This document shows positions 1 through 64,000 of a stretch of DNA of 64,000 nucleotides, piece after piece (the stretch's first letter is position 1; each line of letters starts with the position of its first letter). The position numbers were made by a program, and so were the translations under genes. A model generated the notes under the pieces. The model saw nothing but the letters and a program-made list of their open reading frames with translations, made no database searches and had not been told where the DNA came from. Source of the stretch: Calothrix sp. NIES-3974 (lineage in GTDB: Bacteria > Cyanobacteriota > Cyanobacteriia > Cyanobacteriales > Nostocaceae); NCBI RefSeq assembly GCF_002368395.1, contig NZ_AP018254.1:2294001-2358000 (forward strand). The letters are read 5' to 3'.

Positions 1-797
1 ATCCCAATTTATTAGCAGGGTATATATTACCAGCATTAATTCTGAGTTTGATCGCAATTTTTGCCTGGAAACGGACGACGGCGAAAATGTTGGCAGTAAC
101 AATGTTTGTTGCGAACCTATTATGTTTTCGCTTTGCCGATAGTCGAGGTGCATACATTGGTTTTGGCTTTGGCTTGATTGCAGTGACTTTTTTGCTGGTT
201 TATTGGTATCAAGAACAACTAACACCATTTTGGCGTAGGTGGTTGATTCCGATGGTGGTTTTAGGCTTTGTTAGTTTATTCATGGTGGGATTTGTTGGGT
301 CGGAAACATTCCGTTTACGTATTATCAGTATTTTTGCGGGAAGGGGAGATAGTAGTAACAACTTCCGGATTAATGTGTGGACAGCAGCAATCCAGATGAT
401 CCGCGATCGCCCGATTTTTGGCATTGGTCCAGGACATAATTCCTTTAATAAGGTTTATCCTTTGTACCAGTTACCTCGATTTAGTGCTTTGAGTGCTTAC
501 TCGGTGCTATTGGAAATTACCGTGGAAATGGGATTGATTGGCTTAATGGCTTTTCTGTGGTTGCTTGCAGTCACCTTTACCGTTGCAGCAAAACAATTAC
601 GACGTTTTCGTCAACTTGATCATACCGATGGCTTGTGGGTAATTGGTGCGATCGCAGTTTTAGTGGCTATGTTAGGACACGGTTTAGTGGATACCATTTG
701 GTATCGTCCCCAGGTAAATACCCTCTGGTGGTTATTTTTGGGGTTAATCGCAAGCTACTGGGTTCCGCAAAATCGCAATTCCCATGATTATCAGTAG
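1..797 (+). CDS. ictB: IctB-like O-antigen ligase/polymerase family membrane protein, 5' end missing
   Basis: The open frame runs into the left window edge (reading from base 3), so the N-terminal part is outside; about 264 C-terminal residues are seen. The visible part opens with PNLLAGYILPALI, has several hydrophobic membrane segments, a soluble stretch with NNFRINVWTAAIQMI and the loop DRPIFGIGPGHNSFNKVYP. That pattern is typical of the Wzy/O-antigen ligase superfamily and of cyanobacterial IctB, first described as a bicarbonate-accumulation protein though direct transport has been doubted. It acts in the inner membrane. The name is by resemblance; another O-antigen-ligase-like protein is possible. 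Confidence 0.75.
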   Translation, partial: PNLLAGYILPALILSLIAIFAWKRTTAKMLAVTMFVANLLCFRFADSRGAYIGFGFGLIAVTFLLVYWYQEQLTPFWRRWLIPMVVLGFVSLFMVGFVGSETFRLRIISIFAGRGDSSNNFRINVWTAAIQMIRDRPIFGIGPGHNSFNKVYPLYQLPRFSALSAYSVLLEITVEMGLIGLMAFLWLLAVTFTVAAKQLRRFRQLDHTDGLWVIGAIAVLVAMLGHGLVDTIWYRPQVNTLWWLFLGLIASYWVPQNRNSHDYQ

Positions 798-1157
798 AGA
801 CGATCCGTCGAGTCGTCTGTATCATTAGTGGGAGTGGAAAACACCGCTCCCAAGATATTTATCTGAAAACATCTAGGTAGGGATTGGGGTTTGTCTCATC
901 TGTGTTTAGCTGTAAAAGTATTTTTTCTCAAATACTTGTCCAGATAATTCAGTGATTTTGGATTTTTCTGATAGTTTCTACTCCCGACTCACCACTCCCT
1001 TCGTTTCTACTCCCGTCACGGACTATTCCCCATTCCCTGAAAGTTTTGGAGTTTTGCAAGAAATCCAGGTATAATGGGGGTTTGTAATCAATATCAAAAA
1101 TCCATTTTCCCCTACTCCCTAACAAATGCCTTTAGAAATTAAATCGATGAACATGGA
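798..1157. other. intergenic region with STRR-like heptamers
   Basis: There is no credible gene. Around 975-1040 there are repeated ACTCCC/ATTCCC heptamer-like units, and near 1045-1075 a partial match to the end of MITE-like family A (CAAGAAATCCAGGTAT). The last 60 bases would hold the smpB promoter; no clear consensus was seen. Confidence 0.5.
804..828. repeat. dispersed short hairpin repeat (GACGA..TCGTC family)
   Basis: GAGACGATCCGTCGAGTCGTC forms an imperfect stem just after the ictB-like stop codon. Related hairpins lie near 5691, 21640, 34479, 47592, 50951, 56860 and 63849. It could also help end transcription, but there is no strong T-run. Confidence 0.5.
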
Positions 1158-1628
1158 ATGAAAGAAAAGAGCGAAGGCTATAAAGTTATCAGTGATAACC
1201 GTCAAGCACGGTTCCTATATGAAATTCTGGAAACCTACGAAGCGGGAATTCAGCTAGTTGGTACGGAAGTCAAATCCATCCGTGCTGGTAAAGTTAATCT
1301 TAAGGATGGCTATGCCATTCTCCGTAATGGTGAAGCTTGGTTGTTAAATGTACATATTTCCCCCCATCAGCAAGCGAGCGAATTTTTTAACCACGAACCC
1401 AGACGCACGCGGAAATTGCTGTTGCGTCGCGATGAATTGCGTAAACTGATTGGTAAAGTTGAACAGGAAGGATTAACCCTTGTACCCCTGAAACTTTATT
1501 TAAAACGCGGTTGGGTAAAGGTAAGTATTGCTTTGGCTAGGGGTAAAAAAATTCACGATAAACGGGAAGATATTAAACGTCGTCAAGATAAACGGGAAAT
1601 GCAACGAGCGATGAAACGTTCCTATTAG
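1158..1628 (+). CDS. smpB: SsrA-binding protein SmpB
   Basis: A 156-residue protein of normal SmpB length. SmpB binds tmRNA (SsrA) and brings it to stalled ribosomes for trans-translation in the cytoplasm. Family signatures are clear: early RQARFLYEI..YEAGIQLVGTEVKSIRAGKVNLKDGYA, the central HISPH motif, and a basic C-terminal tail (KKIHDKREDIKRRQDKREMQRAMKR) that in the family enters the mRNA channel. An ATG at 1147 is followed at once by an in-frame stop, so the ATG at 1158 is the start. It stands alone, with no ssrA gene nearby in the window. Confidence 0.96.
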   Translation: MKEKSEGYKVISDNRQARFLYEILETYEAGIQLVGTEVKSIRAGKVNLKDGYAILRNGEAWLLNVHISPHQQASEFFNHEPRRTRKLLLRRDELRKLIGKVEQEGLTLVPLKLYLKRGWVKVSIALARGKKIHDKREDIKRRQDKREMQRAMKRSY

Positions 1629-2104
1629 GTCGGTAGGTGAGTTGGGATTTTGGATTTTGGATTAACCTGATAGCTTTTTGGGTATGAATTATAATTATTC
1701 CCCTTTTGTATTCAAACCAAAATTATCGTTGTGTTGTTTTGTGTAGAGACGTAGCATGGCTACATCTACATAGCCGAAAAAAGAATGCAGCAGATGAATT
1801 TTGCCCCATATTCTGGATGTGTTGCAAGCATTTTTGCAATCGGTATGAATTAGAGATAAGCTGAAATACTCGTTATCTCTGAGAAAGCATCATCAAATAC
1901 CCCTGAAAATATTTGCCATCTTGAAATTGCCCATAGCTTATAGATACACTGCCTGTGGGAAGATACTCATGGGGCAGTTTGCCGATAGCTGAGATGATTA
2001 TTTTCACTGATTGTTGACAATTAACCGTCAACGCTCAACAATCCTGATGAATCTGGATTTGAGCTTAAATAATAATCAATTTTTCAACTTCACATTAAAC
2101 AACT
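1629..2104. other. intergenic region
   Basis: No gene was recognised. It contains a dispersed hairpin repeat near 1744-1775 (GTAGAGACGTAGCATGGCTAC..) and a stretch near 2013-2035 with TTGACAATTAACCGTCAA. The promoter of the next gene should lie in the last 100 bases. Confidence 0.4.
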
Positions 2105-3337
2105 ATGGAGATAATGGCACAAAGCTGGATCGAAAATGGGGTAAGTTGGGTTTATTTATTAAATACCCTTTCCCGGTTTGCTGTCTGGGGGTTAGGTTCG
2201 ATTTTCATCGTGGAAATTTTGCGTGATAGTTACCATGCTTTGTGTCATCAGGTGGATTGGTTAGCAAAATGGCACAATAAACACCATATGGTCTATCGTC
2301 GGGATTTATCGATTATCTCGGTCAAGGCTTATCAAGAATCCCAGTTGTATCACGATATTGTGGAATCGGCTTTATTGTTGCTGATTGCGACACCGATGGC
2401 TTTGGGGATAGGGGAAAGTGGTTTATGGTTAGGTGTGGTCTATGCGGGAACTTTTCTGTATGGTGCGAGTGTGCGCTATTTCCAAGGTAAAATTGATACA
2501 GACTATAACCATTTACCCGGACCTCTAGAGCAAATACCCTCCAATTGGTGGGTGAATCGAACCTACCATTGGCGGCATCATTTTGATAATGTAGATGCTT
2601 ATTACAGTGGGGTGTTTCCCTTGGTGGATAAGATATTGGGGACTGCTTTGTCGTTAAAGGGTAAGACAATTGCGGTTACGGGTGCATCAGGTGCTTTAGG
2701 ACAGGCTTTAATATCCCAATTGTTGGGACAAAATGCCAAAGTTATTGCTTTGACTAGTCATCCGGACAGATTGACACCCGGTGAGAAATTAAAGGTGTTG
2801 GTATGGGAAAAAGGACGGGAACATGAATTACAATCAGTCCTAGAGAAGGTAGATATTTTAATTATTAATCATGGAGTGAATGTGTATGGCGATCGCAGTT
2901 CGTCTGCCATTGATGCTGCCTATGATATTAATACTTTTTCGGCTCTCCGGCTAATGGATGTGTTTATTGCAACTGTTACCGGTCCCCAAGCTAAAGCCAC
3001 TAAGGAAATTTGGGTAAATACATCGGAAGCGGAGGTTTCTCCAGCTTTTAGTCCTTTGTATGAGTTGAGTAAACGCGCTTTAGGGGATATAGTCACCCTC
3101 AAGCGGTTGGATCGAGACTGTGTGATTCGCAAGTTGATTTTAGGTCCGTTTAAAAGTCAACTCAATCCCTACGGTATTATGTCTGCTGGTTTTGTCGCAA
3201 GGATTATTATTTTTTTAGCCAAGCGGGATATTCGGAATATCATCGTCACCATTAATCCATTGACCTACATTTTTTTCCCCATCAAGGAAATCTCTTCCCA
3301 TCTGTACTTCCGATTGTTTACCCAGGGGAGGAAGTAG
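2105..3337 (+). CDS. bifunctional fatty acid hydroxylase (sterol desaturase superfamily)/short-chain dehydrogenase
   Basis: A 410-residue fusion. Residues about 1-180 are a membrane di-iron hydroxylase domain with the histidine clusters HALCH, HNKHH and HWRHH. Residues about 190-400 form an SDR domain: glycine-rich TGASGALGQ binds NAD(P), and YELSK near residue 318 is the YxxxK catalytic pair. This architecture is common in cyanobacteria, but the substrate is not known; an oxidation of a lipid or carotenoid-like ring followed by dehydrogenation is inference. Both active sites look intact. A second ATG at 2114 is an alternative start. It stands alone between repeats. Confidence 0.8.
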   Translation: MEIMAQSWIENGVSWVYLLNTLSRFAVWGLGSIFIVEILRDSYHALCHQVDWLAKWHNKHHMVYRRDLSIISVKAYQESQLYHDIVESALLLLIATPMALGIGESGLWLGVVYAGTFLYGASVRYFQGKIDTDYNHLPGPLEQIPSNWWVNRTYHWRHHFDNVDAYYSGVFPLVDKILGTALSLKGKTIAVTGASGALGQALISQLLGQNAKVIALTSHPDRLTPGEKLKVLVWEKGREHELQSVLEKVDILIINHGVNVYGDRSSSAIDAAYDINTFSALRLMDVFIATVTGPQAKATKEIWVNTSEAEVSPAFSPLYELSKRALGDIVTLKRLDRDCVIRKLILGPFKSQLNPYGIMSAGFVARIIIFLAKRDIRNIIVTINPLTYIFFPIKEISSHLYFRLFTQGRK

Positions 3338-3656
3338 TAGTACTCCACTACCCTCTATTCCCGACAGCCACCTTTCAAGGTATTGTAGAAAATGAATAAT
3401 AAAAAACTCGCAAAGCTTTAAAAATCTCATTTCTACAGGTCAGCAAAAATCAATACTTAATCCCGGATTTCTCACAACTCCCTCAAACTCGCAGGGAATA
3501 GGGAGTGGGGAGTAGAAAGGAAATTCAACTGCTACTCAACCCTTACCCTTCACTTGTGAGAAATACCGGTTAATCAGCTCTGTGATTAATTGATTCAAGA
3601 ACGAGATTTATCTCTCCTGTATTCTGAAAACCCGCATATATTCCCCTTGAGTACCC
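3338..3656. other. intergenic region holding MITE-like family A copy 1
   Basis: There is no gene. Most of the interval is a family A repeat at 3458-3573 (listed separately). The remainder would hold the chlD leader. Confidence 0.5.
3458..3573. repeat. MITE-like repeat family A, copy 1
   Basis: About 116 bp bounded by TAATCCCGGATTTCTCAC and its imperfect inverse GTGAGAAATACCGGTTA, with STRR-like GGGAGTGGGGAGTAG inside. Four further copies lie at 24875, 34430, 47359 and 56223, in both orientations. No coding capacity. Confidence 0.6.
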
Positions 3657-5687
3657 ATGTCCGCATCCACACTTAGCCCCACAATTACAGCATTTCCCTT
3701 GACAGCCGTGATTGGTCAGGAAGCAATTAAATTGGCCCTATTATTAGCAGCAGTCGATCCCGGTTTGGGGGGGGTAGCGATCGCTGGACGACGGGGAACT
3801 GCGAAATCCGTGATGGCTAGGGGTATTCATGCTTTACTACCCCCCATCGAGGTGGTGAAGGATTCCTTTTGTAATGCTGATCCCAATCACCCTGAAACCT
3901 GGGATGATATACTGATAGAGGAAATAGCCGATCCACACAATCCACCCACAGCAGTCATTCCCGCACCCTTTGTCCAAATACCTTTGGGAGTCACAGAAGA
4001 CCGCTTACTGGGTTCGGTGGATGTGGAACAGTCGGTACAGAAAGGAGAAACCGTCTTTCAACCCGGATTGTTAGCAACTGCGAATCGCGGAGTGTTGTAT
4101 GTTGATGAGATTAATTTGTTGGATGACCAAATTAGTAATCAGTTACTGACGGTCATTTCCGAAGGACGCAATATCATTGAACGGGAAGGTATTAGTTTCC
4201 AACATCCCTGTAATCCCCTATTTATCGCCACATTCAACCCCGAAGAAGGACCACTGCGCTCACACTTACTCGACCGAATTGCTATTGTCCTGTCCGCAGA
4301 TGGTGTCCTCGGACTCGATCAACGGGTGGAAGCAGTTGCACAAGCGATTTCCTACACGCGATCGCCCCAGGAGTTTCTCCAGCAATATCAAGCTGATATC
4401 GATGCTCTCAAAACCCAAATTATTTTAGCTAGGGAATGGCTCAAGGAAGTACAAATTAGCCGTGAACAAATCACCTATCTGGTTGAGGAAGCAATTCGCG
4501 GACAGGTAGAAGGACATCGAGCGGAATTATTTGCAGTCCGAGTCGCAAAAGCCGCAGCAGCACTCGAAGGACGTACCCAAGTTACCCCCGAAGACCTGCG
4601 TCGTGCAGTGGAATTGGTAATTGTCCCCCGGTCAACGGTGGTGCAAACTCCTCCCCCAGAGGAACCACCCCCACCTCCTCCCCCACCACCCCAAAATCAG
4701 GACGAATCGGAGGAACCGGAAGAGCAAAACCAAGATGAACCGGAAGAGCAGGAACAGGAAGACCAGGAACAACCGGAACCACCAGGTATCCCGGAGGAGT
4801 TTATTTTTGATCCAGAAGGGGTAATTTTAGACGAGAGTGTGTTGTATTTTGCCCAAATGGCCCAACGTCAAGGTAAATCCGGTAGTCGCAGTCTCATACT
4901 TTCCGAAGACCGGGGACGCTACATTAAACCCATGCTACCTAAGGGGAAAGTTCGTCGTATTGCCGTGGATGCCACCCTGCGAGCCGCCGCCCCGTATCAA
5001 AAAGCACGTCGCGCTCGCCACCCAGAGCGGAAAGTGATTATCGAACAGGGGGATATACGTTCCAAACGGTTAGTTCGTAAAGCTGGTGCGTTAGTGGTGT
5101 TTGTGGTGGATGCATCGGGTTCAATGGCTTTGAATCGGATGCAATCAGCGAAGGGAGCGGTAATGCAGTTATTAACGGAAGCCTACCAAAATCGTGACCA
5201 GGTAGCATTAATTCCTTTCCGGGGCGAACAAGCGGAGGTGTTGTTACCTCCCACCCGTTCCATTGCTTTGGCTCGCAATCGCTTAGAAAGACTACCTTGT
5301 GGTGGTGGTTCTCCCCTAGCCCACGGATTAACCCAAGCAGTGCGCATCGGTGTAAACGCGCAGATGAGTGGTGATATTGGGCAGGTGGTGATTGTGGCAA
5401 TTACGGATGGAAGGGGGAATATTCCCCTATCCCGTTCCCTGGGTGAACCCCAAGACCCTGATCATAAACCGGATATTAAAGCCGAATTATTGGATATTGC
5501 AGCCAGAATTCGGGCGATGGGAATACAATTATTGGTAATTGATACGGAAAATAAATTTGTCAGTACTGGGTTTGCCAAGGAACTAGCGAAAAACGCTGGA
5601 GGTAAATATTATCACCTTCCCAAAGCTAACGATAAGACGATTGCAGCCATGACCAAAGGTGCAATTGCAGATTTAAAATCCAAATAG
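3657..5687 (+). CDS. chlD: magnesium chelatase subunit ChlD (BchD)
   Basis: A 676-residue protein, the usual length. With ChlI and ChlH it inserts Mg2+ into protoporphyrin IX, the first committed step to chlorophyll. Residues about 1-330 are an AAA+ domain with a P-loop (GRRGTAKS), [11 protein letters not shown] and [18 protein letters not shown] Pro-run then a Glu/Gln-rich linker spans about 340-390. The C-terminal von Willebrand A domain has the MIDAS motif DASGSM near residue 484 and TDGRGN. No chlI or chlH lies nearby, as is usual in cyanobacteria. A 5' start at ATG 3657 fits homologues. Confidence 0.95.
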
Positions 5688-5688
5688 C

Positions 5689-5720
5689 TGTAGAGACGTA
5701 GGATTGCTACGTCTCTACCT
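5689..5720. repeat. short hairpin repeat after chlD
   Basis: TAGAGACGTAGGATTGCTACGTCTCTA is a near-perfect stem just past the chlD stop codon. It lies between convergent genes, so it could act as a terminator in either direction, though it has no U-run. It belongs to the dispersed GAGACG..CGTCTC set. Confidence 0.5.
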
Positions 5721-6176
5721 GGGATAATTCCGTGATTGTAGCTGCTTGGTGACTAAGGGATGGTAAATGCGGTGCTGTTTGAGGAATGATCTACGACCAT
5801 CACGCCAAAATAGTAGGGGGATACTTAAAATACCCAAACACATCACAATCCCGGTCATGATCCAAACTAATAGGCGATTAGCTTGATAGTTTCCCCGTTC
5901 AATTTGCCAGTAAACTTGATTGTAGTGCCATGCAGCTACGGCAATCACCACAATCCCAAATATCACCAAAGCTAAACCCAAATTTTCCGAGTTAAATAGG
6001 GGATGGGGGGTCTGTTGTTGCTGGGTGATAGCGAAATTTAACTGACGCAAAAACAAACCAAAACGAGCGATCGCAAATCCAAAACCTATGAGGGAGATGG
6101 AAGTACGTAACCAAGCGAGAAATGTCCGCTCGTTAGCTTGGTGTTCTCGTTGACGGTCGAGATGGGAATCAGGCAC
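5715..6176 (-). CDS. YidH/DUF202 family membrane protein
   Basis: A 153-residue protein. The N-terminus LDRQREHQANERTFLAWLRTSISLIGFGFAIARFG is the DUF202 (YidH) signature: a polar ANERTFLAWLRT stretch running into the first membrane helix. Two more hydrophobic helices follow (LALVIFGIVVIAVAAWHYN, LVWIMTGIVMCLGILSIPLLFW). Function of the family is unknown. The 3' end overlaps the hairpin after chlD and the gene converges on chlD. It lies 9 bases downstream of the gene at 6186, so the two are probably one transcript. Confidence 0.8.
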   Translation of the reverse strand: MPDSHLDRQREHQANERTFLAWLRTSISLIGFGFAIARFGLFLRQLNFAITQQQQTPHPLFNSENLGLALVIFGIVVIAVAAWHYNQVYWQIERGNYQANRLLVWIMTGIVMCLGILSIPLLFWRDGRRSFLKQHRIYHPLVTKQLQSRNYPR

Positions 6177-6185
6177 AGTTAGTTA

Positions 6186-6632
6186 TTATGTATGATTACT
6201 ATTTACTACGTTACTACCTCGGTATTTACGGATAGGGTGAGTCTGATGAGTGTTTACAAAATCAGAGCTTGGAGCTAAATCCGCTTTTGTGCTTTGCTGG
6301 TTTGGTAAAAAAACTGCACCTCGATATTTAAATAGGTGACTAGCTTGGGAATTGCTGGGTATTTGCGAGTTGGTTACTGCATCTAATTTTTCACTCTTTT
6401 CGGTTTCCAGTTGGTGTAAACGACAAGAATTAATCCACAGTAGCTTGTTAGTAATAATTAGGACAAATAATAAGATAATAATATGAATTGGGAGGGGAGC
6501 AATAATCAGGCTAGTCAAGAGACAAATAGCCGCGATCGCACCAATCAAATAGGTAAATTCATTATCCCACTTCTTGGAGATGTATCCACCTGTTATCCCC
6601 ATTACCAGTGGAACCATAAATCCCACGTGCAT
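6186..6632 (-). CDS. unknown membrane protein, 148 residues
   Basis: No family was recognised. The N-terminal half has three hydrophobic segments (HVGFMVPLVMGITGGYI, LIGAIAAICLLTSLIIAPL, PIHIIILLFVLIITNKLLW). The C-terminal half is polar and low in order, with two copies of a KYRG motif (FKYRGAVFL and IRKYRGSNVV). AGAGG is suitably placed upstream of the ATG at 6632. It is followed at once by the DUF202 gene, so a shared membrane role is possible but is inference. Confidence 0.65.
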   Translation of the reverse strand: MHVGFMVPLVMGITGGYISKKWDNEFTYLIGAIAAICLLTSLIIAPLPIHIIILLFVLIITNKLLWINSCRLHQLETEKSEKLDAVTNSQIPSNSQASHLFKYRGAVFLPNQQSTKADLAPSSDFVNTHQTHPIRKYRGSNVVNSNHT

Positions 6633-6992
6633 TTTGTTTAACCTCTGGAATCTAAATTCAAAGATTTTATCAGTCTAGATATTATTGAATCACAATTTGT
6701 AATCATTGTGTTCATAAATACTTATATAAGAATCTAGGGAACAGGGAGTAGGGATTAGGGAATCGTTTTAAACCAACAATTCCACTTTCATTATCGGCTG
6801 TAAAAAATTACAGATGCAAGGTGTTGGAGTTTCTATACACCAATTTGTTTGCTCTTTTGCGACGAGAATATCTTCTAGAGCTTACAAGGAATTTTTTTCG
6901 AGACGCGATATATCGCGTCTCTTTTAGATCAATATTTTACAAACAAGACTTTTTGCTGCAAACCCTACCAAAAAAGATAGACGTGGAAATTT
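6633..6992. other. intergenic region with a palindromic hairpin
   Basis: Both flanking genes are on the minus strand. No credible gene is seen: a short plus-strand frame at 6821-7021 has no family resemblance and runs into the minisatellite. STRR-like units lie at 6738-6765. GAGACGCGATATATCGCGTC followed by TCTTTT near 6899-6925 is a perfect palindrome of the dispersed hairpin set. Confidence 0.45.
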
Positions 6993-7661
6993 CTAAGGTG
7001 TTTCCGTGGGTGTGGAAGTAGGTGTTGGTTTGGGTGTCGGTGTAGATGTGGGAGTCGGTGTTGGTTTGGGTGTCGGTGTAGATGTGGGAGTCGGTGTTGG
7101 TTTGGGTGTCGGTGTAGATGTGGGAGTTGGTGTTGGTTTGGGTGTCGGTGTAGATGTGGGAGTTGGTTGTTCCGGTTCCTTATCTAGTAATTCCCGTGCT
7201 TCTTGGTCAAGCTTTTGTCGGAGAGCTAAATCAGCAATTCCGGTTTCTTCAAGCTGTAATTTTTTTTGATATTGTTTAATAGCCGCTTCAGTACGCACCC
7301 CAAAATATTGATTGCGAGGTAGGGGAGGATCAAGTTTGAGAACTAAGTTCAAATTTGACTGCAATATTTCGACAATTTTGGCAGCATGTTCTTGGGTTTG
7401 GGGTCCTGCGATTCCATCTACGAGTTTGAAACCATATCCTTGCTGGTATTCGCGAACAGCTTTTTGGACATCAGGGTTAGTTAAGGGTTCGTTGGAGACT
7501 TTAACGTTGTAACCCAGTCCCCGTAAAACCGCTCGGAATTGTTGGGGTGTGTAGGGACGGATTGCAAAAGCCGTATCCGCAACAATAATACTGGTTGTGA
7601 CTAAACTGGTAGCAATGATATTAAAAGTTGATTTTGTTAAACCATACCACATGGCTTTCAC
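6993..7661 (-). CDS. exported peptidoglycan-binding-domain protein with Thr/Pro repeat tail
   Basis: A 222-residue protein. A basic N-terminus and hydrophobic stretch ending at DTAFA suggest a signal peptide. Two peptidoglycan-binding-like repeats follow: FRAVLRGLGYNVKVS..VREYQQGYGFKLVDGIAGPQTQ and NQYFGVRTEAAIKQYQKKLQLEETGIADLALRQKL. After a short acidic linker the last ~60 residues are a repeated TPTSTPTPKPTP unit, encoded by a 36-bp DNA tandem repeat. Such tails are flexible cell-wall spacers. The exact role is unknown; it has no catalytic domain. Repeat number probably varies between strains. Confidence 0.8.
   Translation of the reverse strand: MKAMWYGLTKSTFNIIATSLVTTSIIVADTAFAIRPYTPQQFRAVLRGLGYNVKVSNEPLTNPDVQKAVREYQQGYGFKLVDGIAGPQTQEHAAKIVEILQSNLNLVLKLDPPLPRNQYFGVRTEAAIKQYQKKLQLEETGIADLALRQKLDQEARELLDKEPEQPTPTSTPTPKPTPTPTSTPTPKPTPTPTSTPTPKPTPTPTSTPTPKPTPTSTPTETP
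7019..7170. repeat. 36-bp minisatellite inside the peptidoglycan-binding protein
   Basis: About four tandem copies of a 36-bp unit (GTGTCGGTGTAGATGTGG plus the next 18 bases) with only single-base changes (GAGTCGG versus GAGTTGG). It encodes the Thr/Pro/Lys tail in minus-strand frame; the unit is a multiple of three, so copy changes keep the frame. Confidence 0.85.
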
Positions 7662-7922
7662 TCCTCTGGATAATTTGTTTTCCGACTAATTCAAATTTTT
7701 CCATCAATAATGGAACTGTCGGGTTTTGTATTCCTTTAATCTTGATTATTCACCATTTTTGATTTAATTCATTCTCTGATGTGAGTTTGATTTAACTAAT
7801 TTAAGAAACGTAGCAATGCTATGTCTCTGTTCGGGAATAATAGTGGTATGTCATCTTGCCGAAGAAATATATTTTAAAAAAATAAAATTGTAATTTCTAT
7901 TAGTTAACGTAATTAGAACTAA

Positions 7923-9338
7923 ATGCTCAAACTAGCTGTAAAAACACGTCCCCACCTTCGATTAGAAAGGATTATGGCAGTAATTGCCACTATCAATTTA
8001 GGTTTAGTATTGTTTGATTGGAGTTATATTCCCTGGCGTGATTTTTACCTGAGAAATGTGCCAACTTTAACCAGAATATACGACAAAATTAAGGGGATTG
8101 AACCCCATCGGGATACAGAAAACTATGTCATTCAGGTGCGTAATTTAGCCGAACAAGTTGCCCTCACAGGACTTGATTCACCAGAAGTTGAAAATATATT
8201 GCAAACCTTACGAAATAGTAGTAAAGATATAATTGATACAAACCCCTTTGCGATCGCCAATAAAACCGGGACATTAGAAAAAATCAAAAATCGAATGCGC
8301 GATCGCCTGAAGGAAAAATCTGCCAAACAAGCATTTGCGACCTTTTGGAGTGTCGATTATTTGCGAGCCAAGGGTTGGACAAGAGAATATCAATTTTATC
8401 AAAGTCGGATTGAACCATTACTATTGACAAATTACTTCCGACAGATTGGTGAACATGGGGATTTTATTGATTGGTTTTGGCTGATCGACCTACCATTTGT
8501 GAGCATTTTTGCTCTAGAAATGCTGACGCGCTGTTACTTTATTCGCCGTAAATATCAATATAGCTGGATTGAGGCATTTTTATGGCGTTGGTACGATTGG
8601 TTTTTGTTATTACCAGTGATGCGATGGCTACGGATAATACCCGTCACCATTCGACTGGATAAAGCCCAATTAATTAATTTATATCCGGTGCGGAAGTTAG
8701 TTCACCAAGGAGTTGTAGCCAACTTTGCCGCAGAACTCACCGAAATAGTTATAGTCCGAGTAATTAATCAAATTCAAGGTTCGATCCGACGGGGTGATTT
8801 GAGCAAATGGGTAAAGCAACAGCAACACACAGATTATATCGACATTAACCAAGTCAACGAAATTGAAACGATTTTGCAAATTTTTCTGCAAACAGTCATC
8901 TATAAAGTCTTACCGCAAATCCAACCAGAATTGATTGCCATTTTACACCACAATATCAATCGAGCCGTCCAAGCAGCACCAATTTACCAAAACCTACAAA
9001 ATCTACCTGGAATCAGCAATCTGCAAAACCAACTCAACGAACAATTAGCCACCCAAATTGCCAACAATTTATACCAAGCCCTCCTAAGTTCCGTAGAAGA
9101 CCCCGTTTCTGGTCAACTAGCAAATAAATTAATGGAACGTCTCACGAGCAGCCTTGGTCAGGAAATGCAGCAACAACATGTAACATCCGAACTGCAAAAC
9201 CTGATCTTTGATTTTCTCGAAGAAGTTAAAATTAACTACATCCAAAGACTTTCCCAAGAAGACATTCAAACAATCATCGAACAAACCCGTCAACTACATA
9301 ACCAAAGCAGTAATATCACCACAGTTGTTTCAAAATGA
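7923..9338 (+). CDS. unknown cyanobacterial membrane protein, voltage-sensor-like segments
   Basis: A 471-residue protein, family not recognised. There is one N-terminal hydrophobic segment (IMAVIATINLGLVLFDWSYI), a soluble stretch, then a paired hydrophobic region (FIDWFWLIDLPFVSIFALEMLTRCYFI and WYDWFLLLPVMRWLRIIPVTIRL). The second pair has spaced arginines like S3/S4 of ion-channel voltage sensors, but there is no pore motif. The C-terminal ~250 residues are soluble, Gln-rich and predicted helical. The ATG at 7923 has no strong Shine-Dalgarno sequence. It lies upstream of the rimP leader. Confidence 0.7.
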   Translation: MLKLAVKTRPHLRLERIMAVIATINLGLVLFDWSYIPWRDFYLRNVPTLTRIYDKIKGIEPHRDTENYVIQVRNLAEQVALTGLDSPEVENILQTLRNSSKDIIDTNPFAIANKTGTLEKIKNRMRDRLKEKSAKQAFATFWSVDYLRAKGWTREYQFYQSRIEPLLLTNYFRQIGEHGDFIDWFWLIDLPFVSIFALEMLTRCYFIRRKYQYSWIEAFLWRWYDWFLLLPVMRWLRIIPVTIRLDKAQLINLYPVRKLVHQGVVANFAAELTEIVIVRVINQIQGSIRRGDLSKWVKQQQHTDYIDINQVNEIETILQIFLQTVIYKVLPQIQPELIAILHHNINRAVQAAPIYQNLQNLPGISNLQNQLNEQLATQIANNLYQALLSSVEDPVSGQLANKLMERLTSSLGQEMQQQHVTSELQNLIFDFLEEVKINYIQRLSQEDIQTIIEQTRQLHNQSSNITTVVSK

Positions 9339-9419
9339 AACAAATGCGCTAAGATGGTATCTGAGGCAAATCATGACTGATTTGCAACAATACTTCTTGG
9401 AAGATATCCTTATCGCAGG

Positions 9420-9444
9420 AAGTGGGTCGTAGCCCACTTTTTTT
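9420..9444 (+). terminator. terminator-like attenuator in the rimP leader
   Basis: AAGTGGG-TCGTAG-CCCACTT followed by seven Ts ends 14 bases before the rimP start codon. A hairpin of just this form stands ahead of rimP-nusA operons in many bacteria (rimP-leader type) and is thought to act as an attenuator that NusA responds to. It could also end transcription from the upstream gene. Confidence 0.75.
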
Positions 9445-9458
9445 GTTGGAATTTTCGC

Positions 9459-9920
9459 ATGACTCATCCGTTTGTACCGCAAATTATTGAAATAGCAACA
9501 CCAGTGGCAACAGAACTGGGGTTGGAACTTGTTCATGTTGTTTTTCATACCAATCAATCACCACCAGTATTGCGAGTTGACGTTCGCAATCAACAGCAAG
9601 ACACTGGTTTAGACGATTGTGAGCGGATGAGCCACGCCTTAGAGGCAGCGCTTGATGTCGCCGATATTATTCCCGATGCCTACGTATTGGAAATATCGAG
9701 TCCCGGCATTTCGCGTCAATTAGTTAGCGATCGCGAATTTATTTCTTTTAAGGGATTTCCTGTGATTGTTTCCACTTCCCCACCCCATAGTGGACACCAG
9801 GAGTGGATGGGACAGTTGGTTCGTCGTGACGAAACAGCAGTATACATCAACCAAAAAGGTCGTATTGTGGCTATTCCTCGTTCCCAAATAGTCCGTGTGC
9901 TACTAGACGAACCTCGGTAA
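9459..9920 (+). CDS. rimP: ribosome maturation factor RimP
   Basis: A 153-residue protein needed for 30S subunit maturation. Family marks: an N-terminal alpha/beta domain ([18 protein letters not shown]), the conserved [39 protein letters not shown] block with LEISSPG, then an SH3-like C-terminal half ending [11 protein letters not shown]. It is the first gene of the rimP-nusA-ylxR-infB cluster, preceded by the terminator-like leader. The gap to nusA (about 470 bases) is longer than in most bacteria. Confidence 0.95.
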
Positions 9921-10392
9921 TTTGGTTATTTCCAGTTTTTTTTCACCTGATTACGTTCCCTAGGAGTTAATCCCAGCATTTGGAGCAAATATCTCGAACA
10001 TCAAGGGAGTCGGGAGTCGGATTTCAACCCCTCCATCATCCCATCACGTACAGTTCGCCGATGAGAAGTTCCGGTATCGCTCTCAATGTATCGTGTGGTT
10101 CGTAGTTTTAAGGGTATTTTTGCCTCCCTAAATTCCCCCAGCAGGATGATTCATAACTTGAAAATCAGCCAGGAGTGATCAGCAAATTGGGAACAAGGAT
10201 GGGTGCGCAACAGCATTGCTCATACCCAGTTTAACCCGTCGGGTAGGCAAATGTTCTGCAAAATGGAGAAAACCAGAATTTTCCATCCGGAAATTTACCT
10301 GCAAACCCTTTGTCAAACAATAACTTGTGATGCGTGTGATGCGTGCTTGTCAGTTCAGTTTTCACAAAACCAGTTAGGGAGAAAGATTGTGT
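9921..10392. other. long gap between rimP and nusA
   Basis: No gene was recognised; a 67-codon frame at 10203-10406 overlaps the nusA start and shows no family resemblance. It may hold a separate nusA promoter. AGGGAGAAA at about 10376-10384 is a good ribosome binding site for the nusA ATG at 10393. Confidence 0.4.
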
Positions 10393-11880
10393 ATGTCCAT
10401 GATTGAATTAGCCGGACTCAAGGAATTAATCGAAAGTATTAGTCGTGAGCGCAATTTGCCCAGATTAGCTGTGCAATCAGCCATTCGCGAAGCCCTATTA
10501 AAGGGTTATGAAAAATACCGTCGCGCCCAAAATATTGAGCGTCGCACCTACGATGACGACTACTTTGACAACTTTGATGTCCAATTGGATATCGAAGAAG
10601 AAGGATTCCGGGTTGTCGCCACTAAAACCATTGTCGCCGAAGTTGTTGATTCTGACCATGAAATTTCCCTGGAACAAGTGAAGCAAATGGGGGGAGAGGG
10701 GGCAGAATTAGGTCAGGAAGTTGTCCTCGATGTCACTCCCGACAAAAAAGAAGAGTTTGGACGGATGGCTGCGATGCAAACCAAACAAGTGTTATCCCAA
10801 AAACTGCGGGATCAACAACGACAGCTAGTTCAAGAAGAGTTTCAAGACCTCGAAGGAACAGTTTTACAAGCGCGAGTGCTACGATTTGAACGGCAGTCAG
10901 TTATTTTAGCCGTCACCAGTGGTTTTGGCCAACCAGAAGTCGAAGCGGAATTACCAAAAAGAGAACAATTGCCCAACGACAATTACCGTGCTAATGCTAC
11001 CTTTAAAGTCTATTTAAAAAAAGTTTCTGCCGGACAACAACGGGGTCCCCAATTATTAGTATCTAGGGCAGATGCGGGTTTAGTTGTATATTTATTTGCT
11101 AACGAAGTTCCCGAAATCGAAGACGAAGTAGTACGGATTGTTGCCGTTGCGAGGGAGGCAAACCCACCATCTCGCCATGTAGGGCCACGTACTAAAATAG
11201 CCGTAGATACCCTTGATCGAGATGTTGATCCCGTTGGAGCTTGTATTGGAGCTAGGGGTTCACGAATTCAAGTAGTAGTCAATGAGTTACGGGGAGAAAA
11301 AATCGATGTGATTCGTTGGTCTCCCGACCCAGCTACCTACATCGCCAATGCCCTCAGTCCCGCGCGAATTGACGAAGTGCGGTTAATGGACCCGGAAACT
11401 CGACAAACCCATGTTCTCGTGGCTGAAGACCAATTAAGTTTGGCTATCGGGAAAGAAGGGCAAAACGTGCGTCTAGCAGCTCGTCTGACCGGCTGGAAAA
11501 TCGACATCAAAGACAAAGCGAAATACGACCGGGAGGCAGAAGACGCTAAATTCGCTGCCGCTAGGGCCGCTGCGGCCGAAGAAGCTGCTAGAATTGCAGC
11601 AGAGGAAGAAGAAGCCGCCAGAATTGCCACTGCAGAGGAAGAGGCTGCTCAGATTGCCGCCGAAGCAGATGATGACGAAGTAGACAGCCCATTATCAGAA
11701 GTAGAAACAACCACCCAGGAAAAGTCGGAATTAGAAGCAGAACCAGTCGAGATCACACCCCAGGACTCACTAACTGTTGTCCAGGACGAACAGGAATATT
11801 TTGATCCAGATGCCGCAACAGACGATGATCTGGATGAGGATAAGGAAGACGAAAATGAGGATGAGGATGAGGATGAATAA
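10393..11880 (+). CDS. nusA: transcription termination/antitermination factor NusA
   Basis: A 495-residue NusA. The N-terminal RNA polymerase-binding domain (ELIESISRERNLPRLAVQSAIREALLKGYEK) is followed by an S1 domain (about 135-200) and two KH domains (VGACIGARGSRIQVVVNELRGEKIDVI..; LAIGKEGQNVRLAARLTGWKIDI). After about residue 375 comes an Ala/Glu coiled-coil-like stretch (EEAARIAAEEEEAARIA) and a very acidic end (DEDKEDENEDEDEDE) replacing the acidic repeats of E. coli. ATG 10393 is chosen over the TTG at 10387 because of the AGGGAGAAA site 8 bases upstream. Confidence 0.95.
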   Translation: MSMIELAGLKELIESISRERNLPRLAVQSAIREALLKGYEKYRRAQNIERRTYDDDYFDNFDVQLDIEEEGFRVVATKTIVAEVVDSDHEISLEQVKQMGGEGAELGQEVVLDVTPDKKEEFGRMAAMQTKQVLSQKLRDQQRQLVQEEFQDLEGTVLQARVLRFERQSVILAVTSGFGQPEVEAELPKREQLPNDNYRANATFKVYLKKVSAGQQRGPQLLVSRADAGLVVYLFANEVPEIEDEVVRIVAVAREANPPSRHVGPRTKIAVDTLDRDVDPVGACIGARGSRIQVVVNELRGEKIDVIRWSPDPATYIANALSPARIDEVRLMDPETRQTHVLVAEDQLSLAIGKEGQNVRLAARLTGWKIDIKDKAKYDREAEDAKFAAARAAAAEEAARIAAEEEEAARIATAEEEAAQIAAEADDDEVDSPLSEVETTTQEKSELEAEPVEITPQDSLTVVQDEQEYFDPDAATDDDLDEDKEDENEDEDEDE

Positions 11881-11926
11881 GTAAATGCCAACAGATACAA
11901 TGTTGATTCAATCTGCATATAGCTAG

Positions 11927-12196
11927 ATGAAACCAAATTACCGTCGGTGTATTAGTTGTCGAAAAGTTGGCTTAAAACAGGAGTTTTGGCGGATTGTCCG
12001 CGTCTTTCCTTCCGGGCAGGTACAATTAGATGAGGGGATGGGGCGTTCCGCCTATCTTTGTCCACAGGCAGACTGCCTGCAAATCGCTCGGAAAAAAGAT
12101 CGCATCGGGCGATCGCTGCGTACACCAGTGCCAGAGGCAATATATCAAACATTGTCTGAGCGACTAACCAACACAGCATCCTCAACCTCGATATAG
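11927..12196 (+). CDS. ylxR: YlxR family nucleic-acid-binding protein (DUF448)
   Basis: An 89-residue protein. MKPNYRRCISCRKVGLKQEFWRIVRV and GRSAYLCPQADCLQIARKKDRIGRSLR are the YlxR signatures: the RRCISCR motif and a GRSAYLC..C motif. Members bind RNA or DNA and have been linked to RNase P regulation. It sits 46 bases after nusA and before infB, its standard place. Confidence 0.93.
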   Translation: MKPNYRRCISCRKVGLKQEFWRIVRVFPSGQVQLDEGMGRSAYLCPQADCLQIARKKDRIGRSLRTPVPEAIYQTLSERLTNTASSTSI

Positions 12197-12659
12197 TTTA
12201 TTACTTACTACGTGGTAGTTAAAATCATGGGAGGTAATGTGAAGAATGGTGAAAATATCACGCTTTCATCACAGACTCAGAACCGTAATCGGTAAAACTT
12301 CGTCATCTAACCGCGAGGTTAATGTCACAATATAACAAGGGAGATTAGGATTTTTTTCTCAGCCGCCCCTGCGGAAAACTCTCACTCCTCAGTATATATA
12401 GATTGTGTCGTGGAAGACTCACCAACCAAACAAGCAAAACCAAAACCATACCCAGTCGCACATGCGCCAGTGCATGTCACGATTAACCATTATCAACGGT
12501 GGAGATGCCAGCAATGAACCAAAACATCTCTCTTTCCTAGCATCCGGCTCTAATAAAACTATTAGTGGCGACCAAACACAGTGATTGTCAGGATGGAGAT
12601 GTAGCGTTTGCTAGCAACCATCCACTAAAACTGTAAAATATCAAATAGGGAAAGAGTGG
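12197..12659. other. gap between ylxR and infB
   Basis: No gene was found in about 460 bases. The region is non-repetitive apart from short palindromes. GGGAAAGAG just before 12660 is a likely infB ribosome binding site. Confidence 0.4.
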
Positions 12660-15600
12660 ATGAACAACGGCAAAATTAGAATTTACGATTTATCGAAGGA
12701 ATTGAATTTGGAAAACAAGGAGCTATTAGCAATTTGCGAAACGCTCAATATTGCAGTTAAGAGTCATAGTAGTACAATTACAGAATCAGAGGCAGAAAAT
12801 ATCCGGTTGCAAGCTGCCAAGCTTGAGGCAACCCTTTCCCCAAGGAAAGAGCGTAGCACAACCACCCACAAGCAAAATACAAAAAATATAAATGGTCTAT
12901 CCAAACGACCAGAAACCTCTAACAAACAACAGCTTTTAGAAATTCGTCAACCCAAGTTGGAAAATTCTGCTACCAGTAACACAAGCAACACAAACGATGG
13001 ATCTGCCCAGACCCATCCCCCATCTCCACCTCGACCATTCGCTACACCAGTCTCGCCCATGAAGCCTACGGCTCCAATTCGACCTACTGCCCCCAAGCAA
13101 GCTGACACCACATCGCTGACCGACAGCGACAAGGTAAAACCAGCACCAGAGAAAACGACAGCCCCTGCGGAGAAAACTGTGGCTGAAAAACCCACACCCC
13201 GACCCAAACCAGACAAAACACCCAAACCCCAGTTGGCAGCCCCCCCTTCCCGTCCAACCCCAGAACAAACAGCCAGTCCCAGTGTACCCCCTACTAGCCC
13301 TGTGAGTAAGGTGGAAAAACCAATTCTCAAACGCGATCGCCCGGCTGGAGGAAATTCTCCGGAACGGCGCGAGCAATCCCCAGGTGGTAAGGGTAAAGGT
13401 CAAAAAGCTCCTGGTGGCGAGGGTAATGTGGCCAGTTCTAAACCGTCCCCGGCCAACAAACCGGAATTAAAGCAAAGTCATCCTACCCCCCCAGTCAAAG
13501 CCGGAGAAGGTCAGCGATCGCGACCAACTCGCCCCAGCGAAGCACCGGAAAAAGTCGCCACCCCTCCCCGTTCTCCCGCACGGGTGGTGGATGCCCTTGA
13601 TATTGGGGTGATTGAGCCAAAAGATAATATTCTGGAACTAAAACGACCCACCCCTCCCCGTCCAGTTAAGGGTAGTAAACGCTGGATGGAAGAGGAAGAA
13701 GAAAAAGAAGCCCTCAAATCCAGTAAAGCTGCCATCAAGAATAAACGTAATAAGCCCATCCTGGATGATGAATTTGAGGAGGATTTACTCGACGAAGATG
13801 AAGGACAAAGCTCCATCGAAGTTTTAGTCAGCAATGCTATCGTTCGTCCACCAAAACCAAAATCCGCCAAACCAGCCCCAACGACGGCGACAATTGCCCC
13901 TAAAACCCGTAAATCTCCCGGTCAACGCCCACAACAAACAAAACAACGGGAACCGGAAGTCAAACGAGAACGCCCAGAAATTCTCGTTGTCACCGGTAGC
14001 ATGACGGTGCAAGAATTGGCAGATGCCTTGGTGATTGCGGATACGGAAATCGTCAAGATTCTGTTTATGAAGGGGATGGTTGTCAGCATCACCCAAAGCC
14101 TGGATGTACAAACGATTAACATCGTCGCCGAGGAACTGGGAGTTGAGATACTAACCCAGGAACCGGAAGCGGAAGCGCGGAAGGTGACGGAGATGATTGA
14201 CGTGGCAGACCTGGATAATCTCCAACGTCGTCCTCCGGTGGTGACGATTATGGGTCACGTAGACCACGGGAAAACCACCCTGCTGGACTCGATTCGGAAA
14301 ACAAAAGTGGCCGCAGGGGAAGCTGGTGGGATTACTCAGCACATTGGTGCATACCATGTTGATATTGAACACAATGGTACGCAACAGCAAATTGTCTTCT
14401 TAGATACACCTGGTCACGAAGCATTTACGGCAATGCGGGCTAGGGGAGCCAGGGTGACAGATATTGCCGTGTTAGTGGTAGCAGCCGACGATGGTGTGCG
14501 TCCGCAAACCATTGAGGCCATTAGCCACGCTCAAGCAGCAGAAGTACCCATTGTGGTGGCGATTAACAAAATTGACAAAGAATCAGCCCAACCAGACCGG
14601 GTGAAACAGGAGTTAACCCAGTATGGATTGACACCCGAAGAATGGGGTGGAGAGACCATAATGGTTCCGGTGAGTGCCATTACGGGCGAAAACCTCGATA
14701 CCTTGCTGGAAATGATTTTATTGGTGGCAGAGGTGGCAGAACTTTCTGCTAATCCCAATCGGACAGCTAAGGGTACGGTGATTGAGGCTCACCTAGATAA
14801 AGCCAAGGGAGCAGTTGCCACCTTATTGATTCAGAATGGAACCCTACGGGTGGGAGATAACCTGGTTGCAGGTTCAGTGTTCGGTAAAGTTCGGGCAATG
14901 GTGGATGACCGAGGCAAACGGGTTGAGGAAGCCACCCCCTCCTTTGCCGTTGAGGTGTTAGGATTAAGCGATGTCCCAGCTGCTGGGGATGAGTTTGAAG
15001 TATTCCTAGTGGAAAAAGAAGCACGGGCGATCGCGGCCGAACGGGCAGAAAAACAACGTCAATCACGCTTGATGCAAGGTCGAGTCACATTGACAAGTAT
15101 TTCGGCTCAAGCGGAACAAGGGGAACTCAAGGAATTAAACTTGATTCTCAAGGCCGATGTGCAGGGTTCCTTGGAAGCGATTATTGGCGCACTGCGGCAA
15201 ATTCCTCAAAACGAGGTGCAAATCCGCATGTTATTGTCGGCTGCTGGGGAAATCACCCAAACCGATATCGATTTGGCAGCAGCCAGTGGTGCTGTAATTA
15301 TCGGCTTTAATACGACCTACGCTAGTGGTGCGCGAGCAGCAGCCGATGAAGCTGGTGTGGATGTGCGTGAGTACAACATTATCTATAAGCTACTGGAAGA
15401 TATTCAAGGAGCGCTAGAAGGTTTACTCGAACCCGAATTAGTGGAAGAGCATTTAGGTATTGCCGAAGTCCGAGCCGTCTTCTCGATTGGACGGGGTGCG
15501 GTAGCTGGATGCTACGTCCAAAGCGGCAAATTATTGCGCAACGCCAAAATCCGTGTTCAACGGGGCGGTAAAGTGATCTACGAAGGTGTATTGGATTCCC

Positions 15601-15752
15601 TCAAACGGATGCGTGAAGATGTCCGGGAAGTCAGTGCTGGCTACGAATGTGGTGTCGGCGTAGATAAATTTACTGATTGGCAAGAAGGTGATAGTATCGA
15701 AGCTTACCAAATGGTAACGAAACGTCGTACCCTTACCAATGTCACCCGTTAA
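12660..15752 (+). CDS. infB: translation initiation factor IF-2
   Basis: A 1030-residue IF-2 that brings fMet-tRNA to the ribosome. The N-terminal IF2_N helix ([22 protein letters not shown]) is followed by a ~400-residue Pro/Lys/Ala-rich linker, typical of cyanobacteria. A second IF2_N-like segment ([26 protein letters not shown]) precedes the G domain at about residue 525: GHVDHGKTT (G1), DTPGHEAF (G3), NKID (G4). Domains II-IV follow, including IQGALEGLL and the C2 fMet-tRNA-binding domain ([19 protein letters not shown]). Last gene of the rimP-nusA cluster. Confidence 0.97.
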
Positions 15753-15756
15753 GGAA

Positions 15757-15800
15757 ATAGCCTGGGCAAAATCTGATATTTTTCCTTGTCCAGGCTGTAA
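15757..15800 (+). terminator. possible hairpin after infB
   Basis: AGCCTGGGCAA and TTGTCCAGGCT pair over 11 bases (one G-T) across a 16-base loop, just after the infB stop codon. There is no T-run after the stem, so this is weak as an intrinsic terminator. Confidence 0.35.
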
Positions 15801-15946
15801 AAAATTGAATTTATCGCTAGAAATGGGAATGTATAAATTATGCATTCTCATTTTTTGTGGAGACAGGGTTGGGCGATCGCATAAAGAAAATAGGGAACCA
15901 TTACTTGGTAGCACTAGTATATAGAGATTGCAGCGATCGCACTACA

Positions 15947-16390
15947 TCATAAAAATTCCTGAAAGAGGTTATTGAACGGTTCTGTATTTTTCCAGCGATA
16001 GGTGTTAAAGTCTCGATAATCAACCGATAAAATTTGGCCATGGCCTAATTCTTCTGCGAGGATAACGAGAGAGGAATCGGCTAAATCCATCGGTAGGTCT
16101 TTATATTTTTCCATCAGTTCTTCAATACGCTGGCAATGATGTTTTTTGAGGTCAAATATTTGTAGCTTTCCTAGAGAAATTTTATGAATAAAGATTTTTG
16201 GAGCATCTACTCCTACTCTTTTTTGTAAGAGATAGCACGTTTCTGTAACGACGCACCAGGTTGTAATAAATTGCTGATCAGCTAAATCTTGAAATCGTTT
16301 TTTAGCAGCTATATGAACTGCATCTTTTTTATTGGCAAGAGCTAACCAAAAGCCTGTATCAACTATGATCATATTTTTGGTTAAGTTCAT
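15947..16390 (-). CDS. PIN-domain toxin, VapC-like
   Basis: A 147-residue PIN-domain RNase. MIIVDTGFWLALANKKDAVH holds the first catalytic Asp; WCVVTETCYLL gives the conserved Glu; LPMDLADSSLVILAEE and ILSVDYRDFNTYRW give the later acidic residues. All four acidic positions look present. The start may be ATG 16390 or the ATG at 16372 (MIIVDTG). It overlaps the 3' end of the upstream 79-residue gene by 14-32 bases, as expected of a coupled toxin-antitoxin pair. Its target RNA is unknown. Confidence 0.85.
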   Translation of the reverse strand: MNLTKNMIIVDTGFWLALANKKDAVHIAAKKRFQDLADQQFITTWCVVTETCYLLQKRVGVDAPKIFIHKISLGKLQIFDLKKHHCQRIEELMEKYKDLPMDLADSSLVILAEELGHGQILSVDYRDFNTYRWKNTEPFNNLFQEFL

Positions 16391-16598
16391 GCTCCAAGTA
16401 GTTTTTATAGTTTTTAGAGAGGTCTGTTTCAGCTTCTATGCAACCGATAAAGTCTGACCAGTCTTGCAAGGAATTTTCTGCAGATTCGTGTTGATTCAGA
16501 AGATAGCGTTTTTTCAGGACTTCTACGAGTTCCACTATGATTAGTTGCGCATCGGGAGGAAGAGATGCAATATCTTGTTGAATTGTATCTAAGTTCAT
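16359..16598 (-). CDS. antitoxin partner of the PIN-domain toxin
   Basis: A 79-residue acidic protein translated just before the PIN toxin, overlapping its start. The N-terminus DTIQQDIASLPPDAQLIIVELVEVLKKRY resembles DUF2281/VapB-like antitoxins that often precede PIN genes. The rest (SAENSLQDWSDFIGCIEAETDLSKNYKNYLEHEL) is likely the toxin-binding tail. No clear DNA-binding fold was seen. The assignment rests mostly on context. Confidence 0.7.
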   Translation of the reverse strand: MNLDTIQQDIASLPPDAQLIIVELVEVLKKRYLLNQHESAENSLQDWSDFIGCIEAETDLSKNYKNYLEHELNQKYDHS

Positions 16599-16781
16599 AA
16601 TTTCATCTTTCTGTTTCCCTGATTATAGTTTAGCGAAAAATGTTCTTATACTAATTCGCCAGAATAGGACAACAGATGAAAATTGACTGATAAATTAGCT
16701 GAAAGCTATCACCAAACTATTTGTTGCCTTAATTTACAGATTGGGTATTATTACGTATTATTACATTGTGTACACAGGACT

Positions 16782-16787
16782 TATACT
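16782..16787 (+). promoter_or_regulatory. -10 box (TATACT) of a candidate small RNA
   Basis: TATACT matches the -10 consensus closely. TTACAT (16761-16766) or TTGTGT (16766-16771) could be the -35 region but neither is at ideal spacing. It stands about 7 bases ahead of a structured segment that ends in a good terminator. Confidence 0.4.
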
Positions 16788-16793
16788 CTGGCT

Positions 16794-16921
16794 TCCCTTG
16801 GACTGGGTTTGGAGCAAGCTTTATGGAGCGCTCGTCTATCTCGTCATCTTTAGCCAGGGGGTGTTAGGAGTTACACTACTTGCTTCAACGGGGGAGAACC
16901 CCGCAACAAGTGGCTCTTTTT
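16794..16921 (+). ncRNA. candidate structured small RNA of about 130 nt
   Basis: From about 16794 the sequence can fold: CCCTTGG (16795-16801) pairs with CCAGGGG (16854-16860), an inner GAGC..GCTC helix lies between, and the 3' end is a terminator. It has no plausible reading frame with family resemblance. Size and layout fit a trans-acting sRNA or 6S-like RNA, but no family could be assigned. Confidence 0.4.
16877..16921 (+). terminator. intrinsic terminator
   Basis: ACTTG..CGGGG-GAGAA-CCCCG..CAAGT, with a small internal loop, is followed by CTC and five Ts. The GC-rich top and T-run are a standard Rho-independent terminator. It is not near the 3' end of any plus-strand protein gene. Confidence 0.65.
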
Positions 16922-17298
16922 GATGGGGTACTAATTTTGTCCTACAAACCCATCATCAGCCGTTTTATAAGCCGTTGAAAGTTGTGGTGAGAAATCAGGA
17001 CTCTACCCCGATTTTTTGTGCGGATACGACAAGATTATGTATTTTTCTGCACTAAACTATCAGCAACTATATCAAACCCTGATTTCTTCGTTGAAACAGA
17101 ATCTACAAGGACTGTCAATGGCATTTCCTTCGCTTTCATCAAGATGCGATCGCATAAATCAAATAAATGCATAAATCAAATAAATGTATCAATACCAAAT
17201 TTGCGATCGCTGGAATATCTTCCATCTCGTGTATCCTGAATTAGGAACCCATTTCCAGGAAAATCTGTCCTGTGTCTGGGAAGGGGTTAGGAAATTTA

Positions 17299-18249
17299 AT
17301 GGGGGAAGCCGTGTATTTCAGTGTTGTGATTCCAACTTATAATCGTCAACCAATTTTAGAAAAATGTTTGCGAGCGTTAGAAGCGCAAGTTTTGCCAGAA
17401 AATAGTCCGGTGAGTAATTATGAGGTAATTGTCGTTGATGATGGTTCAACGGATGGTACAGTTGCATGGTTACAAAAACACCAAGCAGAATTTCCCCACG
17501 TAAATTTATTTGAACAACAACATTTGGGTCCTGCTGCAGCTCGTAATTTAGGTGTGGAGAAAGCTCAAGGTGACACGATTATTTTTATTGATAGCGATTT
17601 GGTGGTGACGGAAAGTTTTTTGGTATCCCACGCTCAAGCTTTAATTGCGGGCAAAGAAAAACTAGGTAACGATAAGTTTTTTACCTATGGCGCAGTGATT
17701 AATACGGCTAACTTTGAAAATCCCACCTCCGAACCCTACAAAATCACTGATTTTTCCAATGCATTTTTTGCTACGGGAAATGTGGCTATTCCCAAGCATT
17801 GGTTAGAGAAAGCAGGGTTGTTTGATACCGAGTTTCACCTCTATGGATGGGAAGATTTAGAACTAGGTGTACGTTTAAAAAACTTGGGGTTACAATTAAT
17901 TAAATGTCCCGCAGCCGTTGGTTATCATTGGCATCCCGCTTTTCGTTTGGAAGAAATACCCCAACTCATCGATAAGGAAATTCAACGGGGACGGATGGGT
18001 GTTTTGTTTTATCAAAAACATCCCACTTGGGAAGTCAGAATGATGATTCAAATGACCTGGTTACACCGAATTTTGTGGGGTGTGTTGTCATTAAATGGGC
18101 TATTAAATGAAAAAACAATGGCACCTTTATTAAGCTGGTTAATCAAGGTTGGTAAACCTCAATTAGCCTTGGAAATTGCACGGATTTTCCTCAATTGGTA
18201 TAACGTTAAAGGTGTATATCAGGCATACCGGGAAATGAAGCTTTCCTAG
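17299..18249 (+). CDS. family 2 glycosyltransferase
   Basis: A 316-residue GT-A fold transferase. FSVVIPTYNRQPILEKCLRAL, VIVVDDGSTDGTVAWL and the metal-site IIFIDSDLV are GT2 hallmarks; WEDLELGVRL supplies the ED acidic pair of the acceptor site. No membrane helices are clear, so it is probably cytosolic or peripheral. Sugar and acceptor cannot be told. A GTG at 17272 would add nine residues; ATG 17299 is preferred for the AGGAAA before it and because the domain starts at once. A second glycosyltransferase follows 500 bases on. Confidence 0.88.
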   Translation: MGEAVYFSVVIPTYNRQPILEKCLRALEAQVLPENSPVSNYEVIVVDDGSTDGTVAWLQKHQAEFPHVNLFEQQHLGPAAARNLGVEKAQGDTIIFIDSDLVVTESFLVSHAQALIAGKEKLGNDKFFTYGAVINTANFENPTSEPYKITDFSNAFFATGNVAIPKHWLEKAGLFDTEFHLYGWEDLELGVRLKNLGLQLIKCPAAVGYHWHPAFRLEEIPQLIDKEIQRGRMGVLFYQKHPTWEVRMMIQMTWLHRILWGVLSLNGLLNEKTMAPLLSWLIKVGKPQLALEIARIFLNWYNVKGVYQAYREMKLS

Positions 18250-18455
18250 GGAAAATTCCTCATCACATCTCCAATATGGGAACATTTTCCCCATGCTAGT
18301 TGTCAATAGGGTAGATTCTGCAACGATTTCTAGATTATTTTTTTCAACCTTTCCGAAATGGGCATTACCAACGTTGTAGTTACAGTCAGCTAAACAAATT
18401 AACTATATCTATCCCTTAAGTTCTATATTTGCCAGCGAGGATCTATACCTCACAA

Positions 18456-18481
18456 GCTCAGTTAGCAATAACTGGGCTTTT
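18456..18481 (+). terminator. intrinsic terminator, end of a possible short RNA
   Basis: GCTCAGTTA-GCAA-TAACTGGGC (one G-U pair) is followed by TTTT. It lies 200 bases after the GT2 gene and just after a single-stranded ACCTCACAA box. It may end the GT2 transcript or a short RNA. Confidence 0.65.
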
Positions 18482-18534
18482 GGCATTATATTTCAATGCA
18501 GTTCAGTTGGGGAGGATTGTCGGTTGAGTCCAGG

Positions 18535-18656
18535 TGCATCAAATCAAAAAATTGATTTGATGGGTGAGGAAAGCCACGTAGTCGCGCTTTAGCGTTTTAT
18601 TTATGATTAAGGTAGAAAATATTGGTTGATACTTCCCCGGTTGAAAACGGGGGTTT
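18535..18656 (+). ncRNA. structured leader or small RNA candidate
   Basis: A perfect 10-bp hairpin (CATCAAATCA/TGATTTGATG), a CGCTTTAGCG mini-hairpin and a final CCCCGGTTGAAAACGGGGG with TTTT lie in a row, 100 bases ahead of the ArnT-like gene. No known riboswitch family was matched by eye. It could be a terminator-controlled leader. Confidence 0.25.
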
Positions 18657-18751
18657 TCAAGCTCTCGTTAAAGTTTTGCTAAGGGTGGCAATCACTTGAT
18701 TTATGATTTATGAATCTATATTTAGTTTGATCCACAACGTGATCCGAATCT

Positions 18752-20368
18752 ATGCGTGAAGAAAGTTTATTCAGCAATCGCCTTGGACAATACTATCGAG
18801 TATTAACAAGGCGAATCGATTGGTTGTGGATAGTTATCCTGCTACTATTTTCAGTGTTACTTTTTACCATTAATTTAGGTAATTTACCGTTACGGGACTG
18901 GGATGAGGGGACAGTTGCACTGGTTGCGCGGGGAATTCATCGCGCTCCTTTTACTAGTTGGCAGTGGCTGTATCCCCTTTTGGAAGGTAATACTTATCAC
19001 AATAAACCACCTTTGATGCATTGGTTAATTGCGTTGATGTATACCTGGTGGGGGGAAAACGAGTGGACAACCCGTTTACCGGGGGCAATATTAACGGCGG
19101 TTTCTGTACCACTTTTATACTGCATTGGTCGAGAGATATTCTATCAAAGGATGGCGGCAGTGTATAGTGCCCTGGTATACCTAACGATGTTACCAGTGGT
19201 TCGTCACGGTCGCTTGGCAATGCTAGATGGAACTAGCGTCTGTTTTTTTCTGCTGATGCTGCTGTGTGCATTGCGATCGCGGCGTGATTTACGTTATTGC
19301 TTGGGTGTGGGTATTGGTTTGGGTTTGATTTGTTTGACTAAGGGGATACTGGGGATTTTACTCGGCGCGATCGCTTTTGGGTTTTTGTGGTGGGATACAC
19401 CCCGTTTACTCATCCATCCCTATATGGGAATCGCTATTGTGATTGGTTTGATTCCTGTGGTTGGTTGGCATATAGCCCAGTATTTGCACTATGGACAACA
19501 GTTTACCCAAATTGGCATCGTGCATCAATCCCTCAGTCGGATTTGGACGGCTGTGGAAGAAAATGGCCAACCAATTTGGTATTACGGATTAGAATTACTC
19601 AAGTATTTGTGGCCGTGGTTGATTTTTTTACCCACTAGTATCAAAAATACCTGGGAAAACCGGAATTTAAGTTGGGCAAAATTAGCTTTGGTATGGACCA
19701 TTGGCTATTTTCTCCCCATTTCCGTGATGACCACCAAATTACCCTGGTATTTGTATCCAATTTATCCCGCAATCGCCCTGCTCCTCGGCGCTCAATTAGC
19801 CCAAATCCAGCATACTCCCCTACTATCTAAGTATCCCCGTTTTTGGAGTATCAGCTTAGGATTATTAGGTGCGATCGCAGGAATTGGTAGCGTTTACTAT
19901 AGTTCTGTGCAACCACCCCAGACAGATGTACGCTTGATTTTACTAGTTGTAGCTGGAACAATGGTGTTATCGGGTATTTTAGCCAAACGGGGAGATCAAC
20001 AATTTATTCAAGTTTTATTGTGGGGTAGTTACTTATCTTTATTTTTATTGATGAAATCAAACCATTGGCTGTGGGAACTCAACGAACACTATCCCGTCAA
20101 ACCCGTAGCCCAAATGTTGAGTACCGCCACCCCAAATCAAGCCAAAATTTATACTTCTTTTCCCTTCCACCGTCCATCCCTCAACTTTTATAGCGATCGC
20201 ACGGTGATTCCCCTCCCACCTGAAGAAATTCCCAAATATTGGCAATCCCAACCCCAAGGTTTTTTCCTCCTCCAGGAACAAGACCTACAATCATTCAAAC
20301 TCCATGCTGTCAAACGTCTGGCTAATTCCACCGATTGGATTCTCGTCACTCAAGACAGGAAGAGTTAA
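18752..20368 (+). CDS. ArnT-like membrane glycosyltransferase (GT-C, dolichyl-phosphate-mannose transferase superfamily)
   Basis: A 538-residue, very hydrophobic protein with about 11-12 membrane segments. After the first helix comes LRDWDEGTVALVARGI; the acidic DWDEG in the first periplasmic loop is the catalytic signature of GT-C/ArnT-type enzymes, which use lipid-linked sugars. NKPPLMHWLIALMYTWWGENEWTTRLPGA is the conserved second motif. The C-terminal ~130 residues form a soluble domain. Lipid or glycan modification at the periplasmic face is inferred; the substrate is unknown. Confidence 0.85.
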   Translation: MREESLFSNRLGQYYRVLTRRIDWLWIVILLLFSVLLFTINLGNLPLRDWDEGTVALVARGIHRAPFTSWQWLYPLLEGNTYHNKPPLMHWLIALMYTWWGENEWTTRLPGAILTAVSVPLLYCIGREIFYQRMAAVYSALVYLTMLPVVRHGRLAMLDGTSVCFFLLMLLCALRSRRDLRYCLGVGIGLGLICLTKGILGILLGAIAFGFLWWDTPRLLIHPYMGIAIVIGLIPVVGWHIAQYLHYGQQFTQIGIVHQSLSRIWTAVEENGQPIWYYGLELLKYLWPWLIFLPTSIKNTWENRNLSWAKLALVWTIGYFLPISVMTTKLPWYLYPIYPAIALLLGAQLAQIQHTPLLSKYPRFWSISLGLLGAIAGIGSVYYSSVQPPQTDVRLILLVVAGTMVLSGILAKRGDQQFIQVLLWGSYLSLFLLMKSNHWLWELNEHYPVKPVAQMLSTATPNQAKIYTSFPFHRPSLNFYSDRTVIPLPPEEIPKYWQSQPQGFFLLQEQDLQSFKLHAVKRLANSTDWILVTQDRKS

Positions 20369-20698
20369 AACCTCTCAAATAACCACCCATCCCCCACAAT
20401 TTCCGTCAACTTCTGGGCTAATGGCGGGTTTTCCAACTGGTAAGTGTAAATTTAGCATCTCTAGGATTAAGATGTATAGTTAGGAGTTATACAATTTCAC
20501 TCAAATTCTGATACATTTTCTGACCCTGCTCCCGAAGGCTTCCCGTCAGGTATCAACTCCAAAGTAAAACGGTATTAACCATTTCTCCTCCTTTTCCTGA
20601 TCCAACCTATTTCTCCTGTATCCTGTATTCTTAAATCCATAGACGCACGTAGTGCGGATCAACCGAAGAGTAATCTCAAATCCACAATAGGGTGTTAT
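20369..20698. other. intergenic region with a dispersed repeat
   Basis: No gene. CTGATACATTTTCTGACCCTGCTCCCGAAGG.. up to AAAGTAAAACGGTATTA (about 20503-20578) is a copy of a small repeat also seen at 56267-56373 and, inverted and partial, at 34597-34638. Confidence 0.5.
20503..20578. repeat. small dispersed repeat (family G)
   Basis: It starts TGATACATTTTCTGACCCTG and ends ACTCCAAAGTAAAACGGTAT. A longer copy is nested inside MITE-like family A copy 5 near 56267-56373. Confidence 0.5.
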
Positions 20699-21631
20699 AT
20701 GCGAATTTTAATCATGGGTGGGACTCGATTTATTGGTGTTTACCTGACCCAGATATTACAAGAACTGGGACATGAAGTAGTCATGTTTAATCGGGGTAAT
20801 CGTCCCGTACCTGATGGGGTAGGATTAATCACAGGCGATCGCACTGACCCTAACCAAATTAAGGAAAAATTGGCGGGGGAAGAGTTTGATGTAATTTTCG
20901 ATAATAATGGTCGGGAATTGGCTGATACTCAACCTTTGGCGGAAATTTTCCAAGGTCGGGTAAAACATTTTGTCTATATGAGTTCGGCGGGTGTTTATCT
21001 CAAATCTGACCAAATGCCTCATTTGGAAACGGATGCGGTTGACCCTAAAAGTCGCCACCGGGGTAAATTTGAAACGGAGGCTTTTTTACTGGAACAGGAG
21101 TTACCCTTCACCTCAATCCGTCCCACCTATATTTATGGTCCAAAAAACTACAATGATTTAGAAGCTTGGTTTTTTGACCGTATAGTCCGCGATCGTCCGA
21201 TTCCCATTCCTGGTGACGGAATGCATATCACCCAATTGGGACATGTTAAAGATTTAGCACAAGCCATGACCCTGGTTTTGGGTAATTCCCACGCTATTCG
21301 GCAAATTTACAATGTGTCGGGTGATCGATATGTCACCTTTGATGGATTAGCCCGTGCTTGTGCTGTTGCTGCGGGAAAATCTGCTGATGCGATTCAAATT
21401 GTTCATTACAATCCTCAGCAATTCGACTTTGGCAAGAAGAAAGCTTTTCCCTTGAGAATGCAACACTTTTTTGCTAGCGTGGAAAAGGCGATGTCGGAAC
21501 TGGCTTGGCATCCAGAATATGATTTGATTTCCGGTTTGAAGGACTCTTTTGTCAATGATTATTTGGCTTCTGGTCGAGACAAGGCTGAAGTTGATTTTTC
21601 CGTCGATGAAATGATTTTACAGGAAAATTAG
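20699..21631 (+). CDS. NAD-dependent epimerase/dehydratase family protein, CSP41-like
   Basis: A 310-residue atypical SDR. MRILIMGGTRFIGVYLTQIL is the Rossmann start (GGTRFIG). The rest matches plant CSP41b very well: FVYMSSAGVYLKSDQMPHLETDAVDPKSRHRGK, SIRPTYIYGPKNYNDLEAWFFDRIVRDRPIPIPGDG, QLGHVKDLA, YNVSGDRYVTFDGLARA, HYNPQQFDFGKKKAFPLRMQHFFASVEKA. CSP41 proteins bind and stabilise chloroplast RNAs and affect transcription; the catalytic Tyr-Lys pair of true epimerases is not evident. A cyanobacterial RNA-binding role is therefore likely but inferred. Confidence 0.85.
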   Translation: MRILIMGGTRFIGVYLTQILQELGHEVVMFNRGNRPVPDGVGLITGDRTDPNQIKEKLAGEEFDVIFDNNGRELADTQPLAEIFQGRVKHFVYMSSAGVYLKSDQMPHLETDAVDPKSRHRGKFETEAFLLEQELPFTSIRPTYIYGPKNYNDLEAWFFDRIVRDRPIPIPGDGMHITQLGHVKDLAQAMTLVLGNSHAIRQIYNVSGDRYVTFDGLARACAVAAGKSADAIQIVHYNPQQFDFGKKKAFPLRMQHFFASVEKAMSELAWHPEYDLISGLKDSFVNDYLASGRDKAEVDFSVDEMILQEN

Positions 21632-21636
21632 GATAG

Positions 21637-21668
21637 AAGTAGAGACGACCCACCGAGTCGTCCCTACC
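21637..21668. repeat. dispersed short hairpin repeat
   Basis: GTAGAGACGACCCACCGAGTCGTCCCTAC forms a stem between the CSP41-like gene and the PAP2 gene. Same set as 34479, 47592, 50951, 56860 and 63849. Confidence 0.5.
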
Positions 21669-21693
21669 CAATTTTCCAGACAGGTTCAATTTT

Positions 21694-22623
21694 ATGCTTG
21701 AAGAATATCAATTGCTCGTACAACCAATTCATACTGCGATCGCGGGTAGGGCGAGGTATAAAATTGCTGGTCTCTGGCGTTGTCAATCCCTCAAGCGCTA
21801 TTTGGAGTTGCAGCTATCAACACAACCAAATATATTCCAAGTCCGTGGTAGCGTGGATACGGGTAATTTATTAGTCATATTTTCACCCCATTTAAATCAC
21901 AGTCAAGTTGCCAAAACTATTCAAAATCTAGTTCATATCTACAGGCAAAATTTACGTCTACCTCCCGTTCCTGTAGGGGTTAATCAATGTTTACTCCCAG
22001 TTATTTCTGCTTCTAGTCTGGCAACGATTTTATCCGTGGCAACTGGTATTATTTATAGCCAAAATTGGGACGAATTAATCCTGTTAAATATTCAAAAATT
22101 ACATGACCCCATTTTAGATCGGGTGATGTTAGGCACAACCCTCCTGGGGGAACCAGCTATCCTATTGGCTTTGTGTTGGAGTTTACCGCAATTCGGCTTT
22201 TTCCAAGCTCACCCTGAATCCGCACAGTTAGTTACAAATGCAACTTTAAGTGCCATTGGCTTAAATCTATTTTTAAAGTATATATTTGCCCGCGAACGTC
22301 CCCTATTATGGGAACGCTTAATTAATGTTGATTACTATAGTTTTCCTAGTGGTCATGCAATGGTGTCTATTGTCACCTATGGTATGATTGCCTATTTCTT
22401 AGCCCAAGCCTATCCCCACAAAAAACAAGAAATTTTCCTATTAACTTTTTTGCTAATTAGCGCTATTGGTTTTAGTCGTTTGTATTTGGGTGTGCATTGG
22501 TTCACTGATGTCACTGCTGGCTATGCATTTGGTTTATTACTGATAGCAGGGTTTATTTTGATGAAGGGAAAATTTGAGCAATCCCAATCACTTATTGGTG
22601 AGGGAGTGGGGGGTAGGGAGTAG
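21694..22623 (+). CDS. PAP2-family phosphatase with N-terminal HMA2-like domain
   Basis: A 309-residue protein. Residues about 10-85 (IHTAIAGRARYKIAGLWRC..FQVRGSVDTGNLLVIFSP) resemble the HMA2 domain found on metal ATPases, but without a CxxC metal site. Residues about 110-300 are a membrane PAP2 lipid phosphatase with all three motifs: KYIFARERP (KX6RP), FPSGHAM (PSGH) and SRLYLGVHWFTD (SRX5HX3D). Catalysis looks intact, so it probably removes phosphate from a lipid at the membrane. The fused HMA2-like domain is unusual and its role is unknown. The last codons run into an STRR repeat. Confidence 0.85.
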   Translation: MLEEYQLLVQPIHTAIAGRARYKIAGLWRCQSLKRYLELQLSTQPNIFQVRGSVDTGNLLVIFSPHLNHSQVAKTIQNLVHIYRQNLRLPPVPVGVNQCLLPVISASSLATILSVATGIIYSQNWDELILLNIQKLHDPILDRVMLGTTLLGEPAILLALCWSLPQFGFFQAHPESAQLVTNATLSAIGLNLFLKYIFARERPLLWERLINVDYYSFPSGHAMVSIVTYGMIAYFLAQAYPHKKQEIFLLTFLLISAIGFSRLYLGVHWFTDVTAGYAFGLLLIAGFILMKGKFEQSQSLIGEGVGGRE

Positions 22624-23038
22624 TATTCCAGCACATTAATACCCAGCACATTAATACATGAATTTTGATAGTTAGTGTGCTGCTAGGGGAAATGTCTTGC
22701 TCCCTTTTGAAAATTGCTTTTCCCGAAGGATGGGGAGTCTATGTATCCCCACACCCACCTTTGAGGTAGAGTGGGGGAATTATCGCTCTCCAAAACCTTC
22801 CTGAGTTAACGTGAGTTCGATGAGTTATAAAGCCTGAAAATCTGGTCCAGTATCATTCGTAGGGAATAGAAGTTTTTAAAAACCTCCTAATATGTTGAGA
22901 ATAAAATCATTAAACCTGGAATCAGTCAGTTATTGACTTTGCTCTCAACAAATGGATGAGGTTACTTTAAACCTTAAGCTTCAAAATCATTGATTCACAG
23001 AGATTATAGCGTTTACAATCCGTCGAATTCACGTTGAG
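22624..23038. other. intergenic region holding MITE-like family B copy 1
   Basis: Convergent genes flank it and no gene is seen. Most of the right half is the family B repeat listed at 22808-23035. Confidence 0.5.
22808..23035. repeat. MITE-like repeat family B, copy 1
   Basis: About 228 bp bounded by AACGTGAGTTCGATG and the imperfect inverse CGTCGAATTCACGTT (two mismatches over 15). Other copies are at 32636-32763 and 51641-51796. No coding capacity. Confidence 0.6.
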
Positions 23039-24052
23039 TTAAACTTTTACCACACTTTGATGACCGCCCATTCTAATAATACCCATTACCGCACTTAGAG
23101 TCACAAACATACCGATTGTTTGCAGGCTGGTCAATCTTTCATGTAAAAATATACATGCACCGAGCATGGTGAATACGGGTATTAGGGACAAAAATTGAGC
23201 TGCTACGCTAGCTGATAATTTCTGGAGGGAAGTTAAATATAACCAAAATGGTAAGAGATATTGAAAAATACCGGAAATCATCGCCAATAGGTAAATTACC
23301 GGTTTAGGAATTAGCAATTCAGCATTCGGTATGTGGTGATTGGTTAATAACCAAATTATTCCCACAAATAATAAACCAAAACTTTGCTGGATGGCTGCAA
23401 GGGAAACCGGTGCTAAATATTTTACTCCCTGCTGGGAAAGAATTGTGTATAGGGATGCACAGGCTGTCGCACTAATAATCAGAATATCACCCAACAAAGA
23501 TGTTTGATTGAAATTCGGGTCTAAACCCATTGTGAAAATGACACCTAATAGTGCGATCGCAGAAAAAATCACTAATTGAAAATTTATTCTATTATCGAAT
23601 AAGTTTTGTTGGCTACTACTGCGCCATAATACCCAAGCAATACCAATTGTCATCACTGGTTCGGTTGCCGTCAGCAGGGATGCACTGCTTGCTGTTGTCA
23701 TGGTTAATCCAAAGGAACTGAGGATATAGGCTAGTCCTGGTTCTAGTATTCCTGGTAGTCCTAATTGCAAGTATTTATAAATATTTTTGGGGCTAATTAA
23801 ACCTTGGGGATGACGAGTGATTGTAGATAAATTCTGTTTCCTAGATTGCTGGGGAAGCATTAACTTTCTTTGAATGATTGCAACCATCCAATAAATGGAT
23901 ACACTTGCAGATAGTTGCATCAGCAGTAATGTTAGGGGGTGAAAGTATGCAAGTAAAATTTTTGTCAGCACCATTCCCAATCCCCAGAGTGCTGTTGCAA
24001 AAATCATCGTGACAACAGGTTTTTGAAAACTGGTGGATAAATCCTTCAACAT
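23039..24052 (-). CDS. EamA/DMT family transporter
   Basis: A 337-residue protein with about ten hydrophobic helices in two EamA halves (KPVVTMIFATALWGLGMVLTKIL.. and SLLGDILIISATACASLYTILSQ..). The first half ends ASSASLLTATEPVMTIGIAWVLW, the second ASVAAQFLSLIPVFTMLGACIFLHERL, both typical of the drug/metabolite superfamily. The exported metabolite is unknown. A TTG at 24079 would add nine residues, but AGAAGGAAA sits 8 bases before the ATG at 24052, which is chosen. Confidence 0.88.
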   Translation of the reverse strand: MLKDLSTSFQKPVVTMIFATALWGLGMVLTKILLAYFHPLTLLLMQLSASVSIYWMVAIIQRKLMLPQQSRKQNLSTITRHPQGLISPKNIYKYLQLGLPGILEPGLAYILSSFGLTMTTASSASLLTATEPVMTIGIAWVLWRSSSQQNLFDNRINFQLVIFSAIALLGVIFTMGLDPNFNQTSLLGDILIISATACASLYTILSQQGVKYLAPVSLAAIQQSFGLLFVGIIWLLTNHHIPNAELLIPKPVIYLLAMISGIFQYLLPFWLYLTSLQKLSASVAAQFLSLIPVFTMLGACIFLHERLTSLQTIGMFVTLSAVMGIIRMGGHQSVVKV

Positions 24053-25370
24053 AAAATTGGTTTCCTTCTGTTGTTGCAAGTAAGTTCATTACTTCCTGCA
24101 AACAACATGTTTCGCTTTATTTGCCGTATGTAATTTATATTTGGGATTATTTTTTTCATTGCATTGATGACTCTATCTCATACTTAACAATCCCAAGCAC
24201 AAAATAAGTTGAGATATAATCCTTTTGCTGAATATCATCAGTAAATAGCAAAACCAATAGATAAATTACACATGTACCTACTAGATCCAAACATGTTTAT
24301 CCATTACTTAATCGTTCGCAGTGGTTATTAAATGTTTAATGTTAATGCTCAACAACATTAAACAGTTTTCACATTAAACAGTTTTCACCCTTGAACTTGA
24401 ATTGGAGAACTACTAACTAAAAGTCAAAAATAACAGCTACCACAGGCAAAATCCCAGATATTTTCACCATACAAATATCCAGTTTGCCCAATTGGTGATT
24501 CATCAATTCCAGAACTGAAATTTCTATGTTAAAACTGTTCAAAACTCAGTAGTAGCTGTCTCCTACATGTTTTTGGATATATTCTACTTTGGAAAAGTAC
24601 CATAGATAAGTATTACCCGGTATTCTATTTAAGTAGTGAAAATATAGGTTTTGGCTGTACCCAGGGGAAAGGCTCTACTTATGACAGTCAAAGGTTAAAG
24701 GTCAACAACTAATCCTCCATTACATGAATTTTAATGGGTTCGTAGTTACGATTTATCGCTCTATAAAAAGGCTAGAGCTACTACTAAAAGCCTTTAAATT
24801 TAATGCTATAGACGACTACATGTAAGATTGTAAAAATCTTCAACGGGTCGCCATCGCATTCTTGCTAATTCCCATTAACCTGGATTTCTCACGAGTGAGT
24901 TGTAAGCCTTGAGTAAGGGATTGATTGTCCTTTTACGGACTATCCCTGTGAGTTTTCGGGTTTTGTGAGAAATGCGGGATTAACAGCTGCTGTTACTCAA
25001 ACTTTGTACCAGTAGCTATGGGCTGAAAATTACAAAAACCTAAATACTTTCCTAATACCACATGGTAATCCTACCGATAAACTTGTAATTTACCTTTTCT
25101 GGGTTGCTATTTTATTCTCTGCAAAGTTGCTAGACCCGCTACGGCTCGGCTAGATACCAAAATAAAAACATATATCTAATCAGATTTGGATACTGATTTA
25201 AATCTCTTTATTAGATATTATACAACAAAGTACTGGATCCAAAGCAATCAAAATAGATTTAGTTGTCAAGACAAGCGATTAGCTATAGCTCTTGACTTCC
25301 TACTTACTACTCACCACTTCCTCATCCCTCTATATAAAAGTTTGGGGAAAGGTAATTTCGCTCACAAATT
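24053..25370. other. 1.3-kb gene-poor, AT-rich region
   Basis: No supported gene in either strand: short frames only, without family resemblance. It contains MITE-like family A copy 2 (24875-24983). No cobalamin riboswitch was recognised ahead of cobO. The rest shows nothing I can assign. Confidence 0.45.
24875..24983. repeat. MITE-like repeat family A, copy 2
   Basis: 109 bp from TTAACCTGGATTTCTCAC to GTGAGAAATGCGGGATTAA, an imperfect terminal inverted repeat of about 18 bases. Confidence 0.65.
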
Positions 25371-26033
25371 ATGAATACCGAAGAAACTTGGCAAGAAATC
25401 ACATCTGAAGAGGCTATCAAAGAGTTTTCCCAACTCAATGATGAACAGTATCGACGTAAAATGCAACGTCGTCAACAGGTACAAGCTAAACGTATTGCCG
25501 ATGCGATCGCCCAAAAAGGTTTAGTGATTGTCAACACTGGTAATGGTAAAGGTAAAACCACTGCTGCATTGGGAATGGTCATGCGATCGCTGGGACATGG
25601 ATATCGGGTCGCAATTATTCAATTTATCAAGGGTAGTTGGGAACCTGCGGAAAAACGGGTATTGGAAATGTGGCCAGACCAATTGGTCTTTCACGCGATG
25701 GGGGAGGGTTTTACCTGGGATACCCAAGACCGCGATCGCGATATCGAAAAAGCATATGCAGCCTGGCAAAAATCCCTAGAATATATTCAAAACCCAGATT
25801 ACCAACTTATATTACTGGATGAAATTAATGTTGCCTTGAAATTGGGCTATTTACAGGTTGAAGATATTTTAGCGGGACTCAGGACAAAACCAGAACTGAC
25901 CCATGTCATCTTGACAGGTAGGGGAGCGCCAACTCCTCTCATTGACTTTGCAGATTTAGTGACAGAAATGACTTTGATTAAACATCCATTTCGAGAACAG
26001 GGTGTCAAAGCTCAACCGGGGATTGAATTTTAA
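25371..26033 (+). CDS. cobO: cob(I)yrinic acid a,c-diamide adenosyltransferase (CobO/BtuR)
   Basis: A 220-residue enzyme that puts the adenosyl group on cobalt in corrinoid synthesis or salvage. The P-loop NTGNGKGKTTAALG is the CobA/CobO-type Walker A. Other family blocks: YRVAIIQFIKGSWEPAEKRVLE, GEGFTWDTQDRDRD, ILLDEINVALKLGYL, HVILTGRGAP, ADLVTEMTLIKHPFREQGVKAQPGIEF. It has an N-terminal extension of about 45 residues, common in cyanobacteria. No other cobalamin genes lie nearby. Confidence 0.94.
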   Translation: MNTEETWQEITSEEAIKEFSQLNDEQYRRKMQRRQQVQAKRIADAIAQKGLVIVNTGNGKGKTTAALGMVMRSLGHGYRVAIIQFIKGSWEPAEKRVLEMWPDQLVFHAMGEGFTWDTQDRDRDIEKAYAAWQKSLEYIQNPDYQLILLDEINVALKLGYLQVEDILAGLRTKPELTHVILTGRGAPTPLIDFADLVTEMTLIKHPFREQGVKAQPGIEF

Positions 26034-26127
26034 AGTTGAGGGGGTAGGGAGTGGGTATCCATACACCAGAGGAATGATCGAGATCAAAGTTGGTGCTAGG
26101 GGTTTTCTTGATTTCTCCCGTATTCTG

Positions 26128-26868
26128 TTAATCTCCGAATTCGCAAGCCTGAAGAATTTCCCGCTCTAACTGACCAATCTGTTGCAAGCGGTAAAAGTCT
26201 GTTAGGGAGAGAGAATGGGCATAGGGACTGGGAGCGTTAATATTATTAATATCTAAATTTACCCCATTCCCACTAGTGGCTACTTGAACTGGATTTGACT
26301 CACCTGCATATCCTTGTACAGTCATGGCGATCGCTCCAGTTTCGTCAATGGAACCACGAAAACAACTATACTCGGAATTGGGCATATATAAAGCACCCAC
26401 GACCCGACCTTGATTTTTGGTGAAAACGATATATCCTTTGCCGTTTTCTCCGATTCGGGGTGATTGTCCGTACAGATAAATGCCATCCCCCTGGGGTAAA
26501 TTCCTCTGGGAAATTTGGGGATTGGGTTTCGATCGGGGAATATAAGGTGAAGTCGCTGCAATCAAAGTTGGAGATGTGATTTGTCCCGGTGCTATATCCG
26601 ACCAATCTGGTTGTTCCCAATTTGGTTTGACTCCAAAAGTTTGCTCCTCATCACCATAATTCGGTTGAATTTCTAACAATTCAACCCCTGGTTGTGGTCG
26701 GACTATTCTGTAGGTATAGGGGTCAGGATCAAATTGGCTACTTTGGACAGGACGGGAACGGTCAGCAACAATTCCCACGACTAAGATTAATCCCAGCAAC
26801 GGGAAACGTAGACGACGGGGTGGTAATAGTTTTTGAATAAATTGAATTACATAAACAAGTTTTTGCAC
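26128..26868 (-). CDS. unknown membrane-anchored or exported protein, 246 residues
   Basis: No named family was recognised. A basic N-terminus with one hydrophobic helix (RFPLLGLILVVGIVA) suggests a membrane anchor or uncleaved signal. A Pro-rich linker (residues about 45-120) leads to a compact C-terminal domain: GDGIYLYGQSPRIGENGKGYIVFTKNQGRVVGALYMPNSEYSCFRGSIDETGAIAMTV. This looks like a conserved cyanobacterial periplasmic protein. It converges on cobO. Confidence 0.7.
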   Translation of the reverse strand: MQKLVYVIQFIQKLLPPRRLRFPLLGLILVVGIVADRSRPVQSSQFDPDPYTYRIVRPQPGVELLEIQPNYGDEEQTFGVKPNWEQPDWSDIAPGQITSPTLIAATSPYIPRSKPNPQISQRNLPQGDGIYLYGQSPRIGENGKGYIVFTKNQGRVVGALYMPNSEYSCFRGSIDETGAIAMTVQGYAGESNPVQVATSGNGVNLDINNINAPSPYAHSLSLTDFYRLQQIGQLEREILQACEFGD

Positions 26869-27193
26869 CCTTTAAATTCTCCTATTAAAACAAAAACTGC
26901 TGCATTTAACCATTCAGTTTACAGATTAACGAAAGGGCAACTCCTAAAAAATCTGTCAAAGGTTCTATATACATATTCAGCAAAAATCAGCACCGTGAAT
27001 ATGAAGTTTTCATTTAGTTTTCCGTAGACATATATTTCGGATTTATATCAAAGATTTAAAAAATTAGCAGACTGCATATCTTGACTCTTTTGTCAATTGT
27101 AAAGTTTTTTAACGTTTTTGTATTCCACTGGACAGTTTGCATCAAGTTAGCGGGTTTAAATAGCAAATAATTCCCGGATTGACAGTAATTGAG
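26869..27193. other. intergenic region
   Basis: Divergent promoters for the genes on both sides should lie here. No clear consensus, RNA or repeat was seen. The region is AT-rich. Confidence 0.35.
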
Positions 27194-27556
27194 ATGCTCA
27201 GTACTCAAAATAAACACAAACAAATAATTTTCCCTGGTTTTTGCGATTTCTTCAGGGAAACGACTCCATCGACCCAGCAGAAACTCAAATTTGCCAAATT
27301 TGATTTGTTACGACCGCTCAAAAATTGGTTCGACTATTTAGAAATCAATAACCGGTATTTAGCCCAGTTTATCGTCAAAACCATACCATCTCAATGTCCA
27401 TTTGCACGGGATATTATCGTGTTTGGTCGTAAGTTAGCCCATATTCCCCCATTATGCAAATTCAATCCCCTATATGAACAATTTGTGAATTTGCGGTTTC
27501 GGGCATTATGTTATTTAGCTGATGAATGTGGTGAAGACATTACTCCCTATTGCTAA
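27194..27556 (+). CDS. Mo-dependent nitrogenase C-terminal domain protein
   Basis: A 120-residue protein made almost wholly of the Mo-nitro_C domain: DLLRPLKNWFDYLEINNRYLAQFIVKTIPSQCPFARDIIVFGRKLAHIPPLCKFNPLYEQFVNLRFRALCYLADECGEDITPYC. The invariant CPFxRDI, HIPPLCK and ADECGED blocks are all present. The family is largely cyanobacterial; its role is not established despite the name. No nif gene is in the window. A TTG at 27179 would add five residues; ATG 27194 is chosen, with only a weak ribosome binding site. Confidence 0.85.
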   Translation: MLSTQNKHKQIIFPGFCDFFRETTPSTQQKLKFAKFDLLRPLKNWFDYLEINNRYLAQFIVKTIPSQCPFARDIIVFGRKLAHIPPLCKFNPLYEQFVNLRFRALCYLADECGEDITPYC

Positions 27557-27563
27557 CTTAATT

Positions 27564-27623
27564 ACAGCAGTCCGAGCGGAATTTGTGAAATCTTTAGATG
27601 TAGGGTTGTTAAAGGTTTACAGT
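27564..27623. repeat. 60-bp direct repeat, copy 1
   Basis: From ACAGCAGTCCGAGCGG through GATGTAGGGTTGTTAA; a second copy at 28113-28172 differs in about eight bases. The two copies flank the cupin gene in the same orientation. Confidence 0.7.
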
Positions 27624-27740
27624 CACCTGTCATCAGTCAACGGCACGCTATTTTTCACGACTTAAATCGGATTGCTGTACATTTAACCTGCTAGAATAGC
27701 GATCGCAAACAAGGATTGTCTAGTTCCGAATTATTTTTTG

Positions 27741-28013
27741 ATGGAAATCAAAATTGAACACCAACCCAGTTCTGAACGTTTACAGGAGTTGGGTATATCC
27801 AGTTGGCCGATTTGGCAAAAAGATGTCTCCCGCTTTGAATGGACCTACGATTCCCAGGAAACTTGTTATTTTTTAGAAGGCGATGTTATCGTCACTCCTG
27901 ATGGAGGAAAATCCGTGACTATGGGTAAGGGGGATTTAGTCACTTTTCCCCAGGGTATGTCCTGTACCTGGGAAATTCAAAGCAAGGTGAAAAAGCATTA
28001 TTGTTTTGAGTAG
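27741..28013 (+). CDS. small cupin-domain protein (DUF861/Cupin_3)
   Basis: A 90-residue single-domain cupin. WPIWQKDVSRFEWTYDSQETCYFLEGDVIVTPDGG carries the first cupin motif with a Glu and the G(D/E)V turn; MGKGDLVTFPQGMSCTWEI is the second motif. Members related to the ureidoglycine aminohydrolase cupin are common in cyanobacteria and of unknown substrate. ATG 27741 is preferred to the TTG just before. It is flanked by a 60-bp direct repeat. Confidence 0.82.
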   Translation: MEIKIEHQPSSERLQELGISSWPIWQKDVSRFEWTYDSQETCYFLEGDVIVTPDGGKSVTMGKGDLVTFPQGMSCTWEIQSKVKKHYCFE

Positions 28014-28112
28014 AGGAATGAGGGAACAGGGTACGGGGAATAGGATCAGAATTTGAAGTGCTTCAGCCTTTTAATTTAATTGTTTAGCAGTGTCAATCTG
28101 ACAGGTCAAGCT

Positions 28113-28172
28113 ACAGCAGTCTGAGCGGGATTTGTGAAATCTTCGCATGTAGGGTTGTTAACGGTTGACAGT
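28113..28172. repeat. 60-bp direct repeat, copy 2
   Basis: From ACAGCAGTCTGAGCGG through GCATGTAGGGTTGTTAA, matching 27564-27623. It lies just downstream of the cupin gene. Confidence 0.7.
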
Positions 28173-28275
28173 TGAGTTTATATTCCCTACTCCCTGGAAG
28201 TTAAGGATTTGTGATCAATAGGGGTTTAAAGCGCTCCAGCAAGTCCCATGAGCAAGAATTAACCAGGAGAATATC

Positions 28276-29022
28276 GTGTTATTGCATTTAAGCACATGGC
28301 CAGAGGTAGAAACCTATTTACAAACTTCCCAAGGCATTATTCTACCCATTGGTTCCACCGAACAACATGGTCCATCTGGTCTGATCGGAACAGATGCGAT
28401 TTGTGCCGAAACCATTGCTAAAGGTGTGGGAGAAAGAACCCAAGCAATGGTTGCACCAACGATTAATGTGGGTATGGCACTACATCATACAGGTTTTCCT
28501 GGTACTATTAGTCTTCGTCCCAGTACAATGATTTTGTTTATCCGTGATTACATCACCAGTTTAGTCAAAGCTGGTTTTCACAAGTTTTATTTTATCAACG
28601 GACATGGGGGAAATATTCATACATTACGAGCTGCATTTTCGGAAATCTATACATACCTAGAAGAACTTCATTATCCCCATGCAGTTCGAGTCCGATGTCA
28701 AGTTGCTAACTGGTTTATGTGTAGTAGCGTCTACAAACTAGCCAAGGAACTCTATGGGGACGAGGAAGGTTCCCATGCAACACCTAGCGAAGTCGCTGTC
28801 ACCCAGTTTGTTTATCCGGAAGCAATTAAAACAGCTTTCCTATCTCCTGAAGTTGGTAAGGGACACAAAATCTACGGTTCTATCGATTTTCGCCGACGCT
28901 ATCCCGATGGAAGGATGGGTTCTAATCCCGCTTTAGCGACAAAAGAACATGGCCAACAGTTCTATCATTTGGCTGTCGAGGAGTTGAGTCAGGGATATTT
29001 AGAATTTTTACAAGGGGATTAA
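28276..29022 (+). CDS. creatininase-family amidohydrolase
   Basis: A 248-residue metal-dependent amidohydrolase. LPIGSTEQHGPSGLIGTDA holds the conserved Glu/His/Asp metal ligands, FYFINGHGGN the second metal site, and GDEEGSHATPSEVA the acidic cluster near the active site. The fold also contains enzymes of riboflavin and mycofactocin routes, so creatinine need not be the substrate. The start is GTG 28276, with AGGAG 8 bases upstream. It follows the cupin gene; a joint role is inference only. Confidence 0.88.
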   Translation: MLLHLSTWPEVETYLQTSQGIILPIGSTEQHGPSGLIGTDAICAETIAKGVGERTQAMVAPTINVGMALHHTGFPGTISLRPSTMILFIRDYITSLVKAGFHKFYFINGHGGNIHTLRAAFSEIYTYLEELHYPHAVRVRCQVANWFMCSSVYKLAKELYGDEEGSHATPSEVAVTQFVYPEAIKTAFLSPEVGKGHKIYGSIDFRRRYPDGRMGSNPALATKEHGQQFYHLAVEELSQGYLEFLQGD

Positions 29023-31559
<2,537 letters not shown>

Positions 31560-31830
31560 ACTGTATTGGTAGCAAGTAAGCCATAGGTGTTGAGTAACGG
31601 GTTTCACGACCACTCCCGAATCCCCATTCCCTAAAAGTTTTAGGGATTTGTGAGAAATGGATAATTGGTACATCGTGCGATCGCAGGGGAAATAGTGTAG
31701 AATTAAGGTTTTGCAAGCACCTTGTCACACAGAACGTTGACGAATGCGATCGCGGATTGTTTTTGTGATAAATTCTATCCTCTGTGTGGTCAGGGGTGGT
31801 TGTTGGAAGTTTTATTTTGGTTGATTGGAT

Positions 31831-32136
31831 ATGGAAATTACTGTAAGAGTTGAAGGGCAAATGCGTCCGGAAGGAAGTAAACCCAGAGCATTACGCCGTT
31901 CGGGATTAATTCCGGCAAATTTGTATGGACACAATGGTGCGGAATCTGTGTCTTTGACTTTGGACGCAAAAACGGCTGAACGGCTATTAAAGGAAGCAAG
32001 AGCAAATAAAACCCCGATTGAACTCAATGTACCAGAAATCAATTGGCGGGGAGCAACGGTGATTCGAGAGGTACAAAAGCATCCAGCTAAGGGTACTTTG
32101 TATCACTTGAGTTTCTTTGCTTTTGCTAAAGGTTAG
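31831..32136 (+). CDS. rplY: 50S ribosomal protein L25 (bL25)
   Basis: A 101-residue short-form L25 lacking the long Ctc C-terminal domain. [44 protein letters not shown] contains the typical [14 protein letters not shown] 5S-rRNA-binding stretch; [24 protein letters not shown] matches the C-terminal half. A TTG at 31825 is an alternative start; ATG 31831 fits homologues. It is next to purA. Confidence 0.92.
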
Positions 32137-32395
32137 TTGTCTTCTTGTTTTAATCTTGAGAGGGAGTAGGGAGTAGATTATTACTCCACTCCAAATTATC
32201 AATCAAAATAAAATAATTTAAAAACAAGTAAAAACATGTATTTTACTGCTTTTCATCATCGACTCAATTTACTCAATTTTTCCCTTCCCCATCCAGCTGA
32301 TTGCAGCCTCCCTATCCTACCCTCGCAAAAATACTTCTATAGCTAGCGCTGTGCTTCGGGAACAGCAGACCCTAAGCCGTGAAAATACACAGCAT

Positions 32396-32600
32396 CCCTC
32401 TGGATTATAATTAATTCTACCCTAAAAAAATAAACCTGTATATCTAGAACTGGAAATATTGATTATTACGTTAGTTAATTGAGAATAGAGTCAGTAATAT
32501 TGAGAATTTGACAAAAATTATTGAGAAACTGGGCAAATGACAAAATTGCCAAATTTAGGGTTTTGATTGATTTAAATATATTATGGAAGTTATCGATTTT
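32396..32600. repeat. about 200-bp direct repeat, copy 1
   Basis: The core GAGAATAGAGTCAGTAATAT..TTGAGAAACTGGGCAAATGA..TTTAGGGTTTTGATTGATTT is almost identical to 33118-33317; the first ~70 bases have diverged more. No reading frame is conserved between copies. Confidence 0.75.
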
Positions 32601-32635
32601 TATGTTGTATATAATACCAGCATTACTGACAAGTT

Positions 32636-32763
32636 AATGTGAGTTCGATGAACCTCTCCGCAGAACGGAGAGGGACAGAAAAATCTGTGGTTTTAACCAA
32701 AAATCAATCTTCCCACAGTCTGTATCCATTTCGGAGAGGTTATTTGAATCCGTCGAATTCACC
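32636..32763. repeat. MITE-like repeat family B, copy 2
   Basis: From AATGTGAGTTCGATG to CGTCGAATTCACCT. It contains an internal inverted pair AACCTCTCCG (32651-32660)..CGGAGAGGTT (32732-32741), so it can fold as one long hairpin. Confidence 0.6.
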
Positions 32764-33117
32764 TCAAACGCTTATTAGTCTTTTGTCAATAAGTAATAAT
32801 GCTTAAAGTCTGGATGAATAAACATGATTTTGAAGGATGCGATCGCTAAATTTTCAATGCATAATTGATTCTGGCGCGGAAAACTTAGTGTAAAGGTGAA
32901 TTTAATACTTCTCCTTAACCTCACTTTTTCTCCTTAACCTCACTTTTAAGGATAATTACGAGTTGACAAAACTAATTTCACCTGAACTTGTCACGCATGT
33001 AATACCAGTTTGAAACAAGGATGGGACGGATGAATTTGGATGTTTTGCAAACGTCTTTAATGAATCGGTCTCAGAAGGGATAAAGATAGAGCATTAATTT
33101 GAAAAAAGTTCACATAA

Positions 33118-33317
33118 CACTCCTTTGGATTATAACTAATATTATCATAAAAAAGAAAAAGTATATATTCAGAGCTTGAAATATTCATTATTGCGTCAAT
33201 TAATTGAGAATAGAGTCAGTAATATTGAGAATTTGACGAAAATTATTGAGAAACTGGGCAAATGACAAAATTGTCAAATTTAGGGTTTTGATTGATTTAA
33301 ATAAGTTATCTATTTTT
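33118..33317. repeat. about 200-bp direct repeat, copy 2
   Basis: Second copy of the block at 32396-32600, same orientation, starts 722 bases apart. AATTTGAC and GTCAAATT inside this copy could form a stem. Confidence 0.75.
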
Positions 33318-33587
33318 CGCGATCGCACAGCATCTTTTGTGATTGCGTACAAAGATACTTATAAAACAATACGCTACCCAATAATCAGACTTTTAAGTCT
33401 AACTGAACTGTATTGACTGATAAAATTTTGTAGTGCCAGCAAGATGCCTGCTATTATTTTCATCCTTAGCCCAAGAATCGCACCCGTTTATATCGTTGAC
33501 GCTAATGCTTGCTACATATCAGGGGCTGTAAGCGTTGATTATTCTAGTTTCATTTAATGTATCCATCATTTCTATTTTGATAAACCA

Positions 33588-34019
33588 CTACTGGGGATGG
33601 GAATTACCATTTTTATCCCGTTTTAGGTTTTCCTCCAGAGCTTGAATTTGTTCGCGACGGGCTTCTAATTCCAGGGAACGTCTAGCCAGGTCTTGATTTT
33701 GGAGAGTGAGATTTTTCCGCCATTCTTCAACCCGTTCAGCTTCTTGGCGGAGAAATTCTGGTGTGATGCCGTTGGAGAGATAATTTTTCACGAGGTTGAC
33801 GACCCAATTGGTGGCTTCTTCGAGTTTGATGATATCTCCGGTGGGAGAAAGTTCGACTAGTACCAGCAGTTTTTCGGAATGGGTGGTATTTTTCCCCAGT
33901 AAAATAAAAGCCTCTTCGGGAATGAGTGTCCAAACATTTTCAGCTTCTTGTCGGGCTAAGAGGAGAAGTTGAAACTGTCCTAAAAAGTCGTTTTTTCGCA
34001 CCTGAGCAAGGTATAGCAT
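33588..34019 (-). CDS. unknown cyanobacterial coiled-coil protein, 143 residues
   Basis: Starts MLYLAQVRKNDFLGQFQLLLLARQEAENVWTLIPEEAF. Residues 1-70 look like a small beta-rich domain; residues about 90-140 are a charged coiled coil (LRQEAERVEEWRKNLTLQNQDLARRSLELEARREQIQALEENLKRD). It resembles conserved hypothetical proteins of filamentous cyanobacteria, but no function is known. The frame is open further upstream to 34373, but that part includes a dispersed repeat (34174-34255) and has non-coding character, so the internal ATG at 34019 is chosen. Confidence 0.72.
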   Translation of the reverse strand: MLYLAQVRKNDFLGQFQLLLLARQEAENVWTLIPEEAFILLGKNTTHSEKLLVLVELSPTGDIIKLEEATNWVVNLVKNYLSNGITPEFLRQEAERVEEWRKNLTLQNQDLARRSLELEARREQIQALEENLKRDKNGNSHPQ

Positions 34020-34173
34020 GGTTGTTGGAGAAGCAAGGCTAGCTGAATCAATTATCTTAAATTTTAGGGAAAACAGGCAAAACTTAGATTTTGATTTTAG
34101 GTGGATGGGAAGATTATAAACATAAACCATGTCTCTGAATTTAAAACCGTAGTTTTCATTCGGGATGATTGAG

Positions 34174-34255
34174 ATTGCTACTTTGCAAGAAGCCTCTGCG
34201 CGTCTACCTGACGACCCTGGGGTCGATCCGCTACGCGAAGAAGTGCAATGACGAA
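34174..34255. repeat. dispersed repeat D, copy 1
   Basis: Runs TGCTACTTTGCAAGAAGCCT..CGTCTACC..GGTCGATCCGCTACGCGAAG. It is present inverted at 50490-50572. An inner CGACCCTGGGGTCG palindrome can form a stem. Confidence 0.6.
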
Positions 34256-34429
34256 AACTCCTGTTTTGATTATGGACGAGGTTTAATAATATAGGAATCC
34301 TACTTGAATCTTGCTTAGTATACTGAGAAGTCAAACTTTGTATGTCAAGCTTATAGGCAGCTTGATTGTTCAAAAATCAAATAGGAGTCCTATGGGTGTC
34401 ATATCGTTTGACTTTGGTGTTGATACACT

Positions 34430-34576
34430 TAGCCCGCATTTCTCACAAAACCCTAAAACTCATAGGGAGTAGGGAGTAAAGACGACCCGACGGGTCGTCT
34501 GTACGGGAGCAGGGAGTAGAAGGAAAATCAATCCGTTACTCAAGACTTACAACTTACTCGTGAGAAATCCAGGTTA
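34430..34576. repeat. MITE-like repeat family A, copy 3
   Basis: 147 bp from AGCCCGCATTTCTCAC to GTGAGAAATCCAGGTTA, inverted relative to copies 2 and 5, with STRR heptamers and a GACGACCCGACGGGTCGTC hairpin inside. Confidence 0.65.
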
Positions 34577-34670
34577 GGTAGGAAGCAGGGGGAGCAAGGG
34601 AAGAAAATGTATCAAAATTTTGGTGAAATGGTATCAGATCACAAGCAATCTAAAATCCAAAATCTTTGAA

Positions 34671-37600
34671 CTACTGGGATGATAATTGCAAAATGCGATC
34701 GCGGAGGATTTGGGCTTGGGTTTGGGCTTCGCTAAGTTTATCGCGAGCATCTTGAACGACATCGGGACGGGCATTGTTCACGAAGCCGGGATTATTTAGT
34801 CTACCAGAAAGTTGGGTAATTTCCATTTCGATTTTGGTCAGTTTTTTCTGAAGTTTTTCGATAAATGCGGCAATATCCACAACCCCTGTTAATGGCATGA
34901 TTACCTGAACTGTACCGACGACTCCGGCGATAACTTTTTCTGAGTCTTGTTTTACTGCTGGGGTATCTGGGGTTATTTCGGTTGTAGGGATGGGTTCGGG
35001 TTGATTGTTAACCAGACCTTTGGCTTGTTGCCAAAAGCGATCGCGTGCTTGGGGATTTAACCAGCTTTTGGCTAAAAACCAGGTGGCATACAAAAACCCA
35101 ATCAGTTCAAAAAATCTACCTGCTAGGGGTATATCATCAATGGCATCGGCGATCGCTACTAAAAGGCGAAATAAAAATAGGAATCCGAAGGTTTTGCCGA
35201 CTAATCGCCAATTGATTTGGTTTGATTTAGATTGGGGATTTTGGGTTTGTGGGGAAACAGGGTTAATTTGCTGTCCAGAAATGGTGAGATGCTCGACTTT
35301 GGCAAGGTTTTGGATGTAAACCTGACCCTGGGTTAAAATTTCCCGCTCCTGTGGACTTTGAGTTTGCAGTTTAATATCGACCTTTGCTCCAGGTTTGACA
35401 TCGGCTTCGGCTCGCAGGTTACGAATTGTGCGGATGGTGCCAAATAGCAGTTCAAATTGGGCTTCTAAATCAGTATTAATCAAGTTTGGATTTGCTTCTG
35501 GATACTGTTGCAGGGATATACTTTGTCGGGAATCCGGAGCTTGCTGAGTTAGGGTTTGCCAAATTTCCTCCGTAATATGGGGCATATAGGGGTGGAGTAA
35601 TTTGAGAATACCTTCAAGAACGTAGGCTAAAGTTTGTTGGGCTGTGCGACGGGAATTTTCATCTCCACCGGGTTGTAAACGCGACTTAGCTAACTCAATA
35701 TACCAATCACAAAAATCGCCCCAAATAAACTCATATAAACCATTGGCAGCTTCTCCCATCCCGTAATTTTCCATATACTGGATAGTTTGCTGAATTACTT
35801 GGTTGTAACGAGATAAAATCCAGCGATCGCTCAATTCCAATGGCTGGGGAACCCCTAACTGGGCTGGTGTTTGTCCATCCAGATTCATCATCACAAAGCG
35901 GGAGGCATTCCAAATTTTATTGGCGAAATTCCGGGCTGCTTCTACGGCTGGAGATTCATTCTTTTTCCGGTCATAATCAAAACGGATATCCTGTCCGGCT
36001 CCGGTGGCTTCCTTAATTAAATAATACCGCAGGGCATCCACACCATATTGATTAATTAATAGCAACGGATCAATCCCATTTCCCTTGGATTTGGACATTT
36101 TGTCGCCATTTTCATCCAAAACCAAACCGTGAATATACACATCTTTAAAGGGCATTTGGTTAGTAAAATGACCCGCCATCATCGTCATCCGCGCGACCCA
36201 GAAAAAGATAATATCGAATCCCGTTACGAGGGTACTTGTGGGATAATATTTAGCTAGGTCACTTGTTAAACTAGGCCATCCCATTGTCGAAAAGGGCCAT
36301 AGACCAGAGGAAAACCACGTATCCAACACATCCGGGTCTCGCTCCAATTGAACGTCATCCCCAAATTTTTGTTTAGCTAAGGTTAAAGCTTCCTCTGGCG
36401 ATTTCGCCACGACAAAGGGAGTCGTATCGGTAATTTCCCCATTGGTTTCACTAACCGCATACCAAGCTGGAATTTGGTGACCCCACCACAACTGACGGGA
36501 AATACACCAATCTTCCACCTTTACCAACCAATCCCGATAGACCTTTTGCCAACGAGAAGGGACGAAATTTGGGGAATTTTGCTCATCCAGGAAACGCAAA
36601 GCTCGATCTGCCAACGGACGAATCTTCACAAACCACTGGGTTGACAATAACGGCTCAATGGGAACCTTACCGCGATCGCTGTAGGGAACCGTATGGGAAT
36701 AATCCTCAATTTTGACGAGAAAACCATCGGTTTCCAAACGGCTGACAACCTGTTTTCGAGCCACAAATCGGTCTAATCCCGCAAATTCACCGGCATTTTC
36801 ATTCAGTGTCCCGTCCTTATTCATGATGTTAATAAACGGTAAATTATGCCGTTTACCCATCTTAAAATCGTTTGGGTCATGGGCTGGTGTCACCTTCACG
36901 CAACCCGTACCAAACTCCATTTCCACCAACTCATCGGCAATAATAGGGATTTCCCGTTTCATAATTGGTAAAGTTAAGGTCTTACCAATTAAACTTTGAT
37001 ACCGTTCATCCTGGGGATTGACAGCTACAGCCGTATCCCCCAACATGGTTTCTGGACGAGTTGTCGCCACTTCCACATAGCCAGAACCATCACTCAAGGG
37101 ATAGCGAAAGTGCCAAAGTTTACCCAACACCTCCTTCTTTTCCACCTCCACATCCGACACAGCCGATTGGGAAGCAGGACACCAATTAACTAAATATTCA
37201 CCACGATAAATTAAACCCTGATTATACAGGGTGACAAAAGCCTCTAACACAGCCTTTGACAACCCCTCATCCAAAGTAAACCTCTCCCGTGACCAATCCA
37301 CCGACACACCCAAGCGTCGTAACTGGTTAACAATCGTTCCCTCTGATTGTTTTTTCCATTCCCAAGCCCTTTCGAGGAACTTTTCCCGACCGATATCATA
37401 ACGAGTTTTGTTTTCCGACTTGAGTTGCTTTTCCAAAATGGTTTGCACAGCAATACTCGCATGGTCAGTTCCGGGGAGATACAAAGTATTTTTTCCCCGC
37501 ATTCTTTGGTAGCGAATTAAAGTATCAATCAGGGAATTATCAAAAGCGTGACCCATATGCAAACTACCCGTGACATTTGGGGGAGGAATGACAATGCAGT

Positions 37601-37730
37601 AGGGTTCACTGGGATTATTGGGGTTAGCTTTGTAGAGTTGATTTTCTTCCCAAAACTGTTGCCATTTGGTTTCAGCAGCTTTCGGGTCGTAGACACTGGG
37701 TAGGTTAGGGTGAGAGGTTGTTGGATTCAT
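34671..37730 (-). CDS. valS: valyl-tRNA synthetase with CAAD membrane domain
   Basis: A 1019-residue class I synthetase. [14 protein letters not shown] (HIGH, near 55) and DKMSKSKGN (KMSKS, near 542) are intact; the editing domain lies between, and the anticodon-binding domain follows. Residues about 840-905 are an insertion ([43 protein letters not shown]) with two hydrophobic helices: the CAAD domain known from some cyanobacterial synthetases and reported to tether them to thylakoids. The C-terminal tRNA-binding coiled coil resumes after it ([23 protein letters not shown]). The ATG at 37730 is preferred to a TTG at 37745. Confidence 0.95.
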
Positions 37731-38164
37731 GTTGGAAATAATCAAGTCAGTCAGGTTAGTTAGTTGGAAGCGAGAACGGTAAAATTGACGGGAAGAGGTA
37801 GATTATAGCAATTCGTAATACCCGCTACGCAGAAAGCAAGCTAAGTCATTCGTAATGCTTCCAGGAGAAGAATTGCGGAAGAAGCAAGCTACGCAATTGC
37901 CTTTGACAGCGGGAATTTTATCCCCATTTTGTTAAAGGCTGGGATAAATTAGCCAAAAAGAACATTTATGAGCGTCGGATGTGTGACACACAGGAGCAAT
38001 TATGTATTGTAAATTCGAGTTTGTAGTTTCACGCACTAATAACCGATTGTAACCATATCGTCATTCTTTGGCTGAATTACGTTAGTCATGCTTTTTGGTC
38101 TCTAGTCAGTTTTACCACGCTGGGTTTTAACTAATAAATTCTGCCACAATTCGCGTTGCAACTT

Positions 38165-38332
38165 TTAACTTCGACTGATTGATGAAGATTTGTGACGTTG
38201 CCAAAGTTGGAAAAGTTTAATTAAGTATTGGAGAGAAGAGGCTGGTATGATTTTTAGCAATACAGCCTTGAGGATGAAACGAATAATATCAGCTTCCGGA
38301 AATGTTTGGGAATTGGCGGACATGGTTTTCAT
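38165..38332 (-). CDS. possible small protein, 55 residues
   Basis: An open frame MKTMSANSQTFPEADIIRFI..; the middle (IIRFILKAVLLKIIPASSLQYLIKLFQLW) could form amphipathic helices. No family was recognised and no Shine-Dalgarno site is visible ahead of either ATG (38332 or 38323). It is upstream of valS on the same strand. Weak candidate. Confidence 0.25.
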   Translation of the reverse strand: MKTMSANSQTFPEADIIRFILKAVLLKIIPASSLQYLIKLFQLWQRHKSSSISRS

Positions 38333-38503
38333 TTTTATTGAAGAATACAGAATGTAGAATCAAGAATAAAGGAGGACTTAAGCCTCAAAAGAACAATGAA
38401 GTCTTGGCGATTGACTCTATGCCAATCTGTAATATCAAGTTATATTATTTCAAGCGACAAGGATTGTAAGGGGGTGTTGGTCAAGTATTAATAAATACTT
38501 TAT

Positions 38504-38613
38504 CAACCAATTATTGAAGATAGTCAATAGGCTCAAACGGTATAAAGGTGGAGGTAAGGGCGAGCCTATAAGAGGCAACCAATTATTGAAGATAGTCAAT
38601 AGGCTCAAACGGT
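38504..38613. repeat. 37-bp direct repeat pair
   Basis: CAACCAATTATTGAAGATAG..GGCTCAAACGGT occurs twice, 72 bases apart, same strand. A diverged third copy lies at 58523-58560. Confidence 0.7.
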
Positions 38614-38904
38614 GTATTTGTCGTGAACAACTACTCCCGATTCCCCTACAGACACGACATGTCGCGTTTCTTGCAAAAAACGAGCTTGTTAAGTATTCTA
38701 ATCGACTTTTAAAACATCCTTTAACACAGGTTGAGGAGGGATGATGTCAATCTGTCATATTAAGTTCTGTTATATCAAGTTTGAATGAACACTTGTCTTT
38801 GCCGAGAAAGTAAAGCGATCGCAAAACTGGGAGTTCTCACAAACTTCTAAAACACATAAGTACTCCTACGGGGAAGCTTGCTACAACAGATTTGAGGAGC
38901 TATA

Positions 38905-39124
38905 AGCTTTGTATATGGATCGTTGCCTTTTGATGATGCAGTTGCCACTATATACGGTAGAATTAGGACTGAGTTAGATGCTACTGCTACGCCGATTGGT
39001 TCTGATGATTTGCAGATTGCAGCTATTGCAATGGTGAATAACTTAGATATTGGTTCCCCATAATACGAAAGAATTTAGCCGAGTGAATGGGTTGCAAATT
39101 GAGGATTGGGAGGAAGAAAGTTGA
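38905..39124 (+). pseudogene. C-terminal remnant of a VapC-type PIN toxin, frameshifted
   Basis: Reading from 38905 gives SFVYGSLPFDDAVATIYGRI..TPIGSDDLQIAAIAMVNNL, then a stop; from 39059 in another frame comes HNTKEFSRVNGLQIEDWEEES. Joined, these match the C-terminal half of VapC toxins (tRNA-fMet nuclease type: PFD..YGxIR..G.PIG..D..IAA.A....HNT.EF.RV.GL..EDW). One extra base near 39045-39058 explains the shift. The N-terminal half, with the first catalytic Asp, and any antitoxin are missing. Confidence 0.75.
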
Positions 39125-39166
39125 GTCAAGGATGTTGGACAATTTCAGACAATAACTCATAACTAA

Positions 39167-39676
39167 CTATACTGAAGGTCGCGGAACTACATAAATAATG
39201 CCAGAAATAACAGTGAGAGCCACCGACAACCAAAAAGCGATGATGGCTGGTAAATCCCAGGAACTAGGAACAGGAGCAATTAAAAGCGCGATCGCAATGA
39301 TTTGACTCACAGTTTTGAGTTTACCCCAAATATTCGCTCCACTGATAGTAGATTGATTGACCCGCCATCCTGCGATCGCTAATTCCCGTGCCAAAATAAT
39401 AAATACACCCCAAGCTGGAACCTGTCCCAATTGAATTAAGGAGAGTAAGGGTGCAAGTACCAGTAATTTATCCACCAGGGGGTCAAGAAACTTACCTAAA
39501 TCACTAATTTGATTTAACTTGCGAGCTAAATATCCATCTAACCAATCAGTCAGCGCACACGCTAAAAAGACCACCACACAAATCCACCGCAACTGTGGTG
39601 TGGGATTTTGTAAACCATACAAGAGAAAGGGAATACCCAAAAGCCGCGAAAACGTAATCCAATTCGGTAGGGTCAT
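39167..39676 (-). CDS. pgsA: CDP-diacylglycerol-glycerol-3-phosphate 3-phosphatidyltransferase
   Basis: A 169-residue membrane enzyme making phosphatidylglycerol-phosphate, the precursor of the only phospholipid of thylakoids. It starts MTLPNWITFSRLLGIPFLL, and has the full CDP-alcohol phosphotransferase motif DGYLARKLNQISDLGKFLDPLVD (DGxxAR..G..D..D). Four to five hydrophobic segments follow. Length is slightly below that of E. coli PgsA. It stands alone. Confidence 0.93.
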   Translation of the reverse strand: MTLPNWITFSRLLGIPFLLYGLQNPTPQLRWICVVVFLACALTDWLDGYLARKLNQISDLGKFLDPLVDKLLVLAPLLSLIQLGQVPAWGVFIILARELAIAGWRVNQSTISGANIWGKLKTVSQIIAIALLIAPVPSSWDLPAIIAFWLSVALTVISGIIYVVPRPSV

Positions 39677-39765
39677 GGCCAGGAAGAATATTGATTATGA
39701 AAGACGAAGAAACTGGGTAGGGGAAGTTGTAATTCCCAATATCAGCTTCTACCTCTTACCTCATT

Positions 39766-40632
39766 TTAAGACTTCAGTGCCGCTAACCAAGCGTCTAAAT
39801 CAGCCATGCTAGTAAAATCAAGCAATGCTTCACCGAGATTTTCTAATTCCTCCAGGGAAAGGGATTCAACTTGCGATCGCACGGGTTGTGGTAGTTCTCC
39901 TACTCGTCGGGTTAATTGACGCATAATTAGTTGACACGCTTCTGCTTTCCGTCCTTCTTTTCTTCCTTCTTTTCTTCCCTCTTCCTTAATTTCCCGATAA
40001 ACCCGTGTTTCTTTGAGTGTAATTCCCAACATTTGTTCTACCTCCCTTTGACTCTTACCTTCAAACTTGTACACCATGATTGTGGTAATTAGTTCTATGA
40101 TGGCACGATTTTCTGCTGGAGGTACTTCCTGTTGACTCCTTGTTAATAAATTCCTTGCTTCTGCGGTCGCACGATTTTCTTCTAGGGTTGTCAATACCAT
40201 CAATCCTACCCATACGGGTAACGAACGAATATCTCCGAGTTCATCCAGATATATCCGATGTACCTGGGGACTGTTGAGTTGACTCTGGTAAGGACTAATA
40301 TCTGTTTGTTCTAAGCTACGGGATGGGTAAATGATGACGATTTGCAAATTGCTGAATCTGTCACGGTTGCGATAAAAGTAGAGATAGGATTCGGCAAATA
40401 CCCTTTCGTATAGTCTTTCGTCCTTCTGAAATTGCACCTCACAGAAATACACCACACCTGGATTTTCGGTTTGCGGTGGTAGAAATACACCATCGATTTC
40501 AAATTTTGCTTCTTTAACTGCTACCGAATCAAATATGTACTCGTCTGCATTCGCAGGTGGATTTGTTAACAGGGCGAATAATAAACTGGGAGATTGCTGA
40601 AATAATTTGTAAAATATCGAATCTCGACGCAT
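39766..40632 (-). CDS. DUF2887/Rpn-like PD-(D/E)XK nuclease-transposase family protein, copy 1
   Basis: A 288-residue protein. The N-terminal nuclease-like domain has FEIDGVFLPP then VVYFCEVQFQKDERLYERVFAESYLYFYR, giving the D..ExQ core of the PD-(D/E)XK fold. The middle (AIIELITTIMVYKFEGKSQREVEQMLGI) and the C-terminal REIKEEGRKEGRKEGRK run, then QLTRRVGELPQPVRSQVESLSLEELENLGEALLDF, match cyanobacterial DUF2887/DUF4351 proteins. They are related to Rpn recombination-promoting nucleases. A near-identical copy lies directly upstream. Confidence 0.85.
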   Translation of the reverse strand: MRRDSIFYKLFQQSPSLLFALLTNPPANADEYIFDSVAVKEAKFEIDGVFLPPQTENPGVVYFCEVQFQKDERLYERVFAESYLYFYRNRDRFSNLQIVIIYPSRSLEQTDISPYQSQLNSPQVHRIYLDELGDIRSLPVWVGLMVLTTLEENRATAEARNLLTRSQQEVPPAENRAIIELITTIMVYKFEGKSQREVEQMLGITLKETRVYREIKEEGRKEGRKEGRKAEACQLIMRQLTRRVGELPQPVRSQVESLSLEELENLGEALLDFTSMADLDAWLAALKS

Positions 40633-40661
40633 TCAGGTTGGAAAATAGCAGCTTCACTATT

Positions 40662-41516
40662 TTAAGGGTTAAGTGCTGCTAACCATGCGTCTAAATCAGC
40701 CATGCTAGTAAAATCAAGCAATGCTTCACCGAGATTTTCTAATTTTTCCAGGGAAAGGGATTCAACTTGCGATCGCACTGGTTGTGGTAGTTCTCCTACT
40801 CGTCGGGTTAATTGACGCATAATTAGCTGACACGCTTCTGCTTTCCGTCCCTCTTCCCTTCCTTCTTCCTTAATTTCCCGATAAACCTGTGTTTCTTTGA
40901 GTGTAATTCCCAACATTTGTTCTACCTCCCTTTGACTCTTACCTTCAAACTTGTACACCATGATTGTGGTAATTAGCTCTATGATGGCACGATTTTCTGC
41001 TGGAGGTACTTCCTGTTGACTCCTAGTTAATAAATTCCTTGCTTCTGCGGTCGCACGATTTTCTTCTAGGGTTGTCAATACCATCAATCCTACCCATACG
41101 GGTAACGAACGAATATCTCCGAGTTCATCCAGATATATCCGATGTACCTGGGGACTGTTGATTTGACTTTGGTAAGGACTAATATCTGTTTGTTCTAAAC
41201 TACGGGATGGGTAAATGATGACGATTTGTAAATTGCTGAATCTGTCACGGTTGCGATAAAAGTAGAGATAGGATTCGGCAAATACCCTTTCGTATAGTCT
41301 TTCGTCCTTCTGAAATTGCACCTCACAGAAATACACCACACCTGGATTTTCGGTTTGCGGTGGTAGAAATACACCATCGATTTCAAATTTTGCTTCTTTA
41401 ACTGCTACCGAATCAAATATGTACTCGTCTGCATTCGCAGGTGGATTTGTTAACAGGGCGAATAATAAACTGGGAGATTGCTGAAATAATTTGTAAAATA
41501 TCGAATCTCGACGCAT
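40662..41516 (-). CDS. DUF2887/Rpn-like PD-(D/E)XK nuclease-transposase family protein, copy 2
   Basis: A 284-residue near-identical twin of the gene at 39766-40632, same strand, 29 bases apart. It differs by a handful of substitutions (SQI for SQL, LEK for LEE, ETQ for ETR) and by four fewer residues in the EGRK repeat run, a 12-bp copy-number change. Both reading frames are intact, with the same D..ExQ core. High identity, including non-coding flanks, points to a recent tandem duplication or gene conversion. Confidence 0.85.
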   Translation of the reverse strand: MRRDSIFYKLFQQSPSLLFALLTNPPANADEYIFDSVAVKEAKFEIDGVFLPPQTENPGVVYFCEVQFQKDERLYERVFAESYLYFYRNRDRFSNLQIVIIYPSRSLEQTDISPYQSQINSPQVHRIYLDELGDIRSLPVWVGLMVLTTLEENRATAEARNLLTRSQQEVPPAENRAIIELITTIMVYKFEGKSQREVEQMLGITLKETQVYREIKEEGREEGRKAEACQLIMRQLTRRVGELPQPVRSQVESLSLEKLENLGEALLDFTSMADLDAWLAALNP

Positions 41517-41607
41517 TCAGGTTGGAAAATAGCAGCTTCACTATTTTAAGGGTTAAGTGCTGCTAACCATGCGTCTAAATCAGCCATGCTAGTAAAATCA
41601 AGCAAAG
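41515..41607 (-). pseudogene. third, truncated copy of the DUF2887 gene 3' end
   Basis: About 92 bases repeat the spacer and C-terminal codons of the tandem genes (AAGTGCTGCTAACCATGCGT.. up to AAAATCAAGCAA), then identity stops at about 41606. Only the last ~20 codons are represented. It marks the edge of the tandem duplication. Confidence 0.75.
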
Positions 41608-41938
41608 CTGCTCTACGAGAAACTGCTAGTCTAACGGTATGGTTTTCGTCAATGTGTTTACACCCAGATACTTCTTTTGATAGATGACAAGTTTTCGTGT
41701 TTTTGAATTAATTATTGATATAATAGGATATCTTTAACTTATCAATAATAAGTAAAATAAAAGTATACGTAATAAAGCCTAAATAAATACATAACCCAAT
41801 TCCCGAATAATTTCAAAGAATAATTTCAAATTAGTTTCTGACAGCGAAAAAGCGACCATTAATAATTCTGCGGGGTGATGACTCCGCAGTTGAATGATTA
41901 GCGATTTTATTTTTATTGTCATATTCTGGAATCAGAAT
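41608..41938. other. AT-rich intergenic region
   Basis: Nothing recognised. TTATCAATAAT and ATTATTGATA inverted motifs near 41710-41750 are short. GCGGGGTGATGACTCCGC near 41869-41888 could form a small stem after the gene at 41939. Confidence 0.35.
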
Positions 41939-42619
41939 TTATTCACTTAAATTAGTCGAATTATTGCTGTTTAGCTGTTTGAGGGCGTAGTAGGCAACAG
42001 CTAGACTTACCCTAGCTTGGTCAATTTCTGTGAGTGAATTCCAATCGCGATCGCTAACTTTCTTCAACGCGGATGCTACTGGTTGGGGGTCTGTGGAGGA
42101 ATGATTTTCATCCCCATTACGCATGGCATAGGCAAAGGGTCGTGCTAACACCAACAAATCATCGGTTCCCCAATTAGGTAATACGGCATTGGCACACAAA
42201 GCTAATTGTTCTCCCAGGGTTTGTGAGGAATTAAATATCTCCGAGGCTTTCGCAGCAATCGTCTCCAGCCAACTTGGGGGTAAATCAACGGAACTAATTT
42301 TTTGTAAACTCGCCTTCAAATTAGCAATTATGTTTACATTTGTATTACAGTTGTGGTACTCTGAGGTTGGAAGTTGAGACCATAGGGAATCAAGGTGGTT
42401 GAAAAAGCTTTCAGCGCGGGAACTAAGTTCTGCTTGGAGGACATCATCCATGACAAAATTAGCTTCGTGGGCTGAGAAAAAATCTTCCGTTTCAATTTGA
42501 TTGGTATCCCAAGGATAGATGACATTTTCTTCGGTGGATAGTAGGGCATCGAGTAATTCTCTGTGAATTGCCGATTTTAGGTGTTGGGTATTTTTCGAGT
42601 TTTGATTAATGTTAGCCAT
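41939..42619 (-). CDS. unknown protein downstream of the CHAT-FHA gene, 226 residues
   Basis: No domain was recognised. It is soluble, acidic and predicted mostly helical (IHRELLDALLSTEENVIYPW..DTNQIETEDFFSAHEANFVMDDVLQAELSSRAESFFNHLDSLW). The second half contains LGEQLALCANAVLPNWGTDDLLVLARPFAYAMR and ends in a polar tail. It lies 219 bases after the CHAT-FHA gene on the same strand and is probably co-transcribed. It might be a regulator or substrate of that protein; this is inference from position. Confidence 0.7.
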   Translation of the reverse strand: MANINQNSKNTQHLKSAIHRELLDALLSTEENVIYPWDTNQIETEDFFSAHEANFVMDDVLQAELSSRAESFFNHLDSLWSQLPTSEYHNCNTNVNIIANLKASLQKISSVDLPPSWLETIAAKASEIFNSSQTLGEQLALCANAVLPNWGTDDLLVLARPFAYAMRNGDENHSSTDPQPVASALKKVSDRDWNSLTEIDQARVSLAVAYYALKQLNSNNSTNLSE

Positions 42620-42771
42620 TTTGCCTCCGGTTCGTGAACTAATCGAGTATTGAATTTAGTGGTATTGACAGCTACAGCAGTCAGAGATTGATTTCCGCAA
42701 ATAGAAACTAATTTTTGGTAATTATCCTGGAAATATTTTTGATTGATAGAATTTGGTATAGTAAAGCTCAA
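42577..42771 (-). CDS. possible small protein between the CHAT-FHA gene and its partner
   Basis: A 64-codon frame from a TTG, overlapping the next gene by about 43 bases (YFQDNYQKLVSICGNQSLTAVAVNTTKF..). No family or good ribosome binding site was seen. It may only be spacer. Confidence 0.2.
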   Translation of the reverse strand: MSFTIPNSINQKYFQDNYQKLVSICGNQSLTAVAVNTTKFNTRLVHEPEAKWLTLIKTRKIPNT

Positions 42772-42837
42772 AAATGATTAAATTTATCAATTAAATTTAC
42801 GAGTTGCAAAACAACCAAGATTACATCTAGATTACAT

Positions 42838-44418
42838 TTAAACTTTGCCAATGATAAATTCCCAGCCATCGCTACGGGGACTACCGAATTTTAACTGCAT
42901 ACCCGATTCAATTTTAATTTCAGTTTGGTGGATACGTTGCCAAGCACCGATGGAACCTGGGTGGGATATGTAGGTTCCGTAGGTAGAATCATCAATCAAG
43001 TAATATGTTTGAACAAAAGTGGTATCAGAAAAAGTATCACGACAGACAATTTTGGCATGATGTCGAGAAACGGATAAATCGGGGATGACAATATCATTTT
43101 CTGGAACTCTACCGATATGGGTGGTGCGTCCCTTTAATTGCCAAACTTTGTTGTCAGCAGATAGCGATCGCAAGATTGCATTTGGGGGTGGTAGTTGGTA
43201 TTCTGGGAGGAGATTTGAAGGTAGTTCGGTGACTGTTTCATCAAGGCTGCGTAGGATTTGACTGTTAAACTCTGGGTGTTGGTAAAGGACAGGTAAAGTC
43301 CAAGCGGGTTGATTAAAGCGGTAAATCGTCAGTAGTTGACGACGAGCTTCGGCTGTTGCTTCATCAATTGATTTACGCGATCGCAATGCTTGGGCAAAAG
43401 CTTGGATGAAGCACAAGCTTTCGGTATTGGCAATTTCGTCACGCATTCCTAATACTGCGGGAACCCCATGACGGATTAACACCTCAGCCAAACTACTGTA
43501 AGGGATAGATTGGTGGTTGATTGTTGCAGGTTGAGCACCCCAACAGGAATTAAATACAGCCAATTTCACTCCTGTACGGGTTAGCACCTGAGCTAGTTCA
43601 ATCCCACTCATTGTTTCACCGGGACTTAAAAATAAAACCCCCCCATTGGCAGCACGGGAACCATGACCAGCATAGAAGAGAACATTATAGTTGTTACTTT
43701 CCAACTCAGCAATTAATTTTTCTCGACTTGGTTGGATGAGGTGATGCACAAAACAAGGTGCATAACCGTAAGTACTGCTACCCATCCGTGAACCATCGGT
43801 GAGGGTTTTTTCTAATAAATCCGCTTCCGCATCCAAATTCAGATTTTCGTCTTCCCCCAAGACCAAAAGAATATTTAAACCGGGGTCAGTTTCCAGTTCC
43901 GGTAAAGGTTCCACATCACTAGTGGTACGGCTAAATAACATCTGTTGTCCCAGGGAAATCGCCGATTGTCCTGGGTTTTGCATAATTTCCCAGGGAATCG
44001 CTACCAAGGACGGGTCACGCAACTCCAAACAAACTCGCAACCGACTTTCTTGACCCATTGCAATTCCCCGACTGCGCTCCAAACTGCTGAGAATTGGTCC
44101 ATCAAACACCCATTGCCATAGTTGATTACCAAATAACTGCATCAACCGACCAGCATAATTACTTTGTGGACTACCGACAGCAGCAGAAGGCTCCCCAACT
44201 GGTTTGGGGGAATTGACATCACGGGGTGGTAGCATTCCCAAATTGCTATGATTAGCAAACCATTCTTGCCATTCTCGCCAAGTTTGTTCCATCTCTGGAG
44301 ACCAAATGCAATCATGAATGACATGGCCACTGGGATAGGGAGATTTTACCACCCAAATTGCGAAATTATCTGTACCAGCATTGACTAGACGGGCGATCGC
44401 CAAATTTAAGGATGGCAT
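42838..44418 (-). CDS. CHAT-domain (caspase-like) protein with C-terminal FHA domain
   Basis: A 526-residue protein. The CHAT protease domain spans about residues 130-400: NYNVLFYAGHGSRA holds the catalytic His (near 250) and VKLAVFNSCWGAQP the catalytic Cys (near 292); GVPAVLGMRDEIANTESLCFIQAFAQALRSRKSIDEATAEARRQL is the usual CHAT C-terminal part. The FHA domain (about 425-515) has IGRVPENDIVIPDLSVSRHHAKI, the phosphothreonine-binding GR..S..H motif. It lies 222 bases downstream of a PP2C phosphatase. Phosphorylation-controlled proteolysis is a reasonable inference. Confidence 0.85.
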   Translation of the reverse strand: MPSLNLAIARLVNAGTDNFAIWVVKSPYPSGHVIHDCIWSPEMEQTWREWQEWFANHSNLGMLPPRDVNSPKPVGEPSAAVGSPQSNYAGRLMQLFGNQLWQWVFDGPILSSLERSRGIAMGQESRLRVCLELRDPSLVAIPWEIMQNPGQSAISLGQQMLFSRTTSDVEPLPELETDPGLNILLVLGEDENLNLDAEADLLEKTLTDGSRMGSSTYGYAPCFVHHLIQPSREKLIAELESNNYNVLFYAGHGSRAANGGVLFLSPGETMSGIELAQVLTRTGVKLAVFNSCWGAQPATINHQSIPYSSLAEVLIRHGVPAVLGMRDEIANTESLCFIQAFAQALRSRKSIDEATAEARRQLLTIYRFNQPAWTLPVLYQHPEFNSQILRSLDETVTELPSNLLPEYQLPPPNAILRSLSADNKVWQLKGRTTHIGRVPENDIVIPDLSVSRHHAKIVCRDTFSDTTFVQTYYLIDDSTYGTYISHPGSIGAWQRIHQTEIKIESGMQLKFGSPRSDGWEFIIGKV

Positions 44419-44639
44419 GGATTTATAACACTAACAGCTAGAAGCAACTTTCAAATAGGCAAATAGAATATGCAAAACTCCATCTTAGTGTATCGGTTTT
44501 TGCGAAAATCTGTGCTGCCACAGAAGCCGAATTTCTCTTGATTTTACCAGCCAACGGTCAGTTGTGAACAGTTTAGTCGCCAACATGGGTGTTTCAACTG
44601 GTTGGGATGCAGGGGAAGAATAATTACCAGTAATTAAAT

Positions 44640-46982
44640 TTACAATCCTTGTTGGCGATCGCTTGTAACAGGTTGTTTCGGAATTAACTCTCCCTCCGTA
44701 GTACTTGACAATTTGCTACAAGGTGAATTACTGAGGTCAGCAGAATTTGAATAACTAACTTTGTTGACGAGTTTGTCGGAGGGAATAGATACTTTACTAC
44801 CCACATTTAATTTTGGCAAAGTAATTTCTGGGGGTTTGGAAACGGGTGGTAATGGGGGTATTTGACATATCTCCATGCTGAGGGTGTAGACTTGTTGGCT
44901 TGATTCTGGAGAGTCTTGTTCAAGTTTACGATCCAGGACTTTTAATACAGTTCCCTGGGGAAGAGTTACTGGGTAGGGGGAGGAGGGTGGATTTGTTGAA
45001 CTAACAGGGAGGAAATTGGCTTGCAGTTCGGTTCGGGTTTCTACCTGATATCCCGGTAAAATTTCTGGGGATGGGGAATTTAATGGTGTAGGGATGGTTT
45101 TTCCTGTGGTAGAAGGATTATTCGCGGGGGACTCGTTATTCTGGGAATTTAAGGGTGTTTGGGAACCTAGTGAAGAGGAAACAACCCAGTACACAGCCCC
45201 AGCTAACAGGAGAAACAGTGGTAAAATTAGCAAATAAAAGGGTATTTTCCGGGATTTAATTTGCACCGTATCTGGTAGGACTTGGGTACGTTGATTAGGG
45301 GTGGGATTGAGATTGACTGTGACATTGCTTTGTTTGTATTCGTTGGATGTTGCAGCAGCCAAACTGATTAATTGGGGGGAAATTGGCTCCGATGGTTCGG
45401 CATAATTAACTTGGTTACGGACGATGGCAACGGTGACATTATCATGACCATTCTGGGTATTAGCGATTTCCACCAACCGGCTAATTACAGTTCCAATATC
45501 CTTATTTTCGTTGATGATGGGTAAAATTTCCGTTTCCCAATTTTGTTCAACCCGGTCGAAATCACTCAAGCCATCCGAACACAGTAAAAATACGCAATCC
45601 TCATCCACGATAAATCTTTGGGCTGTAGGATGAAGGGAATTGCTCGAACCCATTCCCAAAGCCTGCACCAGGGAACCGGAAGCTGGTTGACTGACGGCAT
45701 CATGGTATAAAGCATATCCTAACCGTACCTCCCGCGATGCCACATCATCATCGATGGTGACTTGGTAGCAACCATGTTGGGTAATTAAGTAGGCACGACT
45801 ATCTCCCACATGGGTAATATACATTTCATGGGCAATCCCCAGAGCCATCACCAAGGTTGTACCCATGCGTTGTCGTCCGGAACGTTGTTCACTATCGTTG
45901 CGCTGACTGATTTTGTCGTTGGCAATTCCCGTAGTTGCTTCCAGGTCAGCTAACAGTAGATTGGGGTCGATGTGGTCGTAGCGAAAATCTGTTAACTGTT
46001 GCACCTGGGTTTGAATGGTTTCGATGGCTAAATTGGATGCCACATTCCCACCCTCATGACCACCAATACCATCACAAACAATTGCCAAGGCTTTTGATTG
46101 GGGGGGTTTGCGCAATCGAGTCCCACTGGGTGGATAGCAAGCATCCTCATTGCGTTGACGCTGGGGTCCGGTGTCGGTCTGGGTGATAATTTCTACATTC
46201 ACCGATTGGTGGCGACCGATTTCCTGTAAACCCCGATCTAACACCGCAACTAACTGTTCACCGGAATGGATTTCGCCATTGTCTAGGGATTGGCAAATAC
46301 CGTCAACAAAATTAGCGATCGCCTGTTGACATTTGTGTAATAAATGAACCCGCCAAAATTCACCTAAAGCTGCGAGTCGGGGTGGTTTTTCCCCGTCAGC
46401 ACGCAGTTGGAGAATGCGTAAAATTCCTCCCTCTGTCCGTAATAACAACGGATCTAATAAACTCGATACCACACCTTCACTCGCCAAGGGTTGCCATAGT
46501 TGGGCTATTTGCCACAACCAATGTAATTGTCGCATAGAGGAAGCCTGACCCCAAGCAGTATCAATGGATGGGTGCAATCGCACTTCCGTATCTCCATCCC
46601 GTAATTGCAGAGGCGGCTTTTCTAGTAAAATTATTTCCCGACGCTGGCCATTTTCCTCTAGCCACAACACTCCGTAAACCTGGGGAACGTGGAGACGGTA
46701 CGGAAACAGACGTAGATAGGGTCGGAGGGTTTGTAAATTGTCTAAATCGGGAATTTGGGGAAGTAAACCGGGTTTGCAGTCCAACAAAATCGATTGCTTC
46801 ACAACGTAGTAGCGATCGCCCAAAATCTCACCCGCATTGCCCACATTTTTGCCCTCTCCCACCCCCCATAAATAGCGCTGAGGTATGGGTGTGGAACATT
46901 GTTGACAAAATCTATTTGTCATCGGATTCGCTGCTTGACAAAGCTCATTTGGGCAGTAGACCGTTACCGCGTCTTTTTCCAT
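44640..46982 (-). CDS. PP2C-family protein phosphatase with zinc ribbon and membrane anchor
   Basis: A 780-residue protein. An N-terminal zinc ribbon (VYCPNELCQAANPMTNRFCQQC) leads to a ~230-residue region resembling a degenerate kinase-like or adaptor domain. The PP2C domain follows with its metal motifs: QRNEDA, VCDGIGGHEGG, GTTLVMAL, THVGDSRAYLI, LLCSDGLSD and HDNVTVAI. One membrane helix (FYLLILPLFLLLAGAVYWVV) and a Ser/Pro-rich C-terminal domain end it. The frame is open to 47153, but the first 57 residues look non-coding; ATG 46982 starts just before the zinc ribbon. Confidence 0.87.
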   Translation of the reverse strand: MEKDAVTVYCPNELCQAANPMTNRFCQQCSTPIPQRYLWGVGEGKNVGNAGEILGDRYYVVKQSILLDCKPGLLPQIPDLDNLQTLRPYLRLFPYRLHVPQVYGVLWLEENGQRREIILLEKPPLQLRDGDTEVRLHPSIDTAWGQASSMRQLHWLWQIAQLWQPLASEGVVSSLLDPLLLRTEGGILRILQLRADGEKPPRLAALGEFWRVHLLHKCQQAIANFVDGICQSLDNGEIHSGEQLVAVLDRGLQEIGRHQSVNVEIITQTDTGPQRQRNEDACYPPSGTRLRKPPQSKALAIVCDGIGGHEGGNVASNLAIETIQTQVQQLTDFRYDHIDPNLLLADLEATTGIANDKISQRNDSEQRSGRQRMGTTLVMALGIAHEMYITHVGDSRAYLITQHGCYQVTIDDDVASREVRLGYALYHDAVSQPASGSLVQALGMGSSNSLHPTAQRFIVDEDCVFLLCSDGLSDFDRVEQNWETEILPIINENKDIGTVISRLVEIANTQNGHDNVTVAIVRNQVNYAEPSEPISPQLISLAAATSNEYKQSNVTVNLNPTPNQRTQVLPDTVQIKSRKIPFYLLILPLFLLLAGAVYWVVSSSLGSQTPLNSQNNESPANNPSTTGKTIPTPLNSPSPEILPGYQVETRTELQANFLPVSSTNPPSSPYPVTLPQGTVLKVLDRKLEQDSPESSQQVYTLSMEICQIPPLPPVSKPPEITLPKLNVGSKVSIPSDKLVNKVSYSNSADLSNSPCSKLSSTTEGELIPKQPVTSDRQQGL

Positions 46983-47738
46983 AGTTTTCGCTACCAAGGC
47001 ATTAGTAACTCTTTCTAATGTATCTATAAATCGTGACGGTGATGAGGCCGTACACCGATAATTTTTTGAGCAAGCTGGTACTCGATACATCCTAATATTT
47101 TGGATCGCAATTCGCCCATCAGCATATAACGGGAAGCAAAAGTTTTGCCCCAAGTGCCCAAAGACTTATATACTAAGTCAACCTCTTCCCAGCATCAAGT
47201 CCGTTGGTTACGATTTGCTCACTACTTTATCGATTTAATATGTTTTAGTGGTAGGAAAAAGTCATTTTTTCATATTTTTCAGATAATGTTAGCGAAAAAA
47301 TCCGCATTCAGCACCTAATAGTCTATCTCCTCACTTCCCGTGTCTACGCTGAATGTGCTAAACCCGCATTTCTCACAAAACCCTAAAACTCATGGGGAAT
47401 AGGGAGTAGGGAGTAGGGATAGTCCGTAGAAGGAAAATCAATCCGTTACTCCAAGCTTACAACCTACTCGTGAGAAATCCAGGTAAAGCAGGGGATGCTG
47501 GGGGAAATATTTTTTTCACATACTTCAAACTGGTTAATAAGTAGGTAGGTGCAATTAAACATAAAACCGCAACGTAACCAATCATTCGGCGTAGAGATAA
47601 CCCGACGGGTCGTCTCTACGGACTATCGCGATTGGAAAAGATGAAGTGGCAAAGGCAAAATTTTCCAGATAAAATATCAAAACAATGGGGTGATCGACAA
47701 AAATCAACTGTGAAAACGCCTCTGGAAGATTCAAGCAG
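46983..47738. other. divergent intergenic region with MITE-like family A copy 4
   Basis: Lies between the divergent PP2C and 396-residue genes. It holds family A copy 4 (47359-47487) and a dispersed hairpin at 47592-47622. Promoters of both genes should be here; none is clear. Confidence 0.45.
47359..47487. repeat. MITE-like repeat family A, copy 4
   Basis: 129 bp from AACCCGCATTTCTCAC to GTGAGAAATCCAGGTAAA, same orientation as copy 3 and with the same internal TAGAAGGAAAATCAATCCGT segment. Confidence 0.65.
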
Positions 47739-48929
47739 TTGATTGCCCTGTTCCAACCTGATGCACAACAATTCGCTTCACAAATTATGCAGCATATCGA
47801 TAAACTCCTTGTCACTGAGAATTCTAACTTGGCTTGGGTATTACGATTAGGGTTGTTGGGGTTGCGGACCCAACTGCAACAAGCACGAAATCAAGCAACT
47901 GTTTCTGACCCAGGGATTGAAAAGTGTGATGCACTGCTGCGGGAATTGGATGTGATGTTAGAACCAAATTCGTCTATTAGTTCATCTATTCAATCTGCGA
48001 CACCAAAACCTCTACAATGGGAAGATGTATTTGAACCCGTTGCCTCTGATTTTCAACTTGCATCCTTGGCAATGACCCTAAAATCCGATCCAGAGTTAAA
48101 ACCATATATCGGTGAGTATGAGTTTGCCAGCGATAATGATGGTGATTTGTGGAATGAAATTCAACGCTTATTGTTACGATTACCGGAACGTTTGGTGTTA
48201 ATTTGGCGCAGACGCTTGCAAGAAATCTTACCAACCCTGGACACCCAGGAGGACACCCAAACCCGCAAGCTCCTACCTTTTACCCGGAGCGAATTAATTT
48301 ACCCTGGTTTAACGGGAAAAATTCAAACTTCAGGATTAGCCCTGTCAGATAAAATTGCGATCGCACCTCAATTACTCAAATCCAAATCCAGTTCTGATAC
48401 GGATATCGATTTTCTCGCGGCGGTGGTATCTACTTGTCTCAAATTTATCCAACTGGATGCCCAACTTTTCCATGTCCTCAAAAGTGTCGATCGCTTTGGC
48501 ATTCGCCCTGTCCATACAGAACCAGAACGTTCTAAATACGCCACTGCCCTGATTGAAAGATTTCGTCGTGTTCAATCTACTACCCACAGCACTGACCCCG
48601 CAGTCACTCTACGTGCCCGTCTTGACCTGGATGAGGCAATCCACTCCCTAGTTTACATGCCACCCTGCGATCGCTATTCCTGGTGGGGTAAACTCCAAGG
48701 AGAAGCCCGTCGTACCCTCGATCCGGTCATCGAACGCACCCGCAACGCTGGATACCAAATCCAAATACGTCCGCTATGGGGAACATATGCGGACGTTTAC
48801 ACCTGGTCTAAGGATGACCTACAAATCAACTGTGGTGGTGTACCCGGTGAAGTGGCTGCCTGTTTGCGGGTTTACGCGAAAATCAACGACGAAGTTTTAC
48901 CGGGAAGGGTTTTATTTTATGCAGCCTGA
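47739..48929 (+). CDS. unknown protein divergent from the PP2C gene, 396 residues
   Basis: No domain recognised. Soluble; the N-terminal third is helical (PDAQQFASQIMQHIDKLL..), the middle has DDGDLWNEIQRLLLRLPERLVLIWRRRLQEILP, and the end is a conserved-looking block (DRYSWWGKLQGEARRTLDPVIERTRNAGYQIQIRPLWGTYADVY). The only upstream start in the open frame is TTG 47739; the next ATG is at 47787. Its position facing the PP2C/CHAT-FHA genes suggests a common pathway, without proof. Confidence 0.65.
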   Translation: MIALFQPDAQQFASQIMQHIDKLLVTENSNLAWVLRLGLLGLRTQLQQARNQATVSDPGIEKCDALLRELDVMLEPNSSISSSIQSATPKPLQWEDVFEPVASDFQLASLAMTLKSDPELKPYIGEYEFASDNDGDLWNEIQRLLLRLPERLVLIWRRRLQEILPTLDTQEDTQTRKLLPFTRSELIYPGLTGKIQTSGLALSDKIAIAPQLLKSKSSSDTDIDFLAAVVSTCLKFIQLDAQLFHVLKSVDRFGIRPVHTEPERSKYATALIERFRRVQSTTHSTDPAVTLRARLDLDEAIHSLVYMPPCDRYSWWGKLQGEARRTLDPVIERTRNAGYQIQIRPLWGTYADVYTWSKDDLQINCGGVPGEVAACLRVYAKINDEVLPGRVLFYAA

Positions 48930-49021
48930 AACACCCTAATTATATCTTAAACGGTGAAAGTAATTCGTAATTGGTAACCCGTATTCAGCAAAAACACTGA
49001 AGACTTTCAGGGAATAGGGAA

Positions 49022-49051
49022 CAGGGTGTAGGGAGAGACGCGATGTATCGC
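49022..49051. repeat. dispersed hairpin repeat (GAGACGCGAT family)
   Basis: GAGACGCGATGTATCGCGTC followed by TTTAC, nearly the same as the palindrome at 6899. It lies between convergent genes and may end transcription. Confidence 0.5.
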
Positions 49052-49124
49052 GTCTTTACTATATTTTCAACAAGTCCCAATTACGTAGCTTGCTTCCCGC
49101 GTAGCGGGTATTGCAAATTACAAA

Positions 49125-49895
49125 TTACGAATTACGAATTTGTCCTTCCCTTCTAACTGTTTGAACTTCCACATGGGTATTGAGTTCGGCTTCGTTAGTT
49201 GAACGTAGTCGCGGTGTCACCCCGAAAGCACCTGTCTGTCCCCTAGTTTCCAAACCGTTTTCTGGAACTTTCTTTTCCCGCTCAATGTCTACCCTAATTT
49301 CCTCTAGATCGATGAAAAAGTCGGCCACATTGACCAAACTTTCACTGGTCATCGAACTCAAACTCACCACTTCTACCTGCACCCCTTGATAGGCGATGGA
49401 ATTGACTGCATAGGCTAAATCCCCATCTCCACTCAACAGGACAATGGTGTCACAGTTCCGTGCTAGGGTTAACATATCCACCGCAATTTCCACATCCAGG
49501 TTGGCCTTTTTAGAACCATCGGGAAACTGGATTAACTCCTTGGTGACGACCCGATAACCATTGCGACTCATCCACAACAAAAAGCCTTGCTGCTTTTCGT
49601 TGCCACTGTCACAGGCTGTATAAAAATAGGCACGGATTAATTGCCGGTCTCCCGTTAATCGTCGCAGTAATTTGGCGTAATCTACTTCCAAATTTAACTG
49701 CATGGCGGCGTAAAATAAATTTGCCCCATCAATAAAAATCGCCACGCGATCGCGCTCATCAAGTAAACGCCTTCTTCGCTGCTGTGATGCTTCCATTTTG
49801 TCCAGCACCTTTAGCCTTCGTGGTTCCAACGACTGTTCTGCTTCCAATTTCAGACGAGTTTCCTGATTCATCTGAGGTCGTGGATGTAGCTGCAT
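49125..49895 (-). CDS. NYN-domain protein, LabA-like (DUF88)
   Basis: A 256-residue protein. The NYN/PIN-like RNase fold is clear: VAIFIDGANLFYAAMQL (first Asp), KKANLDVEIAVDMLTLA (second pair), IVLLSGDGDLAYAVNSIAYQGVQVEVVS (GDGD) and NVADFFIDLEEI. A charged 45-residue extension precedes it. Members include LabA of Synechococcus, which affects clock output; RNA cleavage is predicted from the fold. The final residues (GQIRNS) come from a dispersed ATTACGAATT repeat, so the native end may have been changed. Confidence 0.87.
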   Translation of the reverse strand: MQLHPRPQMNQETRLKLEAEQSLEPRRLKVLDKMEASQQRRRRLLDERDRVAIFIDGANLFYAAMQLNLEVDYAKLLRRLTGDRQLIRAYFYTACDSGNEKQQGFLLWMSRNGYRVVTKELIQFPDGSKKANLDVEIAVDMLTLARNCDTIVLLSGDGDLAYAVNSIAYQGVQVEVVSLSSMTSESLVNVADFFIDLEEIRVDIEREKKVPENGLETRGQTGAFGVTPRLRSTNEAELNTHVEVQTVRREGQIRNS

Positions 49896-50489
49896 TCAGA
49901 TTACGGCTCCTCAGTAATTTCATAAATTTAATTAATTTGTTAATTTGTGGGACTTACACACTCTTGACCCAGAAATCAGACTTTGAGATTGCCTATCTGC
50001 GCCATGACGTAAATGGTTAGTCCATGCATAAGTCATGAATTTTTACTAACTAAGTCCAAATTCGATAATTATCTAAATCCCTCACTAGCTAATCACTCCC
50101 AAGGGAATTTTCGCTAGTATACATATGTTGCCAATAATTAAACCCCTTATCTGCTTTGTGATACTGCAATTGTCAAACTTTGCAAATCCTCAGCCCGAAT
50201 ACTCACTCCCTCAACTAACTTAATATTCAATTCAATATATCGTCAGTAAAGCTGACCCTTTGATCACCTTCGATATCCTATATTTCAGCACCTTATGGAT
50301 TTTGCGGCAATCGACATTTTTATATTTTGTTTATTTTTTACTTTTTTTGATACTTGAGCGAAAATATTACACAAAAATATACAAAAATTTATTTTTCTTT
50401 ACATAACGAGATTGGTGTAAATATTTAGTCCTTGCGGAGAAGTAGTAAGATTCTTATCAGGCAAGGACTTACCCAATTACTACGCAGTT

Positions 50490-50572
50490 GCGTCATTGGA
50501 TTTCTTCCGGTAGCGGATCGACCACAGGGTCGTGAGGTAGACGCGCAGAGGTATCTTGCAAAGTAGTAATTT
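50490..50572. repeat. dispersed repeat D, copy 2
   Basis: Inverted match to 34174-34255: GTAGCGGATCGACC..GGTCGTGAGGTAGACGCGCAGAGG.. to TGCAAAGTAGTAA. Confidence 0.6.
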
Positions 50573-50608
50573 CACAGTCTTGTTTTTTCTCATTGAGTAC
50601 GTACTCCT

Positions 50609-50642
50609 AAAGGCGCTAAAGCAACTACGTGCCTTTTTTTAC
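50609..50642 (+). terminator. terminator-like hairpin
   Basis: AAAGGC..GCCTTT with a long loop, followed by TTTT. No plus-strand gene precedes it, so it might end an RNA gene; the short stem makes this uncertain. Confidence 0.3.
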
Positions 50643-50668
50643 CCATCAGAATTAATCCAGTGGAATAG

Positions 50669-50896
50669 TTAGGGAGTGGGGGGAACAGCTTCTAAATATT
50701 GACTTTCCAGCAAAAAACTACCCCTGGTAAATTTTACAACCCAGTATTCACCGGGACGACGATCTATAACTACACCTTCTTCGCCAATGCTAATTAAATC
50801 TGGTGGTCGTAGCATTGGCATCGTATCGGCGGTTTTGAGGTACGCTGGAAGGGAGGTGACGCGGACTTTGCTGTTGATGGTGAACTCTTTAGACAT
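50669..50896 (-). CDS. sipA: SipA-like regulatory protein (DUF3148)
   Basis: A 75-residue protein, MSKEFTINSKVRVTSLPAYLKTADTMPMLRPPDLISIGEEGVVIDRRPGEYWVVKFTRGSFLLESQYLE. The KTADPMPMLRPP-like block, GEEGVVxDRRPG and FLLESQYLE are the DUF3148 signature of SipA, a small SH3-like protein that binds and stimulates the sensor kinase NblS in Synechococcus. The frame is open 61 codons upstream, but that part holds STRR and hairpin repeats; ATG 50896 is the true start. Confidence 0.88.
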   Translation of the reverse strand: MSKEFTINSKVRVTSLPAYLKTADTMPMLRPPDLISIGEEGVVIDRRPGEYWVVKFTRGSFLLESQYLEAVPPTP

Positions 50897-50947
50897 AGTT
50901 TGATTTCGGAGATGGTGATAAGTAGGTGGGTAGTGAAAATCGTCGTT

Positions 50948-50985
50948 CAGATTAGGGAGTAGAGACGACCCGTCGGGTTGTCTAT
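50948..50985. repeat. dispersed short hairpin repeat
   Basis: AGTAGAGACGACCCGTCGGGTTGTCTATAC, a GACGACCC/GGGTYGTC stem between sipA and the nucleotidyltransferase gene. Confidence 0.5.
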
Positions 50986-51054
50986 ACGGGGGTAAGGCTC
51001 TGTCCGAAGGATATGGTGTGCGATCGCGTATTTCAAAGCAGATATTGTGCCAGA

Positions 51055-51600
51055 TTAAATTTTTTGTAAACAGGGACATTTTTCCAGAAAACTAGCAGCT
51101 TTTTGCTCTGCATCTGGGTTTTGGGGATGATTGGGAGTGGCTCTAACAATACCATTAAATAAATCATCCAAACCGTAGGGTGTAAAAAATTGCCATTGCC
51201 CTTGATAATCTAACTTTACACCGACGGCGGTAGCTGTGTGCAACCAGTCTTCGATACCGTGTTCTGTACTATGATATATTTGCCGTCCGTTGCGCCAGCG
51301 ATTGAAGCTAGCTTGATTTTTGACATCAAATTTGTAATCAGGAAATTGCTGAATGAGCGTAGTTTTAGCTGTTAGTTCCTGCTCTCGGTCTCCCTGCAAG
51401 TCAAAAAAAGCAATATCAAAGTCATTTATAACCAGTTTACATTCTTCGCCAAAAATTGCTCGCCAAACCGTATTTCTGACTGCACCACCAGCTAACCACC
51501 AATCGGGTAAATTAGTTTGGGCGATCGCAGGTAATATTTGACAGAGAATTGAATTACTTAATATACTCACCAACTTTGTTAACTGTTCATTTTCAGTCAT
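51055..51600 (-). CDS. nucleotidyltransferase family protein (DUF925)
   Basis: A 181-residue protein. WWLAGGAVRNTVW is the glycine-rich nucleotide-binding turn and KLVINDFDIAFFD gives the two catalytic aspartates of the polymerase-beta-like fold. Downstream NRWRNGRQIYHSTEHGIEDWLHTATAVGVKLD..FTPYGLDDLFNGIVRATP matches the DUF925/NTP_transf_6 family of bacterial proteins with unknown substrate. ATG 51600 is chosen over the TTG before it. Confidence 0.85.
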   Translation of the reverse strand: MTENEQLTKLVSILSNSILCQILPAIAQTNLPDWWLAGGAVRNTVWRAIFGEECKLVINDFDIAFFDLQGDREQELTAKTTLIQQFPDYKFDVKNQASFNRWRNGRQIYHSTEHGIEDWLHTATAVGVKLDYQGQWQFFTPYGLDDLFNGIVRATPNHPQNPDAEQKAASFLEKCPCLQKI

Positions 51601-51640
51601 CAAAAACCCCTAAAATTGACGAAAAAACTTAACTAATTTA

Positions 51641-51796
51641 GACATGAGTTCGATGAACCTCACCCCAAACCCTCTGTGACTTCCCAGAGGGAAAGAAAAT
51701 CCGTAGTTTTCAATCAAGAATCAATTCTTTTAAAACCTCTGTTCCCAAGAAAGAGAACTTTGGAGAGAGATTCTTTGCATCTGTCGAATTCACGTT
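51641..51796. repeat. MITE-like repeat family B, copy 3
   Basis: From CATGAGTTCGATG to CTGTCGAATTCACG, 156 bp, sharing inner segments TTTTCAATCAAGAATCAATT with copy 2. Confidence 0.6.
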
Positions 51797-51886
51797 AATT
51801 AGATACGCAAAGCATTACCGCAGTCTATTACGTAGCTCGCTTCCCGCACAACGGATATTACGTACGCGAAGCGTTGCCGCAGGCTA

Positions 51887-52867
51887 TTACGAAGTTTGAA
51901 AAATATTCTGCACCATTTTCTTCGGTAAACTAGCAGCAATTCGGTCTAACTCACCCACTTCCCCAGCATCCAAAAACCAACCCAAAGCGCCGATATTTTC
52001 CTCCGCTTGACGTTGTGATTTGGCTCCGGGAATGGGAATTGTCCCCTTAGTAATACACCAATTAATCGCCACCTGGGAAATAGTTTTCTGGCGATTTCTG
52101 GCAATTTCCGCCATACAATCTAGAAGGGGTTGCATACCAGGTAATAACCGCCGACACAACCAACCGCGAATACCCCCCGGTAACTTACCATTGACCTGAT
52201 ATTTACCAGTCAATAAACCCAATGCCAAAGGACTATAGGCAATTAAACGAATACCCAACTCATCACAGACATCCTTTAACCCCAACTCCGTCACTGGATA
52301 GGTGGACAACAAGGAATACTGCACCTGCAAGGTGGCAATTTTAATTCCGCGATCGCTCAATCGCTGATATGCCCATCGTAATCTTTTTGTCCCATAATTA
52401 GACAACCCCACAGCTTTTACTAAACCTCGTTCCGCTAACAATGCTAACCCATCCAATAATTTTCCCTCTTGCCAAGGTGCATAATTCGCCGTAGACCAAT
52501 GCATCTGCACCAAATCAATCCCCCGTCCCAAGCGTTCCGCACTAGCTTCAGCCGCAGCAACCATCGAATTCGCCGTCAATCGCCAGGGGTAAGCTGCCAA
52601 CTTTGTGGCAATACAAATTTTATCCCGATTTATACCCTCATACCCACGGGTAAACCGTCCCAACAACTTCTCACTCTGTCCCTTTAATCGACCCGTTCCA
52701 TAGGAATCCCCTGTATCAAATAGCGTCACGCCATTCCTGACGCACAAATTAAATACCCCCGCCAACTCCCCATCCATACTCTCATCATAACCCCAGAGAA
52801 TGCGGTTCCCCCAAGCCCAAGTACCACACCCCATCATTGGTAAAACTATTGCTTCCCCAGTTACCAT
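51887..52867 (-). CDS. aldo/keto reductase
   Basis: A 326-residue NADPH-dependent oxidoreductase. The catalytic tetrad is present: GVTLFDTGDSYGTG (Asp, Tyr), ICIATKLA (Lys) and VQMHWS (His). The cofactor end is IPIPGAKSQRQAEENIGAL. It resembles the plant/cyanobacterial pyridoxal reductase-like AKR group; the substrate is unknown. The frame is open to 52981, but the extra 38 residues come from the right end of an IS200/IS605 element, so ATG 52867 is chosen. An IS605-type end lies 73 bases upstream. Confidence 0.9.
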   Translation of the reverse strand: MVTGEAIVLPMMGCGTWAWGNRILWGYDESMDGELAGVFNLCVRNGVTLFDTGDSYGTGRLKGQSEKLLGRFTRGYEGINRDKICIATKLAAYPWRLTANSMVAAAEASAERLGRGIDLVQMHWSTANYAPWQEGKLLDGLALLAERGLVKAVGLSNYGTKRLRWAYQRLSDRGIKIATLQVQYSLLSTYPVTELGLKDVCDELGIRLIAYSPLALGLLTGKYQVNGKLPGGIRGWLCRRLLPGMQPLLDCMAEIARNRQKTISQVAINWCITKGTIPIPGAKSQRQAEENIGALGWFLDAGEVGELDRIAASLPKKMVQNIFQTS

Positions 52868-52939
52868 TTCCCAGCCAAAGATTACAGGATACCAATTCCA
52901 GGATACAGGAAAGAGGGCTACAGATAAACTAAGCACAAA

Positions 52940-52976
52940 TTGACGCTCCCACGACTTAAAGCCGTGGGATTCTTGT
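52940..52976 (-). mobile_element. right end of an IS200/IS605-type element
   Basis: On the minus strand AATCCCACGGCTTTAAGTCG continues into a TGGGA stem, then GCG and TCAA, the hairpin plus cleavage-site form of ISDra2-like right ends. It follows the stop codon of the tnpB remnant. Confidence 0.7.
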
Positions 52977-52977
52977 T

Positions 52978-53732
52978 TCATTCAGCCGACTTACTTAAAG
53001 GAGTCTCCCCACTTAAGCAGAGGTCGTTCTGTCCACAAGCTTTAGATTCTGTGCGTCCCACAGTACTTTTTAATCCTTTGTTCAAAATCATAGTCGCCGC
53101 GTTATGGTCACGGTGCATCACTGCACCACAACAATGACATTTGTGGGTACGAGTGGACAAAGATTTCTGAACTCGTGTCCCACAAACAGAACAATCTTGC
53201 GATGTGTAGTGAGGTGCAACTGCTATCACCCAAGTATCAAAAACTTTGCCATAGTAGTCTACCCAATCAGTGAATAGTGACCATGATGCGTCACTAATGG
53301 ATTTAGCTAAATGATGGTTTTTAACCATATTTCGCACCTGCAAGTCCTCATAAACTACCAAGTCGTTTGACTGGACTAGAGTTCTTGCTGTCTTCACAGC
53401 AAAATCTTTCCTCTGTCTACTTACCTTGAGATGCTTTTTCGCCAACTTTTTAACAGCTTTACGGCGATTAGAAGAGCCTTTTTTACATCTAGAAACTTTG
53501 CGTTGTTTGCGTTTCAAAGACTTCTCAGACTTACGCAAAAATCTGGGATTTTCGACTGCCTTGCCATCAGAATCAGTGTAGAAAAACTCAAGTCCTACAT
53601 CAATTCCTACTTGTTTACCATTGTGCTGATGCTGTTCTTTGCGTTCCGCATCAACACAAAATTGGCAGTAATAACCATCTGCTCGTTTAACTACTCTAAC
53701 TCGCTGAATTTGCTTAGTAGAATAAAAGCTTA
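52978..53732 (-). pseudogene. tnpB: IS605-family TnpB remnant, 5' part lost at an IS5-type insertion
   Basis: About 250 C-terminal residues of an RNA-guided TnpB nuclease. Present: FYSTKQIQRVRVVKRADGYYCQFC, RuvC-I Asp in GIDVGLEFFYTDSDG, Glu in VVYEDLQVRNM, zinc finger CSVCG..CHCC, and RuvC-III Asp in HRDHNAATMIL. The catalytic residues thus survive, but the N-terminal REC/wedge part is missing: the frame is broken at 53733 by the IS5-family element, and past that element only a few codons fit before a CRISPR repeat. No TnpA is seen. Confidence 0.88.
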
Positions 53733-54641
53733 GAGGCTGTTTATAAAGTAAATCTAAAGATGGTTAGCCAAGCATAATTGCAAAGGTAGGATACTTCAAA
53801 GAAGGTGTATCTACTTAGAAAGCGATGGCTCGAAAAGCTGATTCTACTGACCTTAGTGACTTAGAGTGGGAAATATTGGCACCATTGATTCCACCAGCAA
53901 AATCTGGTGGTCATCCCCGAACAACTGATATGAGAGAAGTATGTAATGCTATTTATTATCACTTAAAAACGGGTTGCCAATGGGATATGCTTCCGGGGGA
54001 ATTTCCCCCAAGCTCAACTGTTTACAGCTATTACCGAAAATGGCAAAAACGTGGGATTTGGGAAGAATTAAATCATACATTGCGTGATCGCTTAAGAGAG
54101 AAAATGGGTCGTTTGGCACAGCCAAGTGCGATCGCAGCGGATAACCAGTCGGTAAAAACGACTGAAAAAAGGGGGATGTGTACGGCTTTGATGGTGGCAA
54201 ACTAACTAAAGGAAGAAAACGCCAAACAATAGTTGATAGTCTTGGTCTGTGACTCAAAGTCATCGTCAGCGAAGGAAATGCTGGAGAGAGGGTTCTTGCG
54301 GCCTATGCCTTGATGGAACTTGCCGAGGAACGTCCAGAATTATTGGAAAAAGTTGAAGTCATGGGGGTTGACTCTGGCTACGATGGTGACAAGTTTGGCT
54401 TGGCAGTTTGGTTAATGATTCCAGCTCAAGTTGAGGTAATGCACCGCAAAGAAAAACAATTTGAGGTTTTACCCAAACGTTGGCTAGTAGAAAGAACATT
54501 TGCTTGGTTTAACCAGTATCGTCGCTGAAGCAAAGATTATGAATATCTTCCTGAAATGAGTGAGGCTGCTATATATGCTGTTATGACTCCCATTATGCTG
54601 CGTCGTTTAACCTCTTAAAGATTTACTTTATAAATGGTCTC
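53733..54641 (+). mobile_element. IS5-family insertion sequence, 909 bp, TTA target duplication
   Basis: Ends are inverted: GAGGCTGTTTATAAAGTAAA on the left and TTTACTTTATAAATGGTCTC on the right. TTA flanks both sides (53730-53732 and 54642-54644), the 3-bp duplication typical of IS1031-like IS5 elements. It sits inside the tnpB remnant. Its transposase is decayed. Confidence 0.85.
53825..54618 (+). pseudogene. IS5-family transposase, three lesions
   Basis: Starts MARKADSTDLSDLEWEILAPLIPPAKSGGHPRTTDMREVCNAIYYHLKTGCQWDMLPGEFPPSSTVYSYYRKW, the N-terminal DUF4096 block of IS5 transposases, then IAADNQSVKTTEKRG (first Asp). A frameshift near 54165-54172 is followed by DVYGFDGGKLTKGRKRQTIVDSLGL, a stop at 54250, then GVDSGYDG (second Asp), and WLVERTFAWFNQYRR (Glu) before another stop at 54526. 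The frame then continues to MLRRLTS. All three DDE residues are still encoded, but the gene is broken. Confidence 0.88.
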
Positions 54642-54654
54642 TTAAAGTCGCTGG

Positions 54655-54762
54655 GTTTCAATCCCTAATAGGGATTAATTTGAATTGCAATAAACGCTCA
54701 TCTAATAATTGCCAGTCTCCATATAGTTTCAATCCCTAATAGGGATTAATTTGAATTGCAAT
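54655..54762 (-). CRISPR. two-repeat CRISPR remnant with one spacer
   Basis: Two identical 37-bp repeats (54655-54691 and 54726-54762), GTTTCAATCCCTAATAGGGA.. on the plus strand, enclose one 34-bp spacer (54692-54725). On the minus strand each ends ATTGAAAC, the usual 5'-handle end of cyanobacterial type I/III repeats, so the array most likely reads on the minus strand. The inner CCCTAATAGGG is palindromic. No third repeat and no cas gene are in the window. Confidence 0.85.
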
Positions 54763-55000
54763 CGCCCGAAGTAGAACCCTTACGGTATTTAGTTTTCCAG
54801 GTACAGTTCCGTCTGAGAACAATAAAGATAGCGTTTCCATCAAAATCATGTCAAGAGGGGGGAGGAGAAAAATCCTGAAATCCTTTGGGAATAAGACTTT
54901 CAAGATTTCCGTCGGAGGTGTTGGGAATGCGATCGCCTCAAATCCTGACAGAGCTAGAGTTTCAGACAAAAAAACACAACTGGCGAAAAAACACCCATAG
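54755..55000 (+). pseudogene. possible protein fragment without start, next to the CRISPR repeat
   Basis: An 82-codon frame with no start codon at its left end reads ..SRTLTVFSFPGTVPSENNKDSV..GGRRKILKSFGNKTFKISVGGVGNAIASNPDRARVSDKKTQLAKKHP. Its composition looks protein-like and it begins inside the second CRISPR repeat, as if cut there. No family was recognised. A competing minus-strand frame covers the same DNA. Confidence 0.35.
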
Positions 55001-55146
55001 TGCGACGGAATATTGACGAGAAATTAGGACAAAACACTACTAGTCTGTCAAAATAAAAAGGATGGATATATTTCTGTATAGCTCAAGAGCGCTCAGGTGG
55101 CTACATTACCAAAATCCATCATCAAAATCAACTTGACCAACTACTA

Positions 55147-56205
55147 ACCCAAGTTGCTAGTTACTCTTCGCCAGCGCTTCGCGCTGGCGTGTCGCGTCAC
55201 AATTTATAATAAAATCCCCTCCAAGAAGAAAAAAACGGAGGGGAATATGTTAAACGAAATAATTACTGTTTATGCTATCACTGATGACTTACTTAAAGCA
55301 ATTGGTCATCATGATGATTGCCGTAGAAATATGAGTGATGCAGAAATTATGACAACGGCACTAATTGCAGCAATGTTTTTCTATGGTAATCATAGCAAGG
55401 CTTGTTGCTACATGAAAGAGCATAATCTTATTCCCAATATGTTAGATAAATCACGATTTAATAGAAGATTACACGGTATTTCGATGTTAATAAATGACTT
55501 ATTTCATCAAATAGGTATGATACTAAAGGAGACTAGTGATTGTACTGAATATCTTTTAGATTCTTTTCCCGTACCAATGTGCGACAATATCCGTATTTTT
55601 AATGTCAAACTAATTAAGTCGGAAGATTATAGAGGTTATATTGCATCAAAGAAACGCTATTTTTATGGAGTTAGAGTTCAACTTTTAACTACTAAAAGTG
55701 GTATTCCTGTTGAGTTCGTATTTATGCCTGGTAGTGCTAATGATTCAAGAGCGTTAAATGCACTGCCATTAAATTTGCCACCAGGGAGTGAAGTGTATGG
55801 TGACTCTGCATACACGGATTATACAGCAGAAGATGACTTAAAAATAACTAGTCAAATTAACTTGAAAGTTATGCGAAAAAAGAATTCTCAGCGTCAAGAC
55901 GAGCCGTGGAATCATTATATTAAGCAACATACCAGGCATTATATAGAGACTATTTTCAGTGCTATCACTTACCTTTTTCCCAAGTCAATTCATGCAGTCA
56001 CATTTGATGGATTTCTATTGAAGATAGAAGCATTTATTTTTGCTTTTACTTTAAAACAAGCATTTATATAGCAAGTATTTTTTTTACTTCAATTAACTAA
56101 GCATATCTTGTGGGTTGCGCGTAGCGCAACCACACAACTTTGCGCGTGAAAACACGTGACTCCGGGTGCTTCGCACCCTGGAGTCCGATAACTAGCAACT
56201 TGGGT
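55147..56205 (+). mobile_element. IS982-family insertion sequence, 1059 bp, 5-bp target duplication
   Basis: Perfect 17-bp terminal inverted repeats: ACCCAAGTTGCTAGTTA at the left end and TAACTAGCAACTTGGGT at the right. TACTA flanks both sides (55142-55146 and 56206-56210). The transposase is intact. GC-rich hairpins lie at both ends inside the element (55168-55189; 56111-56134; 56160-56183). Confidence 0.9.
55247..56071 (+). CDS. IS982-family transposase
   Basis: A 274-residue intact DDE transposase. ITVYAITDDLLKAIGHHDDCRRNMSDAEIMTTALIAAMFFYGNHSKA is the IS982 N-terminal block; LLDSFPVPMCDNIR holds the first Asp, EVYGDSAYTDYTAEDDL the second and ARHYIETIFSAITYLFPKSIHA-like HYIETIFSAI the Glu. 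ATG 55247 is preferred over the earlier start 55154, because GGAGGGG precedes it and the earlier part lies in the IS end hairpin. The frame is complete, so the element may still move. Confidence 0.92.
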   Translation: MLNEIITVYAITDDLLKAIGHHDDCRRNMSDAEIMTTALIAAMFFYGNHSKACCYMKEHNLIPNMLDKSRFNRRLHGISMLINDLFHQIGMILKETSDCTEYLLDSFPVPMCDNIRIFNVKLIKSEDYRGYIASKKRYFYGVRVQLLTTKSGIPVEFVFMPGSANDSRALNALPLNLPPGSEVYGDSAYTDYTAEDDLKITSQINLKVMRKKNSQRQDEPWNHYIKQHTRHYIETIFSAITYLFPKSIHAVTFDGFLLKIEAFIFAFTLKQAFI

Positions 56206-56538
56206 TACTAGTACCCGACCACATAACCTGGATTTCTCACGAGTAAGTTGTAAGCCTTGAGTAATACCATTTCCCTAAAATTTTGATACATTTTCTCTCC
56301 CTGCTCCCGAAAGCTCCCCCTGCATCTCCTGCTCTCCTAAATGTATCAACTTCAAAGTAAAACACAGTATAAGGGATTGATTTTCCTCCTAAACCCTAGG
56401 GGTACGCGTAGCGTCTACCCTACTCCCGTCATGGACTATTCCCTGTGGGTTTTAGGGTTTTGTGAGCAATGTGGGTAATGACATCAATTACTACTCCCTG
56501 TATTTTCAAATTATCAATCAGCAAAAATCACCAGAAAT
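56206..56538. other. intergenic region with MITE-like family A copy 5
   Basis: Almost wholly repeat: family A copy 5 with a nested family G insert. It ends just before the ycf49-like gene. Confidence 0.5.
56223..56478. repeat. MITE-like repeat family A, copy 5, with nested repeat
   Basis: Outer ends ATAACCTGGATTTCTCAC and GTGAGCAATGTGGGTAA. It is about 256 bp because a family G repeat (about 56267-56373, TACCATTTCCC..CACAGTATAA) is inserted after GCCTTGAGTAA. Confidence 0.6.
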
Positions 56539-56844
56539 ATGCACGCATTATCGATACCCACTTGGATAATTCACGTTTCCAGCGTCATTGAATGGATGGC
56601 AGCAATTTGGTTAATTTGGAGGTATGGTGAAGTTACAGGCGATCGCACTTGGTGGGGTTTGTCTTTGGCGATGTTACCAGCTCTAATTAGTGCCATGTGT
56701 GCTTGCACTTGGCATTTTTTCGATAATTCCCCCAGTTTAGAATGGCTAGTGACTCTCCAAGCTTCCATGACGGTTGTTGGTAATTTTACACTTTGGATTG
56801 CCGCCTATTGGCTATGGAAATCCAGTACCAATATTACGGGTTGA
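56539..56844 (+). CDS. Ycf49-like membrane protein (DUF2499)
   Basis: A 101-residue protein with about three membrane helices. MHALSIPTWIIHVSSVIEWMAAIWLIWRYGE, then WWGLSLAMLPALISAMCACTWHFFDN and LEWLVTLQASMTVVGNFTLWIAAYWLW are the DUF2499 signature, with conserved His, Glu and Cys-Thr-Trp-His-Phe. Homologues (Ycf49) are encoded in some red algal plastids and in plants. The function is unknown but linked to photosynthetic organisms. Confidence 0.88.
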   Translation: MHALSIPTWIIHVSSVIEWMAAIWLIWRYGEVTGDRTWWGLSLAMLPALISAMCACTWHFFDNSPSLEWLVTLQASMTVVGNFTLWIAAYWLWKSSTNITG

Positions 56845-56856
56845 TCCTCCTATTTC

Positions 56857-56955
56857 CCTGGAGACGACCCGATGGGTCGTCTCTACTCCCTATTCCCTAC
56901 TTCCCACCAGGTGGTATCTACTCCCTATTCCCCACTCCCCACTCCCTCTACTCAC
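56857..56955. repeat. hairpin repeat followed by an STRR heptamer tract
   Basis: GAGACGACCCGATGGGTCGTCTC is a near-perfect stem. It is followed by degenerate 7-mers CTACTCC-CTATTCC-CCACTCC.. to about 56955, the STRR type of heterocystous cyanobacteria. Confidence 0.65.
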
Positions 56956-57057
56956 TTCAGATTTCACATCTCCGTCATCGAGATGCAACATTATGTTCAC
57001 ATTTGCTATCTACAATCTAGGAGTAACGATTAAAAATATTCCTTATATTCTAGATTT

Positions 57058-58308
57058 ATGAACATGTCCAAGCACACTCCTGACAAACAACCAGTAGAAC
57101 AAAATCAATCACCAGCTAATCCTGGGATTTGGAAACGTGCAGCGATGAACCTGGCTTTGATTGGGTTAGGTTCGGGAATGGTATTTGCTGGTGGATATGT
57201 GGGTTCCCAACAATCCCAATTAGCTAGAGATGTCTCTAATGTTGCTGTCGGTTCTGCGAATGCGGCTCCGATTGTCCCTCCAGTTGAAAGTAATTTCGTC
57301 ACCGGTGTCGTTAATCGTGTTGGGGATGCGGTTGTCAGAATTGATGCTTCCCGTACCGTCAGAAGTCGCATCCCAGCTGAGTTCAATGACCCGTTTTTCC
57401 GGAGGTTTTTTGGCGAAATCCCCAGCACTGGTAGACAACGGGTGGAACGGGGAACTGGTTCGGGATTTATTATCAGCCAAGATGGACAAATCCTCACTAA
57501 TGCCCATGTTGTCAACGGTGCAGACCGCGTGAGAATTACCTTGAGAAATGGTCGCACCTTTGAAGGACGGGTTCTAGGTACTGATGAACTTACAGATGTG
57601 GCGGTTGTCAAAATAGATGCCACCAATTTACCAACGGTAAGATTAGCTAACTCTGAACAAATTCAAGCAGGTGAGTGGGCGATCGCTATTGGTAATCCTT
57701 TAGGTTTAGATAATACGGTAACAACTGGAATCGTTAGTGCCACCGGACGCAGAAGTAATCAAATTGGTGCCAGCGATCGACGGGTTAGTTACATTCAAAC
57801 TGACGCAGCCATTAACCCAGGTAATTCGGGGGGTCCTTTACTTAACGCTCGTGGTGAAGTTATTGGGATGAATACAGCCATCATCCAAGGTGCGCAAGGA
57901 TTGGGATTTGCGATTCCCATTAATACTGCCCAAAGAATCGCCCAGCAAATCATAACCTATGGTCAAGCCCAACACCCCTATTTAGGGATTCAAATGGTGA
58001 CTCTTTCACCAGAAATTCGGCAGGATATTAACTCTGATCCACAATCAGGTATCCGTGTTAATGAAGATAGGGGTATCTTAATATTCCAAGTAGCCCCGAA
58101 TTCTCCTGCCGCTAGGGCCGGAATTCGCCCCGGTGATATTATTACCAGGGTAAATGGTAATCCCGTCACTACCACAGATAATGTGCAAAGGGCTGTAGAA
58201 AATAGTCAAATTGGCCAGAATTTAAGCTTAGAATTGCGTCGCAACGGTCAAACCCTAAACCTCGCTGTCCAACCGGGTAATTTCCCAACCCAAAATGCAC
58301 GACGCTAA
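57058..58308 (+). CDS. HtrA/Deg-family serine protease with PDZ domain
   Basis: A 416-residue exported or membrane-anchored protease. A hydrophobic segment (MNLALIGLGSGMVFAGGYVG) lies at about 29-48. The trypsin-like domain has GTGSGFIISQDGQILTNAHVV (His near 149), DELTDVAVVKID (Asp near 179) and DAAINPGNSGGPLLN (Ser near 255). One PDZ domain follows (about 305-405; GIRPGDIITRVNGNPV). The layout is that of HhoA/HhoB/HtrA of Synechocystis, which handle damaged envelope and thylakoid proteins; which of the three it matches cannot be told. Confidence 0.93.
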   Translation: MNMSKHTPDKQPVEQNQSPANPGIWKRAAMNLALIGLGSGMVFAGGYVGSQQSQLARDVSNVAVGSANAAPIVPPVESNFVTGVVNRVGDAVVRIDASRTVRSRIPAEFNDPFFRRFFGEIPSTGRQRVERGTGSGFIISQDGQILTNAHVVNGADRVRITLRNGRTFEGRVLGTDELTDVAVVKIDATNLPTVRLANSEQIQAGEWAIAIGNPLGLDNTVTTGIVSATGRRSNQIGASDRRVSYIQTDAAINPGNSGGPLLNARGEVIGMNTAIIQGAQGLGFAIPINTAQRIAQQIITYGQAQHPYLGIQMVTLSPEIRQDINSDPQSGIRVNEDRGILIFQVAPNSPAARAGIRPGDIITRVNGNPVTTTDNVQRAVENSQIGQNLSLELRRNGQTLNLAVQPGNFPTQNARR

Positions 58309-58391
58309 TTTAACCATTTACAAGCATTTTGAGCATGGGGGAGAAATCCCCCAATTTTTTTGCAAGTCTCTACTCCCCACTCCCTACCATG

Positions 58392-58441
58392 TTATCTCGT
58401 CCCTATGCTCCGCGTGGGGACGCATTCCACGAGGGCTACTG
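58392..58441. repeat. 50-bp exact repeat, copy 1
   Basis: TTATCTCGTCCCTATGCTCC.. to ..CACGAGGGCTACTG, identical to 62249-62298 in the same orientation. GTCCC and GGGGAC inside can pair. Confidence 0.8.
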
Positions 58442-58835
58442 TCTCTAGATTCTTCAACCCAACCTACCCAATAATCAGGCTTTTAAGTCTAACTGAACTG
58501 TATTGGTCAATAAATACTTTATCAACCACTTCTTGAAGAAAGTAAATAGGCTCAAACGGTATATCGTCTCTCCCGATTCCCCACTCCCTACCATTTCGAT
58601 ATTGATTACACAATTTGAATTTCCTCAACTGAATTATAGGCAACCATAAGTTTCGTTAAGAAATGCTAAATTAAAAATGTCCAATTTCTGTGGACGCGCT
58701 CTGCGCAACTTTTCTAACAAAACCCAGATTCTCTCTTAGGTTTAACGTATTAACACTCAAGCGGTGACAACCATTGACGTGTATATTAATAAATAATAAA
58801 CAAGATGGACTGGTCGGCTATACCTCCAGTCCAGT

Positions 58836-58880
58836 TAAAAAAGCGGGCTAACCGCCATATTCAAGTTGGTTAACCCGTGC
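58836..58880 (-). terminator. terminator of the ycf35-like gene
   Basis: On the minus strand, CGGGTTAACC pairs with GGTTAGCCCG (one mismatch) and is followed by CTTTTTT. It lies 30 bases past the stop codon at 58907. A second, smaller hairpin (ACTGG..CCAGT) follows. Confidence 0.75.
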
Positions 58881-58906
58881 AGTTTTGGGAACGCGCAGAA
58901 GGTTAC

Positions 58907-59257
58907 TTATTGCAACACCAACTTAACGTTGGCATTTTGTAAACCACGTTGCTTAACTTCTGCTAATGTTTTATTAACTGCGTATTTTTGATTGATGGAG
59001 TTGATCAATTCGGTTTGGTTATGCTTCTTAGCAACACCCCACAGGTCAGCAATTAAGTCGAAGGAACCATCGCTGTTGCGAGACCAACCGAGGTCATATT
59101 CGCCTTCGAGAACTGCAACGATGTCAGCACGAACCCTTTGACCGTTGTATCCACGTACATCAGCATCGGTTTTTACGCTGATACCGAGGTCGCGTAAGGA
59201 AGATTTGAGGATTTCAGCTTCAGTGATTTTGGTGCGCAGAGTGCTAAAATGAGACAT
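58907..59257 (-). CDS. ycf35: Ycf35-like protein (DUF1257)
   Basis: A 116-residue protein, MSHFSTLRTKITEAEILKSSLRDLGISV..GYNGQRVRADIVAVLEGEYDLGWSRNSDGSFDLIADLWGVAKKHNQTELINSINQKYAVNKTLAEVKQRGLQNANVKLVLQ. The MSHFSxLxTK start and DIVxxLxGxYDIGW..G.FDLIADLWGV block are diagnostic for DUF1257/Ycf35, encoded in red algal plastids and all cyanobacteria, function unknown. The family start and GGAGG 7 bases upstream fix ATG 59257. It lies 145 bases downstream of ycf46. Confidence 0.93.
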   Translation of the reverse strand: MSHFSTLRTKITEAEILKSSLRDLGISVKTDADVRGYNGQRVRADIVAVLEGEYDLGWSRNSDGSFDLIADLWGVAKKHNQTELINSINQKYAVNKTLAEVKQRGLQNANVKLVLQ

Positions 59258-59299
59258 TTGGGTTTCCTCCAAAAAGAGAAGATAGAGAAAAAGGACAAC

Positions 59300-59402
59300 A
59301 GTTTGTTTTGGCGAAGCCGCGATTTTCCAAGAGTTGCGGCTTTTTTATGCTGCTAGCATTTTCACGCTAGCCTTTCCCCTTGACTTAACAAGGGAAAGCT
59401 TG
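59300..59402. repeat. three adjacent hairpins between ycf46 and ycf35
   Basis: GCCGC..GCGGCTTTTTT (about 59318-59347), GCTAGC..GCTAGC (59353-59372) and CCTTG..CAAGG (59379-59394) stand in a row. The first ends in a T-run on the plus strand, opposite to both genes. They may act as mRNA processing or stability sites in the minus transcript. Confidence 0.5.
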
Positions 59403-60911
59403 TTAAAACTCCATTCGCTGGTATTCAGCTACGGAGGCTGCTGCTGGACGCGCACGCTGTCTAGCCCAGTCGCGCAGGGCTGTCACCTGCTCTTGCATCG
59501 TTCGCGACAAGGGTAATGTGGCTTTGAGGGCAGCAATAATATCTAATTGATGGAACTCGCGGTCTTGGGCAAAGGCTTCGTACATTGCCGCAACAATCGC
59601 TTGTTCAATTTCAGCTCCCGAAAATCCATCTGACATCTTAGATAGCTGATCTAAGTCGAAACGAGAGATGTCGCTACGGCGTTTGCTAAGATGGATTTTG
59701 AATATATCTCGCCGTTCTTCTGGGGTGGGTAAATCCACAAAAAATATCTCGTCAAATCGACCTTTGCGCAGGAACTCACCCGGCAACCTTTCCACACGGT
59801 TAGCTGTTGCCATCACAAATACGGGGGATTTTTTCTCTTGCATCCAAGTCAAAAACGAACCAAATATCCGACTCGATGTCCCACCGTCGGAATCCCCTGA
59901 CCCCGCGCTTCCCGCAAATGATTTATCTAATTCATCAATAAATAAAATCACTGGCGATATGGACTCGGCTGTCTTCAGGGCGTTACGCAGGTTCGCTTCC
60001 GAACGACCTACCATTGAACCATCGTAGACGCGACCCATGTCTAGGCGGAGAATGGGTAAACCCCATAGCCGTGAAGTGGTTTTGGCAATCAAAGACTTTC
60101 CACAACCCGGTACTCCTAAGATTAACATACCTTTTGGCTGGGGTAATCCGTATTCGCGGGCACGTTCTGTGAATGCATTAGAACGCTGGGTTAACCACTT
60201 TTTCAATTCCTCTAAACCACCCACCGCATCTATGGTTTCATCTTCTTCGATATATTCTAATATCCCATTACGACGGATGAGTTGGCGCTTTTCTGAAAGT
60301 ACTATATCAACTTCTGTTTCGCTTAACTGTTTTGCCGTAACCTGAGCTTTGCGGTATACTTTCTCAGCTTCGTCTTTTGTTAATCCTAGTGCGGCTCGCA
60401 GTAACTTTTCCCTGGCTTCAGTAGTTAAACGCCGACCGCGACTTTGTTCTATGTGGTTTGTTAAAACTTCATTTAATTCGCTCATACTGGGAAGGGGGAA
60501 GTCCAGAACCACGACTTCCTTCTCCAACTCCACAGGTACCTTTTGGATTGGTGACATTAAAACTATATTCTTATATGTGCCCTTGAAGGATGCGATCGCA
60601 TCTCGCAAAGACCTAACTGTTCCCGCATCGTCCGTAAACGGATGCAAATCTTTAAGAATAAAAATACCTGGTTCTTTTTGACGAATTATCCACTCTATTG
60701 CCGCCTCTGGCGACACTGTATTGTGCTGGGTTGACCGAGGTTGCCCATATTCCACAATTCCGTGGGTAACTGTCCATACATATACCCGCCGTTGCGGCTT
60801 CAAGGATTGGGCGATCGCAAATATTGATTGCTCTGACCGCTCTTCCTCCGAGGTCACAAGATAGATTAGGGGGTATTGAGCCTGAATTAAGACGTTTAGC
60901 TCTTCTTTCAT
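59403..60911 (-). CDS. ycf46: Ycf46-like AAA+ ATPase
   Basis: A 502-residue AAA+ ATPase. The N-terminal ~230 residues (MKEELNVLIQAQYPLIYLVTSEEER.. to ..RRNGILEYIEEDETIDAVGGLEELKKWL) are typical of Ycf46. Walker A GVPGCGKSLIAK, Walker B VILFIDELDKSF, and the sensor/arginine-finger region MATANRVERLPGEFLRKGRFDEIFFVDLP are intact. The C-terminal lid is DGFSGAEIEQAIVAAMYEAF. Ycf46 has been tied to photosynthesis and CO2 use in Synechocystis. ATG 60911 starts the family-conserved N-terminus; a further start at 60959 would add 16 residues. Confidence 0.93.
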   Translation of the reverse strand: MKEELNVLIQAQYPLIYLVTSEEERSEQSIFAIAQSLKPQRRVYVWTVTHGIVEYGQPRSTQHNTVSPEAAIEWIIRQKEPGIFILKDLHPFTDDAGTVRSLRDAIASFKGTYKNIVLMSPIQKVPVELEKEVVVLDFPLPSMSELNEVLTNHIEQSRGRRLTTEAREKLLRAALGLTKDEAEKVYRKAQVTAKQLSETEVDIVLSEKRQLIRRNGILEYIEEDETIDAVGGLEELKKWLTQRSNAFTERAREYGLPQPKGMLILGVPGCGKSLIAKTTSRLWGLPILRLDMGRVYDGSMVGRSEANLRNALKTAESISPVILFIDELDKSFAGSAGSGDSDGGTSSRIFGSFLTWMQEKKSPVFVMATANRVERLPGEFLRKGRFDEIFFVDLPTPEERRDIFKIHLSKRRSDISRFDLDQLSKMSDGFSGAEIEQAIVAAMYEAFAQDREFHQLDIIAALKATLPLSRTMQEQVTALRDWARQRARPAAASVAEYQRMEF

Positions 60912-61038
60912 ACTTTGACCTTCTTGAGACCTACTCCAAGACCGTATGAGACCGTACAAAAACTGCTTTTATCGAGGATTCTATCGCTGTAATTATGATT
61001 CACAGTTTGCCTACCTCAATCCACAGCCTATTCGCATC

Positions 61039-61389
61039 CTAACAAGGAACTAATTCCCCTTCCCCTTGAGGACAGGATTCGTTCTCCCCGTCAGCAATAA
61101 CATCAAAATCGAGTTCTTCCTGGGCAATGATACCCGCCTGTTTCCCTAGTGCTACTAGTTCATCATCCCGCAGGACTAAAGGACTTTCACAGTGGGGACA
61201 GTTGTAAACTCGGTGGGTGCTGCCGTACACACCCTCGTATCCGTCCACCAACTCGGAGTTTGCTAAGTAAAATACTAATGCTCGCTCGGCAAGTTCGGAC
61301 ATCGGCTCGGAACTAATTGCGGAATTAATTTTTAATTTTTTATGTACTTCTGGCGTTAAGTACAATGTAACCTTTTGCTTCGCTTGCAT
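61039..61389 (-). CDS. ribbon-helix-helix-like protein with cysteine pairs
   Basis: A 116-residue protein. MQAKQKVTLYLTPEVHKKLKINSAISSEPMSELAERALVFYL looks like a ribbon-helix-helix DNA-binding domain (beta strand VTLYL, then two helices). The second half has YNCPHCESPLVLRDDELVALGKQ and a final CPQGEGELVPC; the four cysteines could bind a metal ion, but the spacing is not that of a known zinc ribbon. It may be a small regulator. It is upstream of ycf46 on the same strand (about 127 bases), perhaps co-transcribed. Confidence 0.72.
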   Translation of the reverse strand: MQAKQKVTLYLTPEVHKKLKINSAISSEPMSELAERALVFYLANSELVDGYEGVYGSTHRVYNCPHCESPLVLRDDELVALGKQAGIIAQEELDFDVIADGENESCPQGEGELVPC

Positions 61390-61630
61390 AATTCTTTAAC
61401 GGTCGTACCCGGGTATGTATCCCACCTTATCGGTTGCTCCCTATCTTGTCAAGACGGTAAAACGTTTTGACGGCATTTTCTTAATATATTGTTACATTAG
61501 CACAAGAATAGCAACAGAGTCCTTTACCGGGGGTGTCGTTTAGTGTTTACTGTTGATTGAGTTGGGATTGCTCCTGTGGAGAAATTCCCGTCTACCCCTT
61601 GAGTCAGAAAAATAGGAGGTAAAGTTAAAC

Positions 61631-62200
61631 GTGAAGATTTCTTCCTATTTAGCCAGTAGTCAGTTGTTGTGGGAGAGGATACAAAAAGATGCTGGTAGTA
61701 AATTTTCGGATTTGCTGAAAATATTGCTGTTAGGGATGCTAATTCTGGTTTTAGGTTGTAGTCATCAGGGTCATGGACTAAGTTCCAGCAGTTGGAAAAT
61801 TTACAAAAACGCCCGTTATGGGTTTGAATTTCCCTACCCTAGTAACTGGAAAATCCAATCCCAACCCAATAATGCGGATGGGGTTGTACTTGTATCACCT
61901 GAAGATGAGTCAGTGGAAATTCGGTCTTGGGCAGCAAATCAGTTACCTAACTCTCTGCAATTGGAAACGAAAAGTCAGTCAAATACAAACCCTAATTTTC
62001 AGACTTTACAAGGGAAAAAAGGTATCTTAGTCGTGGAGGCGACCCCTGAAGTCAACTTGATTAAATTAACACTCTCCCATGACAAAATTGACTACACTTG
62101 GCAAGGGCAATCTCCCAGTCAGGAATTTAGCGATTATTACCAATTTTTTTATTACATTGCCCAGAACTATCGCATTGTGACAATTGGCAATCGCCTTTGA
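61631..62200 (+). CDS. lipoprotein with PsbP-like domain
   Basis: A 189-residue protein. A long N-terminus with a basic region and LLLGMLILVLGCSHQ, a lipobox with Cys near residue 43, points to a lipid-anchored exported protein. The mature part (WKIYKNARYGFEFPYPSNWKIQSQPNNADGVVLVSPEDESVEIRSWA) is like the start of PsbP/Mog1-type domains found in many cyanobacterial lipoproteins. The role is unknown. The start is GTG 61631, with AGGAGG at 61614-61619; the unusual long pre-lipobox stretch might mean the real start is further in. Confidence 0.72.
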   Translation: MKISSYLASSQLLWERIQKDAGSKFSDLLKILLLGMLILVLGCSHQGHGLSSSSWKIYKNARYGFEFPYPSNWKIQSQPNNADGVVLVSPEDESVEIRSWAANQLPNSLQLETKSQSNTNPNFQTLQGKKGILVVEATPEVNLIKLTLSHDKIDYTWQGQSPSQEFSDYYQFFYYIAQNYRIVTIGNRL

Positions 62201-63780
<1,580 letters not shown>

Positions 63781-63845
63781 GATATAAAATCCGAATTGGA
63801 AGCAAATCCTAAAACTTTTAGGGAGTAGGCAGTGGGGAGTAGGGA

Positions 63846-63880
63846 TTAGAGACGACCCACCGGGTCGTCTCCAGAGGAGT
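63846..63880. repeat. dispersed hairpin repeat after sqdB
   Basis: AGAGACGACCCACCGGGTCGTCT, preceded by STRR units GGGAGTAGGCAGTGGGGAGT. Nothing else was seen up to the window end. Confidence 0.55.
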
Positions 63881-64000
63881 AGTCATCTCTGTAGATACGC
63901 GTAGTTTCTCTGGGAAATGAGAAGTCTCTATGGGTTTATGTATAGGCAAAATACTTCTCCCAAAGAACTGACTTGTATCCACTTCTATCCAGTTGATTTG

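Follow-up and report, generated by a model that had tools for sequence, protein, structure and literature searches.

Three neighbouring genes on the minus strand of Calothrix sp. NIES-3974 code for a PP2C phosphatase with a predicted membrane helix, a protein joining a CHAT protease to an FHA domain (CHAT-FHA) and a protein of 226 amino acids (p226). They are a conserved cyanobacterial gene row. We give about even chances to the reading that they form a protease module regulating cell division or differentiation in cyanobacteria, similar to HetF-PatU-HetZ, with p226 as the likely substrate and the PP2C acting on a phosphothreonine mark. The window, that is, the whole stretch of DNA analysed, comprises 64,000 nucleotides (contig NZ_AP018254.1, positions 2,294,001 to 2,358,000). 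The original prediction had named these genes and a fourth one facing them. All four open reading frames were present at the predicted coordinates and strands, and the order PP2C, CHAT-FHA, p226 was confirmed. In window positions, the features are:

41939..42619, minus strand: p226, predicted all-helical PatU-like protein (226 aa), N-terminal YPWNP-type motif, residues ~108-216 PatU-similar
42838..44418, minus strand: CHAT-FHA protein (526 aa), HetF being its nearest CHAT relative in the genome
43249..44133, minus strand: CHAT protease domain, residues ~96-390 (Pfam, NCBIfam)
43663-43665, minus strand: dyad histidine H252
43543-43545, minus strand: dyad cysteine C292
42883..43149, minus strand: FHA domain, residues ~424-512 (Pfam)
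44640..46982, minus strand: PP2C phosphatase with predicted membrane helix (780 aa from Met58), possibly PrpJ-like
46206..46823, minus strand: kinase-like fold in the predicted structure, read as pseudokinase, residues ~111-316 of the 837-aa ORF, between zinc ribbon and PP2C
45417..46163, minus strand: PP2C catalytic domain (Pfam, NCBIfam; motif residues)
45174..45242, minus strand: membrane helix predicted from a hydropathy peak behind the PP2C domain (approximate position)
47739..48929, plus strand: 396-aa protein, not counted as a module member (found in 1 of 42 related loci)

The listed PP2C reading frame (44640-47153) starts at a TTG. The conserved start is Met58, and the gene is therefore placed at about 44640-46982 (780 aa).

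The co-occurrence of p226 and CHAT-FHA is nearly perfect. Among 242 genomes, 115 have both, 125 have neither and each protein occurs once alone (phi 0.98); a weak row in G020, which is PatU, was excluded from this count. One exception is due to a contig end (G182). The other is a decayed CHAT-FHA gene: G037 retains p226 and the PP2C, together with a CHAT-FHA remnant of about 50 codons. The p226 gene is located directly downstream of CHAT-FHA in 94 of the 115 genomes. Both genes are kept without adjacency in the other 21, in three of them on the same contig at a distance of 0.55-1.13 Mb and in 18 on different contigs, some perhaps separated by assembly breaks. In at least 83 of 116 CHAT genomes, the gene directly upstream is the PP2C; in 20, the best PP2C maps to another place, and in 13 it is not among the matches listed. 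Within 42 related loci, covered with flanks of up to 10 kb and some on short contigs, p226 was present in 28 and the PP2C in 22. The Chamaesiphon loci have CHAT-FHA without PP2C or p226 within the fetched flanks.

The 396-residue gene was found in a single one of the 42 loci, the near-identical MAG locus L009, and is taken for a chance neighbour. Its protein has no family in Pfam (up to 0.1), NCBIfam or PADLOC. It was rejected as a module member on the single locus and the lack of a plasmid match at 1e-3. The predicted co-occurrence of four families holds for p226 with CHAT-FHA, the PP2C is frequently found upstream, and the 396-residue gene does not co-occur. Another frequent neighbour is a gene for an FHA-PrsW protein, which faces p226 from downstream in 22 of the 42 loci and is unlinked in the genome of the window. 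Although often adjacent and widespread, it was rejected as an obligate member (phi 0.27-0.29).

Pfam recognised in CHAT-FHA a CHAT domain (1.8e-19, residues 96-367) and an FHA domain (1.7e-13, residues 434-512), with no TPR after the CHAT domain up to 0.1. The His-Cys dyad is conserved in 33 of 33 aligned sequences, including that of the window, and in all 59 of a wider set, so the intact dyad noticed in the original prediction is real. It aligns with the dyad of HetF, a CHAT protein with reported protease activity. CHAT-FHA matches the HetF family NF045509 of NCBIfam (3.2e-43) over residues 96-411 only. Its 148.1 bits fall short of the full-length equivalog cut-off of 1200 bits, which the HetF of this genome passes with 1330.8 bits. 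This HetF is the closest CHAT relative of CHAT-FHA in the genome (121 bits; the next-best CHAT has 47 bits), with 31% identity over 309 aa and both His and Cys aligned. In a CHAT tree with long-branch warnings, HetF and CHAT-FHA formed a group separate from five other CHATs (100/99). The FHA domain retains, in 58 ungapped rows, Gly (58), Ser (56), His (57) and mostly Arg (51, lost in seven). FHA domains usually have an Asn before Gly-Thr; it is kept in only two of the 58. CHAT-FHA occurs as a single locus per genome at 1e-80, in two pieces in two genomes.

The p226 protein has no Pfam family up to 0.1, and 25 p226 sequences gave scattered weak Pfam matches only (best 0.0046 in one member). The best match of a PDB profile search was 0.058. 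The structure is predicted to be all-helical, in agreement with the original description, with a mean pLDDT of 69 and values of 83-89 for residues 111-160. This fold had no Foldseek match at 0.001, and the best VIA-align hit, to lambda Q, had a Z of 7.0, in a range the tool calls common. The link to PatU came from profiles. With a profile of three PatUs, all 14 rows beyond the PatU loci fell on p226 genes. In the reverse search of 1613 ORFs, the p226 profile found PatU from 1.7e-6, and the first ORF of neither family appeared at 0.023. Profile-profile alignment by hhalign gave probabilities of 89.8 and 94.5 with three PatUs. The value dropped from 94 to 77 when the PatUs were increased to 33 rows; none of 28 control families exceeded 2.6. 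The p226 protein is remotely, but reciprocally, similar to PatU over about 100 residues. With 226 aa, it is shorter than PatU (323-390 aa in 28 of 30 extracted ORFs). The genome's own PatU is encoded at 1572700-1573686 and adjoins HetZ (1573676-1574863); patU is reported to lie behind hetZ. The p226 gene sits behind CHAT-FHA and not directly behind hetZ.

HetF is reported to cleave PatU3, a portion of PatU, and PatU3 to bind HetZ. The PatU similarity supports the predicted role of p226 as regulator or target, and p226 would be cleaved by analogy. Alternatively, p226 may stay stably bound to CHAT-FHA as an adaptor or inhibitor subunit, with another substrate being cut and the phosphatase timing complex formation. 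The near-strict pairing and the usual downstream position suit a complex as well as a substrate, and PatU3 itself is described as acting by binding HetZ. G037 keeps p226 and the PP2C after the decay of CHAT-FHA, which indicates that p226 can have a job without the protease. In the closest pair that has been characterised, however, HetF is reported to be the protease and PatU3 its substrate. We consider the adaptor or inhibitor role unlikely, though a serious contender.

The substrate reading includes a third partner, HetZ-related protein 2. It occurs together with p226 in 113 genomes, with three genomes having only the one and three only the other (phi 0.95). These six exceptions include two genomes that are 99-100% complete (G128 and G122). 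For HetZ plus HetZ-related, the agreement with p226 is 0.89. CHAT-FHA follows HetZ-related protein 2 with a phi of 0.93 and HetZ plus HetZ-related with 0.90, a small margin. The genomes that discriminate between HetZ-related protein 2 and HetZ plus HetZ-related come from only five families. These correlations are inflated by shared ancestry, because the same lineages account for most occurrences of all the genes compared. The proteins may then be core genes of complex cyanobacteria that share their phylogenetic history and no common pathway; p226, CHAT-FHA, HetZ plus HetZ-related and HetZ-related protein 2 are indeed concentrated in the same genomes. This is rather improbable: p226 and CHAT-FHA agree genome by genome except for the contig end and the decayed gene, p226 is mostly placed directly downstream, and the also widespread FHA-PrsW agrees far less. 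In G007 and G014, CHAT-FHA, p226 and HetZ-related protein 2 are present together and no HetZ, HetZ-related or PatU match was found, which makes an ancestral role a candidate.

The PP2C protein matched PP2C_2 of Pfam (2e-10, residues 331-535) and, below threshold, a zinc ribbon (0.015). The PP2C motif residues are invariant in 16 of 16 aligned PP2Cs. All 43 PP2Cs that have a tail show, behind the catalytic domain, a hydropathy peak of at least 1.8. Of five PP2C hits in the genome, one is a close paralogue with the same layout (649 aa, 504 bits; next 192). The N-terminal region between zinc ribbon and PP2C domain has a kinase-like predicted fold and is read as a pseudokinase. Its model (mb3f4a5a64a7f) has a mean pLDDT of 78.9 over ORF residues 58-322, with 61-69 in the N-lobe. 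VIA-align gave a best Z of 12.2 with an rmsd of 4.0 over 178 residues, and 995 of 1000 chains had a Z of at least 8. Foldseek gave a sole match below 0.001 (6.5e-4); the structure matches are protein kinases. The kinase-like assignment rests on the predicted structure, since Pfam and PDB profile searches gave no kinase for this region. HRD, DFG and GxGxxG are each present in none of 16 sequences, and hhalign matched only the zinc ribbon to the FHA kinase of the genome. A threonine before the membrane helix, invariant in the 16 aligned PP2Cs, was considered as an FHA docking site. Of 43 PP2Cs, 29 have this motif, one has it nearly complete and 13 lack it, which reduces the docking site to a clade-level idea.

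We infer from these elements a mechanism with phospho-gating, a kinase, p226 cleavage, binding of HetZ-related protein 2 and a role in division or differentiation. CHAT-FHA would be a cysteine protease of the HetF type in which an FHA domain replaces HetF's membrane and TPR half. Its most likely substrate, the PatU-like partner p226, would restrain HetZ-related protein 2 as PatU3 binds and restrains HetZ, and its cleavage would release HetZ-related protein 2. CHAT-FHA would be recruited or activated by a phosphothreonine mark, and the membrane PP2C, which carries a zinc ribbon and a kinase-like fold in its N-terminal part, would take this mark off. Such phospho-gating is plausible from the residues: the PP2C motifs are intact, and the FHA domain keeps Gly, Ser, His and mostly Arg. 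The kinase setting the mark would be encoded elsewhere in the genome. Eight window proteins scanned against Pfam included no kinase, as originally predicted, and a Ser/Thr kinase that has FHA, a zinc ribbon and the HRD and DFG motifs is located beside another PP2C of the genome at ~3.20 Mb.

More tentatively, and at somewhat less than even chances, duplication may have given complex cyanobacteria two developmental circuits that work by proteolysis in parallel: HetF-PatU-HetZ and one of CHAT-FHA, p226 and HetZ-related protein 2 that is gated by phosphorylation. A PrpJ-type phosphatase sensing a ligand or protein by its kinase-like domain would join Ser/Thr phosphorylation to caspase-like proteolysis. 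We know of only one pair of a caspase-like protease and its substrate that is linked to cell differentiation in bacteria, HetF-PatU3. A second pair, beside a phosphatase and with a domain of the phosphothreonine-reader type, would assign a function to p226 and HetZ-related protein 2. If the link to PrpJ holds, it could account for the part of membrane PP2Cs in heterocyst regulation. New here are HetF as closest CHAT relative, the p226-PatU similarity and the slightly better tracking of HetZ-related protein 2 than of HetZ plus HetZ-related. Literature searches found nothing joining the HetZ-related protein with cyanobacteria, nothing joining CHAT domain, FHA domain and phosphatase, and no experiments on the module proteins. 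For FHA, caspase and CHAT in cyanobacteria, they gave only an RNA-targeting restriction family, unrelated by its title. The main text of a study of 473 cyanobacterial orthocaspases contains neither FHA nor HetF, and that of a paper on bacterial pseudokinases does not contain PP2C.

CHAT proteases act in known defence systems, and the original prediction favoured a stress, cell-death or defence system. A stress-induced cell-death or anti-phage system with CHAT-FHA as executioner is very improbable: PADLOC gave no confident match and only weak partial hits (0.0046, the best for CHAT-FHA, and 0.018), 72,556 plasmid records searched at 1e-20 and 50,697 phage records searched at 1e-5 gave no match, which also speaks against a mobile-element origin, CHAT-FHA has its single locus per genome, co-occurrence is near-strict, and the nearest relatives, HetF first, are division and differentiation proteins.

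Among known systems, the FHA-PrsW intramembrane protease (PF13367, 128 bits) is a second FHA protease, but its association with the module is only loose (phi 0.29). The PRK14559 serine/threonine phosphatase (NF011149) shares zinc ribbon and PP2C; the module PP2C scores 272 bits where the cut-off asks for 374. The genome's true member (854.6 bits) ends after the PP2C domain and adjoins the FHA kinase. To our knowledge, PrpJ has not been linked to any CHAT protease. PrpJ of Anabaena PCC 7120 is, by the title of its paper, a PP2C on the plasma membrane. By comparison with paper titles, the module PP2C resembles PrpJ1/PrpJ2, all1731 and its partner in that strain, in its PP2C motifs, in a membrane helix predicted by hydropathy only and in having one close paralogue of the same layout. 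With the HetF-PatU3-HetZ circuit of the same strain, the module has in common a CHAT protease with aligned His-Cys dyad, a PatU-similar partner and a HetZ-family protein that tracks the pair across genomes. It differs by the FHA domain at the place of the reported membrane and TPR half, by the shorter p226, by a row that usually includes a PP2C and by protease and PatU-like genes that are usually neighbours, patU being reported behind hetZ. The module looks like a paralogous HetF-PatU-HetZ circuit.

All four ORFs of the original prediction are real in the window (G000:C1:2294001-2358000 of a complete 5.99-Mb genome). On the minus strand, a PP2C phosphatase gene is followed by the genes of a caspase-like CHAT protease with an FHA domain (CHAT-FHA) and of a 226-residue protein (p226). 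The PP2C ORF has an over-extended start; in relatives, it is located at or near Met58 of the ORF. The nearest named record is an uncultured Calothrix MAG (L009) with 99% identity over CHAT-FHA. The 396-residue protein, proposed as a member of the module, was found in L009 alone among 42 related loci. Several of these loci are short contigs; CHAT-FHA was followed by p226 in 28 and preceded by PP2C in 22 of the 42. Directly behind p226 lies a recent amplification (window 39763-41609): a tandem pair of near-identical DUF2887/DUF4351-type genes, judged from Pfam on the first and from the protein letters, and a further partial repeat, of which 67 nt were found. A NYN-domain (LabA-like) protein (49125-49895) adjoins the 396-residue gene, and an ORF at 52978-53538 resembles, by eye, a TnpB-type transposon protein.

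The co-occurrence expected for p226 and CHAT-FHA was borne out in 242 genomes of the class. At thresholds of 1e-3 and 1e-80, p226 matched in 117 genomes and CHAT-FHA in 116. One p226 match, in G020 (3.4e-4), proved to be a PatU that follows a HetZ-like gene; its removal leaves 116. Both proteins are present in 115 genomes. CHAT-FHA was alone in G182, where the contig stops about 140 bases past the gene, and p226 in G037, which has PP2C, p226 and FHA-PrsW in a row. Here, CHAT-FHA is a C-terminal remnant, a natural loss:

L082:3693-3851 (locus of G037), CHAT-FHA remnant of about 50 codons, between intact PP2C and p226

On the same strand, p226 lies directly downstream of CHAT-FHA in 94 of the 115 genomes and elsewhere in 21: on one contig, 0.55-1.13 Mb apart, in three (G005, G155, G190) and on separate contigs in 18, of which some may reflect assembly breaks. 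PP2C is directly upstream of CHAT-FHA in at least 83 of 116 genomes; the best PP2C match is elsewhere in 20, and 13 have none among the matches listed. Upstream of PP2C, many related loci encode a protein of 117 aa, whose family occurs in 18 loci, and a phytase-like esterase (11 loci; both e.g., L010:5576-7349 and equivalents). Chamaesiphon loci had CHAT-FHA only, with neither PP2C nor p226 within the fetched flanks. The same holds for a second CHAT-FHA of Calothrix NIES-4105 (L014:9446-11575), which is extended at its N-terminus by about 180 residues and has, one gene away, a 442-aa ORF that is CHAT-like by eye.

CHAT-FHA is similar to HetF. The best NCBIfam model was HetF (3.2e-43), although the score falls far short of the equivalog cut-off, and the best relative inside the genome was its own HetF (121 bits; next 47), itself confirmed with 1330.8 bits. 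The predicted His-Cys dyad aligned with that of HetF, and all 59 sequences compared retain it. A tree, which carried long-branch warnings, grouped HetF with CHAT-FHA and apart from five other CHATs. Within the FHA domain, Gly (58), Ser (56), His (57) and Arg (51) are kept among 58 sequences. FHA domains usually have an Asn before Gly-Thr; since it is kept in just 2 of the 58, phosphothreonine binding is not assured.

The residues of the PP2C motifs are kept in 16/16 sequences, and a hydropathy peak follows the domain in 43/43. Between zinc ribbon and PP2C, the predicted model resembles a protein kinase, with a mean pLDDT of 78.9 (61-69 in the N-lobe and mostly >80 in the C-lobe). The best VIA-align Z was 12.2 (rmsd 4.0 over 178 residues); the Rv3910 intracellular domain gave a Z of 10.8, and Foldseek matched PknG at 6.5e-4. 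HRD, DFG and GxGxxG were absent from this region in all 16 sequences. A candidate writer adjoins another PP2C of the genome: a kinase that has an FHA domain and both the HRD and DFG motifs. We infer that PrpJ of Anabaena PCC 7120 belongs to the family of the window's PP2C. According to paper titles, PrpJ is located on the plasma membrane; the prpJ (all1731) mutant is said to be without the major heterocyst glycolipid and without nitrogen fixation in air.

Weak p226-profile matches outside p226 (4e-5 to 3e-4) in G225, G217 and G020 each fall within an ORF (323-332 aa) that immediately follows a HetZ-like gene, which in G225 reaches 656 bits against the HetZ cut-off of 550; a fourth weak match (G156:C63) covers 41 residues. 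The order hetZ, patU is described for many filamentous cyanobacteria; in Anabaena 7120, patU is divided into two genes, patU5 and patU3 (PMC7377430). A profile of these three PatUs, searched in 116 genomes, matched 59, G003 through p226 alone. Beyond PatU loci, all 14 weaker matches (6e-6 to 9e-4) were on p226 genes. Profile-profile probabilities of p226 and PatU were 89.8 and 94.5 with the three-PatU profile. With an alignment of 33 PatU rows the value was 77, and in that comparison none of 28 control families exceeded 2.6. Among 1613 ORFs, fetched p226 and PatU loci included, the p226 profile placed PatUs immediately behind p226, starting at 1.7e-6, and first reached an ORF outside both families at 0.023. 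The PatU profile placed p226s immediately behind PatU: of 22 rows between 1.6e-8 and 0.94, 21 were p226s, three of which duplicate the gene of the window or of the near-identical MAG; the remaining row was an ORF of a PatU locus. FPWE is present in 28 of 30 PatU ORFs where p226 has YPWN or similar.

HetZ-related protein 2 matched in 116 of 242 genomes (1e-40), 113 shared with p226 (3 and 3 alone, phi 0.95) and 112 with CHAT-FHA (4 and 4 alone, phi 0.93). HetZ plus HetZ-related, counted with one model at 1e-40, matched in 124 genomes (phi 0.89 with p226, 0.90 with CHAT-FHA). The genomes discriminating for HetZ-related protein 2 represent five families. G007, G014 and G037 have p226 and HetZ-related protein 2 without a HetZ or HetZ-related match; G019, G020, G036, G050, G064, G075 and G086 have such a match without either. 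Counter-cases are p226 without HetZ-related protein 2 (G128, G200, G227) and the reverse (G010, G093, G122); four of these six genomes are 62-93% complete, G128 99% and G122 100%. In genomes of family f26, matches to HetZ-related protein 2 stop between positions 226 and 325 of 367, suggesting loss of the C-terminal part. These genomes retain p226, G122 excepted.

The full row of PP2C, CHAT-FHA and p226 also occurs in Phormidium (L050) and Microcoleus (L033), for which we know of no heterocyst formation; its role is therefore probably wider than heterocysts. PatU3 can be cleaved by HetF, as summarised in a review (PMC12288457), and binding of HetZ by PatU3 is described (PMC7377430). The data themselves show the similarity, the co-occurrence and the conserved active-site residues. 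By analogy, CHAT-FHA may cleave p226, and p226 may bind HetZ-related protein 2, the putative third member. Phosphorylation may gate the protease. Our interpretation of the row is a HetF-PatU-like circuit linked to Ser/Thr phosphorylation.
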